Assembly (NCBI GenBank): GCA_950097145.1 | Contig: CATNCF010000002.1 | Coordinates: 62,001 to 126,000 of the forward strand | From: an uncultured Lachnospiraceae bacterium | GTDB lineage: Bacteria; Bacillota; Clostridia; Lachnospirales; Lachnospiraceae | DNA length: 64,000 bases | Direction of reading: 5' to 3' | In this document: piece by piece, positions 1 to 64,000 of the stretch | How the letters are laid out: each line of letters starts with the position of its first letter | Numbering within the stretch: position 1 is the first letter of the stretch | Notes under the pieces: model-generated | Seen by the model: the letters and a program-made list of their open reading frames with translations, nothing else | The model's database searches: none | What the model was told of the DNA's origin: nothing | Made by a program: the position numbers and the translations under genes

Positions 1-982
1 AAGAAGAAATTTCTGCTGAAGAATAGCCCTTTCTTATCATACGAATTATGATTTGTTTTGAGGTGTTTTTGACAGCCTGCTGCTTTTCAGCCGCGAAGTT
101 CTGAGCAGCGAGAGACAGGGCCTGCTGCTTTTCAGCCGCGAAGTTCTGAGCAGCGAGAGACAGGGCCTGCTGCTTTTCTTCTTCTAAATTTTGAGCCATT
201 TGTATCAAAGCCTGCTGTTTTTCTTCTTCAAAAATTTGAGCCACTTGTGTCAAAGCCTGTTGTTTTTCTTCTTCAAAAATTTGAGCTACTTGTGTCATCT
301 CAATCACTCTCCTTATTTTAGCTGCTGTTTTGTGGTCGATAAGTTTGTCCGTAAAGGCCAAAATGCCTGCTAAGGTGAATAGCTGCTGCTTTCTATCCTG
401 AATTTTTGTGGCAAGTTCCACTGTTTCTTGTATTTTCTGCTGCTTTTCTTCTTTTGTGTGGTAAGACAGGGGCAGTATAATAAACTCCATAAGTTCTTCA
501 TCTTCCAACATCTCATTCTTTTCCACTTTTTGCTTAAGACGTTGATAAATTTCATCAGAATTCAGTTCTGAGAGGAAGGCACATTCTACATTCATATGCA
601 ATGCTCCAATATTGTACTCACTGGATACCTGTTCTCTTGTTAAGTCTGCAGTATAGATTACAATCATACGCAGGAACGGGCAATCTTTCTTGTCAGTTAG
701 ATATCGGTTTGCGATTCCGGTCAGGTAATTCAAATATTTTACTTTATCGTTCTGACTGTAGGTACTTTCATAATCTACGATTGCAGAAGTGCCGTCTGCA
801 AGTTCGAAAATATTGTCAATACGCAGTTCATGAGCTTTGACGGCTGGAATGTTTGTGGGAAGTACGTTCTGGATTTCCGGCAGGTTAAGGCCATACACCC
901 GGAATGTTTTCCCTTTAAAATTTTCTGCAAGCATTTTGCTTGTAATATCTTTATTCTGGTATGCAATTTCTTTGTGTTCCAC
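1..982 (-). CDS. PD-(D/E)XK nuclease-like protein with C-terminal 15-residue repeats (3' end outside window)
   Basis: An open frame runs from a GTG start at 982 to the window edge (327 codons, no stop), so the C-terminus is missing. The start is chosen because GGAGG lies eight bases upstream and no ATG fits. Around residues 55-75 there is LRIDNIFELADG...IVDYES, with spaced acidic residues in alternating strands. This resembles the nuclease core of the Rpn / transposase-like PD-(D/E)XK proteins expanded in Lachnospiraceae. The tail carries five copies of a 15-residue unit like QVAQIFEEEKQQALT, predicted to be a charged coiled coil, followed by KGYSSAEISS, a motif often seen at the end of such proteins. 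Function is not established; a role in DNA cleavage or recombination would be family-level inference only. It is transcribed away from the surface-protein operon and has its own sigma-A promoter. Confidence 0.7.
   Translation of the reverse strand, partial: MEHKEIAYQNKDITSKMLAENFKGKTFRVYGLNLPEIQNVLPTNIPAVKAHELRIDNIFELADGTSAIVDYESTYSQNDKVKYLNYLTGIANRYLTDKKDCPFLRMIVIYTADLTREQVSSEYNIGALHMNVECAFLSELNSDEIYQRLKQKVEKNEMLEDEELMEFIILPLSYHTKEEKQQKIQETVELATKIQDRKQQLFTLAGILAFTDKLIDHKTAAKIRRVIEMTQVAQIFEEEKQQALTQVAQIFEEEKQQALIQMAQNLEEEKQQALSLAAQNFAAEKQQALSLAAQNFAAEKQQAVKNTSKQIIIRMIRKGYSSAEISS
75..299 (-). repeat. Five tandem 45-bp coding repeats
   Basis: Copies begin at 75, 120, 165, 210 and 255 on the plus strand (GCCTG(C/T)TG as shared start). 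The two at 75 and 120 are essentially identical; the other three have diverged more, mostly by changes that keep the Q-Q-A-L heptad-like pattern. Each unit encodes 15 residues, so copy-number change keeps the reading frame. This is the repeat block of the PD-(D/E)XK-like protein. Confidence 0.9.
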
Positions 983-1207
983 GTTATGTTCCTCCCCCCT
1001 ATTGTATATACTCAACTTTATTATACGTACTTTCTGTGAGAAAAACAATGCTGATTTCGCATTTTCTCCATAGTTGTGAAATATACTTCTGACATTAAAA
1101 AATGGTTATAAGTTATCCTTGCGCTGTATCGGAGAGCAGGTACCTCTATATTGGCTGACCAGTGAACTGGAACATTAAGGAAAATCAGAATCCAGGGTAA
1201 GAAATAA
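983..1207. other. Divergent intergenic region
   Basis: This stretch separates the leftward nuclease-like gene from the rightward surface-protein operon. Apart from the leftward promoter it holds AT-rich sequence in which I see no open frame with a ribosome site, no RNA gene and no clear repeat. Confidence 0.5.
1020..1048 (-). promoter_or_regulatory. sigma-A type promoter for the PD-(D/E)XK-like gene
   Basis: Read on the minus strand: TTGTTT, 17 bases, TATAAT. The -10 is perfect and the -35 has the conserved TTG. It lies about 40 bases upstream of the GTG start at 982. Confidence 0.7.
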
Positions 1208-1236
1208 TTGTATTGTAAACCTGAATGTGCTATACT
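1208..1236 (+). promoter_or_regulatory. Candidate sigma-A promoter of the surface-protein operon
   Basis: TTGTAT, 17 bases, TATACT. The -10 matches five of six positions; the -35 keeps only TTG. Transcription from here would give a leader of about 300 bases before the exoprotein start at 1544. Confidence 0.5.
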
Positions 1237-1342
1237 TTAGTAGCAAAAAATCAAAAAATATGTTATATTTAAGGAAAAATAAATTTCACTATTATTTTTT
1301 TGGTGAGAAATGCCGAAAAAAATTAATAATATATTTATTCCT

Positions 1343-1490
1343 GCGAGCAATGAGCCGGGCAGACATATGAAGTGTTCTGAGGGGACGCCTGGATGTTTGG
1401 CGAATGCTGAGAGGTTTACCTGCTGTTTCCAGAAGAGCAGGCATTGTCCCAACCTGGGGGTCAATACCCCGTTGCTTGCCGCGGGGTATT
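1343..1490 (+). ncRNA. Structured leader with mutually exclusive stems (unclassified cis-regulatory RNA or mobile-element end)
   Basis: Several helices can be read by eye. An outer stem pairs 1343-1351 (GCGAGCAAT) with 1471-1479 (GTTGCTTGC; two wobble pairs). Inside it are GGGAC (1382-1386) with GTCCC (1446-1450), CGCC/GGCG around 1386-1402, and CCTGCT/AGCAGG around 1419-1440. A second, nine-base perfect hairpin AATACCCCG (1463-1471) / CGGGGTATT (1482-1490) has the 3' strand of the outer stem in its loop, so the two folds exclude each other, as in attenuators. The tract after it is only moderately T-rich. I could not match it to a known riboswitch consensus (c-di-GMP-I, TPP, cobalamin and T-box were considered). 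The end of an IS200/IS605-type element is an alternative. Confidence 0.45.
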
Positions 1491-1543
1491 TGATTATTGG
1501 GTGGGTTCAGAATGAAAAAGAGGAAAAAGAGGAGGAAAAGAAT

Positions 1544-4500
1544 ATGCACAAATTTTTTATCAAAAGAATCTTGGCATTGACGCTGAGCATCTGCATGATT
1601 GCCGGAATGATAGATCTTTCCGGTTTTACTGTGCGTGCGGAAGGTGTAATTATAGACACTGTCACAGTCAATGATACGGAGATGGAGTATACGGGAAGCC
1701 AGCTAAAGCCTAGTATTACGGTTGTGGCGGAAGGCGGGGCTACCTTGGTGGAAGGAACAGATTACGAGGTAACCTGCGGTCCGAATATTAATGTAGGAAC
1801 AGGAACCATAACGGTGACAAATAAAAGTAATCCTGCTGATGCTCATGAACGGACCTTCAAGATTACTCAGAGAAATTTAGAAACGCCCAATCGCTGTACG
1901 ATTGCAGACATTGAAGAAAAGTTTGTGCTTCCAAATGGTCCCAAACCTGTAATTACAGTAATTGTGAGGGATGCAGAACGTAATAATATGGAGATTCCAG
2001 GCACGGAGTACAATTCTGAGGTTACATGGGATATTTCGGGAGGCAAAGGTATCGTAACAATAATAGGAAAGAATAACTATAAAGGAACTTTGACCAAAGA
2101 ATTTAAAGTAACGGAATTGAACAAAGAGAATCTTACTTTTGATTTTGTAGACGGAGGAGAGACTTATAATTATCCATATCCAGTTCCACAAGGCGGAATA
2201 AAAGCAAATCCAGCAAGGATGCCGATTGATGAGGAAACAGTAAAATATAACAATGTTAAATTGGAACTTGGAACAGATTATGAAATAGATTATAGAGATA
2301 ATACTTCTCCCGGCACAGCGAAAGCGCTGATCGTTGGAAAGGGTAAATATGCGGGAATTACAGCAGAAAAGGAATTTACGATCCTGAAACGTTTTGACAG
2401 AAATTATGGAGAATTTACTATTAAGGTGGACCCGATTACAGAACCTCGGCCCTATACGGGCTCTCCAGTCACATTTAAGGACGAGGAGATTAAGGTTTAT
2501 GACCCAGATGTGGGTTATTTAAGACCAGGAGTAGATTATACAATAGATCAAAGTGAGTATACAGATAATGTTGAAGAAACAATAGTTTCAGGAAGAGACG
2601 CCACGATTTATGTTCAAGGTAAAGGCGCATATTCAAAAAATATAGAACCAAAGCCCACTTTTAAGATTGAAGCGGCAAGGCTAAGTGCGGATATTGTTGA
2701 AATAAATGCTGATAAGTGTATTTATGACAGGACAGAACAGGTAAAAAATCTAGTCGTGACTGTACAAGGCTACACAAAGGGAGTAGATTATGATTATACG
2801 GCAGTAGGTGATGACACAAATGCAGGTACGCGGCGTATTAGAATTTCACCTCTTTCTGGAGGAAAACTTAAGGGTGATCCCATAGAAATGACATATGAGA
2901 TAAAGCCGTGTCCTTTGAATAGCTCAAGAATTAGTATTCGCCGAACAGATACAACAAATCATGTTTATGACGGCAGCCAGAAGAAAGTTCAGGTAGAACT
3001 GACTCTTGCTTGCGGGGATAATAGCATATATAAATTATTGCCAAATGTGGACTATCAGAATGAACTGCAATACAGTGATAATATTAATGCAGGAGACAAT
3101 GCGCAGGCATGGGCAGTAGCAATAACTGGAAAAAATTTCACTGGAGAATCCAATCCTGTAACATTCAGCATTGAACAGGCTGATTTAAACGAAGCGGGCA
3201 AGACAAAAATTACAGGTGTGGCCTCTCAGATTTATGAACCGGAAGGCGCAACGCTCCCAAATTTAAAAGTGCAGTATGGTTCAAAGCCGTTGACCAAAGA
3301 TACAGATTATATGGTTGCTTATGAGAATAATCTTGGAGTAGGAACGGCAACTGTAAAGATTGCGGGACAGAATAATTATAAAGGTGATTTCACAGAAACT
3401 TTTGAAATTACTCCAAGGCCATTAACCAACGGCGTACAAATTGATAATATTCCAAATCAGGAATACACAGGAGAAACAATCAAACCAATAGAATATATTA
3501 GTCTGAAATACAAGACAGAAACATTGGTGTTAGATAAAGACTTTACAGTGGACTACGGCGAGAACCTGAATGCAGGTTCAACGGGAACGGTTGAGATCAC
3601 AGGTACAGGAAACTATTCAGGCACAGTGGAGAAGAAGTTTACCATTGATCGCAGAAATATTGCACTGGAAGGCGTATTGCAAGTATTGACTGAGGGTAAA
3701 GACATCAATAGTACCGTTGATTATCCAGATGGATGGTGGTATCCCTATACAGGGAATCCGATTGAGCCTAAGTTAGAAATAAACTATACAAGTCCAGATG
3801 GAAAATTTACAAGAACTTTAGAACAGGGAACAGGAAAAGACTGTATTGTTACTATTAGTAAGAATAAAGATATCGGAATTGATACGGCAGAGGTAAAGAT
3901 TGAAGGAATAGGAAACTTCAGCGGAACCAAAATACTCCATTTCAGCATTAAGGGAGATTTGGAGGACAAAAACTTTACGAAGATAACAATTGCCGATCAG
4001 ACATATACCCATAATCCGATTACAGCTCCTAAAGGCGTGGTGGTGACGTTTGCTGGAAAAGAGGTGGCAAGCGATCAGTATACAGTTACCACAACCAATA
4101 ATGAGAATGTGGGAACAGCTTACGCATCTATTACTGGCCAGGGGGCTTATTATGGAACAGTTACAGATCAGGAGTTCAAGATCGTTCCCTTTGACCTCAG
4201 CAAGCTGGAAGAAGAACTGGAGGCAGGAAACCAATATCTTATCACAGGAGTTGAAAAGGACTACATTTATTCAGGATTTCCCATCAACCCTGTACCGACA
4301 ATTACCCATAACGGTGCAGATGTTGTTTTGGACAGCGACTATGAAATAGACGATTGTAATGATGCAGAAGGCGTAGATAATGTTAACGCCAATGAAGAAA
4401 CACCCAAGGGAAAACTCATTATCAAGGCAAAAGAAAGTAATGGGAATTACATCGGCGAATATGAGATGAAATATACCATTCATCCTTATGACATCAGTAC

Positions 4501-7500
4501 AGATTACGGAAACGCAAGTAAGATTGAAGTAACAGGGGTCAAGGATGTTATTCTGGATGACGTAATAGCTGGAACCTCAGAAGACGCAGAGCTGAAGGAT
4601 AATCCGCCGGACAGAGTGGTTATGAAAAACCTTCAGGTGATGTATACCCCCCTTAGTCCGGATGGCAATGCAGGTGATGAAAAACCGCTGAATCAAAGTA
4701 CTGAATGTGAAATAAAATACGATAAAAACTTTGGTATTCAAATAGCAGAAATAACGGTTACTGGAAAAGGCAACTTTACTGGAACACTTACCAGGAACTT
4801 TAAAATTCAGGGCGATTTGAAAAATGTAGAATTAAAACTTGAAAAATGTATCTATAGTCCCAAAGGAAATGTGCCAAAGCATACGGCCGCCTATTCCTAT
4901 GAGATCCGCGGTCAGAAATATACCATTGATCTTGTAGAAGACACAGACTATCGGGTGGAATGCACCGATAATACAGACGCTACTGCAAAGAGCGGAACAC
5001 TTGCAACCTTTAAGCTTCTGCCCAAAGAAGATACCGGAGCTTATATCGGGGAACAGAGTGTACAGTATGAGATTGAACAGAGAAATCTTGCAGGTATTGT
5101 AAGCCCGGACGACAGCAAAGATCCAGATTTAAGCCTGGATGGACTGAATGAGGAAGGCTATGAATATACAGGTTCTGAGATTGTGCCGGAACTTTCGATG
5201 AGCTGTGAAGGTATTGCGCTCACTCGTAAGGATGCTGTGGGCGGAAGTGAATATGATTTTGAAGTATCAGCGATAAATAATATCAATGTATATACCTTTG
5301 GGGAAGACTCCAATGGAGGCAGAGAGCGTCTATTCCCAACGGTTACAGTGACGGCCCGACAGGCAGACGGTAAGTATGTGGGGAATTATAAGGGCAGCTT
5401 CCAGAAGAGGTTTGTCATCAATCCCAGAAAACTTTCCAAAGAAACCATAGACACAGATCCAGAGATATGGGGAATCGATGAGAATCAGAGCTACAGCGGC
5501 CTGCCAATTACCTTCCCAGATCCGGAACATGAAGGGAAAAACCGGATTCTGGTGACCTGGAGCAAGGGAGGAGTAAGTACTTCTTTGATAGAAGGCCAGG
5601 ATTATAGCGTCGGTTATAAGGACAATGTTAAAATCGGGGAAGCGAAAGTTCTGATTCAGGAAGTGCCAGAGAGCAACTATGCCCTGGAAGATAAAGAGCG
5701 GCCTTATGAGAAGCCCTTTAAGATCAGGGCCAGCATTGAGGTAGTACAGGATCCCAACCCTCCATTGAAATATATGACGCTGGAATATAATGAGAATGTT
5801 CCCTATGGAGCTGGAGAAAATGTCTATCCAGAATTGATATTTAAGGATCTTTCGGCAGTACTGGATGAAAATGATCCCACCACAGAGCCAAAGATATTAG
5901 AGAAAGACGTGGACTTTGAGATTGTTACCAGTGAGAATAAAGGAGATGCCCCGTGGGTCAGCAGCAACAACCAGGATGTGAGAAGTAAGGATGATCCGGA
6001 TGAGACAAAGCGTCCATGCGTGGTGGTACGTGGAAAAGATCCCTATCTAGGTGTGATCCGTATTTTCTACACCATTACTCCTAAAGATCTGTCCGCAGAC
6101 GATATTACGGCGGATTTTATGGGAAGTACCGTGACAGAGGATGGAAAGAGTACTTATATCTACACAGGGGAAGAAATCAGACCAGAGCTTATAGTATATA
6201 ACGGCAAGAAACCTATGCTCCTTGGCACGGACTATACCATTGAAGAATATGGAAATAACATAGATGTATCTACAGAAGAAACAAGGGCCTATGTAAGAAT
6301 TAAGGCAGTAGAAGGCGGCAACTATGTAGGCGAGAAGATTCTGTACTTTGACATTGTGAAGCGCTCCATTGAGAATATGAATGTCAGTATAGAGGGCGAT
6401 CCCCAGATTTTTGACCGGACAGAGAAGACGCCGGAAGTGAGAGTGTCCTATATAGATGGCGGTACCAATGAAGAAGTTGTCCTGACAAAGGATGATTATG
6501 ACATCGTATATGAGAACAATATCAATGCGGCTTCTGCAGAAGGAGAACTGGCTCCAACAGCAGTAATCACCGGAAAGGGAGATTACAGCGGAACCATACG
6601 CAAGACTTTTGAAATTCTGCCGGAAAGTTTTGAACTGGCAGAAGGACAGGAAGATGACTTTGAGATTCAGGCTGAAAATGCTATTTACACTGGAAATCCT
6701 GTGACGACAACTATTGAGGTGAAGGCAAAAGACGGTACGTTGTTGGAAGAAGGTGTGGATTATCTTTTAGGTGATTACACAGACAATACCAACATAGGAA
6801 CCGGATATATCGCCATCACTGGAATGGGGAATTATACAGGGACCAGGCAGGTGCCGTTCCGTATTGTGCCGGCAGACGGCAAGATCCAGGTGGGAGAGAT
6901 TCCAGACCAGATTTATAACAGCTATGAAATTATGCCGAAGCCCCAGGTAGTCTTTAAAGTGGAAGGACTAGAGGGTGTGGAGGACATGGAATTCCCGCTG
7001 ACAGAAGGCGAGGACTATGAGCTGTCTTATGCCAATAATATAAATGTGGGAACAGCTTCCCTAACAGTTACCGGAACAGGAAATTTCCCGGGAACAGCTA
7101 CAGCAGACTTTAAGATTGTTTCCAGAAGCATCAACGTCAGCGGTGACGACGGACTTGCAAAAGATATGACCTTAGAGGATATTGAGGATCAGATTTACAC
7201 AGGCAGGGGCGTAACCCCGGATGTAAACCTTACCTTCCACAGAGGTCAGAGAAGTGAAGAAGAAACCGATCAGAAACTGATTTTAAACCGTGATTACACC
7301 TTAAGCTATGCGGCTAATGTTTCTGTGGGAATGGCGGAAGTATCTATTACAGGTATTGGAAACTTTACCGGAAAGGTACAGACCCAGTTCCGTATTTTAG
7401 GGCCCTTGACCCTGGCAACTGTGGCAGATATACCGATACAACAGTATACGGGAAGCCCAATAGAGCCGAAACCGCAGATTACTTTTACGGGAACAGAGCT

Positions 7501-8623
7501 GAAAGAAAATGAAGATTATACGTTGACGTATGAGAATAATATCAACCGTGGAACAGCTACCATAACTATTGAGGGAATGGGATGGTATACGGGGATCAGG
7601 AAGGTAAGTTTTGATATTGCAAGAGAATTTAATGAAGAAACACAGATACGGGGAATTGCAGCGGCATATACTTATACAGGGGCAGAAATTGCGCCAGTGG
7701 TACGTGTGGAAGATGATGGCGCAGTCTTGTCAAAAGATAGGGATTATCAGATTTCTTACAGTGATAATTTAAATGTGGGAACAGCCACCATTACCATAAC
7801 AGGAATTAATAAATACCGTGGAAGCAAGAGTGTTACCTTTAAGATTATTCCTCAGAATATAAGCAGGGCAACAGTATCAAGTGTGGCGGATCAGATATAC
7901 ACCAAAACAGAGATTAAGCCTTCTGTTCAGGTGTCCAAGGACGGCGCGCTCCTGCAGGAAGGAATAGACTATAAGGTGGGTTATGCAGACAACCGATATC
8001 CAGGAACTGGAAAAGTGATCGTACATGGAGACGGCAACTATACTGGAAGCCAGGCAGTGAACTTTAAGATTGAGGTTCCTAAGGTAACGGGCGTAAAAGC
8101 TTCAAAGTATACGTCATCCAGCATTACATTCGCTTGGACCCGCAACAAAGTAGTCAGTGGTTATGAAATTTACAATTCTAAGAATAAGCTTCAGGTACGG
8201 GTAAAGAAAAACAGCACTACCAAAGTAGTTGTTAAGAAGCTGAAGGCAGGAAGCGTAAGCACATTCCGCGTAAGGGCCTTTGTGATCCGGGGCGGAAGAT
8301 ACCATTACAGTGAATTTGTGAAGATTAAGGCGGGTACCGGACCTAAGGCGGCAAGTATTTCAAGCCTTACTTCCAAGAAGTCCAAACGGGCAGTCATTAA
8401 ATGGAAGAAGATCAAAGGGGTGACGACCTATCAGGTTTACAGGAGTACCAGCAAGAAAGGAAAATATACCAGGATTGCATCTACCAATAAGGCCTCTTAC
8501 ACAGATAAGAAGGTAAAAGGCGGTAAAAAATATTTCTATAAGATCCGTACCGGCAAGAAGAGCGGGACAAAAACTTATTACAGCGATTATTCAAAGGTGA
8601 AGTCCGTGAAAGTGAAAAAGTAG
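1544..8623 (+). CDS. Giant secreted MBG/Ig-like repeat surface protein with C-terminal FnIII-like modules
   Basis: A 2359-residue secreted protein. The start at 1544 is chosen because AGGAGG lies eight bases upstream and the product then begins with a signal peptide (basic MHKFFIKR, hydrophobic core, cleavage near VRAEG). The frame is open further upstream, but that part overlaps the structured leader and reads unlike protein. The body is about 24 units of roughly 85-100 residues. Each starts near (Q)IYTG..I.P, has D-Y-x-(V/L)-x-Y...N-N-I-N-V-G-T in the middle and ends I-T-G-x-G-N-Y-x-G-T...F-x-I, the pattern of MBG-type Ig-like repeats in Firmicute exoproteins. The last ~180 residues are two lysine-rich FnIII-like modules (VTGVKASKY..., KWKKIKGVTTYQVYRS). 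No LPXTG-type signal or membrane anchor is present, so retention at the wall would depend on the basic C-terminus. Likely an adhesin or structural layer protein; the ligand is unknown. Confidence 0.85.
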   Translation: MHKFFIKRILALTLSICMIAGMIDLSGFTVRAEGVIIDTVTVNDTEMEYTGSQLKPSITVVAEGGATLVEGTDYEVTCGPNINVGTGTITVTNKSNPADAHERTFKITQRNLETPNRCTIADIEEKFVLPNGPKPVITVIVRDAERNNMEIPGTEYNSEVTWDISGGKGIVTIIGKNNYKGTLTKEFKVTELNKENLTFDFVDGGETYNYPYPVPQGGIKANPARMPIDEETVKYNNVKLELGTDYEIDYRDNTSPGTAKALIVGKGKYAGITAEKEFTILKRFDRNYGEFTIKVDPITEPRPYTGSPVTFKDEEIKVYDPDVGYLRPGVDYTIDQSEYTDNVEETIVSGRDATIYVQGKGAYSKNIEPKPTFKIEAARLSADIVEINADKCIYDRTEQVKNLVVTVQGYTKGVDYDYTAVGDDTNAGTRRIRISPLSGGKLKGDPIEMTYEIKPCPLNSSRISIRRTDTTNHVYDGSQKKVQVELTLACGDNSIYKLLPNVDYQNELQYSDNINAGDNAQAWAVAITGKNFTGESNPVTFSIEQADLNEAGKTKITGVASQIYEPEGATLPNLKVQYGSKPLTKDTDYMVAYENNLGVGTATVKIAGQNNYKGDFTETFEITPRPLTNGVQIDNIPNQEYTGETIKPIEYISLKYKTETLVLDKDFTVDYGENLNAGSTGTVEITGTGNYSGTVEKKFTIDRRNIALEGVLQVLTEGKDINSTVDYPDGWWYPYTGNPIEPKLEINYTSPDGKFTRTLEQGTGKDCIVTISKNKDIGIDTAEVKIEGIGNFSGTKILHFSIKGDLEDKNFTKITIADQTYTHNPITAPKGVVVTFAGKEVASDQYTVTTTNNENVGTAYASITGQGAYYGTVTDQEFKIVPFDLSKLEEELEAGNQYLITGVEKDYIYSGFPINPVPTITHNGADVVLDSDYEIDDCNDAEGVDNVNANEETPKGKLIIKAKESNGNYIGEYEMKYTIHPYDISTDYGNASKIEVTGVKDVILDDVIAGTSEDAELKDNPPDRVVMKNLQVMYTPLSPDGNAGDEKPLNQSTECEIKYDKNFGIQIAEITVTGKGNFTGTLTRNFKIQGDLKNVELKLEKCIYSPKGNVPKHTAAYSYEIRGQKYTIDLVEDTDYRVECTDNTDATAKSGTLATFKLLPKEDTGAYIGEQSVQYEIEQRNLAGIVSPDDSKDPDLSLDGLNEEGYEYTGSEIVPELSMSCEGIALTRKDAVGGSEYDFEVSAINNINVYTFGEDSNGGRERLFPTVTVTARQADGKYVGNYKGSFQKRFVINPRKLSKETIDTDPEIWGIDENQSYSGLPITFPDPEHEGKNRILVTWSKGGVSTSLIEGQDYSVGYKDNVKIGEAKVLIQEVPESNYALEDKERPYEKPFKIRASIEVVQDPNPPLKYMTLEYNENVPYGAGENVYPELIFKDLSAVLDENDPTTEPKILEKDVDFEIVTSENKGDAPWVSSNNQDVRSKDDPDETKRPCVVVRGKDPYLGVIRIFYTITPKDLSADDITADFMGSTVTEDGKSTYIYTGEEIRPELIVYNGKKPMLLGTDYTIEEYGNNIDVSTEETRAYVRIKAVEGGNYVGEKILYFDIVKRSIENMNVSIEGDPQIFDRTEKTPEVRVSYIDGGTNEEVVLTKDDYDIVYENNINAASAEGELAPTAVITGKGDYSGTIRKTFEILPESFELAEGQEDDFEIQAENAIYTGNPVTTTIEVKAKDGTLLEEGVDYLLGDYTDNTNIGTGYIAITGMGNYTGTRQVPFRIVPADGKIQVGEIPDQIYNSYEIMPKPQVVFKVEGLEGVEDMEFPLTEGEDYELSYANNINVGTASLTVTGTGNFPGTATADFKIVSRSINVSGDDGLAKDMTLEDIEDQIYTGRGVTPDVNLTFHRGQRSEEETDQKLILNRDYTLSYAANVSVGMAEVSITGIGNFTGKVQTQFRILGPLTLATVADIPIQQYTGSPIEPKPQITFTGTELKENEDYTLTYENNINRGTATITIEGMGWYTGIRKVSFDIAREFNEETQIRGIAAAYTYTGAEIAPVVRVEDDGAVLSKDRDYQISYSDNLNVGTATITITGINKYRGSKSVTFKIIPQNISRATVSSVADQIYTKTEIKPSVQVSKDGALLQEGIDYKVGYADNRYPGTGKVIVHGDGNYTGSQAVNFKIEVPKVTGVKASKYTSSSITFAWTRNKVVSGYEIYNSKNKLQVRVKKNSTTKVVVKKLKAGSVSTFRVRAFVIRGGRYHYSEFVKIKAGTGPKAASISSLTSKKSKRAVIKWKKIKGVTTYQVYRSTSKKGKYTRIASTNKASYTDKKVKGGKKYFYKIRTGKKSGTKTYYSDYSKVKSVKVKK

Positions 8624-8653
8624 CCGGAAGGCAGAAAGGAAGTTGATATCAAT

Positions 8654-9811
8654 ATGAGTAAAATATATTGTATTGGAAAATTCCAATTTGATTCCTATGA
8701 GCAATATCAGGAAGCGTTGGATGATATAGAAAAAATCAGATATATCTCAAAGAAAATGGATATCAATGAACCTGGTGTTGCACAGCGGCTTTATACACTG
8801 ATCCGGGAGGGAAAGATTATATTTAAAAGCGTTGTGGGCGACGATTATCTCTTATACCTCTCGGATATGGTGGCGGAAGATTACCGAATTCTTTCCAGGA
8901 ATTCTTTTGCCGGAAAATTGATAAGTAAATTTAAACAGATGTCGCCGGGGCAGGTGGTAGGCGCTATCTGTATGGCTGGCGCGGTAGTTTGTTTCCTTGT
9001 ATTTTTGGGAAGCGAGTACCATGATCAGCAGAAGACGAGAGAACTGGAAAAGTTAAAAAATGAGCAGGAAATTTCTGCAGCCTCTGACTGGCTGTCTGCG
9101 AAGGTGGTAAATGTACTCAGAAAGGAAGATCTTGAGGAACCGGAGCAGCCAGTACAGGCAGAAACAGAATCTGTAGACAATGAAGTATATGCTGCCGAGA
9201 ATGCAGAGCCAAAAGGACCGCAGGTCCTGCCAGAATATCAGAAATTGTATGATGCTAATTCTGACTTTGCCGGCTGGATTTCTATCCCAGGCACAGAGAT
9301 CGATTATCCAGTCATGCAGGCGGTATCTGAGAGCAGTGATTTTTATCTGAATCATAATTTTGACGGTGCAGAAGATATCAATGGCTCTATTTTCCTGGAT
9401 TCCAGAAACAATCTGGACACTCCCAATGACAATATGATTCTTTACGGGCATAATATGAAGTCGGGAATGATGTTCGGAGGGCTTAAGGAATATCTGGACA
9501 AAAGCTATTGGCTGAAACATAAGACAGTTACCTTTGATACTATTTATGAGAAGGCACAGTATGAAATTATAGCAGTATGTCTCTCAAACGCAGCAGAGGA
9601 AAAAGCCGGAGAATTTAAGTATTATGATTTTATAGATGCAGGAAATAAGAAAGCATTTAAACGTTTTATAAAAAATATGAAATCATTAAATATTATGGAC
9701 GAACCGGTAAAAGTGTCATATGGAGATAAATTATTAACACTCTCCACCTGTAACAATTATATGAAAGACGGAAGGTTGTTTCTGGTGGCGAAGAAGTGTG
9801 AAAATCAGTAA
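8654..9811 (+). CDS. srtB: Class B sortase with cytoplasmic N-terminal extension
   Basis: Membrane transpeptidase that joins sorted surface proteins to peptidoglycan. Of 385 residues, about 1-95 form a charged, presumably cytoplasmic extension, a membrane segment follows at about 97-118, and the extracellular catalytic domain occupies about 195-385. The catalytic triad is visible: His266 in LYGHNM, Cys366 in TLSTC and Arg374 in DGRLF. TLSTC and FAGWISIPGTEIDYPVMQ are typical of the class B family. The gene lies 30 bases after the giant exoprotein and 27 bases before a wall-anchored leucine-rich protein, so the three probably share one transcript and the downstream protein is the likely substrate. 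The N-terminal extension is longer than in classical SrtB of Staphylococcus. Confidence 0.9.
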   Translation: MSKIYCIGKFQFDSYEQYQEALDDIEKIRYISKKMDINEPGVAQRLYTLIREGKIIFKSVVGDDYLLYLSDMVAEDYRILSRNSFAGKLISKFKQMSPGQVVGAICMAGAVVCFLVFLGSEYHDQQKTRELEKLKNEQEISAASDWLSAKVVNVLRKEDLEEPEQPVQAETESVDNEVYAAENAEPKGPQVLPEYQKLYDANSDFAGWISIPGTEIDYPVMQAVSESSDFYLNHNFDGAEDINGSIFLDSRNNLDTPNDNMILYGHNMKSGMMFGGLKEYLDKSYWLKHKTVTFDTIYEKAQYEIIAVCLSNAAEEKAGEFKYYDFIDAGNKKAFKRFIKNMKSLNIMDEPVKVSYGDKLLTLSTCNNYMKDGRLFLVAKKCENQ

Positions 9812-9838
9812 GACGGGTAATGCAAGGAGGACAAGAGG

Positions 9839-11386
9839 ATGAAGAAAATGTTTGGCAGGTGTTTGAGTGCAGCGCTGATACTGGCTCTCACCCTGGTATT
9901 GTGTCCTGGTTTGGACGCAAAGGCAGAAGAGGATGTCAGCATGTTTACCATGGATGGAACCACCATCACAGGGTATACGGGGCCAGGAGGAGATGTCGTT
10001 CTTCCAGCTACGGCTACAGCAGTTGCAGATTATGCTTTTGCTGGTAATGCCAGTATTGCCAGTGTGACAATACCAGCGAATATTACCAGCGTAGGATCTT
10101 ATAGTTTTTCCGGCTGTACCGGACTGGGCAGTGCGGTATTCGCAGGAGGAGTTAATCTTGGAAGCGGTGTGTTCTATGGCTGCAGCGCTTTGGGATATGT
10201 GGAACTCCCAGGAGGATTAGGGGCCATTCCGGCAGAAACCTTTGATGGCTGCGGAAGCCTTGGCGCAGTTTCTATACCGGACAGTGTAGGAAGTATCGGA
10301 GCACAGGCTTTTAACGGCTGCGGGAGTCTCAGTGCCATAGGAATTCCTGGCAGTGTTACAGAAATTGGAAGCGGAGCTTTTAATAATTGCGTAAGTTTAT
10401 CCGATATTACGATTCCCTCATCTGTAACATCTATGGGAAGCGGCGTGCTGGCAGGCTGCAGTAGTTTATCTTCTGTAAGCCTTTCTGGCGGGATGTCCAG
10501 TATACCAGAACTTACGCTGTATGGCTGCAGCGCTTTGGGTACAGTCAGTATTCCTGGATCTGTGGGAAGTATCGGGGCGCAGGCATTTGGAAACTGCAGC
10601 GGCCTTAGCAGCATTTCCATTCCGGCAAACACAACATCCATAGATTTAAGCGCTTTTGACGGCTGCAGCAGTTTAACAGAAATTACAATAGAGAGCGGAA
10701 ATGGAAGTTATTCCTCCAGTGACGGCGCCATATTTGACAGTTCACAGTCACAGCTTTTATACAGCCCCATGGGCAAATCCAGCCTGACTCTTCCGCAAGG
10801 CATGACAACTATCGGAAGTTCTGCGTTTAGCGAGAGTCCTTATATCTATAATCTGGTTATTCCAGATACCGTGACAACAATTGAGGCGGACGCGTTTACA
10901 GGAAGCGGAATCGGAACCGTAACGATTCCAAGTTCCGTAACATCCATTGGTTCCCAGTCCTCCTGGACGCCGGACGTAATCTATGGAGTGAATGGCTCTG
11001 AGGCTGAGCGTTTCGCGAACGCAAATGGATATATTTTTGAAGGAGAAGGAGGCGGGGGAAGCGAAGATCCCAATGACCCTAATGACCCGAACGACCCCAA
11101 TGACCCTAATGACCCGAAAGATCCGAAAGATCCGAAAGATCCGAAAGATCCTAATAAGCCCAATGGTAATGGCGGAGGAACAACGACAACTACCACCACA
11201 GGCACTGGCGGTTCTGGGGTAAGGACAGTGAATTCTGTTTCCAGGAATCTTGGAACAGCAAGGGTACAGAGCGGAACACCGAAAACAGGAGTTGCTTTTG
11301 ATGCCAGATATGCTCTCTTTGCAGGAATTTTCCTTGCTGGAGCTTGTCTTGTGATAACTAAGAAAAAGAAAAGTGTGAAATTATAA
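9839..11386 (+). CDS. BspA-type leucine-rich-repeat protein with sortase signal
   Basis: A 515-residue wall-anchored surface protein. It has a signal peptide (MKKMFGRCLSAALILALTL..., cleavage after AKA), then about a dozen 23-residue LRR_5/BspA repeats of the form I(P/G)xSVTSIGxxAFxGCxSLxxIxIP. A low-complexity linker of DPND/DPKD repeats follows (about residues 410-440), then a Gly/Thr-rich stretch and a C-terminal sorting signal: TPKTG, a hydrophobic segment and KKKK. The PKTG form fits SPKTG/PPKTG-type class B sortase motifs described in clostridia, and a class B sortase is encoded just upstream. BspA-family proteins are often adhesins, but the ligand here is unknown. AAGGAGG is placed about nine bases before the ATG. 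Confidence 0.85.
   Translation: MKKMFGRCLSAALILALTLVLCPGLDAKAEEDVSMFTMDGTTITGYTGPGGDVVLPATATAVADYAFAGNASIASVTIPANITSVGSYSFSGCTGLGSAVFAGGVNLGSGVFYGCSALGYVELPGGLGAIPAETFDGCGSLGAVSIPDSVGSIGAQAFNGCGSLSAIGIPGSVTEIGSGAFNNCVSLSDITIPSSVTSMGSGVLAGCSSLSSVSLSGGMSSIPELTLYGCSALGTVSIPGSVGSIGAQAFGNCSGLSSISIPANTTSIDLSAFDGCSSLTEITIESGNGSYSSSDGAIFDSSQSQLLYSPMGKSSLTLPQGMTTIGSSAFSESPYIYNLVIPDTVTTIEADAFTGSGIGTVTIPSSVTSIGSQSSWTPDVIYGVNGSEAERFANANGYIFEGEGGGGSEDPNDPNDPNDPNDPNDPKDPKDPKDPKDPNKPNGNGGGTTTTTTTGTGGSGVRTVNSVSRNLGTARVQSGTPKTGVAFDARYALFAGIFLAGACLVITKKKKSVKL
11068..11160 (+). repeat. Short tandem repeats encoding DPND/DPKD wall-spanning linker
   Basis: Nine-base units of the type AATGACCCT/AATGACCCG, then four near-identical AAAGATCCG units. 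They encode alternating Asp-Pro-Asn and Asp-Pro-Lys. Such extended acidic-proline linkers usually space a surface domain from its wall anchor, and the repeats could change in number by slippage without loss of frame. Confidence 0.85.
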
Positions 11387-11403
11387 GCAATAGAAATTTA
11401 TAA

Positions 11404-11439
11404 GGCTGCTTCATCCGTAAGAGGTGAAGCAGCCTTTTT
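11404..11439 (+). terminator. Rho-independent terminator of the surface-protein operon
   Basis: Perfect ten-base stem GGCTGCTTCA / TGAAGCAGCC with an 11-base loop, followed by TTTTT. It separates the operon from the convergent acyl-ligase gene and may also weakly terminate that one. Confidence 0.9.
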
Positions 11440-11457
11440 GGCAGTAAAGAGAGTAAA

Positions 11458-12894
11458 TCAGTTTTTCAGGGGAATAGAAAGGGATTTTCTTAAGATCTTT
11501 CCAGTTGCAGTACGTGGAATTTTGTCAATGGGAATGATTTGTCTTGGCAGTTTATAAGATTCTAAATGCTGTTTCAGGTAATCTTCCAGTTTTTCAATAT
11601 CAAAGGCAGGATCTGCGCACACAATATAAAGAATAGGGATCTGGATATAATCCGGTTCCTGCAGAGCGGCACAGGCACAGTCTAAAATGCCTTCATAGCA
11701 GGAAACGGCCTGCTCAATTTCACTGGGAATAATTTTGTGCCCGCCTACGTCAATAATATCCCCCACGCGGCTGACAAAATAGTAATAACCTTCCGCATCA
11801 AAATATCCAATATCATTTAACACAATCCATCCAGAACGCATTACTTTTTCAGTAAGAGCTTTTTTATGATAATAACCAGACATATTCATATCGCCTTTGA
11901 CGGCAATATAACCGTAGAGGTTTGGCTGTTCTACTTTAGCACCATTTTCATCTACAATGGATATTTCTGTATTGACGGTAGGTTTTCCGAGACAGTTTTC
12001 CACAGGATTTTTAGACATCTCATTAATTAGAATACATCCTGACTCAGTGGCGCCATAGACATTGTACAAAGAGGTATTCGGATACTGTCTGCAAAATGAG
12101 CGGATCTGCTGCCCGGTAATGGAACCTGCCATAACTTCTACCGTATTCAGATTGTGAAGGGCCTCCTTGAGCTGCAGGTCTTTTACATCCAGAAGCAGTT
12201 TTAGTTTTGAATGGACAATGGTCAGATAATTTATGTGCATCTTTTTCAGGTATCTTCCAAAGGTTTCCAGATTCAGGGGCTTATCCGTTATCACTGCAGT
12301 TGCGCCCGCAAAGAGAGCGGCAAATACTCTGCGGTAGCCAAGGGCCAGGTTGAATGGAATATTGGCAAAGAGTACAGTGTCTTTTGTAATGTTTGTCCCA
12401 GAAGAAAGATTTTCAGATTCTGCAAGCATGCTTCTGTTGGTATGGGTGATAAGTACTGGCTTGCCTGTAGTGCCCGTGGTTGCTATGACAGCCGCCACAG
12501 CGTTTCCGCTGGGAAATGAAATTTTACTAAAGGAAGACTCACCATTCTGGTAGTCAGAATAAGATTCACCATTGCTTTTCATAAAAATAAGAGATGGCTT
12601 AGTGGATTTTAAGACATCCTGTAATTTAGAGTTGGATATGTTTTTTTCAATGGGGACAGCAATGGCGCCGCTGAACTGACAGCCCAGAAATGCAACAAAA
12701 TAGGAAATAAGATCATCAGCTTCAATGGCGATGCGCTGCCCTTTTCGAATCGAATGAAGTTTTAAAGAGTTGGAAAAAATGTTGATTTTTTCCGCCAGCT
12801 CCCGATAACTTATTTTTTTATCATGAAAAATAATTGCTGTTTTGTCAGGAATCAAAGCGCTGTGCGTAAAGACAGACTGAACAATACTATCCAT
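11458..12894 (-). CDS. AMP-dependent acyl ligase / acyl-CoA synthetase-like protein
   Basis: ANL-superfamily adenylating enzyme of 478 residues that activates a carboxylic acid as an acyl-adenylate. Visible core motifs are the phosphate loop TTGTTGKP followed by ITHTN (about residues 164-176), YNVYGATESG (A5), DIGYFDAEGYYYFVSR.GD.IDVGGHKI.P.EIE (A7-A8 hinge) and the C-terminal PRTATGKILRK with the catalytic lysine. It is shorter than typical long-chain acyl-CoA ligases (~550) and has no carrier-protein domain. The substrate cannot be told; an aromatic or medium acyl acid, or loading of a separate carrier protein, is possible. AGGAG lies before the ATG. It diverges from the XRE regulator gene, which may control it. 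Confidence 0.8.
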   Translation of the reverse strand: MDSIVQSVFTHSALIPDKTAIIFHDKKISYRELAEKINIFSNSLKLHSIRKGQRIAIEADDLISYFVAFLGCQFSGAIAVPIEKNISNSKLQDVLKSTKPSLIFMKSNGESYSDYQNGESSFSKISFPSGNAVAAVIATTGTTGKPVLITHTNRSMLAESENLSSGTNITKDTVLFANIPFNLALGYRRVFAALFAGATAVITDKPLNLETFGRYLKKMHINYLTIVHSKLKLLLDVKDLQLKEALHNLNTVEVMAGSITGQQIRSFCRQYPNTSLYNVYGATESGCILINEMSKNPVENCLGKPTVNTEISIVDENGAKVEQPNLYGYIAVKGDMNMSGYYHKKALTEKVMRSGWIVLNDIGYFDAEGYYYFVSRVGDIIDVGGHKIIPSEIEQAVSCYEGILDCACAALQEPDYIQIPILYIVCADPAFDIEKLEDYLKQHLESYKLPRQIIPIDKIPRTATGKILRKSLSIPLKN

Positions 12895-13001
12895 ATGGGT
12901 TCTCCTATCTGTTCGGATTCACAAATTATAAAGTATACTCTATCATAAAAAAACACAACTTTCAATTGCAGATTTCTTCCATAGTTCCTTGACCCTGGCA
13001 C

Positions 13002-13030
13002 TTTCCATTCTGTATCTTCTATGCTATAAT
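13002..13030 (+). promoter_or_regulatory. Extended -10 sigma-A promoter of the XRE gene
   Basis: TTTCCA, 17 bases, TATAAT, with TG one base before the -10 (TGCTATAAT). About 40 bases upstream of the regulator's ATG. Confidence 0.65.
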
Positions 13031-13069
13031 TTGAAATAACAGCAGGAATATGATTCAAGGAGAGTTTAT

Positions 13070-13315
13070 ATGAAACCAAGACAGAAACCGCTTGGGGACA
13101 AAAATATGATAGGGGCAAACATTACAAAAATACGTAGATTGAATAAAATGAGCCAGAAAGATCTGGCCATCAATATGCAGCTTCTGGATGTTGATATTAA
13201 TTTTTCATCCCTTTCAAAACTGGAAGGCCAGACCAGAATTGCAACGGATAAAGAGATTTATGCCATTGCACAGATCTTTAACACAAAAATAGATGATCTG
13301 TTCCGGAAGCTTTAG
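13070..13315 (+). CDS. Small XRE-family helix-turn-helix regulator
   Basis: An 81-residue Cro/CI-type DNA-binding protein that is essentially one HTH domain: IGANITKIRRLNKMSQKDLAINMQ...FSSLSKLEGQTRIATDKEIYAIAQIFNTKIDDLF. Helix 2 begins at SQKDLA and the recognition helix lies in the INFSSLSKLE segment; there is no extra sensing domain. AAGGAGAG lies ahead of the ATG. Its 3' end overlaps the convergent aldehyde dehydrogenase gene by four bases, and it diverges from the acyl ligase gene, so both are candidate targets. Targets are inferred from position only. Confidence 0.85.
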   Translation: MKPRQKPLGDKNMIGANITKIRRLNKMSQKDLAINMQLLDVDINFSSLSKLEGQTRIATDKEIYAIAQIFNTKIDDLFRKL

Positions 13316-14754
13316 TGTATGGATGTAATCCCTTTCAGTGCAATACATTTTATATTTGTAAGTTCATCAAAAGTAGAGAATACGCCTTCGGTGCCCAGTC
13401 CAGATTGTTTCCAGCCGCCAAAAGGCATTTCAAAACTGCGGAAATAGCTGGAGCCATTTACAACTACACAGCCGCACTCCAATTCATCTGTAAATCGTGA
13501 AGCTTTTGCCAGATTGTTTGTAAATACGCTTCCGCCAAGTCCATAGATAGAATCATTTGCAAGCCTTATGGCTTCCTCTTCTGTGTCAAATGGGGACACA
13601 GGCATTACGGGACCAAATACTTCCATATTATGCATAATATCTGCATTTGCAGGAACATGGGCCAGAATTGTGGGAGAGATAAACGCGCCTGTCCTGTCTC
13701 CGCCTAAAAGGAGTTCTGCCCCTTGCTCTATGGTAAGCTGGATTTGTTTTTTTACTTCCAGCGCTGCTTTTTCACTGATTAAGGTGCTTACCTGAGTCTG
13801 AGCCTCTATGGGGTCTCCTGCCTGCAGGGCGGAAGTCTGTTTTACCGCTTCATCCAGAAAAGTGGCATAGAGGGAGCGGTGAATAAGGAAGCGTTTAGGC
13901 GCACAGCAGATCTGTCCGGCATTATAAAATCTTGCCTGAACCGCTTCCCGGACTGCAAGGTCTAAATCTGCATCTTCCAGGACAATAAAAGCATCATTGC
14001 CGCCTAGTTCCAGCGCAACTTTTTTCAAAGTGTCAGCAGCGCTGCGGGCAACGGAAATTCCCACAGAAGAGGAACCGGTAAGGGAAATGGCGTGAACCTC
14101 TGGGTGGCTGCAGAGATAATTTCCAGTGGAAGAACCAGGTCCGGTAACCACTTGAACCACACCAGAAGGAAATCCGGCTTCTAATAATAAAGCCGCAAGC
14201 TTACATACGGTCAGGGGATTGTCACTGGCAGGCTTGATAATTACAGCGTTTCCAGACAACAGGGCCGGAGCTGTTTTTTGGCTGAAAAGATTACATGGAA
14301 AATTAAATGGGATAATACATGCGACGATACCAACAGGTTCATGTCTGGTAAGTACGATATTGTTCTCATGGCCCCGTTCCATTCCATTTGGAATTACACT
14401 GCCGTATAAATGTTTTGCTTTTTCACAGAATGCAGGCCAGGAAGTAAAGATATTATTAATTTCATTTCTTGATTCTGTAATGTTTTTGCCGGATTCTAAG
14501 GTCAATGTCTCAGCAAGTTCTTCTTTATGTTTCTTTACCAATTCCACAAAAGCCATGGCTCGTTCCACTCGTTTGAAAACAGGAACATTTTTCCATAGTT
14601 TCTGCGCGTCAGCAGCATATTGAATTGCGCGGTCCACATCTTCCGGACCTGCATGAGGAATCCGTTCTATCAGGTTTCCATTGTAAGGGTTTATCACAGG
14701 AATCGTGTCACCGCTGGATGCAGATACGAACTCACTGCCAATCATCATTTTCAT
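13312..14754 (-). CDS. NAD(P)-dependent aldehyde dehydrogenase (succinate-semialdehyde dehydrogenase-like)
   Basis: A 480-residue member of the ALDH superfamily that oxidises an aldehyde to the acid with NAD(P). Catalytic Cys283 is in NAGQICCA, the general base Glu249 in ALELGGND, and Asn151 in PFNFP. The overall length and the LTGSSSVG coenzyme loop match semialdehyde-type ALDHs. Substrate preference cannot be told from sequence. GGAGG is well placed before the ATG. The neighbouring acyl ligase could activate the acid it makes, but the two genes are on separate transcripts split by the regulator gene, so a shared pathway is only a guess. Confidence 0.85.
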   Translation of the reverse strand: MKMMIGSEFVSASSGDTIPVINPYNGNLIERIPHAGPEDVDRAIQYAADAQKLWKNVPVFKRVERAMAFVELVKKHKEELAETLTLESGKNITESRNEINNIFTSWPAFCEKAKHLYGSVIPNGMERGHENNIVLTRHEPVGIVACIIPFNFPCNLFSQKTAPALLSGNAVIIKPASDNPLTVCKLAALLLEAGFPSGVVQVVTGPGSSTGNYLCSHPEVHAISLTGSSSVGISVARSAADTLKKVALELGGNDAFIVLEDADLDLAVREAVQARFYNAGQICCAPKRFLIHRSLYATFLDEAVKQTSALQAGDPIEAQTQVSTLISEKAALEVKKQIQLTIEQGAELLLGGDRTGAFISPTILAHVPANADIMHNMEVFGPVMPVSPFDTEEEAIRLANDSIYGLGGSVFTNNLAKASRFTDELECGCVVVNGSSYFRSFEMPFGGWKQSGLGTEGVFSTFDELTNIKCIALKGITSIH

Positions 14755-14914
14755 AAATAGAAATCCTCCTTCCAGAATTTTATCTGCGGTTATATTATCT
14801 CAAAAAAGTTAATTTTTAAGTTCAAATTGGAATTAAAATATTAAAAATCATTTCTTGTAAATGCAAATCTTTCTGCAGAGAATGGAGGGGAGAACATTCT
14901 TTTTGTGAATTTTC
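14755..14914. other. Intergenic region upstream of the flagellar genes
   Basis: AT-rich spacer between the divergent aldehyde dehydrogenase gene and the flagellar operon. No open frame, repeat or RNA gene is apparent here; the sigma-D promoter follows directly. Confidence 0.5.
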
Positions 14915-14941
14915 TAAAGTTTCCAATGAAATAACCGATAA
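14915..14941 (+). promoter_or_regulatory. sigma-D (sigma-28) flagellar promoter before flgM
   Basis: TAAA, 15 bases, ACCGATAA. This matches the TAAA-N15-GCCGATA(A/T) consensus at all but the first base of the -10. It lies 64 bases upstream of flgM and would drive flgM-flgN-flgK-flgK-flgL-fliW-csrA, giving the usual late-gene feedback through the anti-sigma factor. Confidence 0.9.
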
Positions 14942-15005
14942 ATAAATTAGATATTTAAACACAAAATAATGAGTGAATTAGAATTTACGGAAAGGAGATG
15001 TCCTT

Positions 15006-15281
15006 ATGCGTATTGAAGCATATAATCAAATTACCCAGATGTATAATGCCAGCAGGCCTTCTAAAGTAAAGGGCGCAGACAGTGTCAAGAAGAAAGATCA
15101 GGTCCAGATATCCCAGACAGGACGGGATTATCAGGTGGCGAAGCAGGCAGTGGCAGAAGCTTCTGATATCAGAGCGGACAAGGTGATACAGGTGAAGAAG
15201 CAGATAGCCTCCGGTACTTATAAGGTAGATACAGGGGACTTTGCAGCAAAACTGATTGAGAAGTATGATGCGTATTGCTAG
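15006..15281 (+). CDS. flgM: Anti-sigma-28 factor FlgM
   Basis: A 91-residue protein that binds the flagellar sigma factor and holds late genes off until the hook is complete and FlgM is exported. It shows the family pattern: a flexible charged N-terminal part (VKKKDQVQISQTGRDYQVAKQAV) and a C-terminal helix region with IRADKVIQVKKQIASGTYKVDTGDFAAKLI, where R(A/E)DKV..I...I..GTY.V is the FlgM signature. GGAGAT is placed ahead of the ATG. It is the first gene of the late flagellar operon and directly follows a sigma-D promoter, so its own expression is autoregulated. Confidence 0.93.
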   Translation: MRIEAYNQITQMYNASRPSKVKGADSVKKKDQVQISQTGRDYQVAKQAVAEASDIRADKVIQVKKQIASGTYKVDTGDFAAKLIEKYDAYC

Positions 15282-15296
15282 AAATGAGGTTTTTAA

Positions 15297-15809
15297 GTGG
15301 CAAGCTTAATGGAAGATTTTATTGACGTATTAGAACGGGAGAATGAGGAATATCAGCGTCTGACAGAACTGTCGAATGAGAAAAAGCAGATTATCATAGA
15401 CGGTGATATTCCGGCTCTTGAAGAGATTACCAGCAGAGAACAGGAGATAGCTGGGGTTCTGAAGAATTTGGAAAATAAAAGAGAAGAAGTTGTCAAGGAT
15501 ATGTCTATCGTACTTAGTAAGGAGCCAGAAGAACTGACGATTACTAATATGATAGCATTTTTAAATAAACAGCCTAATGAGAGGCAGAAGCTCACAGAAT
15601 TGAGGGAGAATCTTCGGGAGACCTTAGAGAAGATGGCTGATATTAATCAGCAGAATGAGGCGCTTTTGCACCATGCAATGGAGATGACGGAGTTTGACTT
15701 GACGTTGTTCCGAAGTATGCGTCAGGCGCCGGAAACAGCAAATTACGATAAACGGGCCAATAATACCGGAGATTTGCTGGGAAGCAGCGGCTTTGATGCC
15801 AGACAGTAA
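15297..15809 (+). CDS. flgN: Flagellar export chaperone FlgN
   Basis: A 170-residue, almost entirely helical cytoplasmic chaperone expected to escort the junction proteins FlgK and FlgL, which are encoded directly downstream. It shows the FlgN-type pattern: LMEDFIDVLERENEEYQRLTELSNEKKQIIIDGDIPALEEITSREQEI near the N-terminus, then coiled-coil helices. The start is GTG at 15297, supported by GAGG seven bases upstream; an internal ATG at codon 5 has no better site. It sits 15 bases after flgM. Confidence 0.88.
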   Translation: MASLMEDFIDVLERENEEYQRLTELSNEKKQIIIDGDIPALEEITSREQEIAGVLKNLENKREEVVKDMSIVLSKEPEELTITNMIAFLNKQPNERQKLTELRENLRETLEKMADINQQNEALLHHAMEMTEFDLTLFRSMRQAPETANYDKRANNTGDLLGSSGFDARQ

Positions 15810-15821
15810 AGGAGAAATAAG

Positions 15822-17519
15822 ATGGCGAATGGAATGGGAAGTCTGTATATCGGAGCATCCGGTCTGCAGAATAGTCAGAACGCATTGAATACGACAGCAA
15901 ACAATCTTGCCAATGTAGAAACGAAAGGATATGTCAGGCAGCAGGTATTGTTTGCAGACCGTGATTATGTAACTTTTGATAGAAAAGCGTCCATCAGTAA
16001 CCAGCAGGCTGGTCTGGGCCTGCAGATTGCTGATGTGGTGCATACCAGAAATTATTTTTTAGATCAGTATTACCGTACAGAGAATGGAAGACAAGGGTTT
16101 TATGAGGCAAGCAGTGAAGCTACATCAGAAGTCCAGACCATGTTTCAGGAGCTGGAAGGAGAACAGTTCCAGGAAGTTTTAGAGGAGTTTTGGGTATCTT
16201 TTGAGGAATTGTCTAAGCGCCCGGACGAAGAGGTATCACAGAATCTGGTAATACAGAAGGCTACTTTGTTCCTGGAGCGTTCCCAGAGTATTTATGATAA
16301 TCTGAAATCTTACCAGCAGAAGCTGAACCTTAAAATTAATGAGACCATTGACCGGATTAATAAACTTGGGCATACCATTCAGGACTTAAACCAGGAGATT
16401 CTAAGAATTGAATCCGGCGGCGTCGAGACAGCAATGACGCTGCGGGATGAACGGGATAATGCTTTGGATGAACTGTCTTCCCTTGCCAAAGTGGAATTCA
16501 AAGAAAACGTAGATGGAACGGTAAGGGTAAAATTGGAGAATGTAGAATTCTTAGATGAAGTCCATGTATATGAGATCATGGGAATTACCGATCCTGTGAC
16601 AGGATTTGTGAATCCTATCTGGCCGCAGCTTTCTGATCTGGGAAGAGAACAGTATACGCCAATGTTCGATTTCAGCGAAGATATTTCCCCTATGCTGGAT
16701 ACAGATATCGGCCAGTTGAAGGGCTGGATACTTGCCAGAGGGGATAAAGTGGCAACTTACCGGGATATTACCGGACTTACCAAAGAACAGTATGAAGACA
16801 CTACAGGCATGACAGTGGTTAAGAATGCCCAGGCAGAGCTGGATCAGATGGTTCATGAACTTGTAACAGGCATTAATGATATTTTAAGCCCTACGAAGAC
16901 CGTAAGCTTCCGGGGGATGGATGGTGTGCTATACAACAATGTAAAAGTCTGGGATGAAGAAAAGGGCGCTGTTGGAAAAGACGGAGAGAAACCAGGAAGA
17001 GAACTTTTTGTGCGCAAAGGCTGTGAACGGTACAAAGAAGTGCTGGGAGCAGATAATAATATATATTATGTTTATAATGAGGAAGATCCGGTAGATACTG
17101 CAAAAATGTATACCCTTAAATCGCTGGAGATTAATCCGGATCTTTTGGAACAGGAGAGCGGATTGCCCCATTTAATGAAGAATGGAGAGCCGGCACAGGC
17201 TATGGCAGACGCCCTGGTGGCCCTTTGGGATGAGAAGAGGCAGACCATCAACCCAAGCAATACAGATCCATGTACGTTCAAAGACTATTATAAGAGAATG
17301 ATTCTGGATATCGCGGCGACGGGTTCCGTATACGAAGGAATGGCAGAAAGCCTGCGAAGCGAAGTGGAAAGTATTGACAATAACAGACAGCAGGTATTTG
17401 GTGTTTCTGCCGATGAAGAACTGCAGAATATGATCAAATATCAGAATGCATATAATGCTTCCAGCCGTTTTATCAATGTAATTTCTGAAATGCTGGAGCA
17501 TCTTGTAACCCGTCTGTAA
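15822..17519 (+). CDS. flgK: Flagellar hook-associated protein 1 FlgK (first paralogue)
   Basis: A 565-residue hook-filament junction protein. The N-terminus (MGSLYIGASGLQNSQNALNTTANNLANVETKGYVRQ) is the flagellar rod/hook domain with ANNLANV..KGY. The C-terminus (VFGVSADEELQNMIKYQNAYNASSRFINVISEMLEHLV) forms the paired D0 helix. The middle is variable. AAAGGAGA precedes the ATG, 12 bases after flgN. A second FlgK-type gene follows 47 bases later. The two differ throughout the middle, so this is an old duplication or a specialised pair rather than a recent copy. Confidence 0.92.
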   Translation: MANGMGSLYIGASGLQNSQNALNTTANNLANVETKGYVRQQVLFADRDYVTFDRKASISNQQAGLGLQIADVVHTRNYFLDQYYRTENGRQGFYEASSEATSEVQTMFQELEGEQFQEVLEEFWVSFEELSKRPDEEVSQNLVIQKATLFLERSQSIYDNLKSYQQKLNLKINETIDRINKLGHTIQDLNQEILRIESGGVETAMTLRDERDNALDELSSLAKVEFKENVDGTVRVKLENVEFLDEVHVYEIMGITDPVTGFVNPIWPQLSDLGREQYTPMFDFSEDISPMLDTDIGQLKGWILARGDKVATYRDITGLTKEQYEDTTGMTVVKNAQAELDQMVHELVTGINDILSPTKTVSFRGMDGVLYNNVKVWDEEKGAVGKDGEKPGRELFVRKGCERYKEVLGADNNIYYVYNEEDPVDTAKMYTLKSLEINPDLLEQESGLPHLMKNGEPAQAMADALVALWDEKRQTINPSNTDPCTFKDYYKRMILDIAATGSVYEGMAESLRSEVESIDNNRQQVFGVSADEELQNMIKYQNAYNASSRFINVISEMLEHLVTRL

Positions 17520-17566
17520 CAAGGCAGAAGGGAATGTGCCGGTAAGCACGGAGAATGGAGGAAATT

Positions 17567-19396
17567 ATGCCGTCAACATTTTTTGGATTAACCATTGCAG
17601 GTTCGGCGCTGAATTCATTTCAGGCAGCCGTTAATACAACTGCAAATAATATTGCAAATGTAAATACAAAGGGGTATACCCGTCAGGAGGCGGTCCGCAT
17701 TGCGTCAGAAGCTCTTAGGACCAATCAGCGTTATGGTATGGCGGGAAGTGGTGTTACCACCACAGAAATTATACAGAAGAGAGAGTTTTACTATGATGTA
17801 AAGTATTGGGAGAATAATGCGAGAGTAGGAATGCAGGACTGCAAATTGTATTATATGCAGCAAATGGAAGAATATCTGCTGGATGATGATAATGCCAAGG
17901 GATTCGCAACGATTCTGGATGAGATGTTTAATGCACTGGAGACGCTGCACGGTTCTCCGGAAAATCTGGATGCCAGGAAACAGTTTATCAGTAAATCCCA
18001 GAACTTTGCAGACTTTTTCCGCAGCATGAATGTAGGTTTACTGCGGCTTCAGGAGGATGCCAACCAGGAGCTTGCGACCCAGGTAGAAAATGTCAATTCC
18101 ATTGCCCAGAAGGTTGCATTGCTGAATAAGCAGATCAATATCATTGAACTTCAGGGAACCAATGCCAATGAGCTGCGGGATCAGAGAGCCCTGCTCATTG
18201 ATGAACTGTCTGATTTGGCAGAAGTAGAAGTGACAGAGACGCCGGTGATTGACCCGGATCATCCTAATGCGGTGACAGGGGCAACGAATTATAAAGTAAA
18301 GATCAATGGGCAGACACTGGTAAATAATTTTGATTACAATACGCTGAAGTATGTGGCCAGAGAAAAGAAAGTCAATGAGACAGATGCAGACGGTCTGTAT
18401 GATATTGTCTGGAGCGATACCAATGTTCCGTTTAGTGTGAGCGGCAAGACATGTCAGGGAAGAATTGCCGCGCTTTATCAGATGCGTGACGGAAATAATA
18501 ACCAGGGGTTTAGCGGCAGAGTGGAATCTATTGTTCCAGGAAACGGCGGGGATCTTGTCACTATTACAAATCCCAGTATCACAGATATTAATAGTATCAA
18601 TATGGCAGAGGATGGCGTGATCACCATCAATAACAAAGAATACCGTTATTCTGGATTTAGTTATGACGCCAAGACTGAGACTTATCAATTCCAGTTAAAG
18701 CTTCCGCTCACAACAGAAGAGCGGGAAGGCCTGGTGAACCGAAAGGCAGCCGTCGGTGAAAGCATTGATGTGATGGGAGTTCCTTATTATCAGACTCAGG
18801 CCAATACATTTCTCCGAGAATTTGCAAAACAGCTCAATAACATCCAGAAGTCAGGGGTAGATCTGGACGGTAATGCAGGAACTTCATTCTTTGTGGCGGA
18901 AAATGCCGCGGATGGAAGCGAGTATAACTTTGACGATTATGATCCAGATGGAAACATGAGTACATTTAAAAATGATTATTATAAACTTACTGCAGGAAAT
19001 GTGAAGGTTGCAGGTGAGACATACAAGAACGCAGATAAGCTGGTGACTATGCAGAAGAAAGATCTGGCAGATGGAGAAGCCGTACAGAACATTGTGGAAC
19101 AAATGCAGAAACTGAAATCAGATGTGAAAATGTTCCGGGGAGGCGGCGCAGACCAGTTTTTGAAATGTCTGATCAACGATAATTCTGTGGATACTCAGAA
19201 AGCAGAGACATTTTTAAGAAATTACACAAATATTTCTGAATCAATTTTGCAGAAAAGAATGTCTATTTCTGCAGTAGATGAAGATGAAGAAGCGCTGGAT
19301 ATGTTAAGGTTCCAGCATTCCTATAATTTGGCATCCCGGATGATACAAACTATGTCAGAAATGTATAACCGTCTGATTTTGGAAACCGGTGTATAA
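17567..19396 (+). CDS. flgK: Flagellar hook-associated protein 1 FlgK (second paralogue)
   Basis: A 609-residue hook-associated protein. The start at 17567 is taken because GGAGG lies six bases before it; an in-frame ATG at 17555 lies partly inside that ribosome site. The N-terminal STFFGLTIAGSALNSFQAAVNTTANNIANVNTKGYTRQ and C-terminal SISAVDEDEEALDMLRFQHSYNLASRMIQTMSEMYNRLI are FlgK-type D0/D1 segments. The enlarged central region (about residues 230-500) is beta-rich and differs from the neighbour. It lies directly before flgL with 13 bases between. Which paralogue contacts the hook and which contacts FlgL cannot be told from sequence; both may form successive junction rings. Confidence 0.9.
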   Translation: MPSTFFGLTIAGSALNSFQAAVNTTANNIANVNTKGYTRQEAVRIASEALRTNQRYGMAGSGVTTTEIIQKREFYYDVKYWENNARVGMQDCKLYYMQQMEEYLLDDDNAKGFATILDEMFNALETLHGSPENLDARKQFISKSQNFADFFRSMNVGLLRLQEDANQELATQVENVNSIAQKVALLNKQINIIELQGTNANELRDQRALLIDELSDLAEVEVTETPVIDPDHPNAVTGATNYKVKINGQTLVNNFDYNTLKYVAREKKVNETDADGLYDIVWSDTNVPFSVSGKTCQGRIAALYQMRDGNNNQGFSGRVESIVPGNGGDLVTITNPSITDINSINMAEDGVITINNKEYRYSGFSYDAKTETYQFQLKLPLTTEEREGLVNRKAAVGESIDVMGVPYYQTQANTFLREFAKQLNNIQKSGVDLDGNAGTSFFVAENAADGSEYNFDDYDPDGNMSTFKNDYYKLTAGNVKVAGETYKNADKLVTMQKKDLADGEAVQNIVEQMQKLKSDVKMFRGGGADQFLKCLINDNSVDTQKAETFLRNYTNISESILQKRMSISAVDEDEEALDMLRFQHSYNLASRMIQTMSEMYNRLILETGV

Positions 19397-19409
19397 GGAG
19401 GTTTTGTAA

Positions 19410-20933
19410 ATGAGAGTTACGAACAGCATGATCAGCAGAAACAGCATGATTAATATTAACAGCAATAAGGTCAATGTTGATATATTAAATACCCAAATGA
19501 CTACCCAGAAAAAGATTTCCAGGCCCTCGGAAGATCCGGTTATTGCCATCCGTGCCCTGCGGCTGAGAAGTAATCTTAGCGAGCTGGATCAGTACTATGA
19601 GCGCAATATTCCAGATGCAAGATCCTGGATTGAGGTGACAGAGTCTGCATTGAAGAATATGCAGACCATATTGGATGATGTATATTCCCAATGTGTCAAT
19701 GGCGCCACAGACACTTTGACACAGGAGAACCGGGCGTCCATCCTTAAAAACCTTCAGTCTCTGCGGGAACAGGTATATAATGAAGGAAATGCGGACTGTG
19801 CCGGAAGGCATGTATTTACTGGCTATAAGACAAATAAACAGCTTACGTTCGGAGAGGATGAGAAGGACACATCTTATACAATTACAGAAAAAATTTCTTA
19901 TGAAGATATCGAAGAAAAGCGGTATTACAGTAATACAGTGACATTGCCGAACTCCCCGGCAGAAGTGGGGAATGGCGTGGCTGTTGGCGACATGCCGCAA
20001 GAACATATTCATAAGCGCATCCGCCTGTCGTATGAGCAGACAGAAAGCCTGGACGCTGAGAATTTAAAATATTATGATGAAACTTCAGGCAGGTGGGAAA
20101 ATCTGTCTGATATGGAAATTGGAATTGGTACTGTGAATGTCAGAACAAACTTATCTTACGATGAATGGGCAGAAAGTGGTTTCAGTGTTGGAGCGAATCA
20201 GGCTATTTACTTTAAAGAAACAGGCGAGCTGGTGCTGGGCTCCAATGTTGCAAATCAGTTGGGAAGCCAGAAGACGCAGCTTGCCATTACTTATGATAAG
20301 ACAGGATTCAAAGAAGGAGAACTCAGGCCGGAACATTATTTTGACTGTACGGATACCACAGATCCTGAAAATGAGATAGAATATACCAAGGAGAACCAGG
20401 AAATCCAATTTACCATCTCCTTTAAGCAGAGCCTTACTGTAAATACCCAGGCCAGCGATGTTATGGACGCTTCCATTGGCAGGGATATTGATGAGCTGGC
20501 AACAACTGTTCAGGCGGCAATTGCTGCACACGATAAGGTGGCAAAACTGGAAGAAATGAAGAAGGAGGCCCAGTATTCAGATCCCCAGTCCCAGGCGGCT
20601 TTGGATCAGTGGCTGGAGGCGGCAAAGAAGGAAGCTGTGTATGCAGACGATAATATGCAAAAGGTTTATTCCAGAGGCGTGGGAAAATTCCAGGAATATA
20701 AGGATAACGTTACACTTGCCAGAACCGATCTGGGAAGCAGGGAAAATCGTCTGTTATTGACAGAGAACAGGATGTCCAATCAGCAGGCAACTTTTGAACA
20801 GTTAAAATCCAGAAATGAGGATATGGAATTATCAGATATTATTATTCAGTATACCGCCGCATACAATGCATACCAGGCGTCTCTGCAGGCATCATCAAAA
20901 GCCAACGGGCAGACGTTATTAAATTATCTGTAG
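19410..20933 (+). CDS. flgL: Flagellar hook-associated protein 3 FlgL
   Basis: A 507-residue flagellin-like protein that links the FlgK ring to the filament. The N-terminal MRVTNSMISRNSMININSNKVNVDILNTQMTTQKKISRPSEDPVIAIRALRLRSNL is diagnostic: the KISRPSEDP segment corresponds to the KI..PSDDP region of FlgL. The C-terminal LGSRENRLLLTENRMSNQQATFEQLKSRNEDMELSDIIIQYTAAYNAYQASLQASSK is the flagellin D0/D1 helix. At about 500 residues it is longer than the common ~300-residue FlgL, owing to an inserted central region. AAGGAGG precedes the ATG. Confidence 0.92.
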   Translation: MRVTNSMISRNSMININSNKVNVDILNTQMTTQKKISRPSEDPVIAIRALRLRSNLSELDQYYERNIPDARSWIEVTESALKNMQTILDDVYSQCVNGATDTLTQENRASILKNLQSLREQVYNEGNADCAGRHVFTGYKTNKQLTFGEDEKDTSYTITEKISYEDIEEKRYYSNTVTLPNSPAEVGNGVAVGDMPQEHIHKRIRLSYEQTESLDAENLKYYDETSGRWENLSDMEIGIGTVNVRTNLSYDEWAESGFSVGANQAIYFKETGELVLGSNVANQLGSQKTQLAITYDKTGFKEGELRPEHYFDCTDTTDPENEIEYTKENQEIQFTISFKQSLTVNTQASDVMDASIGRDIDELATTVQAAIAAHDKVAKLEEMKKEAQYSDPQSQAALDQWLEAAKKEAVYADDNMQKVYSRGVGKFQEYKDNVTLARTDLGSRENRLLLTENRMSNQQATFEQLKSRNEDMELSDIIIQYTAAYNAYQASLQASSKANGQTLLNYL

Positions 20934-20987
20934 AAAGAGGCGTTATCATAAAATATTTTTTCCCAGAGCTGGGAACGGAGGAAAATT

Positions 20988-21452
20988 ATGCAGTTGAATA
21001 CAAGACTGTTTGGAGAGATTGAGATAGAGGAAGAAAAGATTATTTTCTTTGAAAAGGGGATTATCGGATTTCCCCACTGCCAGAGATTTACATTGATTAT
21101 GGATGAGACAGAGGATGGAAAAAGGAAGAATATTTCCTGGCTGCAGTCTATCGAGGAACCGGGATTTGCCCTTCCAGTGATGGACCCTCTCATTATTAAA
21201 AAGGATTATAATCCCCATGTTGAACATGAGCTCTTAAAAAATCTTGGAAGTTTGACAGAGGAGAATACGTATGTTCTGGTTACAGTGACAGTGCCTTCAG
21301 ACGTGAGGAAACTCAGTGTAAATCTGAAAGCTCCTATCGTAATTAATGTGGAGGAGAAAAAGGCAGATCAGATTATCATAGAAGACAGCTTTCCAGTGAA
21401 ATACCCTATATACGAAATTTTGCAGGCAAAGAAAGAAAAGGCGGGTGAATAG
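20988..21452 (+). CDS. fliW: Flagellar assembly factor FliW
   Basis: A 154-residue cytoplasmic protein that binds flagellin and, when free, binds CsrA to relieve repression of flagellin translation (known from Bacillus). It shows the family start [37 protein letters not shown], then [17 protein letters not shown] and [23 protein letters not shown], which follow FliW closely. CGGAGG lies before the ATG. The next gene, csrA, starts one base after the stop, consistent with their known partnership. Confidence 0.93.
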
Positions 21453-21453
21453 G

Positions 21454-21669
21454 ATGCTGGCTCTGACCAGAAAAAAAGGCGAATCCATCATTGTGAATAA
21501 TGATATAGAAATTAGTATCCTGGAACTGCGCGGGGATCAGGTGAAGATAGGTATCAGCGCTCCCAAAGAAGTTCCCGTGTACCGCAAGGAGGTCTATATC
21601 CAGATTCAGAAGGAAAATGAAGCGGCGGTCAGCCTGGAAAACGTGAATGCGTTGAAAAATATTCTATAA
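21454..21669 (+). CDS. csrA: Carbon storage regulator CsrA
   Basis: A 71-residue RNA-binding dimer: [55 protein letters not shown]. Conserved features include Leu4, Arg6, the GD.V.IGI.AP core strand and VYR.E(V/I). The ATG at 21454 is preferred over an in-frame GTG at 21445 because CsrA proteins begin with ML.L.RK. In flagellated Gram-positive bacteria it blocks the flagellin ribosome site, and FliW, encoded just upstream, sequesters it. A candidate binding hairpin is present in the flagellin leader of this same window. Confidence 0.95.
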
Positions 21670-21673
21670 AGCA

Positions 21674-21700
21674 TAAATTTTTATGGAAAAATTCCGATAC
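21674..21700 (+). promoter_or_regulatory. sigma-D promoter before flaG-fliD-fliS
   Basis: TAAA, 15 bases, TCCGATAC. Fits the flagellar consensus with changes only at the outer bases of the -10. It would drive flaG, fliD, fliS and the following chaperone gene. Confidence 0.85.
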
Positions 21701-21714
21701 TTATTATATAGTAT

Positions 21715-21735
21715 CAGACGGCAGAAGTCCGTCTG
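21715..21735 (+). other. 5' leader stem-loop of the flaG transcript
   Basis: Perfect seven-base stem CAGACGG / CCGTCTG with a seven-base loop, no T-run. It begins about 15 bases after the sigma-D -10, so it would form at the very 5' end of the mRNA, where such stems often protect transcripts. It could alternatively mark the 3' end of the csrA transcript. Confidence 0.5.
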
Positions 21736-21853
21736 CCTCTCTGAATTATGTGTGATTAAGATGGTTTGGCGGGGATAAGATGCAGGAATAAAAAAGAGGC
21801 GGTGGGGACTTGCCAGTCCATCTGTCTGGGAATATCACATGGAGGTGATTGTA

Positions 21854-22375
21854 ATGGCAATTGAAGCGTTGAAATCTGCTGGGATTGCGGCATATCAGGG
21901 AAGTAGCCCTAAACCTGCAGTAAGTGTGGCTGAACCGGCGGCGAAGCCGGAGGTTCCATCTGTAGTGGTAAAGAGTGAAAGAGCTGCAGAGAAGGTTGTG
22001 GATTTGGCAGAAATCAAGCCCAAGAAAAAAAGTACAGAATCAGTGGCAGACACCAGCAGAGGCAGCAGAATCAGGGGAAGAGTCACAGTTAGTGAAGAAG
22101 CTGGGACAACGGAACCGGTGCTCAAAGAGAGCAATGAGCCTGTGGAAGGGAAGGCGTCTACAGAAGGGCTGAAACGTGCAGTGGAAGAGATCAATAAGAA
22201 GGTAGTAAATTCTGAGGCTGTTTTTGGAGTGCATGATTCCACAAACCGGGTGACAATTAAGATTGTGGATAAGCAGACGAAGGAAGTTTTGAAAGAGTAT
22301 CCGCCAGAAAAGACCCTTGATATGATCGCAAAGGTCTGGGAATTGGCTGGGTTGTTGGTAGATGAAAAGGGTTAG
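21854..22375 (+). CDS. flaG: FlaG-family flagellar protein
   Basis: A 173-residue protein whose last ~70 residues match the FlaG domain: LKRAVEEINKKVVNSEAVFGVHDSTNRVTIKIVDKQTKEVLKEYPPEKTLDMIAKVWELAGLLVDEKG. The first ~100 residues are low-complexity and charged, and probably disordered. FlaG affects filament length in several bacteria and is usually encoded next to fliD, as here. The ATG at 21854 is used because GGAGGTGATT is ideally placed before it; an ATG at 21839 lies ahead of that site. It is the first gene of a sigma-D operon. Confidence 0.88.
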   Translation: MAIEALKSAGIAAYQGSSPKPAVSVAEPAAKPEVPSVVVKSERAAEKVVDLAEIKPKKKSTESVADTSRGSRIRGRVTVSEEAGTTEPVLKESNEPVEGKASTEGLKRAVEEINKKVVNSEAVFGVHDSTNRVTIKIVDKQTKEVLKEYPPEKTLDMIAKVWELAGLLVDEKG

Positions 22376-22386
22376 GAGGAATAATT

Positions 22387-24639
22387 ATGGCTATTAGAGT
22401 ATCAGGTTTGGTATCAGGATTAGATACAGATTCCATTGTGCAGGAGCTGGTTTCTGCTTATAGTAAGAAGAAGGATAAATATGTAAAGGCACAGACCAAG
22501 CTGGATTGGAAGATGGATGCCTGGAAAGAATTGAATAAGAAGGTTAATAAGCTCTATAAAAGACTGGGCAATATGAAGCTGAGTTCTTATTATAATAAGA
22601 AGACCACCAGTATTTCAGATACTACCAAGGCAACTGTTACGGCAAGCAATGGAGCCTTGAACGGAACGCAGAAACTGCAGATTAATGAGGTTGCGTCTAC
22701 TGGCTATATTACAGGCGGCGTTTTAAAAGAGGGCACCACATCAAGCACTAAGCTAAAAGATTTAGGCATGGCGGACGGCAGTAAAGGTTCGATTGCCGTT
22801 AGTACAAAGAGCGGGACTACTAATATTGAAGTCAGTTCCGATATGACAGTAAACAATTTTATTAATAAACTGAAGGAAGCGGGAGTTTCCGCAAACTTTG
22901 ATGCGACGAATAACCGTTTATTTATCTCTGCGAAGAACAGTGGAGAGGAAAATGATTTCGGACTGACGGCTGCCGACGCAAATGGTATGGCTGCATTGAA
23001 GGGCTTGGGCCTGCATGTAAAATCCGATGCAAATGATAAGGCATATGCGGAATGGGATAAGTATCTGAATGATGCTTCCGGGAATCCTTTTGCGACAGAT
23101 GCAGACAAACGGGCGAATTTTGAGGCCATATTGAAGAATATCGAAAAGTATCAAGGTGATGCAAGTACGGTGGATAGTATCGCATATATTGAGTCTTTAA
23201 ATGCTGATGAAAAGACCAAAATAACCAATCTTCAAGCGGAACGCAATTATGCAGTTGCTTACGGCGCTATGATGAATACCTTAAGAACGGATGACGGGGC
23301 AGGAAGCCCGAAATTGAGTTCTGCAGAGCAGACAAAACTGCAGGAGTTGCTTACGAAGACGGATGAAGAGCTTAAGGACAGTGGTGAAGATACTGAATTT
23401 GATAGACTGAAAACGAAACTCGGCATTAGTGAAGATGAGTTTAACAAACTGAGAGCGAATACACAGGCAGTTGCTGATTATGAGGCCGAGTCTGCGAATG
23501 CTGCTGCGGTTGGCAAAGTACAGACTGCTTATGCAAGCGGAGAAGCTGCCATGGAGCAGTGGTATAATGATAATGATGCGGCAATTAAGGCGTCTTCTAA
23601 CAATATTGAGGCGAATAATCAGGTCATTGCGGATCATCAGGCATATATTAAGAAACATGCCATACTTGCCAGCGCTGCCCCGGCAGGCGACGGCATTAGT
23701 ATGGCTGACCGTGTGGATACCCTGATGGAGAAACTTGATTACATCCAACAGGCAAAAACAGACAATGACTATACTGCAGACGCTGTAAAAATTAATGGAA
23801 AGGATGCAGAGATTGTCCTGAATGGCGCTACTTATAAATCTGCAAGCAATGACATTACAGTAAACGGCATTACCATTACAGCATTGCAGAAGACGTCGCC
23901 GGGTGAAGAACTTACCATCACTACCCAGGCGAATGTCCAGGGTATCTACGACAGCATTAAGGATTTCCTGAAGGAATACAATGCTCTGATTAAAGAGATG
24001 GATCAGCTCTATAATGCAGATTCTGCTAAGGGATATGAGCCTCTGACAGACGAAGAGAAAGAGGCTATGTCAGATAAGGAAATTGATAAGTGGGAAGAGA
24101 AGATTAAAGGCTCTATTCTTCGAAGGGACGATACCTTATCTTCTGTTATGAGCCTGATGACCAGCAGCATGGCTCAGGGATTCACCTTAAGCGACGGCAA
24201 GAAATACAGTCTGGCAAGCTTCGGCATCAAGACTCAGGGGTATTTTGCTTCCGCTGAGAATGAAGGATATGTTTATCATATAGACGGAGACAGTGAGGAT
24301 GAAGTTTCTGCTGGAAACAACGGCGGAAATAATGCATTGATGAAAGCAATTCAGGATAACCCTGAACAGGTACAGGAATTTTTTCAGAAATTAAGTGATA
24401 ATCTGTATGAAAAGCTGGATAAAAAGATGCAGAGTACCACGATGAATACCAGATTCTACATCTACCATGATAAGAAGATGCAGAAAGATTATGATGATTA
24501 TACGAAAACCATTAAAAAATGGGAAGAAAAGGTTACCGCCATGGAAGATAAATACTATAAACAGTTTGCAGCCATGGAGAAAGCCCTTTCTTCTCTGCAG
24601 AGCAGTACCAGTGCATTAAGCGGCTTATTAGGTTCCTGA
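22387..24639 (+). CDS. fliD: Flagellar filament cap protein FliD (HAP2) with enlarged middle
   Basis: A 750-residue cap protein that folds flagellin monomers at the filament tip and often mediates adhesion. The N-terminal MAIRVSGLVSGLDTDSIVQELVSAYSKKKDKYVKAQTKLDWKMDAWKELNKKV is the FliD_N domain. The C-terminal half holds the FliD_C pattern (NVQGIYDSIKDFLKEYNALIKEMDQLYNADSAKGYEPLTDEEKEAMSDKEI...WEEKIKGSILRRDDTLSSVMSLM) and ends in coiled-coil helices. Residues about 210-450 form an extra Ala/Asp/Lys-rich, helical insertion, making it longer than the common 450-550-residue FliD. AGGAGG precedes the ATG, 11 bases after flaG. Confidence 0.92.
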   Translation: MAIRVSGLVSGLDTDSIVQELVSAYSKKKDKYVKAQTKLDWKMDAWKELNKKVNKLYKRLGNMKLSSYYNKKTTSISDTTKATVTASNGALNGTQKLQINEVASTGYITGGVLKEGTTSSTKLKDLGMADGSKGSIAVSTKSGTTNIEVSSDMTVNNFINKLKEAGVSANFDATNNRLFISAKNSGEENDFGLTAADANGMAALKGLGLHVKSDANDKAYAEWDKYLNDASGNPFATDADKRANFEAILKNIEKYQGDASTVDSIAYIESLNADEKTKITNLQAERNYAVAYGAMMNTLRTDDGAGSPKLSSAEQTKLQELLTKTDEELKDSGEDTEFDRLKTKLGISEDEFNKLRANTQAVADYEAESANAAAVGKVQTAYASGEAAMEQWYNDNDAAIKASSNNIEANNQVIADHQAYIKKHAILASAAPAGDGISMADRVDTLMEKLDYIQQAKTDNDYTADAVKINGKDAEIVLNGATYKSASNDITVNGITITALQKTSPGEELTITTQANVQGIYDSIKDFLKEYNALIKEMDQLYNADSAKGYEPLTDEEKEAMSDKEIDKWEEKIKGSILRRDDTLSSVMSLMTSSMAQGFTLSDGKKYSLASFGIKTQGYFASAENEGYVYHIDGDSEDEVSAGNNGGNNALMKAIQDNPEQVQEFFQKLSDNLYEKLDKKMQSTTMNTRFYIYHDKKMQKDYDDYTKTIKKWEEKVTAMEDKYYKQFAAMEKALSSLQSSTSALSGLLGS

Positions 24640-24651
24640 TAAGCATGAAAC

Positions 24652-24676
24652 GGCTGCCCGGTTGTACCGGGCGGCT
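24652..24676 (+). other. Intercistronic hairpin between fliD and fliS
   Basis: GCCCGGT / ACCGGGC around TGT, extended by four further pairs (two of them wobble) to an 11-base stem. It has no T-run, so it is not a classic terminator. Such a stem could mark an mRNA processing site or stabilise the fliD part of the transcript. Confidence 0.55.
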
Positions 24677-24704
24677 GTATAATATTTCAAGGAGGAAATA
24701 AACC

Positions 24705-25076
24705 ATGATTGCAAACCAGGGTTATGCAGCTTACAACCAAAACAAAATTTTGACGGCATCTCCGGGAGAACTGACACTGATGTTGTATGACGGTGCAATT
24801 AAATTCTGTAATCTTGCCATTGATGCCGTAGACCAGAGAAATATTCAGAAGGCACATGAGAATATTGTCAAGGTAGAGAACATCATAGAAGAGTTCCGGG
24901 CAACGCTGAACCATAAATATCCCGTGGCAGAAGATTTTGAAAATGTTTATAAATATATTTATGACAGGTTGGTGGAAGCAAATATCAAGAAGGATAGGGA
25001 AATACTAGAAGAAGTGCTGAAACATCTGCGTACCATGCGTGATACCTGGAAAGAAGTCATGCAGAAGGCGAGATAG
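24705..25076 (+). CDS. fliS: Flagellin export chaperone FliS
   Basis: A 123-residue four-helix chaperone that binds the flagellin C-terminus before export. Family features: GYAAYNQNKILTASPGELTLMLYDGAIKFCNLAIDAVDQRNIQKAHENIVKVENIIEEFRATLN, with the TASP.EL..MLYDGAI.F signature, and YDRLVEANIKKDREILEEVLKHLRTMRDTWKEVM. AAGGAGG precedes the ATG. Directly followed by another small helical gene. Confidence 0.95.
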   Translation: MIANQGYAAYNQNKILTASPGELTLMLYDGAIKFCNLAIDAVDQRNIQKAHENIVKVENIIEEFRATLNHKYPVAEDFENVYKYIYDRLVEANIKKDREILEEVLKHLRTMRDTWKEVMQKAR

Positions 25077-25098
25077 AAGATGATAACAGGAGAATAAT

Positions 25099-25578
25099 AT
25101 GCAGGATAGAGAATATGTTATGGTTTTGATTCAGAGTCTGGAGAAGAAGAAAGAGATCTTAAATAAGCTCATTGAGAAAAATAAAGAACAGGGGACTCTG
25201 TTTATAGATGAGGATTCAGATCCAGACAGGCTGGAAGAGAATATACAGGAAAAAAATGTTCTGGTGGAGCAGCTTAATCAGTTGGATGATGGATTTCAGC
25301 AGATATATGACAGAATCAAGGCCATTCTGCAGGAACAAAAGGAATCCTATAAGGAAGAAATCTGTGCTATGAAGCAATTGATTACTGAGATTACAGACAG
25401 AAGTACAACGGTCCAGACTCAGGAATTGAGAAACCGCGATCTTGCAGTGAAACGTTTTTCATCAGTAAAAGGAAATATCCGTCACGCCCGCGCCAGCAAT
25501 CAGGTGGCAAGCCAGTATTATAAAAGCATGTCCAAATTAAATACGGTGGATTCTCAATTTTTGGACAGTAAAAAATAG
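25099..25578 (+). CDS. FlgN/FliT-like helical flagellar chaperone
   Basis: A 159-residue, wholly helical charged protein (QSLEKKKEILNKLIEKNKEQGTLFIDEDSDPDRLEENIQEKNVLVEQLNQLDDGFQQIYDRIKAILQ) resembling FlgN-type proteins in pattern. It ends in an Arg/Ser-rich tail (SVKGNIRHARASNQVASQYYKSMSK). Its place right after fliS, where fliT stands in other flagellar operons, suggests a chaperone for FliD or another late substrate. CAGGAG precedes the ATG. Last gene before the separate flagellin unit. Family assignment is moderate, since similarity is mainly in pattern and position. Confidence 0.65.
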   Translation: MQDREYVMVLIQSLEKKKEILNKLIEKNKEQGTLFIDEDSDPDRLEENIQEKNVLVEQLNQLDDGFQQIYDRIKAILQEQKESYKEEICAMKQLITEITDRSTTVQTQELRNRDLAVKRFSSVKGNIRHARASNQVASQYYKSMSKLNTVDSQFLDSKK

Positions 25579-25608
25579 AAAAATTTCAAAAATTTTTCAA
25601 ATCAGGTG

Positions 25609-25635
25609 TAAAGTATCGGGGAAAGTCTCCGATAT
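25609..25635 (+). promoter_or_regulatory. sigma-D promoter of the flagellin gene
   Basis: TAAA, 15 bases, TCCGATAT. An excellent match to the flagellar promoter consensus, about 138 bases before the flagellin start, leaving a leader of about 130 bases. Confidence 0.93.
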
Positions 25636-25732
25636 ATGTTACAAGTAAAGAAATTACATTACTTAAGACTTTAGTAACCGGACTGGATGGAGCGTACGGC
25701 CGGAAGGGAAGGTTACAATTCCAATTATTAAA

Positions 25733-25765
25733 TGCAGCATGGAAGCTGCAGTACATTCAAGGAGG
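25733..25765 (+). promoter_or_regulatory. Candidate CsrA-binding sites in the flagellin leader
   Basis: A six-base perfect stem TGCAGC (25733-25738) / GCTGCA (25745-25750) presents ATGGAA in its loop, the classic GGA-in-loop CsrA site. A second GGA lies in the ribosome site GGAGG (25761-25765). Two-site binding with the downstream site on the Shine-Dalgarno is how CsrA represses hag in Bacillus subtilis. Both csrA and fliW are encoded in this window. Confidence 0.7.
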
Positions 25766-25773
25766 AATATATT

Positions 25774-26586
25774 ATGGTAGTACAGCACAATCTTACAGCG
25801 ATGAACGCAAACAGACAGTTAGGTATCACAACAAGCGCACAGGCTAAGTCAACTGAAAAGTTATCTTCTGGTTATAAAGTAAACCGTGCAGGCGATGACG
25901 CTGCTGGATTATCTATTTCAGAGAAGATGAGAAGCCAGATCAGAGGCTTGAACAAAGCTTCTTCTAACGCTCAGGACGGTGTTTCCTTAATCCAGGTTGC
26001 TGAGGGTGCTTTGAATGAAGTTCACTCCATCTTACAGAGAATGAATGAGCTGGCAACCCAGGCAGCGAACGATACCAACACCACTGTTGACAGAAATGCA
26101 ATCCAGAAAGAAATTAACCAGTTATCTTCTGAGATCACAAGAATCCAGTCTACCACACAGTTCAATACCATGAACCTGTTAGACGGACAATTCACTGGCA
26201 AGAACCTTCAGGTTGGTTCTCTGGCTGGACAGTCAATTCAGATCAGCATCAGCAACATGAGCGCAAGTGCTATTTCTGTAAATAACTTGAAGGTAAGTTC
26301 CTTCAGTTCTGCTGGATCTGCTATGACTAAGATTCAGAAGGCTATCGACAAGGTATCTGAGCAGAGATCTTATCTTGGTGCATTACAGAACAGATTAGAG
26401 CATACCATCGCTAACTTGGATAACGTTTCTGAGAACACATCTGCTGCTGAGTCCCGTATCCGTGACGTTGATATGGCAGAAGAGATGGTTGAGTACAGCA
26501 AGAACAACATTCTTGCACAGGCTGGACAGTCTATGCTTGCACAGGCTAATCAGTCTACACAGGGCGTATTATCCATCCTTGGCTAA
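25774..26586 (+). CDS. fliC/hag: Flagellin
   Basis: A 270-residue filament subunit. The start at 25774 follows AAGGAGGAATATATT and gives the standard MVVQHNLTAMNANRQLG; the upstream in-frame ATG at 25732 lies in the leader hairpin. D0/D1 domains are complete at both ends (TEKLSSGYKVNRAGDDAAGLSISEKMRSQIRGL; AESRIRDVDMAEEMVEYSKNNILAQAGQSMLAQAN). The Toll-like-receptor-5-type segment ILQRMNELATQAAN is retained. There is almost no D2/D3: only a short Ser-rich stretch (SISNMSASAISVNNLKVSSFSSAGSAM), the most plausible O-glycosylation surface. Codon use is cleaner than in neighbours, as expected for a highly expressed gene. Glycosyltransferase genes begin just past its terminator. Confidence 0.97.
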   Translation: MVVQHNLTAMNANRQLGITTSAQAKSTEKLSSGYKVNRAGDDAAGLSISEKMRSQIRGLNKASSNAQDGVSLIQVAEGALNEVHSILQRMNELATQAANDTNTTVDRNAIQKEINQLSSEITRIQSTTQFNTMNLLDGQFTGKNLQVGSLAGQSIQISISNMSASAISVNNLKVSSFSSAGSAMTKIQKAIDKVSEQRSYLGALQNRLEHTIANLDNVSENTSAAESRIRDVDMAEEMVEYSKNNILAQAGQSMLAQANQSTQGVLSILG

Positions 26587-26608
26587 TCAGATTAGTGACT
26601 ATCATAAA

Positions 26609-26638
26609 ACAAGACCGAATTTTTCGGTCTTGTTTTTT
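26609..26638 (+). terminator. Flagellin terminator (probably bidirectional)
   Basis: Eleven-base perfect stem ACAAGACCGAA / TTCGGTCTTGT, three-base loop and a T-run. On the other strand a TTTT tract also follows, so it probably ends the convergent glycosyltransferase operon as well. Confidence 0.93.
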
Positions 26639-27800
26639 ATATAACACGTAACATATTTTGAAAGCATTTCTCAAAACTGTGATGCTGTTTTACTTTTTGA
26701 TGTCCGTTTTGGGCAATCTCCATACGTTCTTTCTCATGGGACAGGTAATAGTCTATTTTATTCAGCAAATCTTCTGAATCGTTGTAATATACAAAATCTT
26801 CATCTGGAACAAAGAAGTCCAAAAAGTCTGCCTGGAAATTGGTGAGCAGAAATCCACCTGCGCCCATAATGTCCATGGCGCGTAAGGGTATGCCGGACTG
26901 AATACTTTTCAAGGTGATGTTCAGGTTAATTTTACTGTTTGCAAAGACAAATGGCATTTCCGTAAAATATTCTGCCGTTCCCATATTATAAATATGGGGA
27001 ATCTGAATATCTTTATTCAATGTAAATAATTTTAAGCGTTCTGGAAATCGTTCTCCAATGGCTGTCAAGAGACGAATTCGTTCCAGGGAAGTGATTTTCC
27101 GCCCAAGATAATAGTTAGCATAGATATATTCCGGAGTCTCCACGCCATATTTATCATTGGAATAAGGCGATACCCGCAGTAGTTCTTTTATGATGTTCTC
27201 TGTAAGCACTTCTTCCAGAAAATTATAGCCATAAATTCTTAACTGCGCTTCTATCACTGCATCCAGGTAACCTTTTGCATACTGACTGATACCGCTTAGA
27301 CGGTCATAAAAATTATGAGCCTCATTATAGAGCGCGCCCACAAAGGAAATATCACAGGTACATTTCCTGCGGTTAAAGTTCTTTTTGATGAGACGTTCCA
27401 TGGAGACGGCATTAACAGGAAGGGGTGTGTAATAAACAGTGGGAATTCCTATTTTTTTCAGCTTTAAATATTCTTGTTTATCAAATAAAAAAACACGGTT
27501 TGTGGGATAAATCATAGTGTAAGAATACAGCGGAACATAGGGACTGTCATACACAAGAGAAAGATAAAGAATCTCATTGCGTTTGCAGCCTTCAGATACC
27601 ACTGGATAATAATTAAAGGAAAAACAAAATTTAAATTTTCTGCCTCTTACGGCATTGTCAAAAGCAATGTCAAAATCCGGGCTGATTCGTTCCTGATAAT
27701 CTTTGTGGGAAAACATAGTAATTGTATAACCCATTTGTTTCCAGGTGGAAACAGCATCATTTTTATCAAAACAGGGCCAGTCTATAAATAGAATATTCAT
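26637..27800 (-). CDS. CgeB-like glycosyltransferase (third of three paralogues)
   Basis: A 387-residue predicted GT-B glycosyltransferase of the CgeB / DUF3880 type. The N-terminal half starts MNILFIDWPCFDKNDAVSTWKQMGYTITMF, a Rossmann-like strand-helix start. The C-terminal half carries the glycosyl-transferase-1-like pattern NSKINLNITLKSIQSGIPLRAMDIMGAGGFLLTNFQADFLDFFVPDEDFVYYNDSEDLLNKIDYYLSHEKERMEIAQNG. AGGAG precedes the ATG, 11 bases after the upstream paralogue. The gene converges on flagellin and shares its terminator. CgeB decorates spores in Bacillus, but relatives beside flagellin genes in Clostridia are usually taken as flagellin glycosyltransferases; that role is inferred here from position. 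Confidence 0.8.
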   Translation of the reverse strand: MNILFIDWPCFDKNDAVSTWKQMGYTITMFSHKDYQERISPDFDIAFDNAVRGRKFKFCFSFNYYPVVSEGCKRNEILYLSLVYDSPYVPLYSYTMIYPTNRVFLFDKQEYLKLKKIGIPTVYYTPLPVNAVSMERLIKKNFNRRKCTCDISFVGALYNEAHNFYDRLSGISQYAKGYLDAVIEAQLRIYGYNFLEEVLTENIIKELLRVSPYSNDKYGVETPEYIYANYYLGRKITSLERIRLLTAIGERFPERLKLFTLNKDIQIPHIYNMGTAEYFTEMPFVFANSKINLNITLKSIQSGIPLRAMDIMGAGGFLLTNFQADFLDFFVPDEDFVYYNDSEDLLNKIDYYLSHEKERMEIAQNGHQKVKQHHSFEKCFQNMLRVI

Positions 27801-27811
27801 GATATCTTCTC

Positions 27812-29002
27812 CTATTCGTTGTTGTTATTTGGAAATGCCGCGCAAAGCATCTCCTCCAGGCGGATGGGGTACGTGTGATATTTTTGAATCTTTTTAAAAC
27901 CATTTTCTGCAATTTCCCTGCGTTCTGCTTCATGGTGCAGAAAGTAATCCGTTTTATAGATCAGATCTTCCATATTTTCGTAACAAACCACTTCCTCTCC
28001 AGGAACAAATAATTCAGGAAGTTCCAGTTGGAAATTAGTTAATACAAAGCCGCCACAGCCCAGAATATCAAAAATCCGCAAAGGGATGCCGCTTCGTATT
28101 GCCTTGGAGGTGATGTTTAGGCTGATTTTACTGTTGTAAAAAATTACAGGCATCTCCGTCATAGTTTTCGCCCGTCCGCGGTTGTGTACCAGAGGCAGGC
28201 AGGAGGTGTCGCTCGCCGTATAGAGATCTACGGAAAATCGCTCTGAAAGCAGCTTCATTACCTGCAGGCGCTCCATAGAGGATATTTTATTTCCTATGTA
28301 GAGCTGGGCTATAGTTTTCCGGTCTGTCAGATAAGAATCAGCAGGAAAGGTAAAGAAATCTGGAAGATGTTGTTTGAATTCACGGACTATTTCATCGGTC
28401 AGCAGTTCTTCAATGATAAAGCCTCCGTAAATTCGAAGCTGCGCCTCCATCAGTCCGTTTAGATAACCTGAAAGATATGCAGAAGGTTCCTTTAGGTTGT
28501 CATAAGGACATTTTTCGGTATAGAGAGAGCCTACAAAAGAGACGTCAGAAGTAAATTTACGCTGCAAATCAGAAGATGCTGCATGTATCATCCGCTGTTT
28601 TTGATTTGCATTGACAGCCAGAGGAAGGTGGAAGACATGTCCAGGATTTAAGGGGGCTATTTCTTCATACTGCGCCCGGTCAAAAAGAAAAATCCGGTTC
28701 CAGGGGTGAGTAATGGAGGTGGCAAATAATTCCAAAACCGGAGAATCTACGGTCCAGCAAAGATACGGAAGTTTAAAAATATTACAGACTTCACTTAAAA
28801 ATGGATAAAAATTAATGCTGAACAGGAAATCTACAGGCTGTTCAAATAATTTGCTGCTGACGATCTGAATGGCTTCCTGGGGAGACAGCGATTTGTTGGA
28901 AATTTCTTCTGTGATTTCCAGAACAGTATGTCCCAGTTCCTGAAAGCCACTGATGACATCTGGTTCACAGATACTTCCATAACGGTAAAATAAGAGTTTC
29001 AT
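27812..29002 (-). CDS. CgeB-like glycosyltransferase (second of three paralogues)
   Basis: A 396-residue paralogue of its two neighbours with the same two-domain layout: N-terminal MKLLFYRYGSICEPDVISGFQELGHTVLEI and C-terminal YNSKISLNITSKAIRSGIPLRIFDILGCGGFVLTNFQLELPELFVPGEEVVCY. The shared DVSFVGSLY and NITxxxIxSGIPLRxxDIxGxGGFxLTN blocks define this subfamily. Its start overlaps the end of the upstream paralogue by four bases, so translation is probably coupled. GGAGG precedes the ATG. Donor and acceptor are unknown. Confidence 0.8.
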   Translation of the reverse strand: MKLLFYRYGSICEPDVISGFQELGHTVLEITEEISNKSLSPQEAIQIVSSKLFEQPVDFLFSINFYPFLSEVCNIFKLPYLCWTVDSPVLELFATSITHPWNRIFLFDRAQYEEIAPLNPGHVFHLPLAVNANQKQRMIHAASSDLQRKFTSDVSFVGSLYTEKCPYDNLKEPSAYLSGYLNGLMEAQLRIYGGFIIEELLTDEIVREFKQHLPDFFTFPADSYLTDRKTIAQLYIGNKISSMERLQVMKLLSERFSVDLYTASDTSCLPLVHNRGRAKTMTEMPVIFYNSKISLNITSKAIRSGIPLRIFDILGCGGFVLTNFQLELPELFVPGEEVVCYENMEDLIYKTDYFLHHEAERREIAENGFKKIQKYHTYPIRLEEMLCAAFPNNNNE

Positions 29003-30171
29003 GCAAGGTCCTCCTTCACAGTCTGTAAAATTTGTTTGAGCTGTCGGGTATAGGAAAATTTTTCACAAATCCGCTGATATCCATTCATAGCGATGGTCAG
29101 CCGTTCTTTCTCATGGCAGAGATAATAAGCAGTTTTGTCTTTGAGTTCCTCCAAATCACGGAATACTTCTAAATCCCTGCCAATGACAAAATAATCTTCA
29201 AGTTCTGGCTGATAGTTACTCAGGCAGAATCCTCCGGAACCCATAATATCCAAAATCCGCTGGGGCAGACCAGTTTCAATAGAAGGCTGGGTGATGTTTA
29301 AATTAATCCGGCTCAGATAAAAGACTTTGTTCATGGTGGAATAATAGTTTACACTGGGATGTATCTGTACATTGGCCAGATAAGAAGGGGCGCCTCTGGT
29401 ATAGAGATCTACCTTAAAATGTTCTGCAAGCGTGTTTAACACTGTAATGCGATCCATCTGTGCAAGTTTTTTCGATAAAAAGCTAATTCCCAGAAACAAA
29501 TCCAGATCCATGTGTCCATGATTTAAAACCTCATCGCCGAACGTCTGATTCATATAATCTGTTGTTCGCTGAGAAAGTCTGGGCCAGGGCTTCGGATGGT
29601 GCCAGGTACAGAGATGTTCCAAAAGGTAAAGTTTTAATTCAGCGGCAATATCAGCAGGAAATAAATGAATAAAACGGTTATAGGAATTATATTCATATAG
29701 ATTTCCTACAAAGGAAATATCACAGTTAAAGTTCTTCTCATCTTCTGAAGTGAGTTCTAAAGCTCCAGTACGGGAAAGGTTTACTCCCAGGGGCTGATAA
29801 TAGAGATGTGGAATTTCCAGGGATTTCAAATATTCATATTCGGCGCGGTCAAAGATAAAAAGATAATTGCAGGGATTTTTTGCGGCGGGCTGAAACAGGG
29901 TGGTTAAAGGAGAATCGAACACCCATCCAATATAAGGAACCCCTCGTTTCTGGCAAATGTCAGAAATTTCCGGAACAAACAAATAGGAAATCAGACAGTC
30001 ATAAGGATGGTCAGAAAGGAATGCGTCCAGTTTCTCAAATTCTTCTGGCGCTGGGGGATATACGGGGTCAAAGTCAGTTTCTTCATATATTTTGACCTGC
30101 TCTCCTAGTTCAGATAATACCCAGGGCAGATCTAAAGTAGAATTTGCGATGCGTATATATAAAAAATACAT
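28999..30171 (-). CDS. CgeB-like glycosyltransferase (first of three paralogues)
   Basis: A 390-residue member of the same family: N-terminal MYFLYIRIANSTLDLPWVLSELGEQVKIYEE, a central CDISFVGNLYEYNSYNRF, and C-terminal YLSRINLNITQPSIETGLPQRILDIMGSGGFCLSNYQPELEDYFVIGRDLEVFRDLEEL. It is the most divergent of the three (QPSIETGLPQR in place of SIRSGIPLR), which suggests different sugar specificities along one glycan. GGAGG lies six bases before the ATG. First gene of the leftward operon, divergent from the next, rightward glycan operon. Confidence 0.8.
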   Translation of the reverse strand: MYFLYIRIANSTLDLPWVLSELGEQVKIYEETDFDPVYPPAPEEFEKLDAFLSDHPYDCLISYLFVPEISDICQKRGVPYIGWVFDSPLTTLFQPAAKNPCNYLFIFDRAEYEYLKSLEIPHLYYQPLGVNLSRTGALELTSEDEKNFNCDISFVGNLYEYNSYNRFIHLFPADIAAELKLYLLEHLCTWHHPKPWPRLSQRTTDYMNQTFGDEVLNHGHMDLDLFLGISFLSKKLAQMDRITVLNTLAEHFKVDLYTRGAPSYLANVQIHPSVNYYSTMNKVFYLSRINLNITQPSIETGLPQRILDIMGSGGFCLSNYQPELEDYFVIGRDLEVFRDLEELKDKTAYYLCHEKERLTIAMNGYQRICEKFSYTRQLKQILQTVKEDLA

Positions 30172-30251
30172 GGCGTACCTCCGGAAAATAGTATATAATT
30201 ATAAGTATACATATTATAACATGATTTCCGGAAAAGTGGTGAAAAAGTAGG

Positions 30252-30914
30252 ATGGAAGATTTATTAGAAGAGAATAGGCGGGCGGCAGAAGAAAAAAAGA
30301 AATTTAGAGATCAGTTTGCGGATTACCGGGAGGAGATTAATGGTTTTCTGAACCGGAAGGCACATGAGGAAATTCTTGCATATGTTCAGTCTGACAAGAT
30401 GGGAGTAATGTCTAAGATTGAAAATGAGGCGGCTATTATGGCAGTTATCCTGAGCATCTGGCAGATGGAGGCACAGGAGGGCATAACAGAGGGAATTCTT
30501 ACAGGAATTTCTGATGTGGAATCAGCAGTGGAACGTTATCTGAAAGTAAAGTTTTTTATGTGGCGTCTGGAATTTTTAGATGAAAGAAGTGGATTGTCAC
30601 AGGCGCTGGATGAAGTTCCCATATCAGTTCCCTTTTTGAAATACCTGGTTCATACCTCTTCTTTTGACAAGGTGAATACATCCTTTAAACTGGCAATGCT
30701 TTTGAAGGAAAGAGGGAGATTTGCGCAGGCATTTGCGATGCTTCATTACGTGAATGAATTAAATCCTGGAGAACAGGGAGAAGAATTGGTGTTGTGTGAA
30801 ATGGCAGATATCTGTATTACATTGGGCCAGATGAAAGGCGCTGCAGAATGCCTTGGAAGAATTCATAATCCCTCAGGCATTTTTGCTGAATACCAGGAAA
30901 AATGGGGGATTTGA
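30252..30914 (+). CDS. Helical protein of unknown function, first gene of a glycan operon
   Basis: A 220-residue protein that I do not recognise. It is strongly helical and charged at the N-terminus (MEDLLEENRRAAEEKKKFRDQFADYREEINGFL). The second half reads like two or three TPR-type helical hairpins (TSFKLAMLLKERGRFAQAFAMLHYVNELNPGEQGEELVLCEMADICITLGQMKGAAECLGRI). No signal peptide or membrane segment is present. The downstream glycosyltransferase gene follows after one base, so the two are translationally linked; a scaffold or accessory role in glycan assembly is a guess. Confidence 0.6.
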   Translation: MEDLLEENRRAAEEKKKFRDQFADYREEINGFLNRKAHEEILAYVQSDKMGVMSKIENEAAIMAVILSIWQMEAQEGITEGILTGISDVESAVERYLKVKFFMWRLEFLDERSGLSQALDEVPISVPFLKYLVHTSSFDKVNTSFKLAMLLKERGRFAQAFAMLHYVNELNPGEQGEELVLCEMADICITLGQMKGAAECLGRIHNPSGIFAEYQEKWGI

Positions 30915-30915
30915 G

Positions 30916-31563
30916 ATGGATAACCAGAAGATTTGTTTTATTATGTGCGTGAATCACGAATTATATGCGAAAGAGTGCATTCATTACCTGGAACAGTTAG
31001 AGCTGCCGGAAGGATTTCAGCGGGAGATCCTTACTATAAAGGGAGCGGAGTCTATGGCTTCCGGTTACAATCAGGCAATGCAAAAGTCAGAGGCGAAATA
31101 TAAAGTATATCTTCATCAGGATGTGTTTATTGTATATCAGAATTTTATCAGGGAGATTGTAAAGATATTTGAAGAACCCAGGATTGGGATGATCGGAATT
31201 GTGGGTACTCCCAGATTGGATGATACGGCAGTTATGTGGCATGGAGAGCGTGTGGGAATGCTTTATTCCAATAGTGTTTATTTTGCCAATTCCAGCCGGT
31301 TTGGTCAGGTGGAAGGAGAATATCAGGCGGTTCAGGCGGCAGACGGTCTTTTGCTGGCGACGCAGTATGATATTCCCTGGCGGGAGGATTTGTTCCGGAA
31401 CTGGGATTTTTATGATGTGTCCCAGTGCATGGAATTTCAAAGACAAGGATATCAGGTAGTAATTCCAAGGACAGACAGGCCATGGTGTATCCATGACGAT
31501 GGGATTTTAGATTTAAGCAATTATTATACAGAAAGGGATATATTCCACAAGGAATATAGATGA
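30916..31563 (+). CDS. Small GT2-like glycosyltransferase
   Basis: A 215-residue cytoplasmic protein with a GT-A-like fold pattern: ICFIMCVNHELYAKECIHYLEQLELPEGFQREILTIKGAESMASGYNQAMQKSEAKYKVYLHQDVFIVYQNFI. YLHQDVF stands where family-2 enzymes have the DXD-type metal site. The second half has AADGLLLATQYDIPWREDLFRNWDFYDVSQCMEFQRQGYQVVIP, the acceptor-side pattern of such enzymes. The start at 30916 is one base after the previous stop; an upstream in-frame ATG lies inside the previous gene and adds residues that do not fit. Donor sugar unknown. Confidence 0.7.
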   Translation: MDNQKICFIMCVNHELYAKECIHYLEQLELPEGFQREILTIKGAESMASGYNQAMQKSEAKYKVYLHQDVFIVYQNFIREIVKIFEEPRIGMIGIVGTPRLDDTAVMWHGERVGMLYSNSVYFANSSRFGQVEGEYQAVQAADGLLLATQYDIPWREDLFRNWDFYDVSQCMEFQRQGYQVVIPRTDRPWCIHDDGILDLSNYYTERDIFHKEYR

Positions 31564-31573
31564 AGGAAAAGAG

Positions 31574-32560
31574 ATGTTACAGTTTGACCAATCATTTTTT
31601 CAAGAGGAAGTGAGAGAGGGGTTTTGCATCAAACCTATGATGAAGCGTGTCTGGGCGGCACAGATGGAAGTATTGGCAAGGTTTGACGAGGTGTGCCGGA
31701 ACAATGGCATACGATATTTTGCAGATTGGGGAACACTGTTGGGGGCGGTCCGGCATAAAGGGTTTGTACCATGGGATGATGATATGGACATTGTAATGCT
31801 GCGTGATGATTATCAGAAATTTTATAAGATTGCATCGGAGCAATTGCCAGAGGGGTATGATGTGGCCAATGTGCATGCCTATGATGATTATCAGAATGCG
31901 GTTGTCCGGGTAATCAACAGCCGTGTTGTATCCTGTGAACCAGAGCGTTTAAGAGAGTATCATGGATGTCCTTATGTAGTGGGCATAGATATAGATATCT
32001 TAGATTATAAATCAAGGAATCCGGAGGAAGATAACCTGCAGCTTGAATTGCTGAAAATTGTCCTGCAGTCAGACGATGCAGTGAATGGGTATGAAAAGGG
32101 TGAAATTACCTTTGAAGAGCTGAGAGCATTTCTCTCTCAGTTAGAAGGACTGTGCAGTTATACATTTAATTATGGAAAGTCCCTTCATCAGCAGATTCGC
32201 GTTCTGGGAGATTATATTTGTATGCTTTACAAAGATGAGGATGCAGATGAGGTTCAGGGTCCCATTTACCGGATTCATCACCGTTCTAATTACTCTATGC
32301 CAAAAGAATGGTTCAGCGAGGCTGTTTATATGCCTTTTGAAGATATCATGGAGCTGCCGGTCCCCAAAGGGTATGATTCGTTCTTGAGATTAAAATATGG
32401 GGATGATTATATGACGCCCACAGGGCAGACCACTTCACATGAATATCCATTTTATTCTTTTCAGGAAAAAATCCTGGCAGAATTTTTAATTAAGAATCAA
32501 TTACCGGGAGAACCCTTTGATATCGATCTGAAACAGTATAAGGACGCTATAGAATTATGA
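31574..32560 (+). CDS. licD: LicD-family phosphotransferase
   Basis: A 328-residue LicD/fukutin-type enzyme. These transfer a phospho-substituent (phosphocholine in Haemophilus and pneumococcus) from a CDP carrier to a sugar. The family signature is clear near residues 45-75: RYFADWGTLLGAVRHKGFVPWDDDMDIVMLRDDY, where WGTLLGA.RH.GFIPWDDD.D. carries the catalytic aspartates. It also shows PYVVGIDIDILDY and a C-terminal GQTTSHEYPFYSFQEK block. AAGGAAAAGAG precedes the ATG. The next gene overlaps by four bases, and a LicC-like cytidylyltransferase gene follows, which could make the CDP-activated donor. Confidence 0.85.
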   Translation: MLQFDQSFFQEEVREGFCIKPMMKRVWAAQMEVLARFDEVCRNNGIRYFADWGTLLGAVRHKGFVPWDDDMDIVMLRDDYQKFYKIASEQLPEGYDVANVHAYDDYQNAVVRVINSRVVSCEPERLREYHGCPYVVGIDIDILDYKSRNPEEDNLQLELLKIVLQSDDAVNGYEKGEITFEELRAFLSQLEGLCSYTFNYGKSLHQQIRVLGDYICMLYKDEDADEVQGPIYRIHHRSNYSMPKEWFSEAVYMPFEDIMELPVPKGYDSFLRLKYGDDYMTPTGQTTSHEYPFYSFQEKILAEFLIKNQLPGEPFDIDLKQYKDAIEL

Positions 32561-34011
32561 CAAAGTTTTGTAAAGAGAAACAGTTCGCGAGAACTGACTC
32601 CATCATGGAGAAAATTCAGTTTTTTAAGAAGCAGCCAGACTCTGGGAACAGAGAGCAGGCGCTGAATCTTCTGGCTCAGATTCAGCAGGAGGCGATGACA
32701 GTTGGAACTGTCATGGAAGCGGAGCGGAATGATTACTATTCTCAGATTAAAGAATTGGAGCGGCTCTGTGAACTCTTATATCAGATGAGCATGTCATTGG
32801 ATAATAAGGGGACATTGTCAACGCTGGAACAGGAATCAGAGATAATTTTGAAAAACCTGAAGGGAGAACTCAGGGCTGTAAGCCCCAAGAGGGAGGTTGT
32901 TTTTCTTCCCTATCAGGTCTCCATGTGGGACTCACTGGAGAGTGTATGGATGGCGGCTGAGGAGGATGCAGAAGCGGACAGCTATGTAGTCCCCATTCCC
33001 TATTACGATGTGCTGCCGGACGGCAGCCTTGGCCAATTACATGATCAGAGCGCGGAATATCCAAAAGATATTGTGATTACGCCGTACCAGGGCTATTTGC
33101 TGGAGGAACGTCATCCAGACGTGATTTTTATCCATAATCCTTATGACGGCTGTAATTCCGTTACCCGTGTGCCAGAATTGTTCTATGCGTCTAGGATAAA
33201 AAAATGTACAGAACAACTGGTGTACATTCCTTATTTTGTGAGTGAAGAGGGTGGTCCGTCTGACCATTTCTGTTATATGCCAGGGGTGCTTTTTGCAGAT
33301 AAAGCGGTGGTTCAGCCGGGAGTGATTTATGAAAAATACTGCCGGATCTATACACAGGCGTTAAAAGAGAATGGCTGGGAGGGGATCTTAGCTCCGGCAG
33401 AGGAAAAATTTATGCCGCTGGATTCCCCCAAATTTGATAAAATCTTAAATACAAGCTGCGGCGTCCGTGACGTGCCAAAACACTGGCGGAATGTAATATG
33501 GAAGCCGGATGGAACCAGGAAAAAGATTGTTTTATACGATTTGACGGTTATCAATCTGCTGGGGAACCAGGGGCAGGCTTTACTGAAAGTGGAACGTGTA
33601 TTCCAGCTCTATCGTGAGCGGTCGGATGAGGTTGTTTTATTGTGGCGTCCGCATCCGTTGCTGCTGTCCACTATTAATGCCATGCGTCCGCAGTTGAAGG
33701 AAGCATATCTTATGCTTGTGAGGCAGATTCAGGAGGGGAACTGGGGAATTTTTGACAATACGCCGGATCCCAATCTTGCTCTTGCGCTGTCAGACGCATA
33801 TTATGGGGACTGCAGCAGTCTGATGACTGTTTACCGGGCGACAGGGAAACCTTATAAAGTGCAGGATGTGCAGGAAGACGAGGAACAGGAATTTCTGATG
33901 GAAGTATTAAAAGAGAATGCCATTGAGCAAAAGGATAGCAGCGGGATTGCCGGGCAGAAAGAACAGGCTGGAAGCCGTATCTACTATGCCATTATGTCTG
34001 GCAGCAAATAA
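32557..34011 (+). CDS. CDP-glycerol glycerophosphotransferase-like protein
   Basis: A 484-residue cytoplasmic protein. After a helical N-terminus there is VVFLPYQVSMWDSLESVWMAAEEDAEADSYVVPIPYYDVLPDG, with PDVIFIHNPYDG and later VVLLWRPHPLL and ALSDAYYGDCSSLM. The RPHP and S-D-x-x-x-x-D-x-S/C-S pair is the pattern of CDP-glycerol:poly(glycerophosphate) transferases, in which the histidine and the late Asp/Ser loop form the active site. It probably transfers a phospho-polyol or related group in glycan synthesis. It overlaps licD by four bases, supporting coupled action. Confidence 0.65.
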   Translation: MTKFCKEKQFARTDSIMEKIQFFKKQPDSGNREQALNLLAQIQQEAMTVGTVMEAERNDYYSQIKELERLCELLYQMSMSLDNKGTLSTLEQESEIILKNLKGELRAVSPKREVVFLPYQVSMWDSLESVWMAAEEDAEADSYVVPIPYYDVLPDGSLGQLHDQSAEYPKDIVITPYQGYLLEERHPDVIFIHNPYDGCNSVTRVPELFYASRIKKCTEQLVYIPYFVSEEGGPSDHFCYMPGVLFADKAVVQPGVIYEKYCRIYTQALKENGWEGILAPAEEKFMPLDSPKFDKILNTSCGVRDVPKHWRNVIWKPDGTRKKIVLYDLTVINLLGNQGQALLKVERVFQLYRERSDEVVLLWRPHPLLLSTINAMRPQLKEAYLMLVRQIQEGNWGIFDNTPDPNLALALSDAYYGDCSSLMTVYRATGKPYKVQDVQEDEEQEFLMEVLKENAIEQKDSSGIAGQKEQAGSRIYYAIMSGSK

Positions 34012-34056
34012 GAATTCAATAGAAAGAAATTTTGTGTACAGAAGAAGGAGAAAGAA

Positions 34057-34785
34057 ATGAAAGCAATATTATTAGCGGCAGGGCGCGGAACAAGAATAGC
34101 AAGGCATGTTGAGATGGTGCCCAAATCAACCTTGCTTATTAATGGAGTACCGTTGATCAGGAGATCTGTGGAACTGCTCCAGTCCCATGGGATAGAGTGT
34201 GTAGTCTGCACAGGGTACAAAGAACAGCAGGTGCAGGACGCCCTGGCAGGTCTTAACAATATTACTTACTATTATAACCCCTTTTTTGACATTACCAACA
34301 GCATTTCCAGTCTCTGGTTTGCGAGGGAGGAATTAAACCAAGAACTGCTGGTTATGAATGCAGATGTATTTTTTTCAGAGGAGATTTTAGAACTGGTAAT
34401 CCATGATGAGAGAGATCCGGTAATGGCCATTGACTATTCCAGAGTAAAAGAAGGGGATTATTTCTTTTATACTGGGGCAGATGGTTCTATAGAAAAATAT
34501 GGAAAAGAGCTGCCCCTGGAACAGCGGACCTGCGAATATGTGGGGATGGCCAAAATAGGTAAAGATTTTTTGGCGCAGTTTGTCCAACGGATGGACGAGA
34601 TGATTCGTACGCAAAAATATAATGCATGGTGGGAAAACGTGTTATATTCTTTTACGGATGAAAACGAGCAGAATATCTATACTGTGGATGTAGGGGGAAG
34701 GTTTTGGGCAGAGATTGATTTTTTAGACGATTATGAACGGATCATGAATTATGTGTCTGGAAAAAAGAATAAGGAAGAAAATTAG
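34057..34785 (+). CDS. licC: LicC-like cytidylyltransferase
   Basis: A 242-residue nucleotidyltransferase. The N-terminal MKAILLAAGRGTRIARHVEMVPKSTLLINGVPLI carries the AAG.G.R nucleotide loop and the catalytic P-K. YNPFFDITNSISSLWFAREEL and VMNADVFF follow the phosphocholine-cytidylyltransferase subfamily, and FWAEIDFLDDYERI near the C-terminus supplies the second metal-binding aspartate. Substrate may be phosphocholine, 2-aminoethylphosphonate or another small phosphate; no choline kinase or transporter gene is visible in the window. Two LicD-domain proteins encoded beside it are the likely users of its CDP product. GGAGAAAG precedes the ATG. Confidence 0.8.
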   Translation: MKAILLAAGRGTRIARHVEMVPKSTLLINGVPLIRRSVELLQSHGIECVVCTGYKEQQVQDALAGLNNITYYYNPFFDITNSISSLWFAREELNQELLVMNADVFFSEEILELVIHDERDPVMAIDYSRVKEGDYFFYTGADGSIEKYGKELPLEQRTCEYVGMAKIGKDFLAQFVQRMDEMIRTQKYNAWWENVLYSFTDENEQNIYTVDVGGRFWAEIDFLDDYERIMNYVSGKKNKEEN

Positions 34786-34808
34786 ATTACTGAAAAGAGA
34801 GATTGGAT

Positions 34809-35933
34809 ATGTTAAGAGATAAGTTGGTACCTTTGACGGAGAGTAAAGTGCATGCGCAGCTCCAGGAGCTTATGGGACGCTTGATAGAGACGGAAGAACC
34901 ATTCGCTGTGTGGGGCGCAGGAAATACTGGAACTGCAGCGGTGGAGTATCTGAAGGAATATTCCAATGGGAAATTAGAGCCTTGCTGTATCGTGGATAAC
35001 AATCCATCCGTATGGGATGGCGAGAAGATGATGTCTCCTGATAAGTTTTTTGCAATGGCAGAAATTCCAAAGATCCTTTTGGTATGTGTTTATGTGGCAG
35101 ATCAGGTGGTCCAGCAGATAGAGGAAGCTGGGTATCAGGGTGAAGTGATTGTATTCAGCACATCCATGTTATCAGACAATAAAGAGGTATGGCGGTTTTA
35201 TGAAGAGCATATGCCGGAATTGGAAGAACTGTACAGCATATTGTCTGATGAAAGATCCAAAGAGACGTTGGAGGGATTTTTGAATTGTATCAGAAGCGGC
35301 GATCTGGCCTATTTTGAAAAGATCAATGGAGAGAGCACGGAAAAGCTGCTGGATCCGGAAATTCTTAAATTTACGCCGGAAGAGGTCTTTATAGATGTAG
35401 GGGCTTTTACTGGTGATACCATATTGGAGTTCTTGGAACTTACTCATGGCAAGTACAAGAAAATAATGGGAATTGAGATGGATCAGGGAAATTATGGTAT
35501 TTTACGGGAAACAACAAGTAAAATAGAAAATGTTGTTGTAAAAAATGCGGCAGCAGGTTCTGAAAGCGGCAGGATGCATTTTGTATCAGGACATTCAGAG
35601 AGCTGCTATCTGTCAGAATCGGGAGACAGTGAGACAGAGGTAGTTGCATTAGACGACCTTTTACAGATGCAGGATGTGACTTTTATTAAGATATCAGCAA
35701 ATGGATTGGAACTTCCTATTCTTCAGGGAGCAGAACAATTATTACGGAGAAATGTTCCAAAGTTATCAATGTATGCAAGCGGAAGGGAATTGTGGGAGAT
35801 TCCCAGATATCTAAAAAGAATAGTTCCGGAGTATAACGTGTACTGCCGTCATTACGGATATGGACGTCAGGCTATGATTTGTTATGCAGTAAAATTAATG
35901 GATGAAGAGAGATTTGATGATGGATGCATATAA
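34809..35933 (+). CDS. FkbM-family methyltransferase with N-terminal Rossmann-like module
   Basis: A 374-residue protein. Residues about 30-115 form a nucleotide-binding-like module, PFAVWGAGNTGTAAVEYLKEY...CCIVDNNPSVWDGEKMMSPDKF. The C-terminal part is an SAM-dependent FkbM methyltransferase: EVFIDVGAFTGDTILEFLE (motif I), KIMGIEMDQGNYGIL and ALDDLLQMQDVTFIKISANGLELPILQGAEQLL. FkbM enzymes O-methylate sugars, and methylated sugars are common in flagellin glycans. A TTG six bases upstream is an alternative start. The same Rossmann-like module recurs in several other proteins of this island. Confidence 0.75.
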   Translation: MLRDKLVPLTESKVHAQLQELMGRLIETEEPFAVWGAGNTGTAAVEYLKEYSNGKLEPCCIVDNNPSVWDGEKMMSPDKFFAMAEIPKILLVCVYVADQVVQQIEEAGYQGEVIVFSTSMLSDNKEVWRFYEEHMPELEELYSILSDERSKETLEGFLNCIRSGDLAYFEKINGESTEKLLDPEILKFTPEEVFIDVGAFTGDTILEFLELTHGKYKKIMGIEMDQGNYGILRETTSKIENVVVKNAAAGSESGRMHFVSGHSESCYLSESGDSETEVVALDDLLQMQDVTFIKISANGLELPILQGAEQLLRRNVPKLSMYASGRELWEIPRYLKRIVPEYNVYCRHYGYGRQAMICYAVKLMDEERFDDGCI

Positions 35934-37893
35934 TGTAATGCTAAAGCAATTGGAAAGCGGAAATGTGGATGAACATTTTATCGAGTCTGCAAATCTTGTA
36001 TATGCCAGGGTATTCAAAGAGGGTGAGAGCGCCCGGAAACAGACAGCGCTTGAATTACAGAATGCGCTGTGCCAGCGGTTGAAAGAAAAAATAGGGCTTG
36101 TATTTCCAGTGTATTCTTATATTTTGCGTATAGATGCAACACCACAGTATATAGAGAACTTTCTAAAAATTATACGCAGTATTCAAAAAGGCGGACAGCT
36201 CGGATGGCAAAAAGCATATTATCTGTTCCAGCAGTTGAATCGTTTTCGTCTGCAGCACAGGGAATGCGATACGGAACATGCCCGTGGAATGCTGGGAGAA
36301 CTTTTGCAGCATGCTGTGACAAACTGTATGCTGCAGTTAAATGTTAAGAAATATCCTGTGCCATATAAGGAACGGCAAGCGGAGCGTGTGATTGTGCTGA
36401 CTGGGGAGTTTTCAAAGAAAGATGCAGAATGGATGGGCTGCGTATTGGAATGCTGTTATCAATTGCAGTGCAGATTAGGGAAAAAAGTGGTGCTTGTGAA
36501 TACGGCGGAGGCTGCTTCCAGGGCAGGAGAATTAAGCTATTTTGCGCCGGAATATGGGGAAGAAGATGATGAGCTTTGCCAACAGTCAGCGATGGAATGG
36601 AAGGGGGAAGAAATTGAATATTTTCAATGTTCAGAACTCCTTAAAGACGCAGAAAATATCAGCGATGCAGTGCAGATGCTCTTGGAATATCATCCAGGTA
36701 TGGCGCTGCATCTTGGAGACAGCAGCTTTCTTGCGGGAATTCTGGATCAATGGCTGCCGGTTCTGACTATGGGAAAAACATATGGTGCAGCAGTTGTGTC
36801 CGGCACGGAATTTCAAGTTCTGTATGAATCCAGACTTGAGATGATTCAGGAGTTTTCAGATGTGGTGGCGGATCATCAGCGGAACATTCAGAAAGAAGGG
36901 AATTTAAGGGCGAGACTTGTATTTCCAGCTTGGTATTTTGCAGCGGAGGATCGCAGTGTAAAATATTATGAGAGTGATTCTTCCGGTGAATGTGTGGAAA
37001 GGGAAAACTTTTACATTGAAAAGATGATGAAACGTGCCTGGGCAGTTTCTATAAAAATTGTAAAAGAAATAGAGAAAATCTGCAAAAAGCATCACATCCA
37101 GTATTTTGCAGACTGGGGAACATTGCTGGGAGCCGTAAGGCATCAAGGATTTGTGCCCTGGGATGATGATATTGATATTGCCATGAGACGGCAAGATTAC
37201 AATCGGTTTCTTGCCATAGCAAGGGAAGAATTGCCAGAAGGTTATTGTATCGTGGATGCCACATATGATGAAAAATGGACAAATTTAATCGCCCGGGTTT
37301 TAAATGTTCCAGACTGGAATAATTCTAAGCTGCAGCTTGATACGGATAAATTGGAGCAATTTTACGGATGCCCCTATATTGTGGGCATAGACATACAGCC
37401 TTTGGATTATATACCAAGAAACAGTGAAGAAGCAGATTTGCAGGCAGATATCCTGCAGAATGTGTTTGCGGCAGCTTATGAACTTCTGCAGAATGGCGGC
37501 GAGATTACGGAAGAAATTAAGAAGGAGCTGAACTTAATTGAAGAGGTGTGCAATTATCATTTTACAGAGGAAAGCATCCTGGTACATCAATTGTTCCGCC
37601 TTGCAAGCGCCATTTCCCAGATGTATGGAGAGGAAGACGGGGATGAAATTACGTATATGTATTCCTATGTTAAGAGAAGAAGCTACAGGCTTAGGGCAGA
37701 ATGGTATAAGGAGAGCGTGACGGCGCCTTTTGAGACGACCACTGTGGAAGTGCCGAAAGAATATGTAAAAGTTTTGGAGGCATTATATGGAGAAGGATGG
37801 AAGAGCTGTTATAAAGGGGCGTCTGCCCATGAATATCCATTCTATAAGAGTCAGCGTAAACAGTTGGAAAATGCCGGTATTTCGGTGGACTGA
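35917..37893 (+). CDS. Large LicD-domain protein
   Basis: A protein of about 658 residues. The C-terminal ~300 residues are a LicD domain (YFADWGTLLGAVRHQGFVPWDDDIDIAMRRQDY; PYIVGIDIQPLDY; ASAHEYPFYKSQRKQL) closely similar to the separate LicD encoded 4 kb upstream, so the two are paralogues. The first ~350 residues are not recognised; they contain VIVLTGEFSKKDAEWMGCVLECCYQLQCRLGKKVVLVNTAE, a possible Rossmann-like start of a GT-B domain. The gene overlaps the FkbM gene by about 17 bases. The ATG at 35917 is preferred because GAGAG is suitably placed; an ATG at 35902 has no ribosome site. Last gene of the rightward operon, convergent with the epimerase. Confidence 0.75.
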   Translation: MMDAYNVMLKQLESGNVDEHFIESANLVYARVFKEGESARKQTALELQNALCQRLKEKIGLVFPVYSYILRIDATPQYIENFLKIIRSIQKGGQLGWQKAYYLFQQLNRFRLQHRECDTEHARGMLGELLQHAVTNCMLQLNVKKYPVPYKERQAERVIVLTGEFSKKDAEWMGCVLECCYQLQCRLGKKVVLVNTAEAASRAGELSYFAPEYGEEDDELCQQSAMEWKGEEIEYFQCSELLKDAENISDAVQMLLEYHPGMALHLGDSSFLAGILDQWLPVLTMGKTYGAAVVSGTEFQVLYESRLEMIQEFSDVVADHQRNIQKEGNLRARLVFPAWYFAAEDRSVKYYESDSSGECVERENFYIEKMMKRAWAVSIKIVKEIEKICKKHHIQYFADWGTLLGAVRHQGFVPWDDDIDIAMRRQDYNRFLAIAREELPEGYCIVDATYDEKWTNLIARVLNVPDWNNSKLQLDTDKLEQFYGCPYIVGIDIQPLDYIPRNSEEADLQADILQNVFAAAYELLQNGGEITEEIKKELNLIEEVCNYHFTEESILVHQLFRLASAISQMYGEEDGDEITYMYSYVKRRSYRLRAEWYKESVTAPFETTTVEVPKEYVKVLEALYGEGWKSCYKGASAHEYPFYKSQRKQLENAGISVD

Positions 37894-37957
37894 TTGCTGG
37901 CAGGAGAGGGGGCGGATGGTGTGGAAATTGAATCCGGGATTTTGCGTAAATCCATAC

Positions 37958-38932
37958 TTACAAGTTTTTTCTGTACCAGTCTACTGCCTCCTTCAATCCG
38001 CGTTCAAAATCATATTCCGGATGATATCCCAACAACCGTTTTGCCTTTGAAATATCTGCATTGGAATGTTTGATGTCGCCAGTACGTTTTGGTCCAAAAA
38101 CAGGATCAATTTTTTTGCCAAGAATCTCACACATTTGATAGTATAAATCAATTAGGTATTCCCGGCCTCCAAAGGCAATATTATAAGCCTGTCCCGCTGC
38201 CTCATGTGGGGCTTTGCAGGCTTTCAGGTTAGCTTCAATCACATTTTCAATATATGTAAAATCTCGGCTCTGCCTGCCGTCTCCGTGAATTGTAGGCCGT
38301 TCATCGTTCAATAACAGTTTCAAGAATTTGGGTATGACTGCTGCGTATGCGCCATTGGGATCCTGCCTTCTGCCAAATACGTTAAAATAGCGTAGCCCGT
38401 AGGTATCCAGATTATATAATTTGAAATAAAGCTTTGCATATTCTTCGTCCGCACGTTTGGTAAGCGCATAGGGAGAAAGCAGATTTCCTTCTTGTCCTTC
38501 CGTCTTTGGCAGTACGGGATGATCTCCGTAGACAGAGGAGCTGGAGGCATAGATGAATTTCTTCACGTGGTTTTGCCGGGCAGCTTCCATCATATGTAAT
38601 GTACCCCGGATATTCACTTCTTCGTAATAGAGGGGCATCTCGATGCTTCGGGGCACGCTTCCCCAGGCTGCCTGATGAAGCACATAATCAACGTCTTTAC
38701 ATGCCTCCATGCAAGTGGACAAATCTGTAATATCACCTTTTATAAATGTATAATTAGCATTACTGGAAAACAGATCCACATGTTCCTGCCTGCCAGTGGA
38801 CAAATTATCCAGGCAGCGCACCTGATATCCCATATTTAAAAGGGCTTCACACAGATTAGAACCTATAAAACCAGCTCCGCCAGTTACTAAAAACAAGGCG
38901 TCTTCTGCAAATTTTATGTTATTGTATCCCAT
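37958..38932 (-). CDS. UDP-sugar C4-epimerase (WbpP/TviC-like SDR)
   Basis: A 324-residue extended short-chain dehydrogenase. The N-terminal FLVTGGAGFIGSNLCEALLNMGYQVRCLDNLSTG has GXXGXXG for NAD. YASSSSVYGDH and the PYALTKRADE Y-x-x-x-K pair are the catalytic Ser-Tyr-Lys set. The RYFNVFGRRQDPNGAYAAVIPKF block is typical of WbpP/TviC, which interconvert UDP-GlcNAc/GalNAc or their uronic acids at C4. A TviB/WbpA-like dehydrogenase is encoded on the same strand, so the pair probably makes UDP-GalNAcA. It is the last gene of the 17-kb minus-strand run and converges on the LicD gene. Confidence 0.85.
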   Translation of the reverse strand: MGYNNIKFAEDALFLVTGGAGFIGSNLCEALLNMGYQVRCLDNLSTGRQEHVDLFSSNANYTFIKGDITDLSTCMEACKDVDYVLHQAAWGSVPRSIEMPLYYEEVNIRGTLHMMEAARQNHVKKFIYASSSSVYGDHPVLPKTEGQEGNLLSPYALTKRADEEYAKLYFKLYNLDTYGLRYFNVFGRRQDPNGAYAAVIPKFLKLLLNDERPTIHGDGRQSRDFTYIENVIEANLKACKAPHEAAGQAYNIAFGGREYLIDLYYQMCEILGKKIDPVFGPKRTGDIKHSNADISKAKRLLGYHPEYDFERGLKEAVDWYRKNL

Positions 38933-39002
38933 ATGTACACCACTACCTTCTGCTATTATTTACGATATTTCTGTTCCCGATATCTTAATGTCTTTAACCT
39001 GA

Positions 39003-39971
39003 TTACGAAACATTCACAATGGTTTCTTCCTTTATCCCTTCATACATATCATTTAAGATGGTCACTACTTCTTTTACATATTCTCCCACTGCCGTTTCTT
39101 CTGACATTTGTACCCCGTATACGCCAGATTTATAGATTTCGTAGAGGGCTTCTATTTCCCCAATGGTAGGCAGCGGTGTTGTTTCCATATGTTTGAGGAT
39201 TTGTGTTGCTAGAAATACTTTAACATCATAATATTGCGCTTTTTCAATAATATATTTTTGGTATCTGGGAATATTGATAATTCCTATGTCCGTAGAGAGA
39301 TCCCCTCTGTCCACCAAAATATAGGCAACCAGCGGCAAGATCTGGTTTATATTTTTTACTGCATCTAATGTCTCTATCTTAGAAATCACTTTCATATCTT
39401 CTGCCAAAAGTGATTTTGCTTCTTTTATATTATCTGCGGATCGCACAAAAGAAAGGCCTGTATATTCCAGATGATATTTATTTGCTGTCTGAATCAATTG
39501 TTTGTCTTTTTCAAACAGGAAAGGAATATCTTTATGTATTCCTCTTACATGCACGCCTTTTCCATTAATCAAGACACCGTCAGACTTCGACAAAAATCTG
39601 ATTTTTTCATGATCCGTGCCTAGAACTTCAAATTCAAATACACTGTCATTGGCCCAAGCGGTCATACCTGGTTCCAGATAACGGTAAAAATCAGAGTAAT
39701 TAAAACATTCCTTTGGAATCGTAAATTCTTCTCCCTTTATCAGCTCCACACCATCATTAGGCAGATCTTTTGTACGCACTTTATTTCCCGGCAGATCCAT
39801 GAGAATTGCGGCTCCCGGAATCTGAGCCCGGATTTCCTCTATGCAGCCCTCTATATCCTGGATAGATCCATGAGCCCCATTAATGCGATAAATATTCTTA
39901 TCACTGTGGATTTCAGAAAGAGGGACTTCATGCAAAAGTGCTGGACCTACAGTTAAAATGAATTTTTTCAT
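39003..39971 (-). CDS. Pyruvate-kinase-like protein lacking the C-terminal domain
   Basis: A 322-residue protein with the pyruvate kinase barrel but not its ~130-residue C-terminal regulatory domain, and with a shortened B domain (about 70-142); normal pyruvate kinases have ~470 or more residues. Active-site elements remain: R29 and N31 in YRINGAHG (family RLNFSHG), K198 and E200 in ISKIET, D224 in VDRGDL, T256 in LATQILKHMETTPLPTIGE and MSEETAVG. Changes such as LMDLPGNKVRT for LLDTKGPEIRT suggest altered substrate contacts. Its start overlaps the antiporter gene by four bases. It may act on phosphoenolpyruvate in glycan synthesis or as a sensor; central glycolysis seems unlikely in this location. 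Confidence 0.75.
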   Translation of the reverse strand: MKKFILTVGPALLHEVPLSEIHSDKNIYRINGAHGSIQDIEGCIEEIRAQIPGAAILMDLPGNKVRTKDLPNDGVELIKGEEFTIPKECFNYSDFYRYLEPGMTAWANDSVFEFEVLGTDHEKIRFLSKSDGVLINGKGVHVRGIHKDIPFLFEKDKQLIQTANKYHLEYTGLSFVRSADNIKEAKSLLAEDMKVISKIETLDAVKNINQILPLVAYILVDRGDLSTDIGIINIPRYQKYIIEKAQYYDVKVFLATQILKHMETTPLPTIGEIEALYEIYKSGVYGVQMSEETAVGEYVKEVVTILNDMYEGIKEETIVNVS

Positions 39972-41245
39972 GATACATTTTCTCCTTTTGTCAAATCATT
40001 AAATATGGTTTCATCCTTTTTCTGCTGTCCTCTGAGCCAATAACCGGCAATCAGGGAAGAAAGCATGGTGGTCAAAATTAACACGGTAAAAAATTCAATG
40101 TTAATAATTCCATAGTTATACGCCACTGTGGCCAAAACAATTCCAGGGCCTCCGCGGGCATTCATGGTAATGCCAAAATTCCAGATTACGCTGCGCTTTA
40201 ACGTTGTAGTAAAAAATAACATCACAACAGTCCCGATCCACTCCAGTGTAAAAGCTACTGCAAAGAAAACAGCAAAGCGCAGCAATGATATGTTATGCAG
40301 CAGGTTTAACTGTATGCCTACTAAAGCGAAATATACAGGTACAAAAAAGGAAAATGAAAAATCTGTAATACATTTTACTTTTTCTTCTGCGTTTTTGTCT
40401 CGATTGGTTATGCTTCTAATCACATATCCTGTTAAAAAAGCAGAATACATAATATTAATTTTCAGGCAGCTTAGTACCGCTATCATTCCGAACAGACAGA
40501 TAAAACATATCTGCATGAAAGAAGAATTTTCTATCGGGATATCTATTTTTTCAAATTTTTTCCCCGCGAAGTGGACAAGGAAAAACAGTGCCAGCGTCAG
40601 AAAAATCACAATGCACATATTCCCTATATTTAATTCATCGGATAGTGCAATGTCAATTGCGGTGTTTAGCAATATCCACAGACATAAATCCTGTAATGTA
40701 GAAGCAGTCAGTACAACATTGGCAAAACGCGTATTGATAATTCCCATGTCGAAGAAAATCTTTGATATCACTGGAATAGAAGTAATTGCAATCCCGATTA
40801 TAAATACAAGTAAAAATGATACGTGATTGTGAGCTTTCCCTATAAAATAAGGTTCAAATCCATTTACAAATGCTAAACCAGCCGCCATTGGGATTACTGT
40901 TGAACCAATGAATAATGATAAAAATATCCTTGAATTTTTCTTTTGCAGATCTATTTTGGTGTTGTATCCGGAGGAAAACATTAGAAATGATAAACCAAGC
41001 TGGTAAAATATGTTTAATACTTTTCCTTCTTCGGTGAAATTATCAAATACATGTTCCATTAATTCCGGCATAACTGCTCCCAGAAAAGTTCCTCCGAACA
41101 GCATTCCGCCAATGATTTCCCCCACTACTTTCGGCGCCTGTATTTTTTCAAATAGTTTTCCTGCAATGAAAGCTCCCAGCAGCAGGCACGCCAACGCAGT
41201 CAGCGTCATGGTAATCTCATTCTCTGTAAGCGTGTCTAATTTCAT
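39968..41245 (-). CDS. CPA2-type cation/proton antiporter
   Basis: A 425-residue membrane protein with about 11-12 transmembrane helices, of the KefB/NapA type Na+/H+ or K+/H+ antiporters. Recognisable parts are the N-terminal AFIAGKLFEKIQAPKVVGEIIGGMLFGGTFLG and the middle GIAITSIPVISKIFFDMGIINTRFANVVLTASTLQDLCLWILL, whose discontinuous helix carries the ion-site aspartate. There is no C-terminal RCK/TrkA-N domain (it ends LRGQQKKDETIFNDLTKGE). It is translationally coupled to the pyruvate-kinase-like gene, a pairing I do not recognise. Substrate ion cannot be told; sulfate-linked charge balance is speculation. Confidence 0.8.
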   Translation of the reverse strand: MKLDTLTENEITMTLTALACLLLGAFIAGKLFEKIQAPKVVGEIIGGMLFGGTFLGAVMPELMEHVFDNFTEEGKVLNIFYQLGLSFLMFSSGYNTKIDLQKKNSRIFLSLFIGSTVIPMAAGLAFVNGFEPYFIGKAHNHVSFLLVFIIGIAITSIPVISKIFFDMGIINTRFANVVLTASTLQDLCLWILLNTAIDIALSDELNIGNMCIVIFLTLALFFLVHFAGKKFEKIDIPIENSSFMQICFICLFGMIAVLSCLKINIMYSAFLTGYVIRSITNRDKNAEEKVKCITDFSFSFFVPVYFALVGIQLNLLHNISLLRFAVFFAVAFTLEWIGTVVMLFFTTTLKRSVIWNFGITMNARGGPGIVLATVAYNYGIINIEFFTVLILTTMLSSLIAGYWLRGQQKKDETIFNDLTKGENVS

Positions 41246-41380
41246 AACCTATACCTCTTTTCTTAAATATTTTTTAAAAGTATAGGATGTTTAAAAATAG
41301 AAAACAAGGGTATTGGGCAGTCTTTGGCTGTCTCCTAAGAAAAAAGATAATCTTTTTCACTGTTCACAAAAATATGAAAA

Positions 41381-41638
41381 TCAGGACCTGTTTTGTATAA
41401 TTTTATAAACCCGGGAAATGCTTAAATCATACTTTCTTGCCAAATCCCTTACTTCATATTTTCCACTATAAAAGTCATCTTTTAAGCTCATGTTTCGCTG
41501 CTTCTTATCCAGCCATTCCGCATTGCCGGCTCCTGTGGGAAAGTATACTGTGGCTCCTGCCATCTGTTCCAGAACCTGTTTATAAGCGGCGTCTCCAATA
41601 ATTTCCTTTAACAGTTTCAATGCTTGTTTTGAATTCAT
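41381..41638 (-). CDS. Mor-like helix-turn-helix regulator
   Basis: An 85-residue protein: LLKEIIGDAAYKQVLEQMAGATVYFPT, then NMSLKDDFYSGKYEVRDLARKYDLSISRVYKIIQNRS. This is the layout of the Mor transcription-activator family: an N-terminal dimer strand containing YFP, and a C-terminal HTH in which DLARKYDLS is helix 2 and SRVYKII the recognition helix. The ATG at 41638 is preferred over an upstream GTG. It lies 11 bases after the ATP sulfurylase stop, inside the sulfate-activation genes, so it may regulate this cassette. Small Mor-like proteins of this kind also occur outside phages. Confidence 0.75.
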   Translation of the reverse strand: MNSKQALKLLKEIIGDAAYKQVLEQMAGATVYFPTGAGNAEWLDKKQRNMSLKDDFYSGKYEVRDLARKYDLSISRVYKIIQNRS

Positions 41639-41649
41639 CACACACCTGG

Positions 41650-42705
41650 TTATTCAATAAAAATCTTCTTGCAGCCAAGAATTGCATCAAAAATTTCCCT
41701 GCGCAGCATGATTTCGTCAGGTATCCCTTTTTCACTGATATATTTTCTGATAATGGTTCCACTTATTTCAATACGGTCAGTTTCATAATGGCTGCAATTT
41801 TTTTCACTGACTACCATGCTGCATTTCTTACAATAATATGGTTCATGAAGTAAAAGCAGGCTGATACCCAAATCATATTGTTTGGACAGTTTTCTTGCCA
41901 GTTCATGGGCGTCATAGGCTCCGTAAAAACCCCCTACGCCAGCATGATCCCGTCCAATAATAAAGTGGGTGCATCCCAGATTCCGCCTAATTATGGCATG
42001 GAAGACGGCCTCTCTGGGACCTGCATAACGCATTTGCGTTTTTAATTCTGCAATGTAAACGGAATCAGCAGGATAAAATTCTGCTGCCATTTTTTGATAC
42101 GCTGCCATTACAGCTTCCTGAGTAAAATCTCCTTTTTTCTTCCAGCCCGTAATAGGATTGATAAATAATCCGTCACATACCTCAAGTCCAATGCGCTGCA
42201 GATGTTCGTGGGCTTTATGGATAGGATTTCTGGTCTGGAATCCTACCACAGTCTCCCAGCCTTTTTCTGTAAAAACTTTTCTGGTTGCTTCCGGCTTTAG
42301 CGCATCCTCTAAAAAAGATCTGTCTATTAATCTGATTTTGCCGCCGGCTCTGCGGGGGGATCTGTTTTTCTCTTTCCTTACACCTGGGTGTTTCATATCA
42401 AGAGTACAGAATATTTTTTCAATATCTGTGTCTGATATATGATAGGTATCTTCCACTTCCATATCTGCCACATGCTTTTCATGAAAAAAAAGATGAAGGC
42501 TTTCCCCTTTTTCCACGAATAACTTTTCTGAAATATCCAATGTAACAGGAATGGTAAAAACCTGTCCGTCACAAAGGGTATAGCGTTCGATTACACTTTT
42601 GAAATCAGCCTGATTCATAAAACCTGACAGAGGGGATAAAAGCCCTGTTTCTATATTGACGATATCCTGTAATGTTTCTTCATCTATTTCAATAACGTTA
42701 TTCAT
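41650..42705 (-). CDS. sat: ATP sulfurylase (sulfate adenylyltransferase)
   Basis: A 351-residue single-chain enzyme making adenosine 5'-phosphosulfate (APS) from ATP and sulfate. Diagnostic motifs: the leader SPLSGFM at 24-30, QTRN (157-160) with HKAH (163-166) forming the sulfate and ATP site, later GRDHAGVGGFYGAYDAH, and ISGTIIRKYISEKGIPDE at the C-terminal end. It keeps the Cys pattern CKKCSMVV...CSH of zinc-binding bacterial forms. The ATG at 42705 follows GGAGAGG and overlaps cysC by eight bases; another ATG 15 bases upstream has no site. No APS or PAPS reductase gene is nearby, which argues for sulfation rather than sulfate assimilation. Confidence 0.92.
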   Translation of the reverse strand: MNNVIEIDEETLQDIVNIETGLLSPLSGFMNQADFKSVIERYTLCDGQVFTIPVTLDISEKLFVEKGESLHLFFHEKHVADMEVEDTYHISDTDIEKIFCTLDMKHPGVRKEKNRSPRRAGGKIRLIDRSFLEDALKPEATRKVFTEKGWETVVGFQTRNPIHKAHEHLQRIGLEVCDGLFINPITGWKKKGDFTQEAVMAAYQKMAAEFYPADSVYIAELKTQMRYAGPREAVFHAIIRRNLGCTHFIIGRDHAGVGGFYGAYDAHELARKLSKQYDLGISLLLLHEPYYCKKCSMVVSEKNCSHYETDRIEISGTIIRKYISEKGIPDEIMLRREIFDAILGCKKIFIE

Positions 42706-43216
42706 CGTAACCCTCTCCATATTTTGCAGCTATATAATCCTTAATCATTTGAAAAGATTCTTCTTCCGTCATCTTGTCAACTTCTATACATAGATCACAG
42801 TTCACTGGTTCATCAAATCGCTGCCCCAGTCCAACAATATCTGTTTTTCCGATATTTTCTTTATAAATACCTTTCACATCGTTTTGTATGCTGATTTGGA
42901 TATTTTTTTTCAAATAGATTTCATTATATCCAGCTATTTTACGTTTTGCTAAATTTCGCAGATGCTGGAACGGAGATATATTGCAGATAATACCAATAAT
43001 ATCATTGCGGTCTAAAAGATAAGCGCCTAATATAATCCGCTTAATATTTGCTTCTCTGTCATCATCTGTGTATCCAAGATCATTTTCAAATAATTGCCGG
43101 ACTTCATCTCCATCTAAAAGATATGTCCGATACCCTTTCTTCTTATAGAACGCTTCTAATTTTCTTCCAAGCGTTGTTTTACCAGCGCCGGAAATGCCCA
43201 TCAGCCAAATAATCAT
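42698..43216 (-). CDS. cysC: APS kinase (adenylylsulfate kinase)
   Basis: A 172-residue kinase converting APS to 3'-phosphoadenosine-5'-phosphosulfate (PAPS), the donor for sulfotransferases. P-loop GISGAGKT at residues 7-14, the LLDGDEVRQLF substrate motif, GYTDDDREANIKRI, and NDVKGIY in place of the usual RD.KGLY. It begins two bases after the stop of the 903-residue sulfotransferase-like gene and overlaps sat at its end, so all three are almost certainly one transcript. Sat then Cys C in this order gives PAPS with no route to sulfite in the window. Confidence 0.92.
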   Translation of the reverse strand: MIIWLMGISGAGKTTLGRKLEAFYKKKGYRTYLLDGDEVRQLFENDLGYTDDDREANIKRIILGAYLLDRNDIIGIICNISPFQHLRNLAKRKIAGYNEIYLKKNIQISIQNDVKGIYKENIGKTDIVGLGQRFDEPVNCDLCIEVDKMTEEESFQMIKDYIAAKYGEGYDE

Positions 43217-43218
43217 GA

Positions 43219-45930
43219 TCAGTTTTCTCCTATTTGTGCTTTATTATAAAAGACCCTGGATTCCTGGATTCCCATATCATGAAAATCCTTTTCTATTTCT
43301 TTCCAAAATAACCCTGAAGCCGATAAAATATAATAATCTTTGTAAGTAGTACAGAGCTCTTGGGGAGGTATGACTTTTTTTTCCTCGAACATATATGATT
43401 TTATTCCGGCTTTTTTATCACTGTATAAAATCCGTGCCTTTGTGCTGCCATCCATCAGTTTTAGCAATTGTCGGCAGTCTTCCCCAGTACCATAAATAAT
43501 TATTTTCTCGTGGGTTTTCACATATTCTATGGCTTGATAAATCTCCTTTTCATAATGTTGCGCCATACGTTCCGCCGCTGTCTGTTTAATTTCTATCTTT
43601 CCAAACTCTGGGGAAATATCATCCAAGAGCATATGCTTTCTGACATTCCACAACTGCCATGTTAACCATCCGCAGCTTTTTTCAGCTAATTCTCCTTTTT
43701 CAAATACAGATTCGTCTTCAAATAAAAAAGGTTTCAAAAATAATTCCTGCAGTTCCCGCCGGGTAAATTTGAGACAATTTTCATAAGGGTATCCGTACTT
43801 CTTTTGATACATACTGCTGGCAATGGAAATTCTAAAACGGTCAAATTCTGAGAGAAAATCTTCATATTTGTCAAAAACTGCTTTTAAATCAAAATCCACA
43901 CTGCCGCAGTGAGCCAGGGGTATATGCCGCCCTTTCATTGTACGGGTGGTTTTTTGCATACTGTCTGACCATGCTATGCCAAGATGGCCGCAGAGTTCCA
44001 TAAGTTTTTCCCTGGGGTGTAATTTCATATCCTCAAACCGCATCTTAAATTCTTTCCAATGCTGATACTGGAGAGGGAAACTGTCCCAGATAAAATCATC
44101 CAAAAACAGAATGGGATATGGATCGTACACAGATTCCCATCCTCTTTTTGCCCGGGCCAACCCGGATCCTGCTCGTACAATGTTGTTTCTGCGCAGCACA
44201 AGTGTCTGTCCATTTACTTTTGCATCTTCCAGCCAAAGAGCAAAAAAAGCAAATGTATTCCGGGGTATTAAATGCGGTTCCCAGTAAATAACCAGGTTGG
44301 AAATATCCGATATTTGCTGCTCCCTTAACATTTCTGCATAAGCGATGTGAAATAGCACAAATAATTCCTGGGAGGTAAAACGTTTCTTTAATTTCAAGAA
44401 TCGCCTTACACTATTGTTAAACCTTTCAGGGTTTGGAAATTCCTCTTCTTTATTACATGCTTCGCGCTGATAGATTTTCCAAAAGTTGTCTAAAACTTTG
44501 TTTGCGTCGATGTTGGCAAGACAAATACAGTAAAAAAATAAATTATTATTCAAATCCGATTCTGGATTGACCAGGAGTTCCGGATGCCCGTCTAAAACGC
44601 CCCGTACAAATACGTTTCCGCTCCAGCCTGGTATCCGGCCCAAACAGATTCCTTTGGGTGTCAGGGCAGAAAGTGTGTATTTCTCAATATTCTGATTCCG
44701 ATACAGTTCCATCAGCATATAGGCTCTATTACTGCTAAAATAATCTGTATAATCCTGGATTCCCATTTTTGAAAGTTGTTTCTGCAGCTTGCGATATTTT
44801 TCTTCTGCTACATACTGCAAAGTATTATAATACTCTGGGATCACTAAACATCGTATTTCTCCTTGATTTACAGAGAGCCTTTGATCCATTTCTATGATAG
44901 AAACATCAATACAGCCGTTTTCAACCCTGTACAGATAATCTGATAACTGATTACATAACACACAATCCCCTATCAGCAAAACCTTCTTTTGGCGCAGCAC
45001 ATGAACCAGATTGCTTTGGGGAATCTCCTTGAAATAATCTTTCAAAAGAAAATACTGCTGATTTCTTTTATATCCCAGATAGTTAAAATATTCTGTCAGT
45101 TTTTCTCCCAGGGCTCCATAACAGTCTTTGCAGTTTATAAAGACAGGCTTTTGAAGTTGTCTCATAGCGTCTGGGATGCTCAGCACGCTCTTTCCCAACA
45201 GTTCCTGCGGATGCTTTTCTTCTGCTGCAAACCCCAAAATATCAATTCCATGCGCCATAAGCAGGTCGTAAGCATCCTGGGCAGTCCGATCCACTCCCAA
45301 AATAAGAATTTCCTGTTCCTTGCGCAGTATATCAAGAAACATTTCTTTGTTCCCTATGGTATTGTGGATTCTGTTTTGCAATATGTTTGTCTCATAGATC
45401 TTATTGATACATTCAAATTCCGGAGAGACACTTCTTTTTCTTCTTTCAGAAAGATCCATGTCATAACACACAGCGCCCTCTGCATATACAACCAATGTTT
45501 TTCTTCTGTTGGTTTTGTGGGCGCTTTTATATCCAAGTAAATCCCAATAGTCTCCAGTGACAGATACCGTGATTCCTACACAGTTCAAATAGTCTGCCAG
45601 ACAGGACGCTAATTCGTTGCATCCGCATATCAGAACTTCTTTATAGTCGGGAAAAATATCAGTAAACTGTAAAGCGTTCTCATTTTCCCTAAGTTCTTCC
45701 AGCATGCGAAGTTCCCGATTCGCCTCGCTGTCTTGATAAGCGAAACAGATAATTTCCCCTGAATCATCTGTCAGCGGAATAAGATAATCCTCACAGTCAT
45801 CATAAGAGGTGAAAAGAAAAGCTTCCTTTACTTTTTTCCAAATATTCTCATGGAAACATAGTGGTTTTCTGGATAAAGCTGCCTGGCAGTCTTTCTGGGT
45901 GATATCTTCTTTCCTGCAAAAACGTATCAT
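43219..45930 (-). CDS. Large multidomain protein with sulfotransferase-like core
   Basis: A 903-residue protein not known to me as one family. The first ~400 residues hold two or three Rossmann-like NDP-sugar-binding modules (VLICGCNELASCLADYL; EILILGVDRTAQDAYDLL; KVLLIGDCVLCNQLSDYL). Residues about 425-740 look like a sulfotransferase: ICLGRIPGWSGNVFVRGVLDGHPELLVNPESD near the start, NIVRAGSGLARAKRGWESVYDPYPILFLDDFIWD in the middle, and RFEDMKLHPREKLMELCGHLGIAWSDSMQKTTRTMKG, the usual R-x-E-D-(L/M)-x-x-x-P...L..LC..LGI pattern. The C-terminal ~110 residues are another Rossmann-like module (KIIIYGTGEDCRQLLKL). Adjacent cysC and sat would supply PAPS. GGAGG precedes the ATG. The sulfotransferase call rests on pattern and context. 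Confidence 0.65.
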   Translation of the reverse strand: MIRFCRKEDITQKDCQAALSRKPLCFHENIWKKVKEAFLFTSYDDCEDYLIPLTDDSGEIICFAYQDSEANRELRMLEELRENENALQFTDIFPDYKEVLICGCNELASCLADYLNCVGITVSVTGDYWDLLGYKSAHKTNRRKTLVVYAEGAVCYDMDLSERRKRSVSPEFECINKIYETNILQNRIHNTIGNKEMFLDILRKEQEILILGVDRTAQDAYDLLMAHGIDILGFAAEEKHPQELLGKSVLSIPDAMRQLQKPVFINCKDCYGALGEKLTEYFNYLGYKRNQQYFLLKDYFKEIPQSNLVHVLRQKKVLLIGDCVLCNQLSDYLYRVENGCIDVSIIEMDQRLSVNQGEIRCLVIPEYYNTLQYVAEEKYRKLQKQLSKMGIQDYTDYFSSNRAYMLMELYRNQNIEKYTLSALTPKGICLGRIPGWSGNVFVRGVLDGHPELLVNPESDLNNNLFFYCICLANIDANKVLDNFWKIYQREACNKEEEFPNPERFNNSVRRFLKLKKRFTSQELFVLFHIAYAEMLREQQISDISNLVIYWEPHLIPRNTFAFFALWLEDAKVNGQTLVLRRNNIVRAGSGLARAKRGWESVYDPYPILFLDDFIWDSFPLQYQHWKEFKMRFEDMKLHPREKLMELCGHLGIAWSDSMQKTTRTMKGRHIPLAHCGSVDFDLKAVFDKYEDFLSEFDRFRISIASSMYQKKYGYPYENCLKFTRRELQELFLKPFLFEDESVFEKGELAEKSCGWLTWQLWNVRKHMLLDDISPEFGKIEIKQTAAERMAQHYEKEIYQAIEYVKTHEKIIIYGTGEDCRQLLKLMDGSTKARILYSDKKAGIKSYMFEEKKVIPPQELCTTYKDYYILSASGLFWKEIEKDFHDMGIQESRVFYNKAQIGEN

Positions 45931-46030
45931 TTTAACCTCCGCAAATAAACACTGTCTTATTTTATAAGTTCATAAATATTTTCTTTTTTTCTGCTGTAAT
46001 GGGGCGTACTTGCAGAATATGGATGATTCC

Positions 46031-47338
46031 TTATAACTGCCAGTAATCATATTCTTGTTCTGGGAAATCTTTTTTTTCATACATCCCTTTTAAGTCAAAA
46101 AGAAGTTTTCTAGTTTTTCCAGAAAATCGTGTTCCAAACCATTCCGTTCCTAAATTTTGAAATATTTGATGCTGCACACAGATCACAATGGCGTCCACTT
46201 CCCTTATCTCTTCCAAAGGCAGTAAGCGGATATTATAGAAATGTTCTGCTTCCTGTTTATCCGCTACATCATCCGATACCAATGGTTCAATACCGTATGT
46301 CCGCAGTTCAGTGATAATATCGATCACCTTGGTGTTTCTGGTATCCTGGCAGTTTTCTTTAAATGCAAATCCCAGAATCGCAACCTTTGCCGTCTTGATT
46401 GCACAGTCTGCCTGAATCAGCGCTTTTACAATATTTTCTGCAACATATCTTCCCATATCGTCATTAATGCGGCGGCCTGATAAAATAATCTGTGAATGAT
46501 AGCCCAATTGTTCTGCCTTGTGGGTCAGATAATAAGGGTCTACACCGATACAGTGTCCGCCCACCAAACCCGGATAAAAATTTAAGAAATTCCACTTTGT
46601 CCTGGCAGCTTCCAGTACAGCTCTTGTGTCAATGCCCATTTTATGGAAGATAATGGACAGTTCATTCATAAATGCAATATTGATATCCCTCTGGCTGTTT
46701 TCTATTACTTTTGCTGCTTCTGCCACTTTGATAGAATCCGCCCGGTATACGCCCGCGAGTGCAACTAATTCATATACTTCAGCTACAATATCCAGTGTCT
46801 CTTTATCCATTCCAGATACTACTTTTATAATAGTAGAAAGCACATGCTCTTTGTCGCATGGATTGATCCGTTCTGGAGAATATCCTACCTTAAAGTCCCT
46901 GCCGCATTTCAATCCGCTTTCTCGTTCTAAGACAGGGACGCATTCTTCTTCTGTTACGCCTGGATAAACGGTACTTTCATATACTACAACCGCTCCCTTT
47001 TTCATATTTCTGCCGACGATGCCAGAAGCAGAAAGAACAGGGGTTAAATCAGGTGTTTTATCACTTTTGACAGGAGTTGGAACAGCAATAATAAAAAAGT
47101 CTGCAAGACGTAAGTCTTTTTCCAGACAGGTAAACATGATAGAAGTGTTTCTAACAGTATCATTTCCGACTTCTTTGGTGGGATCTACCCCTTGCTGATA
47201 CAGTCTGATTTTTTCTTTATTTATATCAAATCCGATAACATCCAGCTTCTTTGCAAATGCTGCAGCCAGCGGCATTCCCACATACCCCAGTCCTATTACG
47301 GCTAATTTTGTTTTTTTCGCTGTTAATTCTGCTATCAT
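46031..47338 (-). CDS. UDP-N-acetylhexosamine 6-dehydrogenase (TviB/WbpA-like)
   Basis: A 435-residue nucleotide-sugar dehydrogenase that oxidises the C6 alcohol of a UDP-HexNAc to the uronic acid in two NAD steps. N-terminal KLAVIGLGYVGMPLAAAFAKKLDVIGFDIN, central YSPERINPCDKEHVL, KVAEAAKVIENSQRDINIAFMNEL and the catalytic cysteine in GGHCIGVDPYYL. The SPERINP and QRDINIA forms are those of TviB/WbpA (UDP-GlcNAc) rather than UDP-glucose dehydrogenases. The ATG at 47338 has AGAGG six bases upstream; an ATG at 47344 sits too close to it. Together with the WbpP/TviC-like epimerase this gives UDP-GalNAcA or similar. Confidence 0.88.
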   Translation of the reverse strand: MIAELTAKKTKLAVIGLGYVGMPLAAAFAKKLDVIGFDINKEKIRLYQQGVDPTKEVGNDTVRNTSIMFTCLEKDLRLADFFIIAVPTPVKSDKTPDLTPVLSASGIVGRNMKKGAVVVYESTVYPGVTEEECVPVLERESGLKCGRDFKVGYSPERINPCDKEHVLSTIIKVVSGMDKETLDIVAEVYELVALAGVYRADSIKVAEAAKVIENSQRDINIAFMNELSIIFHKMGIDTRAVLEAARTKWNFLNFYPGLVGGHCIGVDPYYLTHKAEQLGYHSQIILSGRRINDDMGRYVAENIVKALIQADCAIKTAKVAILGFAFKENCQDTRNTKVIDIITELRTYGIEPLVSDDVADKQEAEHFYNIRLLPLEEIREVDAIVICVQHQIFQNLGTEWFGTRFSGKTRKLLFDLKGMYEKKDFPEQEYDYWQL

Positions 47339-47394
47339 ATCCATCCTCTTTTCATTTTTTGACTAAGTTCTGCATAGTTTTGACGTATAGAATA

Positions 47395-48345
47395 TTAAAT
47401 AACATAGTTCATAATGGCCAAATACAAATTGATTCTTTCTGGATGTTCTGCATTGGTTTTACAATAGTTTTCCTGGTACATTTTCATATAGTTCTGTACT
47501 TCTTTTAGTCCATCGACATTTTTTTGTTCTATGGCAGTCATCCCAATCAAGATACAGTGATAGCCAATAAAGCGCTTGGCATATTCAGGCGCCTCATTTC
47601 TTACCTGGCATTTCGCCATTAATTCTAATACTCTTTGGTATGCAGTCACCGATCCAAGCCGATCCTTGATACTTCTTGAAAATGAAGCGGAAGTCGGTCT
47701 TGTCCTGTAATGATAAAAGGGGCGGTCCGTATACACGATTTTCTTTGCATTTGAAACAAGCTGCGCAAGATAGTAAATATCCCCACCTATTTTCATCTCC
47801 TCATCAAAAAGAAGCAGTTGATGGTTTTCATCATAAAAACAGTTCTTTTTATACAGCTTGTCCCACATATATCCAAATGCGCGGTAGCGGTCCCTTTTAT
47901 ATATGTAATAATAGAGCTGGTGATTATCAAAAATATTATGCTTCACGGGTTCCGTATTTTTTACAGGGCTGCCGCCGTCAGGAAATTCTTCAAACCAGCT
48001 CCCCACTGAAATATCTGCCTTATGTTCTTTCATAGCATTTAACAATGTTTCATACATATCTAATTCCAGCCAGTCATCACAATCGATAAATCCCCATACA
48101 TCGCCTGTGGCCAGCCTCAAACCTGCATTTCTGGCAGCGCCTTCGCCAGCGTTTTTCTGATGAACAACAATAACTCTGCTATCATGGCTGGCGTACTTAT
48201 CAACAATTTTTTCTGAACCGTCAGAAGAACCATCATCCACACAAATAAGCTCTATGTTCGTATATGTTTGATTCAGTACACTGGAAATACATTGGTCTAA
48301 ATATTCTTTTGTGTTATACACTGGCAAAATAATAGAAATTTTCAA
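47395..48345 (-). CDS. Family 2 glycosyltransferase
   Basis: A 316-residue GT2 enzyme: KISIILPVYNTKEYLDQCISSVLNQTYTNIELICVDDGSSDGSEKIVDKYA, NAGEGAARNAGL and GFIDCDDWLE with the DXD metal site. It transfers a sugar from an NDP donor to a growing glycan or lipid carrier. The TTG start at 48345 is chosen because AGGAGG lies eight bases upstream and the protein then begins at the GT-A fold; an ATG at 48399 has no ribosome site and overlaps the preceding gene. C-terminal ~90 residues are helical and carry no membrane segment. Confidence 0.82.
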   Translation of the reverse strand: MKISIILPVYNTKEYLDQCISSVLNQTYTNIELICVDDGSSDGSEKIVDKYASHDSRVIVVHQKNAGEGAARNAGLRLATGDVWGFIDCDDWLELDMYETLLNAMKEHKADISVGSWFEEFPDGGSPVKNTEPVKHNIFDNHQLYYYIYKRDRYRAFGYMWDKLYKKNCFYDENHQLLLFDEEMKIGGDIYYLAQLVSNAKKIVYTDRPFYHYRTRPTSASFSRSIKDRLGSVTAYQRVLELMAKCQVRNEAPEYAKRFIGYHCILIGMTAIEQKNVDGLKEVQNYMKMYQENYCKTNAEHPERINLYLAIMNYVI

Positions 48346-48382
48346 CGATTCTTCCTCCTGTAATACTCCGTATTTCCGGCAG

Positions 48383-49516
48383 CTACTTTTTTGTGCCATG
48401 AGTATGTTCTATCATAAGATGTGGATTTTTTCTTATGTCTTTTCCGCCATTCAATATACCTGCGTCATTTGAAGAAATTCCATTTTTCCATAAAATGTAG
48501 GTGAAGGATAATTGATCACGTTTTATCCCTGTTCTATATTCTTCAAACCACTGTTCCATAATTCTGCTGCCTACAGCATTTGCATGGTCCCGCACAATCA
48601 TTCCGCATTCAAATAGTCCGTATTCCCTGGGCATCCCTTCTCTCAGATATCGCAGCATTTGTTCCCTGAGACTTTGGTAATTGATAGTTCCTCTCTTGTT
48701 TGCAATCAGCCTTAAGCCCTCTTCATAAATGCAGTTTCTTAGTGGATGCTTGTGAAGGGCCATACCGATTGTTCCAATCTGTTCCACATAGTGAGAGACT
48801 GGATGCAAAAGCTGAATGGTTCCATCCAGGTAGATGGAATATCTGTAATTTTCAAATATACGATGGCCGTGCATCTTACACCACCTGTTCTTTTCAGCAT
48901 TTTCAGCTAAATTGCCTGGAGCAAAATCAGTAATGTCCAGTTGTTGATATACATGCAAATCCGGATATTTTTTGTCACTAATCAGAAAATAATCGCAGTT
49001 TTCTTCCGTTTTCAAAGGCTCTTTTATGTAGTCGTAGTCTCCCGTTACACATGTGTAGACAGCTGCACGTTCCTTTTTTTCTAACCGTGAAGAAGAGTTA
49101 TTCTGCAAAGAATCCAATGCATATCCTCGTATATTTTGGATACCATAAAATTGCTCTATAACAGAGTCTAAAGAAGTAATTTCATCAATGGTAATAAGAT
49201 GCAAAAAAGAGTTGTCTGCCAGGGTATGGCATACTTCTTCCATATATGCAGCCCCAAGACAGACGCAGACCAGGACATGCTTTTGCAGCGTAAGCAGATT
49301 GTCATAATCTATCCCTTTTATTCCGGGATGCTTTATAACGTAATCTGCAATCGCCTGTCCATTCTTGTCACAGACAAATTTTGGCCGAAGACCAATCCAG
49401 TCTAAAAACTGAATCCCCATATCCTGTCCTAATTGTCCTAAACCATATAGGACTACAGGCCAATGATTTCGTTTTGCATCTTCTATCTTTACTTGTGTCG
49501 TTCCTGCATCAGACAT
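48383..49516 (-). CDS. TOD1/MUCI70-type (DUF616) glycosyltransferase-like protein
   Basis: A 377-residue protein in two parts. Residues about 15-105 form a Rossmann-like module (WPVVLYGLGQLGQDMGIQFLDWIGLRPKFVCDKNGQAI). The rest fits the DUF616/TOD1-MUCI70 glycosyltransferase-like domain: AAVYTCVTGDYDYIKEPLKTEENCDYFLISDKKYPDLHVY, NRWCKMHGHRIFENYRYSIYLDGTIQLLHPV and MALHKHPLRNCIYEE. YLDG stands where a DXD would coordinate the metal. AAGGAG precedes the ATG, and it lies nine bases from the asparagine-synthase-like gene. Sugar specificity unknown. Confidence 0.72.
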   Translation of the reverse strand: MSDAGTTQVKIEDAKRNHWPVVLYGLGQLGQDMGIQFLDWIGLRPKFVCDKNGQAIADYVIKHPGIKGIDYDNLLTLQKHVLVCVCLGAAYMEEVCHTLADNSFLHLITIDEITSLDSVIEQFYGIQNIRGYALDSLQNNSSSRLEKKERAAVYTCVTGDYDYIKEPLKTEENCDYFLISDKKYPDLHVYQQLDITDFAPGNLAENAEKNRWCKMHGHRIFENYRYSIYLDGTIQLLHPVSHYVEQIGTIGMALHKHPLRNCIYEEGLRLIANKRGTINYQSLREQMLRYLREGMPREYGLFECGMIVRDHANAVGSRIMEQWFEEYRTGIKRDQLSFTYILWKNGISSNDAGILNGGKDIRKNPHLMIEHTHGTKK

Positions 49517-49525
49517 AAATGCTCC

Positions 49526-51394
49526 TTATGTAGTGAAATAATGTGTATACCATTGCTGGAATATAAAAAATGGCCACACAATTTTGGCGTAATTTTTTCC
49601 GCTCCATTTTCCCTGATTACCGTTTTTTAAGTATTCTGATACAAATTTTATAGTTTCATTTGGCTCAAAGATTCCCTGTCTCACTAAAAAATCTCGATTG
49701 ATCCAATCGCATATGCGATCTTTTAAAGGTCCTCTCATCCACTTATCAAGTGGAATGGAAAATCCCATTTTGGGTCGGTCCAATAGTTCTTTGGGAATAT
49801 ACTCATAAGCGATATCTTTCAATATGCGTTTTTGATTTCCATTGTCATCCTTAAAATTCCATGGAAGTTTTAGTGAAAATTCCAGGATATCTTTATCTAG
49901 GATAGGACATCTGCATTCTAAAGCATATTTCATCGAAGCCCTGTCTACCTTAGTTAAAATATCACTAGGCAGATAAGTATCCATATCTAATAACATTCTT
50001 GCTGTATCAAATCTGCGTTCCTTATAGTTTTCTTCTTCTATATAGTAATAATGATCGGTGTGGTTTATTAATAGTTTGTCTATACAGTGTATATAGTTAG
50101 ATGCGCCTGCCTGTGCCGGAAACAAGCTGCTCATGCTGTCTGTGATAATACGATATTCTATAGGATTTTTCAGCCATTCTTCTTCCGTTCCTGTATATGT
50201 TCCGCTAATTCCCTTCTGCGCCAGTGATTGTGCCTTTTGCAGAGTTGTATAAATATTATAGCCTCCAAATAATTCATCTCCTCCATCTCCTGACAACACA
50301 ACTGACACCTTTTGCCTTGCCAAATGGGAAATGAACATCATAGGAATTTGTGAAGAATCTGCGAAGGGTTCATCATAATATTGGGGAATATCATCTACCA
50401 TGGATAATAACTCTGCTTCTCCGATATAAAGTTCTTCATGCTCACTTCCAATAGAATCAGCAACTTTTTTGGCATAAACTGCCTCATTGAATTCTTTTTC
50501 ATGAAATCCAATACAAAAAGTTTTGAGAGGCTGTCTTCTCTGCTTTTGTGCAATCGCGCATATCAGGGAAGAATCATATCCTCCGCTTAGGAATGCACCT
50601 ACTGGTACATCCGCGATCAGCCTGCTTGAAACAGATTTTATCAGCATGTCTTTCAAAATTTCTTTGGCTTCTTCATAATCCCATAAGTTTTGCTTGTCTT
50701 TTGCAGCAAGATACTGCTGTGCAATATCCCAGTATTTATATTGATTGATAGTTCCATCTTGAATTTTTAATATGCTGCCTGGAGGTAACTGATAGGTATC
50801 CCGGAAAATGGTATCTGGCGCATTCAGACATAAATGAAATAAGTAATGTCCGATCATATCTGTATTAATCTCTTTTGGAAAATCAGGATATGCCATAATT
50901 GCCTTTAATTCTGAACCGAACACGATCGTTTCATTTTTTACATAATAATACAGCGGTTTCTTGCCAATTCTGTCTCTGATTAAATAAACGGTACCAGTCG
51001 TATGATCAAGAAGTGCGATTGCGTACATGCCATTAATCTTTTCTACAAAGTTAATACCCCACTGCAGATATGCGGCAAGGATTACTTCTGTATCGCTTTC
51101 ACTCTGAAAAGCATAATTTTTCAACTGCTTTTTCAAGTCTGAATAATTATAAATTTCACCGTTAAATACAACGCTGATATTTTGATCATTTGAATGCATT
51201 GGCTGGTGGCCTTTATGGGATAAATCAATAATGGACAGCCTTCTCTGTGCGAATCCCACATGAACGCCGTTTCCTAATTCAAAGATTTCCTCTCCATGAT
51301 CGTCCGGCCCCCTGTGAGCCAAGGAATCATTCATTATTTTCAGTTCATCAAGATTAGCCGTATTTTTTCCGACAAATCCACATATGCCGCACAT
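49526..51394 (-). CDS. asnB: Asparagine synthase-like glutamine amidotransferase
   Basis: A 622-residue two-domain enzyme. The N-terminal class II glutaminase domain starts with the nucleophile Cys2 (MCGICGFVGK) and has LAHRGPDDHG and FNGEIYNYSDL. The synthetase domain has the PP-loop FLSGGYDSSLICAIA. It uses ammonia from glutamine to amidate a carboxyl group through an acyl-adenylate. Inside polysaccharide clusters such enzymes typically amidate a uronic acid, and a uronate-forming dehydrogenase/epimerase pair is encoded nearby. Plain asparagine synthesis remains possible. GGGAGG precedes the ATG. Confidence 0.85.
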   Translation of the reverse strand: MCGICGFVGKNTANLDELKIMNDSLAHRGPDDHGEEIFELGNGVHVGFAQRRLSIIDLSHKGHQPMHSNDQNISVVFNGEIYNYSDLKKQLKNYAFQSESDTEVILAAYLQWGINFVEKINGMYAIALLDHTTGTVYLIRDRIGKKPLYYYVKNETIVFGSELKAIMAYPDFPKEINTDMIGHYLFHLCLNAPDTIFRDTYQLPPGSILKIQDGTINQYKYWDIAQQYLAAKDKQNLWDYEEAKEILKDMLIKSVSSRLIADVPVGAFLSGGYDSSLICAIAQKQRRQPLKTFCIGFHEKEFNEAVYAKKVADSIGSEHEELYIGEAELLSMVDDIPQYYDEPFADSSQIPMMFISHLARQKVSVVLSGDGGDELFGGYNIYTTLQKAQSLAQKGISGTYTGTEEEWLKNPIEYRIITDSMSSLFPAQAGASNYIHCIDKLLINHTDHYYYIEEENYKERRFDTARMLLDMDTYLPSDILTKVDRASMKYALECRCPILDKDILEFSLKLPWNFKDDNGNQKRILKDIAYEYIPKELLDRPKMGFSIPLDKWMRGPLKDRICDWINRDFLVRQGIFEPNETIKFVSEYLKNGNQGKWSGKNYAKIVWPFFIFQQWYTHYFTT

Positions 51395-51442
51395 TTATTT
51401 CATGACCTCCCTGTTTGGAATTATCAAGCTCATAATGTAAAT

Positions 51443-52354
51443 CTATTCTTCATTAATCACGTAAATATTTGCTGTTCCTGTAGTTCCAGATATTGTTTGT
51501 ATTTCTTTTACAAATTTAAATATGCCGTGCATCACAACCTTTTTGTGTTCTCTTGGGGAAACATATATAAGAATAATTTCTCTCTGTTTTCTCGCATAGC
51601 TTTCTTCTATATTTGTTATGACTTTTTCAAATAGCTCTCCGCTAAATGGATCATACATGTAAAAGTAATTATATTTGTCCAGATCACAATATTCTGCAGC
51701 GTCTCCATTTACAATATCCGCCTTTATTTTTAATTTTAGGAGGTTTTCTATGGCTGAACTGCAAAGTTCTTTATTATACTCTATTCCTCCCAGTGTTTCT
51801 GCACCGCAGTGCGCGAACATTGAGAGTGCGGCCCCTCTGCCGCAGCCAAAATCAAATACGGCATCAGTTTTTTGAAATACAAAGTTTGCAAGTATTTTCT
51901 TGACGTCTGTTCCATATATGATTCCGTATGGATTCCCTACGGTTACTTTCTCTTTTTCTTTTCCTGTAAAATTAATATTTAAGTCTTTTTGTACCCATTG
52001 GAAATAATCTGCAGTCGTCTCGTTCTCACCATAAAAGAGTTCTCTTAAAACTGCATAACAATCACGAAAACCCATATCATCCAACTGTTTCTTTATGGTG
52101 TTTGCTGCTTCACCAGATACAGCAATAATTACAAATGAAGTAGATGGATCGTATTTATACAATATGTGATGTCTGTATACGCCTTTTAAGGACGGGCAGT
52201 TATCATCTATCACCGCTTCAATAGATATACCGTTCCAATATTCTTCCAATAGCTTACCTTGTGCGCCGTATCCCCAAATGAAAATTCTTTTTCCATTTAA
52301 TTTATATCTGAAATTATCTGTCAGTTTCTCAAATTCTAAATATTTTTCTACCAT
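51443..52354 (-). CDS. SAM-dependent methyltransferase with N-terminal Rossmann-like module
   Basis: A 303-residue protein. Residues about 20-110 are a nucleotide-binding-like module (RIFIWGYGAQGKLLEEYWNGISIEAVIDDNCPSLKG), and the remainder is a class I methyltransferase: AVFDFGCGRGAALSMFAHCG (motif I), GIEYNKELCSSA and YFYMYDPFSG. It may methylate a sugar hydroxyl or amine. The same module pairing is seen in the FkbM protein encoded at 35 kb. AAGGAG precedes the ATG. Confidence 0.75.
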   Translation of the reverse strand: MVEKYLEFEKLTDNFRYKLNGKRIFIWGYGAQGKLLEEYWNGISIEAVIDDNCPSLKGVYRHHILYKYDPSTSFVIIAVSGEAANTIKKQLDDMGFRDCYAVLRELFYGENETTADYFQWVQKDLNINFTGKEKEKVTVGNPYGIIYGTDVKKILANFVFQKTDAVFDFGCGRGAALSMFAHCGAETLGGIEYNKELCSSAIENLLKLKIKADIVNGDAAEYCDLDKYNYFYMYDPFSGELFEKVITNIEESYARKQREIILIYVSPREHKKVVMHGIFKFVKEIQTISGTTGTANIYVINEE

Positions 52355-52485
52355 TTTTTCTCCTTTTCAATAACCTGGAAAATATACTCCAGTTCCGCCG
52401 CATCTGGCAGATGGGGTATTAAGCGTTGTATATGTATACGCGGCTATCATATTTCTATATCCTGGCATAACGGCTGATACCTGTC

Positions 52486-53691
52486 TTATGCATTGGTCAA
52501 AAGTTTTTTATTTATAGCCTGCACAAGATTCAGCGGCGAAAACTGTTCCTGGTATTCGTAGTCAACTGCTATCGGTTCTTTTATCCATCTGCAGTTTAAT
52601 TGTTCAATTGATTGAAATGCCTGCATATATTGCGGATGATAAAAAGTATCTTTTTCAATGGTAATATCATTGGTCAAATACTTTTTATTATATGCAACAG
52701 ACTCGGTATATCTGGTGCTATGGATGTCTCCCACTTGTACAACGTCTAAAATGCATCTGCTTTTATTAGCTTCGTTCAGATACTCTTCATACGTCAAGGC
52801 TTGATTATAAATAATGCCGTCATGTATTTTCAGCATTTGTTCTTCGCTTACGCCAGAAATCCAAAAATTACACGAAACTCCTTCATCTGTCAGTTTTTTA
52901 TAAACTGCATGAAGCATGTCCAGCCTGTTCTTTGCAAGTCCAACAAAAAACACATCATATTTTATTTTTTCAGGAGGAAGTTCTTTTTTTGAAAATATCT
53001 GTGGATAATAATACAAATCGTATTTTTCAGCTTCAATTGAATGATAGGTAAAAATCAAATCTGAGATTTCTTTTAATCTATTTAACGAAAAGTTTTCAAA
53101 TATTTGTTCATAACCATTTGTTCCAGATATCATATCATTGAAAGAAAGTACCACTGTGGCTGCTGGAAATTTCATTTTAAAATATTGCAGACATTCACAA
53201 CTTAATCCGTATTCGAATACGAACATAATGATTTTAGAAGTTTCGTTGTTATGTTCTTCAGAAGTGAAAGTCCATTTATTTTCACATACAAGCAGACAAG
53301 AACAAAAAAAATCTTTATCCCTTTTTAAATCGTTATATAAAATTTCATATTGTTTTGACCGTGCGTTAATCAAAACATACTTATATTTTTCTGCACCATA
53401 TAACATATACCGTTTATTCAAATAATAGGTGTCTTTGATTTGCTCTTCTGCAACACCTATTTCATGAACCAGGTAATCTTTAATTGATGCCGTATTTTCT
53501 CCTACCATTAAAAAGATTTCATCGAACTCTATGCAGCATAGTTCTGCTGGCCGTTTTATGCGAGCACCCCTATATAGCTCATCTGCCTTGTTCTTATCTA
53601 CATATGCGGCAACTTCGAAATCTCGTCCTCGTGCATATCTTATGAAAGCGTCACAATTTACGCCTATTCCATATAAAATTACTTTCTTCAA
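52486..53691 (-). CDS. Predicted GT-B glycosyltransferase with N-terminal Rossmann-like module
   Basis: A 401-residue protein. The first ~95 residues repeat the island's Rossmann-like module (KVILYGIGVNCDAFIRYARGRDFEVAAYVDKNKADEL). From about 130 it resembles lipopolysaccharide-type GT-B proteins: YDVFFVGLAKNRLDMLHAVYKKLTDEGVSCNFWISG, then ALTYEEYLNEANKSRCILDVVQVGDIHSTRYTESVAYNKKYLTND, the shape of the CgeB-like donor-binding half. The start is TTG, with GAGGAG eight bases upstream. Donor and acceptor unknown. Confidence 0.68.
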   Translation of the reverse strand: MKKVILYGIGVNCDAFIRYARGRDFEVAAYVDKNKADELYRGARIKRPAELCCIEFDEIFLMVGENTASIKDYLVHEIGVAEEQIKDTYYLNKRYMLYGAEKYKYVLINARSKQYEILYNDLKRDKDFFCSCLLVCENKWTFTSEEHNNETSKIIMFVFEYGLSCECLQYFKMKFPAATVVLSFNDMISGTNGYEQIFENFSLNRLKEISDLIFTYHSIEAEKYDLYYYPQIFSKKELPPEKIKYDVFFVGLAKNRLDMLHAVYKKLTDEGVSCNFWISGVSEEQMLKIHDGIIYNQALTYEEYLNEANKSRCILDVVQVGDIHSTRYTESVAYNKKYLTNDITIEKDTFYHPQYMQAFQSIEQLNCRWIKEPIAVDYEYQEQFSPLNLVQAINKKLLTNA

Positions 53692-53735
53692 TATTGTTGC
53701 TCCTCTATCGTTCTCCTAGTGTATTCAAGTGTTGC

Positions 53736-54257
53736 TTATTCAGCATTTATTGCGCACAAACGCAAAAGATTTCTATAATTGCTGTTGTCGCATATTTCAT
53801 CCACAAATTCGCCTTCTTTTATAAACCCGCAATCTTCTAATAATTTGACCTCTTCGTGGCAATCTGTGTACACATATGCATATACCTTATGCAGAGATAA
53901 GTCATGCCACGCCTTTTGCAGCATTTGTTCTACTGCCAGTTTTTGGCTTTCACTATTCCACTCTTCATCTTCTCCAGGAAACATTCCTAATTCACATTTA
54001 TGATTTGTCTCATCAATATCTTTAAAATAGATCGTACCAATCTGGTAAGCGAATAATCCCCCGAACTCTTCGTCCACCCGCTCCACGATATATTGTCTGT
54101 ATTTGCCGGTAACAATCATTTTTTCGTAGAATATTTGGTTGGACTCTTTGGAGATTACAGTTTTATCAATACAGTGTTTTATTACATTTATGCTGTTACG
54201 CCATTTAGCAATATTCTCTCCATCAGCCGGGGTTACTTCTCTAAGTTTAATTAACAT
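53736..54257 (-). CDS. GNAT N-acetyltransferase (PseH/RimL-like)
   Basis: A 173-residue acetyltransferase with LREVTPADGENIAKWRN at the N-terminus, the central IGTIYFKDIDETNHKCELGMFPGEDEEWNSESQKLAVEQMLQKAWHDLSLHKVYAYVYTDCHEEVKLLEDCGFIKEGEF, and the motif-A/B layout of the RimJ/RimL/PseH group. It lies directly after an aminotransferase gene, so N-acetylation of the new amino sugar is the simplest reading. GAGG precedes the ATG. Confidence 0.82.
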   Translation of the reverse strand: MLIKLREVTPADGENIAKWRNSINVIKHCIDKTVISKESNQIFYEKMIVTGKYRQYIVERVDEEFGGLFAYQIGTIYFKDIDETNHKCELGMFPGEDEEWNSESQKLAVEQMLQKAWHDLSLHKVYAYVYTDCHEEVKLLEDCGFIKEGEFVDEICDNSNYRNLLRLCAINAE

Positions 54258-54299
54258 CTTCTACCTCGCTTTAAATTTCCTTGAAAAGATAATTAGGTT

Positions 54300-55439
54300 T
54301 TATTTCGTATACTTGATTACGCAATCTGCAATATATTCTCTATCTTCTTTGCTTACCCACCACCCAACAGGAATACATAGATGTGTCGCGTTAAATTGTT
54401 CTACACCTGGAAGGTCTGCATTATAAAATTCTCTGAACATGGAATGCGTATCATTTCTCGAGTGTACTTTTGATGACATAATTCCGCACTCCGCCAGTTT
54501 TTTCATAACTTCGTCTCTATTATTTACATGGATGGTATAGAGCCAATATGCGCTCTGGCCATCCTCACATTTGGGAACACATTTGATTTTGTCATAGGAT
54601 TTAAAAGCACTATCGTAAAATGCTGCATTGTTCCTGTGTAAGGAGATAATCTCATCTATATGTTTGAAATTTTCATTTCCGATGACGGCACATACGTCGT
54701 TCATGTGGAATTTATAACCTGCCTCAGCAACATCCAGTTCACATCGCAAATCAACGCCTTCGTGTTCTGTTCTGTCAATTCCATACCATCTCAGAAGCTT
54801 TGCCCGTTGATAATCTGCCTCTGAACGCATCATAAGAATGCCTCCGTCAACGCTGGTAATGTGTTTGATGGCCTGTAAAGATATTACTGTATAATCACTA
54901 TGATTTCCTACCTTGTTCCCTTTATATTCCATACCTATGGAATGAGCTCCATCCTCCACAGTTTTTATGCCGTATTTTTTCGCTATGTTGTTTATCCTTT
55001 CTATCTCACAGGGAGTTCCGCCCCAATGTACCATAACGATTGCTTTTGTATATTTCGTAATTTTCTGTTCAATATCTGCCGGATCAATATTGCCTGTAAT
55101 AGGATCCACATCTGCCCATACGATTTTTGCTCCATTGCTTATAATAGGTGTGTTGGTGGCTGTACAGGTAATCGGAGTGGTGATAATTTCATTTTCATTG
55201 TTATTGCACCAGGATTTTGGCTTATCTTGATTTAAAGCCATATGGTATGCAAGGTGTAAGCCGGCTGTTCCATTATTTAATGTTACAAGATGTGAATTGC
55301 AAAAATACTTTTTAAGATTTTTTTCAAATTCTGCGACTTTCGGTCCTTCGCCAACATAACCGCTATGTAATACATCCAGCAAAGAATTATCAATATCCTG
55401 TGTCATATAAACCTTAAATAAAGGAATATTTTTTGTCAT
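54300..55439 (-). CDS. DegT/DnrJ/EryC1-family sugar aminotransferase
   Basis: A 379-residue PLP enzyme transferring an amino group from glutamate to a keto-sugar nucleotide. The internal aldimine lysine is K192 in SLQAIKHITSVDGG; NNGTAGLHLA and VEDGAHSIGM are the PLP-phosphate and Asp-pyridine contacts. Its substrate needs a 4,6-dehydratase, and none is encoded in this strand run; the LegB-like dehydratase encoded at 61.8 kb could supply a 4-keto sugar. AAGGAG precedes the ATG. It is the first gene after a sigma-D promoter, opening the 17-kb glycan run. Confidence 0.88.
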   Translation of the reverse strand: MTKNIPLFKVYMTQDIDNSLLDVLHSGYVGEGPKVAEFEKNLKKYFCNSHLVTLNNGTAGLHLAYHMALNQDKPKSWCNNNENEIITTPITCTATNTPIISNGAKIVWADVDPITGNIDPADIEQKITKYTKAIVMVHWGGTPCEIERINNIAKKYGIKTVEDGAHSIGMEYKGNKVGNHSDYTVISLQAIKHITSVDGGILMMRSEADYQRAKLLRWYGIDRTEHEGVDLRCELDVAEAGYKFHMNDVCAVIGNENFKHIDEIISLHRNNAAFYDSAFKSYDKIKCVPKCEDGQSAYWLYTIHVNNRDEVMKKLAECGIMSSKVHSRNDTHSMFREFYNADLPGVEQFNATHLCIPVGWWVSKEDREYIADCVIKYTK

Positions 55440-55612
55440 TATTTTTCTCCTTGTCTGTGAAAAATTGCTTCGCAGATTATTTTAATCTGCGAAAAAAAAA
55501 GACACTGCATCAAGTACAGCGTCCGCATCTATAAAAGCGATTCCTTTCGCACCTGACAAAATCCATTTTGCTACGGTTATTTTATTTTGATAATTATGTC
55601 TTACAAATAGAT
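55440..55612 (-). promoter_or_regulatory. Leader region of the sigma-D glycan transcript
   Basis: About 165 bases between the predicted transcript start and the aminotransferase ATG. It holds a ten-base perfect hairpin TTCGCAGATT / AATCTGCGAA (55469-55493 on the plus strand), preceded in the transcript by a nine-base U run and followed after four bases by UUUUU. The stem could act as a weak attenuator or protective stem just upstream of the ribosome site. A start-less open frame of about 47 codons also crosses the region but has no start or ribosome site. Confidence 0.5.
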
Positions 55613-55639
55613 ATATCGGACATAATCAGAAAAACTTTA
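55613..55639 (-). promoter_or_regulatory. sigma-D (flagellar) promoter driving the glycan gene run
   Basis: Read on the minus strand: TAAA, 15 bases, TCCGATAT, identical in both boxes and in spacing to the flagellin promoter at 25609-25635. It lies 174 bases before the aminotransferase start. The genes from there to 37958 all run the same way, though internal gaps of 45-135 bases leave room for extra promoters. This is direct sequence evidence that at least the first glycan genes belong to the flagellar regulon. Confidence 0.88.
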
Positions 55640-55889
55640 TAGCATTTTACAATAATAAGACTTCCAATTGTTGTCAATGTTACATGCTTTTTACAAATAT
55701 GCCTATCGATATTTTTTATATTCTAACACATTTCTATATAAAAGCAAAGTAAAATTTTCTTTTTTCCATTTACGATACATTTTTACCAATTAATACTTTT
55801 TTTCCTGCAAAAGCAAATCCATATTTATGAATATGTTCTTTCGGGATTCCTTTTTCTGCCAAAATCAGTTCATACTGTTTGTTTTCAAT
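55640..55889. other. AT-rich intergenic spacer
   Basis: Very AT-rich sequence between the sigma-D promoter and the end of the AAA-ATPase gene. I see no gene, repeat or clear terminator in it. Confidence 0.5.
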
Positions 55890-57473
55890 CTATTCCAGAG
55901 CTGCCTTCACAGTGTCCTGCAATGTTTTTTCTTCTTCCAGGTCCTGTACCTTAAATTCCAAAAGAATTGCGGGATTCCCAAAATCTTTTGGTTCAAGCAT
56001 TATATCATATCGCCCATAGCCGCTTTCCCGATTCGAGGTCAGCGCATACCTGTCATGCAAATCCACCAAAAGTCCAAGTACCAGGCCATGATAGAACCGC
56101 TCGGGTTCACTTTCAGATGGATGTTTTCCAGTATCAAAATAGCTTATGGTATTCAGTGCCACTTTATTCATATAAATATTCATCAATTTAATATCATCAC
56201 TTAGCAGTGCTTTTATAAAGCCATTATATTCCCTCTGGGTTCTCCCTTTAAACCATCCTCGTACCAAGGATGCAAACATATTCCGTACTTCTAAATTCGT
56301 AAGCCCTAGTTCGTATTGCATTTCTCCCCAGCCAGAATAAAGTGCACTGTCAGCCACAGATAATACTTTCAAATAACCGCTTGCCAGCAAAAGGCTCCAG
56401 ATTGCATTTTCATTTTCGTTTAATTGATCATATATAACCTGTTCATCAATAGCTGCCGTAAGACTTTCTCCTAATAAAAGCCTGTGAAAATCCTGTTTCA
56501 TCTCTGGGCTGCCCTCCCTGAGCAGTTTGCTCACCAGGCTGTTTGAACTTGTATTTGCCCAGTATATTCCAATTTTTCCCGTATCCAGATAATTTATGAT
56601 AGACCATGGATTATAGATGTCTCTTGTTTTTCCAAAAGTAAACCCGTCATACCACTTTTTCACTTCCTCTTTTTCGGTCAGCCCTTGTTCATCCATTCCT
56701 GTAAATACTTCTTTCTCAGTAAACCCAAATACATCTGCATATTTATCAGAAGTAGTTGTAACTACTTTCAGATTGTTCAAGTCAGAAAAAATACTCTCTT
56801 TGCTTACTCTGGTAATTCCCGTCATAATAGCACGTTCAAGATACGGATTTGTTTTAAACGTAGAATTAAAAAGGTTTCTTATAAAATTTACAATTTCATC
56901 CCAAAAACCGTTAACATATGCTTCCTGCAGAGGAGTATCATATTCATCCAGCAAGATAATCACGTTCTTGCCATAATAACGGCTCAAAAATTCACAAAGT
57001 TTGTGCAGGGCATAAGCGGCATCGCTTTCATCCATATAAATAGATATCCTGTCAAAATACTCACGATCTATGTCTGTGAGCGCTTTGCTGTCCCTAATAA
57101 ACCGATATTTTTGATAAACATCCGTAAGAATCTGATATATTCTCCGCTTTACCCCTTTATAAGTCGTCTCTTTTACTGCTCCAAAAGAAAGGCTGATTAC
57201 AGGGTAAGTCCCCTGCAGCTTGCGATAGTCCTGTTCCTGCCAGACAGCAAGATTCTCAAATAATGATCCCTGACCGGCAAAATTAATGGAAAAGAAATGT
57301 TCCAGCATACTTATGGTAAGTGTCTTTCCAAACCGCCGGGGACGGGTAATCAAAGTAACACTGTCTTTGCTGTCCCACCATTCTTTAATAAAATATGTCT
57401 TATCTACATAAAAGCAGTCTTTTTCTATCATTTGTTCAAAATCCTGGATTCCAATTGCCACCGTCCTAGCCAT
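55890..57473 (-). CDS. AAA-ATPase-like protein with C-terminal PD-(D/E)XK (DUF1703) domain
   Basis: A 527-residue protein of the AAA-ATPase-like/DUF1703 family widespread in gut Firmicutes and Bacteroidetes. The start at 57473 follows GGAGGTG and gives the standard opening ARTVAIGIQDFEQMIEKDCFYVDKTYFIKEWW. Walker A-like RPRRFGKTLT (about residues 46-55) and Walker B-like VIILLDEYDTPL (about 180) follow. The C-terminus has the nuclease pattern with LLEFKVQ (E-x-K) after YDIMLEPKD. It is expected to be cytoplasmic; function is unproven (DNA processing or defence have been suggested for relatives). It has its own sigma-A promoter and looks like an independent insertion between the two glycan clusters. 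Confidence 0.88.
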   Translation of the reverse strand: MARTVAIGIQDFEQMIEKDCFYVDKTYFIKEWWDSKDSVTLITRPRRFGKTLTISMLEHFFSINFAGQGSLFENLAVWQEQDYRKLQGTYPVISLSFGAVKETTYKGVKRRIYQILTDVYQKYRFIRDSKALTDIDREYFDRISIYMDESDAAYALHKLCEFLSRYYGKNVIILLDEYDTPLQEAYVNGFWDEIVNFIRNLFNSTFKTNPYLERAIMTGITRVSKESIFSDLNNLKVVTTTSDKYADVFGFTEKEVFTGMDEQGLTEKEEVKKWYDGFTFGKTRDIYNPWSIINYLDTGKIGIYWANTSSNSLVSKLLREGSPEMKQDFHRLLLGESLTAAIDEQVIYDQLNENENAIWSLLLASGYLKVLSVADSALYSGWGEMQYELGLTNLEVRNMFASLVRGWFKGRTQREYNGFIKALLSDDIKLMNIYMNKVALNTISYFDTGKHPSESEPERFYHGLVLGLLVDLHDRYALTSNRESGYGRYDIMLEPKDFGNPAILLEFKVQDLEEEKTLQDTVKAALE

Positions 57474-57563
57474 ATGCTGCACCTCCAAAACTATTGTCAA
57501 ATGCCAAATCACTCTCTTCTCAAACGCTGTACTAGGAATCATTCATCGACCCTGTTGTAGAAA

Positions 57564-57592
57564 AGTATAACATTCAAGACTGTTGTAGTCAA
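57564..57592 (-). promoter_or_regulatory. sigma-A promoter of the AAA-ATPase/DUF1703 gene
   Basis: Minus strand TTGACT, 17 bases, TATACT: five of six matches in each box. About 90 bases before the ribosome site. Confidence 0.8.
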
Positions 57593-57920
57593 TTTTTAAC
57601 AAAGGGTTATGGAAACAACATGTAATTGGCATTCCCTGTGAACAGCAGCCATTTTTCCGTCAAAAAAACCGTCAGGTAAGATCTGCTGTTTTCCTTACGG
57701 GATAATGCAAAACCAAAAAACTGATAAAATCCCACCCAAATATTCACCGTCAGAATTATGGTCAAAGTTAATCAAAACCCGCTGAAATCAAGGGCTGGCA
57801 GGAATATACCTAAGATTAAAATATTTTATGAATGAATTTTTGCCGGGAATTATTGAAATGACAGGAGAAAAACGGCGGGGCTGGTACAGGCGGTGACTGC
57901 CCTGCCGTTTATCAAATACA
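57593..57920. other. Intergenic region before the legionaminate operon, with start-proximal hairpin
   Basis: Divergent spacer of over 300 bases. It contains three CCGTCA hexamers (near 57657, 57670 and 57750) and, at 57873-57907, a nine-base stem CGGCGGGGC / GCCCTGCCG (one wobble pair, 17-base loop) followed by TTTATC. The stem ends 13 bases before the next gene's ATG, where a ribosome site is expected and none is seen. No sigma-D promoter is visible here. A weak candidate (CTGGCA, 16 bases, TAAAAT) lies near 57795-57825. Confidence 0.45.
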
Positions 57921-58967
57921 ATGAAGAAACTGGATAAGTATATTGTTAGTAAATCATACAGCCTGGAAGATACCATGAAAGCAATTGATGCAAATTCCAT
58001 GGGTTTTGTCGTGGTATGTGACGGCCCGGAACTTTTTGGCATTGTCACAGACGGAGATATCCGCAGATATCTTCTGGCAGGCGGTGCCTTAAAGGAAAAT
58101 ATCTGCAGCGCTGTCAACTGCAGGCCGCGTTTTCTATATGAACAAGAGTGCCATCTGGCAGAAACTATCATGAACCGTGAAAAAATAGCGGCAATTCCAG
58201 TAGTCGATAAAAATCATGTACTTTTGGATATCATTTTAAATCAGGAAGACGACGGCAGCAGCAGGGAAAAACTGGATATCCCGCTGGTGATTATGGCAGG
58301 CGGGGAAGGAACCCGCCTGCGGCCTTATACGAACATCCTTCCCAAACCTTTGATTCCTGTGGACGGTATTACGATCACAGAGCAGATTATGAACCGTTTT
58401 GGGGCATATGGATGTAATGAAGTTTATATGATTGTCAATTACATGAAAAGTTTCATAAAATCCTATTTCAAGGAAAAAAAAGTAAACCAGCACATTCATT
58501 TTATTGAAGAAACACGTTTCCTTGGGACAGGAGGCGGGCTGAAATACATGAAAGGCAGGGTGGACGGCACTTTCTTTATGTCAAACTGCGATGTTTTGCT
58601 GGACTGCAGCTATTCCGGACTGCTGGAAGCCCATAAAAATAACGGGAACCTGATTACCATGGTATGTGCAAGAAAAAAGCTGCTGATTCCCTACGGAACA
58701 ATTGAAATCGGCAGCGGGCAGCAGATCCTTTCAATGAAGGAAAAGCCGGAGATAGAATGCTGTGTTAATACGGGAGTGTATGTGATGGAACCGGAATTTC
58801 TGGAACTGATACCGGAAGAAGAAAGCATCCATCTGCCACAGCTGATAGAGCTTGCCATGGCCCGGTCCCAGAAAGCCGGAACCTATATCATTGATGAAAG
58901 CCAGTGGATGGACATGGGGCAGATGGAGGAACTGGAGCAGATGAAACATAAAATAGAACAGTTTTAA
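57921..58967 (+). CDS. ptmE: CBS-domain sugar-1-phosphate nucleotidyltransferase (PtmE-like)
   Basis: A 348-residue protein: two N-terminal CBS motifs (YSLEDTMKAIDANSMGFVVVCDGPELFGIVTDGDIRRYLLAG; KIAAIPVVDKNHVLLDII) and a nucleotidyltransferase domain from about residue 118 (PLVIMAGGEGTRLRPYTNILPKPLIPV) with SNCDVLL and a late QWMDMGQMEEL metal-binding aspartate. This layout is that of Campylobacter PtmE, which makes GDP-glucosamine for GDP-linked legionaminic acid synthesis. The genes that follow fit that pathway. No Shine-Dalgarno is visible before the ATG, and a hairpin abuts it. Base composition is clearly richer in G+C from here on. Confidence 0.85.
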   Translation: MKKLDKYIVSKSYSLEDTMKAIDANSMGFVVVCDGPELFGIVTDGDIRRYLLAGGALKENICSAVNCRPRFLYEQECHLAETIMNREKIAAIPVVDKNHVLLDIILNQEDDGSSREKLDIPLVIMAGGEGTRLRPYTNILPKPLIPVDGITITEQIMNRFGAYGCNEVYMIVNYMKSFIKSYFKEKKVNQHIHFIEETRFLGTGGGLKYMKGRVDGTFFMSNCDVLLDCSYSGLLEAHKNNGNLITMVCARKKLLIPYGTIEIGSGQQILSMKEKPEIECCVNTGVYVMEPEFLELIPEEESIHLPQLIELAMARSQKAGTYIIDESQWMDMGQMEELEQMKHKIEQF

Positions 58968-58979
58968 GGGACAGCGTTT

Positions 58980-59597
58980 ATGGAGCAGATTATTCTGGTA
59001 GGATGCGGCGGGCATGCCGCCAGCGTGATGGACAGCATTATGCAGCAGGGCAGATATCAAATTGCCGGATTTATTGAGCGCGAAAAACCAGGTGGGGACG
59101 GCCCGGGAGGGATTCCCATCATTGGGTCAGATCAGGATTTAAAGCAGGTTTATGATTCCGGCATCCGCACTGCTTTTGTTACAGTGGGGTGCCTGGGAAG
59201 GGGAAGCGTGCGTGAAAGGCTTTACGGCAGCCTAAAGCAGATTGGCTATGAGATTCCCGCAGTGATAGACCCTTCCGCTGTGCTGGCACGTGGCGTGCAT
59301 ATAGGGGAAGGCACTTACGTGGGGAAATGCGCGGTCATTAATACAGGGGCAGAAATTGGAAGAATGTGCATCATCAATACGGGAGCTGTAGTGGAACACG
59401 GCTGCTCTGTGGGGGATTTTTCCCATGTGGCAGTGGGAAGCGTGCTGTGCGGCGGGGTGAAAACCGGCAGGGATGTGCTTGTGGGCGCGGGAGCTGTAGT
59501 GATACAGGGCATCTGCATCGGCACAGGGGCCATTGTAGGCGCAGGCGTGACCGTAAGGCATGATGTGGAAACGGGGCAGACATACTATGGAAAATAA
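58980..59597 (+). CDS. NeuD/PglD-family sugar O/N-acetyltransferase (LegH candidate)
   Basis: A 205-residue left-handed beta-helix acyltransferase. The N-terminal EQIILVGCGGHAASVMDSIMQQGRYQIAGFIEREKPGG is the PglD_N nucleotide-binding part. From about residue 100 come hexapeptide repeats (VHIGEGTYVGKCAVINTGAEIGRMCIINTGAVVEHGCSVGDFSHVAVGSVLCGGVKTGRDVLVGAGAVV), with the catalytic His in EHGCSVGDFSH. In legionaminate synthesis an acetyltransferase of this type (LegH) acetylates the 4-amino sugar. NeuD-type O-acetylation is the alternative. Confidence 0.85.
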   Translation: MEQIILVGCGGHAASVMDSIMQQGRYQIAGFIEREKPGGDGPGGIPIIGSDQDLKQVYDSGIRTAFVTVGCLGRGSVRERLYGSLKQIGYEIPAVIDPSAVLARGVHIGEGTYVGKCAVINTGAEIGRMCIINTGAVVEHGCSVGDFSHVAVGSVLCGGVKTGRDVLVGAGAVVIQGICIGTGAIVGAGVTVRHDVETGQTYYGK

Positions 59598-60606
59598 GAA
59601 ACGGGTTATCCTTATCGCAGAGGCAGGCGTGAACCATAATGGAAGCCTGGAAACTGCAAAAAAAATGGCAGAAGCGGCAAAGAAGGCAGGGGCAGATTAT
59701 GTAAAATTCCAGACCTTTGTCCCCCGGGAACTGGTCACGGCAGGAGCCGGAACAGCTTCCTACCAGAAGGAAACGGACGGAGCCTCCTCCCAGCTGGAAC
59801 TGCTTGGGCGACTGGCGCTGCCGGAGAACGCATTCCGGAAGCTGGAGCAATGCTGCAGGCAGCTTGGCATAGGTTTCCTGTCAACGCCCTTTGACTTTCC
59901 GAGCATGGATTTTCTGTCTTCCCTCAGCATGGATTACTGGAAAGTGCCTTCCGGGGAACTTACAAACCTTCCATATTTAGAGAGAATAGGGAGGACCAGG
60001 AAGAGGGTCCTGCTTTCCACAGGAATGGGTGAAATGGATGAGATACGGGATGCCGTAGGCATACTGGAAGAAAACGGCGCGCCGGAAATCACGCTGCTTC
60101 ACTGCACCACACAGTACCCGGCGCCCTATGCAGACGTGAACCTTCTGGCAATGAAGCAGATGGAAACAGCATTTCATAAAAAAACAGGATATTCCGACCA
60201 CACCCTGGGGATAGAAATCCCCATTGCAGCGGCAGCCCTGGGGGCACGGGTGATCGAAAAGCACTTTACCCTGGACCGGGGCATGAAAGGGCCGGACCAC
60301 AGGGCAAGCCTTGAGCCGGAAGAGCTGGCCGCAATGGCGGCGGCAGTCAGGAATATAGAAGCAGCCCTGGGGGATGGGGCAAAAAGAAGGACGGAATCTG
60401 AAGAAAGCAACCTGCATGCTGCCAGGAAAAGCATTGTGGCAGCGAAAGGAATCAAGGCAGGGGAGATTTTTACAGAGGAGAACCTTTCCGTAAAGAGGCC
60501 CGGGGAGGGGATATCGCCGATGGAATGGCACAGGGTGCTTGGGAAACGGTCGGGCAGGGATTATAAACAGGATGAACTGATACAGAGGGATTGGGCAGAT
60601 GCATAG
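59587..60606 (+). CDS. legI: Nonulosonic acid synthase (NeuB/LegI-like)
   Basis: A 339-residue aldolase-type synthase condensing a 2,4-diacetamido sugar (or ManNAc) with phosphoenolpyruvate. RVILIAEAGVNHNGSLETAKKMAEAAKKAGADYVKFQTF is the TIM-barrel start, LLHCTTQYPAP and YSDHTLGIEIPIAAAALGARVIEKHFTLDR carry the metal and PEP residues, and the SAF antifreeze-like domain closes it (ARKSIVAAKGIKAGEIFTEENLSVKRPG). The ATG at 59587 overlaps the previous gene by 11 bases and gives the usual start; the ATG upstream lies within that gene. NeuB, LegI and PseI are related; the neighbours favour legionaminate. Confidence 0.9.
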   Translation: MENKKRVILIAEAGVNHNGSLETAKKMAEAAKKAGADYVKFQTFVPRELVTAGAGTASYQKETDGASSQLELLGRLALPENAFRKLEQCCRQLGIGFLSTPFDFPSMDFLSSLSMDYWKVPSGELTNLPYLERIGRTRKRVLLSTGMGEMDEIRDAVGILEENGAPEITLLHCTTQYPAPYADVNLLAMKQMETAFHKKTGYSDHTLGIEIPIAAAALGARVIEKHFTLDRGMKGPDHRASLEPEELAAMAAAVRNIEAALGDGAKRRTESEESNLHAARKSIVAAKGIKAGEIFTEENLSVKRPGEGISPMEWHRVLGKRSGRDYKQDELIQRDWADA

Positions 60607-61759
60607 AATAGGCGTGGTTACAGGAACCAGGGCGGAATACGGGCTGTTAAAGCCGCTGATGCAAAAGATTGAACAGGACAGCCAGCTTGAACTTTACCTG
60701 GTTGTGACAGGGGCCCACTTAGAGCAGCGGTTTGGATATACCTGCAGGGAGATAGAAGCAGACGGTTTCCGGATAAACTGGAAAGCCGATATGGACTTAT
60801 CTTCTGACACAGCAGGCGGAATCTGCCACTCTGTGGGAAAAGAAATGGAAGGGCTGGCAGGGGCATTTGATAAGGCCGGCATAGACCTTCTGATCCTATT
60901 GGGAGACAGGTATGAGACACTGGCAGCGGCGCTGGCAGCGTCTTTATTCCATATCCCGGTTGCCCACATCCACGGGGGAGAAGCCACGGAAGGCGCCATG
61001 GACGATGCCTTCCGCCATGCCATTACGAAACTGAGCTGCCTGCATTTTGCGGCAGCAGAGGAATATAAGAGACGCATCATACAGATGGGGGAACAGCCCG
61101 AACAAGTGCACAATACAGGAGCCATCGGGGTGGAAAACATCCGCTGCATGGAGCTGGTGGGAAAACAGCAGCTGGCAAAGAAGTTTACAGGCTTATTTTT
61201 GGGAAAATATATTATGGTGACTTACCATCCGGCCACCCTGGACGGCCGGCCGGTGCAGGAACAGATGCAGGAGCTTCTTGCGGTGTTTCTGGAAAACCCG
61301 GAATATAACTATATTTTCACCTATGCCAATGCAGATCATGGAGGAGCGGCAGTCAATAAAATGATAGACAGGTTTGTAAAAGAAAACCCCAATGCCGCTG
61401 CGTTCAAGTCCATGGGGCAGGCTGGGTATTTAAGCGCCTTAAAAGGGGCGTGGGCAGTGGCTGGAAATTCTTCCAGCGGGATTATAGAGGCTCCTTCCTT
61501 CCATATCCCCACCATAGATATCGGGGACAGGCAGAAAGGAAGAATCTGCGGAGAATCTGTCATCCACTGCGGCAGCAGTGCACAGGAAATACGGAAAGCG
61601 TTCCAAAAGGCGGCAGATCCCGGATTTCGCAGAACATGCCAAAACTGCAGGAATCCGTATGAGGGCGGGAATACCAGCGTCATGATTCTTGAGGAAATAA
61701 AAAAGGAATTGGAACAAGGAATCAGCCTGCGGAAAAAATTTTACGATATGAGGTTTTAG
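60599..61759 (+). CDS. legG: Hydrolysing NDP-sugar 2-epimerase (NeuC/LegG-like)
   Basis: A 386-residue enzyme of the UDP-GlcNAc 2-epimerase family that hydrolyses the nucleotide and inverts C2, giving the free 2-epimer for the synthase. IGVVTGTRAEYGLLKPLM is the N-terminal signature; LLGDRYETLAAALAA, VAHIHGGEATEGAMDDAFRHAITKLS and GNSSSGIIEAPSF are active-site and nucleotide-binding blocks. It overlaps the synthase gene by eight bases. NeuC (sialic acid) and LegG (legionaminic acid) cannot be told apart by eye, but PtmE and LegB companions favour LegG. Confidence 0.88.
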   Translation: MHRIGVVTGTRAEYGLLKPLMQKIEQDSQLELYLVVTGAHLEQRFGYTCREIEADGFRINWKADMDLSSDTAGGICHSVGKEMEGLAGAFDKAGIDLLILLGDRYETLAAALAASLFHIPVAHIHGGEATEGAMDDAFRHAITKLSCLHFAAAEEYKRRIIQMGEQPEQVHNTGAIGVENIRCMELVGKQQLAKKFTGLFLGKYIMVTYHPATLDGRPVQEQMQELLAVFLENPEYNYIFTYANADHGGAAVNKMIDRFVKENPNAAAFKSMGQAGYLSALKGAWAVAGNSSSGIIEAPSFHIPTIDIGDRQKGRICGESVIHCGSSAQEIRKAFQKAADPGFRRTCQNCRNPYEGGNTSVMILEEIKKELEQGISLRKKFYDMRF

Positions 61760-61760
61760 G

Positions 61761-62741
61761 ATGAAAAAAGTATTAGTTACCGGGGCGGACGGGTTTATCG
61801 GAAGCCACCTAGCAGAAAGTTTATTGGAAAAAGGCTATGACGTCAGGGCGTTTGTATATTACAACTCCTTCGGGAACTGGGGCTGGCTGGACACGCTGCC
61901 CAGAGAAAAGCGGAACAGCATTGAAATCTTTGCCGGAGACATCCGGGATCCCAACGGGGTGCGGACGGCAATGAAAGGGGCCGCCCAGGTATTCCACTTG
62001 GCCGCCCTGATTGCCATTCCTTTCAGCTACCATTCCCCGGATTCTTATGTGGACACCAATATAAAAGGAACCCTGAATGTGCTGCAGGCGGCAAGGGAGC
62101 TGGAAACAGAAAAGATCATGGTGACGTCTACCTCGGAAGTATACGGGACCGCCCAGTATGTCCCCATAGACGAAAAGCACCCCTTCCAGGGCCAGTCCCC
62201 CTATTCGGCAACGAAAATCGGAGCGGACAGGCTGGCGGAGAGCTTTTACCGGAGTTTCGGCCTGCCGGTTTCCATTGTAAGGCCCTTTAATACTTACGGC
62301 CCCAGGCAGTCGGCCAGGGCAGTGATCCCAACGATTATTTCCCAGCTCCTGGCAGGGAAGGAAGAGATCCGGCTTGGCTCCCTGACGCCTACCAGAGACT
62401 TTAACTATGTAAAAGACACAGCGGCAGGCTTCATCGCCATTGCTGAGTCGGAACGTACCATTGGAGAGGAAATCAATATCGCCACGGGCCGGGAACTATC
62501 CATTGGAGACCTGGCAGGAACCATCATCCGCCAGATTAATCCCAAAGCAGAAATTGTCTGTGAACAGCAGCGCCTAAGACCTGAAAAAAGCGAAGTCAGC
62601 CGTCTTTTGGGCAGCAATGCCAAAATAAAGGAACTGACAGACTGGAAACAGCAGTACACCTTTGAACAGGGGATTGCGGAAACCATCGCCTGGATGCGTG
62701 AAAATATGGGGCGGTACAAGGCAGATATTTATAACTTATAA
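61761..62741 (+). CDS. legB: NAD-dependent 4,6-dehydratase (LegB-like SDR)
   Basis: A 326-residue extended SDR: KVLVTGADGFIGSHLAESLLEKGYDVRAFVYYNSFGNWGWLDTLP, with NAD loop GXXGXXG. VTSTSEVYGTAQYVPIDEKHPFQGQSPYSATKIGADRL holds the catalytic Y-x-x-x-K with the Glu used by 4,6-dehydratases (TSEVYG), and NTYGPRQSARAVIPTIISQL completes the LegB pattern. In the GDP-legionaminate route it acts on GDP-GlcNAc. It starts one base after the previous stop. Not all steps are in the window: no dedicated LegC aminotransferase or LegF CMP-transferase gene is seen here. Confidence 0.88.
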   Translation: MKKVLVTGADGFIGSHLAESLLEKGYDVRAFVYYNSFGNWGWLDTLPREKRNSIEIFAGDIRDPNGVRTAMKGAAQVFHLAALIAIPFSYHSPDSYVDTNIKGTLNVLQAARELETEKIMVTSTSEVYGTAQYVPIDEKHPFQGQSPYSATKIGADRLAESFYRSFGLPVSIVRPFNTYGPRQSARAVIPTIISQLLAGKEEIRLGSLTPTRDFNYVKDTAAGFIAIAESERTIGEEINIATGRELSIGDLAGTIIRQINPKAEIVCEQQRLRPEKSEVSRLLGSNAKIKELTDWKQQYTFEQGIAETIAWMRENMGRYKADIYNL

Positions 62742-62748
62742 AACATAC

Positions 62749-62838
62749 CTAGTACTCTATACGGACAGAAACTAGAATTGTGAACTACCTGTTTCGCACT
62801 ATTGGGTTTTTAAAATTTCTGTCAGGATGTAGTACTAG
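62749..62838. repeat. 90-bp inverted-repeat element between legB and an oxidoreductase gene
   Basis: Left arm 62749-62771 (CTAGTACTC...GACAGAAA) and right arm 62816-62838 (TTTCTGTC...AGTACTAG) are inverted copies agreeing at 19 of 23 positions, with CTAGTACT perfect at each outer end and a 44-base centre. There is no T-run, and I see no clear target duplication. It could be a MITE-like remnant, a regulatory hairpin or a processing site. It sits where the G+C-rich operon ends. Confidence 0.65.
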
Positions 62839-62889
62839 AAAGAGGCATTGACAGTATATCGTTTTTCAAAAAAATGGGGCTTGATAAAA

Positions 62890-63867
62890 ATGGAAACAGC
62901 ATTACTCATTATAGGCTTAGGCTCTATGGGACAGAGACGCATCCGGATATTAAAAACCTTATATCCTGGGTATAGGATTGTTGGTATTGATAAGAATCAG
63001 ACAAGGGCAGAGAAGGTAAAACGAGAATATGGGATACAGATTTACAGTGATTTATCAAATGTTGAAATGCCCATTTATGCAGTATTTATTTGCACGTCGC
63101 CAGATTCTCACCCGTTGTTGATCCGCATATGCCTCCAGAATGGCTGGCATGTATTTTGTGAAATTAATCTGCTCAGTACAGATTATGAGAAAAATATAAA
63201 ATTAGCAGAATCTCAAAAGAAAACATTGTTCTTGTCCTCCACGCCGCTGTATAAGGAAGACATACAATATATCATGCAGAAAGCCCAGGAGAATAGGGAC
63301 AAAAAAATCTATTCTTATCATGTGGGGCAGTATCTGAAAGACTGGCACCCCTGGGATAAACTGGAGGATTTTTTTGTTAGTAAACGGGCTACGAACGGCT
63401 GCAGGGAACTAATGGCAATTGAGCTTCCCTGGATCACAGCGGCTTTTGGGAAAATCCAAAGCACTGCTGTTAAAAAAGGAAATTTTTCACATTTAGACAT
63501 TGGGTTCCCGGATACCTATCTGATACAGACGATCCATACAGACGGGACAATGGGAAATATTATCATTGATGTGGTTTCCCGCAAAGCAGTCCGGAAACTT
63601 GAAGTCTACAATGACAGCATGTATCTTTCCTGGGAGGGAACTCCTGATTCCCTGGTAGAAAAAGACATTCAAAACGGAAAAGAATATCCAGTAGTTTTTG
63701 ACGATTATATCCATGACGAACGGTATGGCGCATTTATTAATGAAGCCGCTTATGGAAAAGAAGTTGAAGAATTTTTTGCGGTTATCAAAGGCAAAAAAGC
63801 GCTGTATAGTTTTGCCGAAGATCAGGAAATCATCAAATTAATAGATACAATTGAGGAATCATTATGA
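62890..63867 (+). CDS. Gfo/Idh/MocA-family oxidoreductase
   Basis: A 325-residue NAD(P)-binding oxidoreductase: METALLIIGLGSMGQRRIRILKTLYPGYRIVGIDKNQTRAEKVKREYG (Rossmann GXGXXG), AVFICTSPDSHPLLIRICLQNGWHVFCEINLL (the usual EKP replaced by EIN), then the C-terminal sheet domain. EIN instead of the catalytic-lysine EKP suggests altered or lost dehydrogenase chemistry. The ATG at 62890 is used; a TTG upstream would add a poor N-terminus. Such proteins are frequent in legionaminate and other glycan clusters. It overlaps the next oxidoreductase gene by four bases. Confidence 0.82.
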   Translation: METALLIIGLGSMGQRRIRILKTLYPGYRIVGIDKNQTRAEKVKREYGIQIYSDLSNVEMPIYAVFICTSPDSHPLLIRICLQNGWHVFCEINLLSTDYEKNIKLAESQKKTLFLSSTPLYKEDIQYIMQKAQENRDKKIYSYHVGQYLKDWHPWDKLEDFFVSKRATNGCRELMAIELPWITAAFGKIQSTAVKKGNFSHLDIGFPDTYLIQTIHTDGTMGNIIIDVVSRKAVRKLEVYNDSMYLSWEGTPDSLVEKDIQNGKEYPVVFDDYIHDERYGAFINEAAYGKEVEEFFAVIKGKKALYSFAEDQEIIKLIDTIEESL

Positions 63868-64000
63868 AAATCTGCATCGTTGGTCTGGGCTCCATTGGGC
63901 AGCGCCATGTAAGCAACATCAAGAAAGTTTTGTCTGAATATGATATTAATTTTTCAATAGACGCCTTGCGCATCAAAGGGGGAAAGCTGGACAGCAGGAT
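63864..64000 (+). CDS. Second Gfo/Idh/MocA-family oxidoreductase (truncated by window edge)
   Basis: The first 45 codons: MKICIVGLGSIGQRHVSNIKKVL..., a clear N-terminal NAD(P)-binding GLGSIGQRH motif of the Gfo/Idh/MocA family. Its ATG overlaps the preceding stop (ATGA), so it is co-translated with its paralogue. The rest lies outside the window. Confidence 0.8.
   Translation, partial: MKICIVGLGSIGQRHVSNIKKVLSEYDINFSIDALRIKGGKLDSR

Follow-up and report, generated by a model that had tools for sequence, protein, structure and literature searches.

An uncultured Lachnospiraceae bacterium carries genes for ATP sulfurylase (Sat) and APS kinase (CysC) in an island of flagellar and glycan genes, which raises the question of what activated sulfate is used for in this organism. 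The window analysed here was a stretch of 64,000 nucleotides from its genome (G000, 82.8% complete). Gene order, conservation in other genomes, protein families and predicted structures were evaluated, and competing uses of the pathway were weighed against sulfation of a glycan.

Gene order and recurrence of the locus

All genes of the operon were located on the minus strand. In the direction of transcription, they encoded a 903-aa sulfotransferase-like (ST-like) protein (43219..45930), CysC (42698..43216), Sat (41650..42720), a Mor-type helix-turn-helix regulator of 86 aa (41381..41641; Mor PF08765, E 1.6e-9), a CPA2-type cation:proton antiporter-like membrane protein (39968..41245; PF00999, E 2.5e-39) and a pyruvate-kinase-like (PK-like) protein of 322 aa (39003..39971). 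The ST and CysC genes were separated by 2 bases, CysC and Sat overlapped by 23 bases, Sat and the regulator gene were 8 bases apart, and the antiporter and PK-like genes overlapped by 4 bases. The original prediction had described Sat, CysC and the 903-residue protein as contiguous and overlapping or almost so. This was borne out, and all four open reading frames, the 86-aa frame included, were found on the minus strand at the coordinates given. Its range of 41381..45930 was too narrow, with the antiporter and PK-like genes (39003-41245) also belonging to the unit. These two conserved genes had been overlooked, as had the relatives of the transferase beside a phosphoramidate-type cassette. Upstream of the operon were a nucleotide-sugar dehydrogenase (46031..47344, minus strand; TIGR03026 above cut-off), a family 2 glycosyltransferase and further glycan genes. 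The region from 15.8 to 26.6 kb encoded two FlgK-like proteins, FliD, FlgN and flagellin (25732..26586, plus strand; PF00669, E 3.2e-43; PF00700, E 1.5e-29), as well as a protein with a flagellin-N domain whose position points to FlgL.

A Sat alignment search of named genomes yielded 54 Sat loci, 15 of them from Bacillota (L030-L044), and neighbours were counted with tblastn. L034 and L041 belong to the genomes G370 and G165, which add no further loci; both genomes were represented in the alignments A1 and A2 that served as queries. Among the Bacillota loci, CysC was present in 15/15 and the PK-like protein, antiporter and regulator in 13/15 each. The ST-like gene was detected in 4/15, or 5/15 with a fragment in L043. 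The unit of CysC, Sat, regulator, antiporter and PK-like protein recurs in other Bacillota, and because of this recurrence the gene order is not a product of chance. With an ST-like gene in just five of the 15 cassettes, the remainder would therefore use other acceptor enzymes or have them located elsewhere. The antiporter was also present in the Campylobacter loci L048 and L050; it matched TIGR00932 with an E-value of 1e-26, yet its score of 94 bits was below the cut-off of 238. Within the family, Sat was rare (3/397 genomes). In L045 and L046, CysC, Sat and the PK-like protein were shortly followed by an inositol-monophosphatase-family protein, which we take to be CysQ-like and which would clear PAP.

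Sulfate activation and the search for sulfate reduction

Sat and CysC aligned with solved ATP sulfurylases and APS kinases across most of their length, and both are predicted from their sequences to be intact. Sat contained the PUA_2 (E 2.8e-29) and ATP-sulfurylase (PF01747, E 1.7e-76) domains above cut-off and matched the solved ATP sulfurylase 8a8d with E 3.1e-88. Its scores were above the cut-off of NF003166 and below that of TIGR00339 (301.9 vs 322.95). CysC exceeded the cut-off of PF01583 (E 5.1e-33) and scored 127.8 on TIGR00455, below the cut-off of 138.7. It is an APS kinase by domain and alignment and not of the PRK05541 type, a model on which it scored 98.1, below the cut-off of 127 that was passed by the kinases of the phosphoramidate-type loci in G005 and G018 (186.5 and 188.8). 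It was the single APS-kinase-domain match in the window genome. Pfam domains and solved-structure matches thus support the PAPS-forming pair that had been proposed.

A CysH-type reductase was not found in the window genome at its completeness of 82.8%. The CysH model TIGR00434 gave weak matches in seven of 12 cassette genomes and none above cut-off in any of the 12, G000 included; seven of 14 control genomes exceeded it. The earlier claim that no PAPS reductase lies nearby thus held for the CysH type, and for this type it extended to the available 82.8% of the genome. Three PAPS_reduct-domain proteins of the window genome were considered as CysH candidates and rejected, none being near a CysH cut-off. 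One was a DUF3440 protein adjoining a ParB-like gene. The other two shared a contig, had a ParB-like gene between them and looked prophage-like by eye.

The 903-aa protein and its relatives

The sulfotransferase-like core (residues 406-740, 43711..44715, minus strand; used for alignment A4) was flanked by Rossmann-like modules on both sides. Against Sulfotransfer_3, the 903-aa protein reached 13.4 bits (cut-off 27) over residues 628-656, and it stayed below the Pfam gathering cut-offs of both Sulfotransfer_3 and Sulfotransfer_1. A relative in G333 scored 30.4, above the Pfam cut-off; the close homologue in L033 had no Pfam match and that in L031 a sub-threshold match only. When searched alone against the PDB, the protein had a best E-value of 0.13. 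A core profile from six homologues matched tyrosylprotein sulfotransferase-2 at E 3.7e-4, and eight of the nine matches with E<=1 were sulfotransferases. The full-length predicted structure was weak (pLDDT 57.5, pTM 0.37), and the model of the core alone was worse (pLDDT 53.2). The comparison with PAPS sulfotransferases that had been proposed for the structure was run and gave a mixed outcome: among the 50 matches listed, 13 started at model residues 405-423 and all 13 were sulfotransferases, but Foldseek returned no match at E<=0.001. In profile searches the predicted core is similar to PAPS sulfotransferases, and its similarity in fold is weaker. With CurM and olefin-synthase sulfotransferase domains and tyrosylprotein sulfotransferase, it shares a C-terminal motif and, as far as the weak model indicates, may share the fold; it differs from them in its low identity of about 15% and in its embedding between the Rossmann-like modules. 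The putative PAPS loop reads S-G-N (S437-G438-N439 in 6/6 aligned rows) instead of S-G-T, the usual motif.

CysC was immediately preceded by the ST-like gene in the window as well as in L031, L033, L036 and L038. L043 held a C-terminal fragment of it at the contig end (phmmer E 1e-4), 16 bases before CysC. The gene overlapping CysC in L051 encoded a distant protein that had no Pfam match (hhalign 95%). Relatives of the core were detected in six further genomes, in five of them by a phosphoramidate-type kinase gene. This PRK05849-family gene, presumably a glutamine kinase of the Cj1418 kind, was located beside the ST relative in G018, G024, G028 and G333, and one gene fragment away from a broken ST copy in G005. 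Membership of PRK05849 was confirmed for the genes of G005 and G018, and those of G024, G028 and G333 were assigned by similarity. A neighbouring protein in G005 and G018 resembled gamma-glutamyl-CDP-amidate hydrolase, below the cut-off of that family.

Such genes recall the O-methyl phosphoramidate pathway of Campylobacter jejuni, in which Cj1415 is presumably a CysC-like kinase. Cj1415-1418 are described as making CDP-phosphoramidate 3'-phosphate, a nucleotide donor with which sugars are decorated and which carries a 3'-phosphate as PAPS does, and the name cytidine diphosphoramidate kinase appears in the reference list of the same article (PMC11800397). Relatives of the window transferase adjoin genes of this kind. 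The window genome differs in that it gave no match to a PRK05849-family kinase, the presumed glutamine kinase of such cassettes, and in the five other genomes with ST and Sat, matches to this kinase were absent or only 36-38 residues long. The distribution suggests one transferase family with two donors. This picture leaves the sixth genome, G397 (99% complete), unexplained: it holds an ST-like protein, yet Sat, APS kinase and the phosphoramidate-type kinase all lacked a match there.

A pyruvate-kinase-like protein associated with Sat

The PK-like gene accompanied Sat in 30 of the 54 loci, bacterial as well as archaeal. With groups assigned from record titles, the counts were 13/15 in Bacillota, 4/5 in Campylobacterota, 11/12 in other bacteria, 2/4 in other archaea and 0/18 in Thermoproteota-type archaea. 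L079, whose PK match covered only a fused nucleotidyltransferase tail, was excluded, so that the count is 30 and not 31. Outside the Thermoproteota-type group, the gene was missing from six loci (L039, L043, L047, L060, L066 and L079). The contigs of L039 and L047 end at most 1.7 kb from Sat (L039 1.7 kb after it), as do some Thermoproteota-type contigs; the Bacillota locus L043 offered 10 kb of room. The gap between the Sat and PK-like genes, measured for 27 loci, was at most 100 bases in 14, of which 12 fell between -4 and 9, and exceeded 6 kb in two Bacillota loci. Among the 397 genomes of the family, the PK-like protein occurred in exactly the same three as Sat (E<=1e-75, with a model built from those three). 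The closest relatives of the window gene were from Lachnospiraceae.

In a tree of PK barrels, 28 Sat-linked sequences and 15 others were parted by one branch with a support of 100/100. It comprised 43 rows; L068 and L126 (partial barrels) were dropped, and L074 and L077, seen by tblastn only, were never included. The motif D-L-P-G-N-K (window residues 59-64) was present in 25/28 Sat-linked rows and in 0/15 of the others covering it. Position 110 was serine in 22/28 Sat-linked rows and glycine in 16/16 others. R29, N31, R66, K138, K198, E200 and D224 were kept in 28/28 Sat-linked rows, with T256 replaced by serine in three; these residue counts leave out L068, a split row. The window protein retained all eight residues, which we take to be the catalytic residues of pyruvate kinase. 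A lysine at window position 64, which is residue 117 in rabbit numbering, presumably marks potassium-independent pyruvate kinases; five rows that were not Sat-linked had it too.

The protein shares the barrel and catalytic residues with pyruvate kinase and differs in lacking the C-terminal domain (PF02887), in its signature residues, in its separate side of the tree and in having Sat as genomic partner. It matched only the barrel model PF00224 (E 1.1e-44) and scored 203.2 bits on TIGR01064, against a cut-off of 306.4. Pfam detected the C-terminal domain in the relatives from L056, L058 and L080, whereas those from L075 and L068 showed a fused nucleotidyltransferase domain. Along their length, the proteins of L074, L077, L078 and L081 resembled that of L075 or that of L078, a near relative of L075. 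The role of an ordinary pyruvate kinase was rejected for the window protein, G000 having two further PF00224 proteins. At least one further PF00224 match was found in 16 of the 18 genomes searched. A literature search of mostly open-access sources retrieved no report of Sat with a PK-like partner.

Discussion

PAPS-dependent sulfation with a PK-like partner of Sat was the best explanation for the locus as a whole, with a probability of roughly two in three. This reading was favoured because Sat and CysC appear intact, CysH-type reductases reached the cut-off in 0/12 cassette genomes, the core of the 903-aa protein matches sulfotransferases, its gene adjoins CysC, and glycan and flagellar genes surround the operon. 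The lone APS-kinase-domain match of the window genome, the CysQ-like protein of L045 and L046 and the missing phosphoramidate-type kinase also favour it. Speaking against it are the sub-cut-off Pfam score and the weak structural models of the 903-aa protein, the ST-like gene in no more than 5/15 Bacillota cassettes, the case of G397 and the incompleteness of the window genome. We infer that Sat would convert sulfate and ATP to APS, which CysC would phosphorylate to PAPS. The 903-aa enzyme would then use PAPS to sulfate a sugar hydroxyl in the surface or flagellin glycan that the island produces, and the Mor-type regulator and the antiporter would serve the same sulfation unit. The PK-like protein may be a dedicated partner of Sat. 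Our first-ranked guess is that it would regenerate ATP from ADP at the expense of PEP and thereby pull the uphill activation of sulfate.

A flagellin glycan is a plausible target in the window, judged solely by position. Flagellin, FlgK or Maf genes were present in three of the 15 Bacillota loci and in none of the other 12 within the stretch covered. L037 had FlgK and flagellin genes followed by the cassette, L031 a flagellin gene 2.5 kb beyond it, and L041 Maf-type genes on both of its sides. The sulfation of a surface or flagellin glycan, as originally proposed, thus agrees with Sat and CysC, the ST-like core, the lack of a CysH-type match and the flagellar setting, but flagellin as the acceptor finds a parallel in 3/15 loci only. 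The same low count speaks for sulfation of a different surface polymer or lipid, such as a capsule or a teichoic-acid-like polymer, with the flagellar neighbourhood being incidental. Sat and PK-like genes next to genes for CDP-glycerol phosphotransferase-like proteins (L049, L071) or a CDP-alcohol phosphatidyltransferase (L080) point in this direction. The cassettes of L037, L041 and L031 argue against it, as does the window island, which begins beside flagellin, and we consider another polymer a serious possibility without expecting it. Use of Sat and CysC for assimilation, or for another fate of PAPS or APS with an undetected reductase, is far less probable. The incompleteness of the window genome would accommodate it, and sulfate assimilation with atypical later enzymes has been described for a methanogen (PMC10322725). 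In the genomes of L041, L042, L033 and L036, an APS-kinase domain was additionally present in an open frame whose length, 627-637 aa, is that of a CysNC-like protein. In the methanogen, PAPS reductase is reportedly among the atypical enzymes. Against assimilation stand the absence of CysH matches above cut-off, though seven of the 12 genomes gave matches below it, and the placement of the cassette among glycan genes with an ST-like gene.

The transfer of a group other than sulfate by the 903-aa enzyme, for example phosphoramidate from a 3'-phospho-CDP donor, was likewise judged highly improbable. The relatives near PRK05849-family genes in five genomes, the broken copy of G005 among them, and the hydrolase-like neighbours in G005 and G018 are in its favour, whereas the window genome has no match for such a kinase and its CysC overlaps Sat and falls below the PRK05541 cut-off. 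For the PK-like protein, recharging of ATP from PEP was favoured because it is consistent with the general association with sulfate activation and with an active site that is intact. CysC, the source of the ADP to be recharged, was missing from 11 of the 30 loci with Sat and PK-like genes, which speaks against this guess. The sole APS-kinase-domain match of one Campylobacter genome (1.2 Mb, probably incomplete) was a PRK05541-type kinase, and Campylobacter taeniopygiae had only a truncated APS-kinase frame. The CysC-less loci and this truncated frame therefore make action on APS, or on another intermediate of sulfate activation in place of ADP, a live rival. It is nevertheless unlikely: CysC was in the locus in 19/30 cases, including all 13 of Bacillota, the catalytic residues match pyruvate kinase, and the CysC-less genomes are largely MAGs and possibly incomplete.

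PAPS genes in gene clusters for sulfated capsules are already known. Vibrio sp. KMM 8419 has capsule loci with cysC, cysN, cysD and sulfotransferases (PMC11641403), and resembles the window, with its putative sulfotransferase, in placing both kinds of gene within a polysaccharide cluster. It differs in using CysND where the window has Sat, and in the Gram-negative capsule as opposed to a flagellar island; the main text of that article mentions neither pyruvate kinase nor antiporter. The literature search, mostly of open-access sources, retrieved no report of flagellin sulfation in bacteria, with archaeal archaellin reviews surfacing instead, and none of Sat and CysC with sulfotransferases in Lachnospiraceae.

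A broader proposal is tentative and in our view rather doubtful as a whole. The PK-like family would be a dedicated partner of Sat in bacteria and archaea that performs a PEP-driven step, and the ST family of the window would accept PAPS or 3'-phospho-CDP-phosphoramidate, depending on the adjoining cassette, for the decoration of surface or flagellin glycans. A transferase family meeting two donors would allow a direct comparison of PAPS and phosphoramidate chemistry. The Sat-linked PK-like family suggests an overlooked part of sulfate activation in several phyla. Sulfate groups on sugars generally change binding and charge. With a PAPS source but no detected pathway of sulfate reduction, flagellated Bacillota would allow sulfated flagellin to be tested for in cultures.

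Variation around the cassette in Bacillota

A protein resembling the sulfatase family was encoded near the cassette in 6 of the 15 Bacillota loci (L033, L034, L036, L041, L042 and L044). PF00884 scored above the Pfam cut-off in the proteins of L042, L044 and genome G370 (L034) and slightly below it in that of genome G165 (L041), and this domain was not found by Pfam in the protein of L033. In three loci, CysC (APS kinase) and Sat (ATP sulfurylase) were separated by a large protein (L033:7702-9939, L036:7709-11050 and L038:7704-9941; coordinates within each locus). According to Pfam, this protein contained citrate-lyase-ligase and ILEI domains in L033 and L036. In L036, it was joined with Sat in a single ORF. 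Two sulfotransferase-like genes were located in tandem upstream of CysC at L031:3047-9474, the second of which was broken into two ORFs.

Sulfotransferase-like genes in other contexts

In relatives within the family, a PRK05849-family gene was located near a sulfotransferase-like gene in L014 (genome G005), L016 (G018), L017 (G024) and L110 (G333). We take it to be the glutamine kinase of the phosphoramidate kind. Genes for an amidotransferase, a nucleotidyltransferase and a CysC-like kinase were present downstream in G005, G018 and G024. Genome G397, which is 99% complete, encoded a sulfotransferase-like protein at L109:11515-14022, and neither the two sulfate-activating enzymes, Sat and APS kinase, nor the putative glutamine kinase had a match in this genome.

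Sat and pyruvate-kinase-like proteins

CDP-glycerol phosphotransferase-like genes immediately preceded the pair of Sat and the pyruvate-kinase-like (PK-like) protein, in either order, at L049:7804-8955 and L071:7791-8933; the hosts were one bacterium and one archaeon. The genome of Campylobacter taeniopygiae held a truncated APS-kinase-like ORF that overlapped with a DUF2972 protein (L130:8293-9535). Adjoining Sat, a nucleotidyltransferase domain was fused to the PK-like barrel in six loci, L068, L074, L075, L077, L078 and L081, two of which (L068 and L075) were covered by the Pfam check of the fusion. In the L068 form, the fused barrel apparently has no B domain. Contig 6 of the window's own genome encoded a further short protein of the pyruvate-kinase-like type (338 aa, L112:1755-2771), which formed a very long branch in the PK tree.
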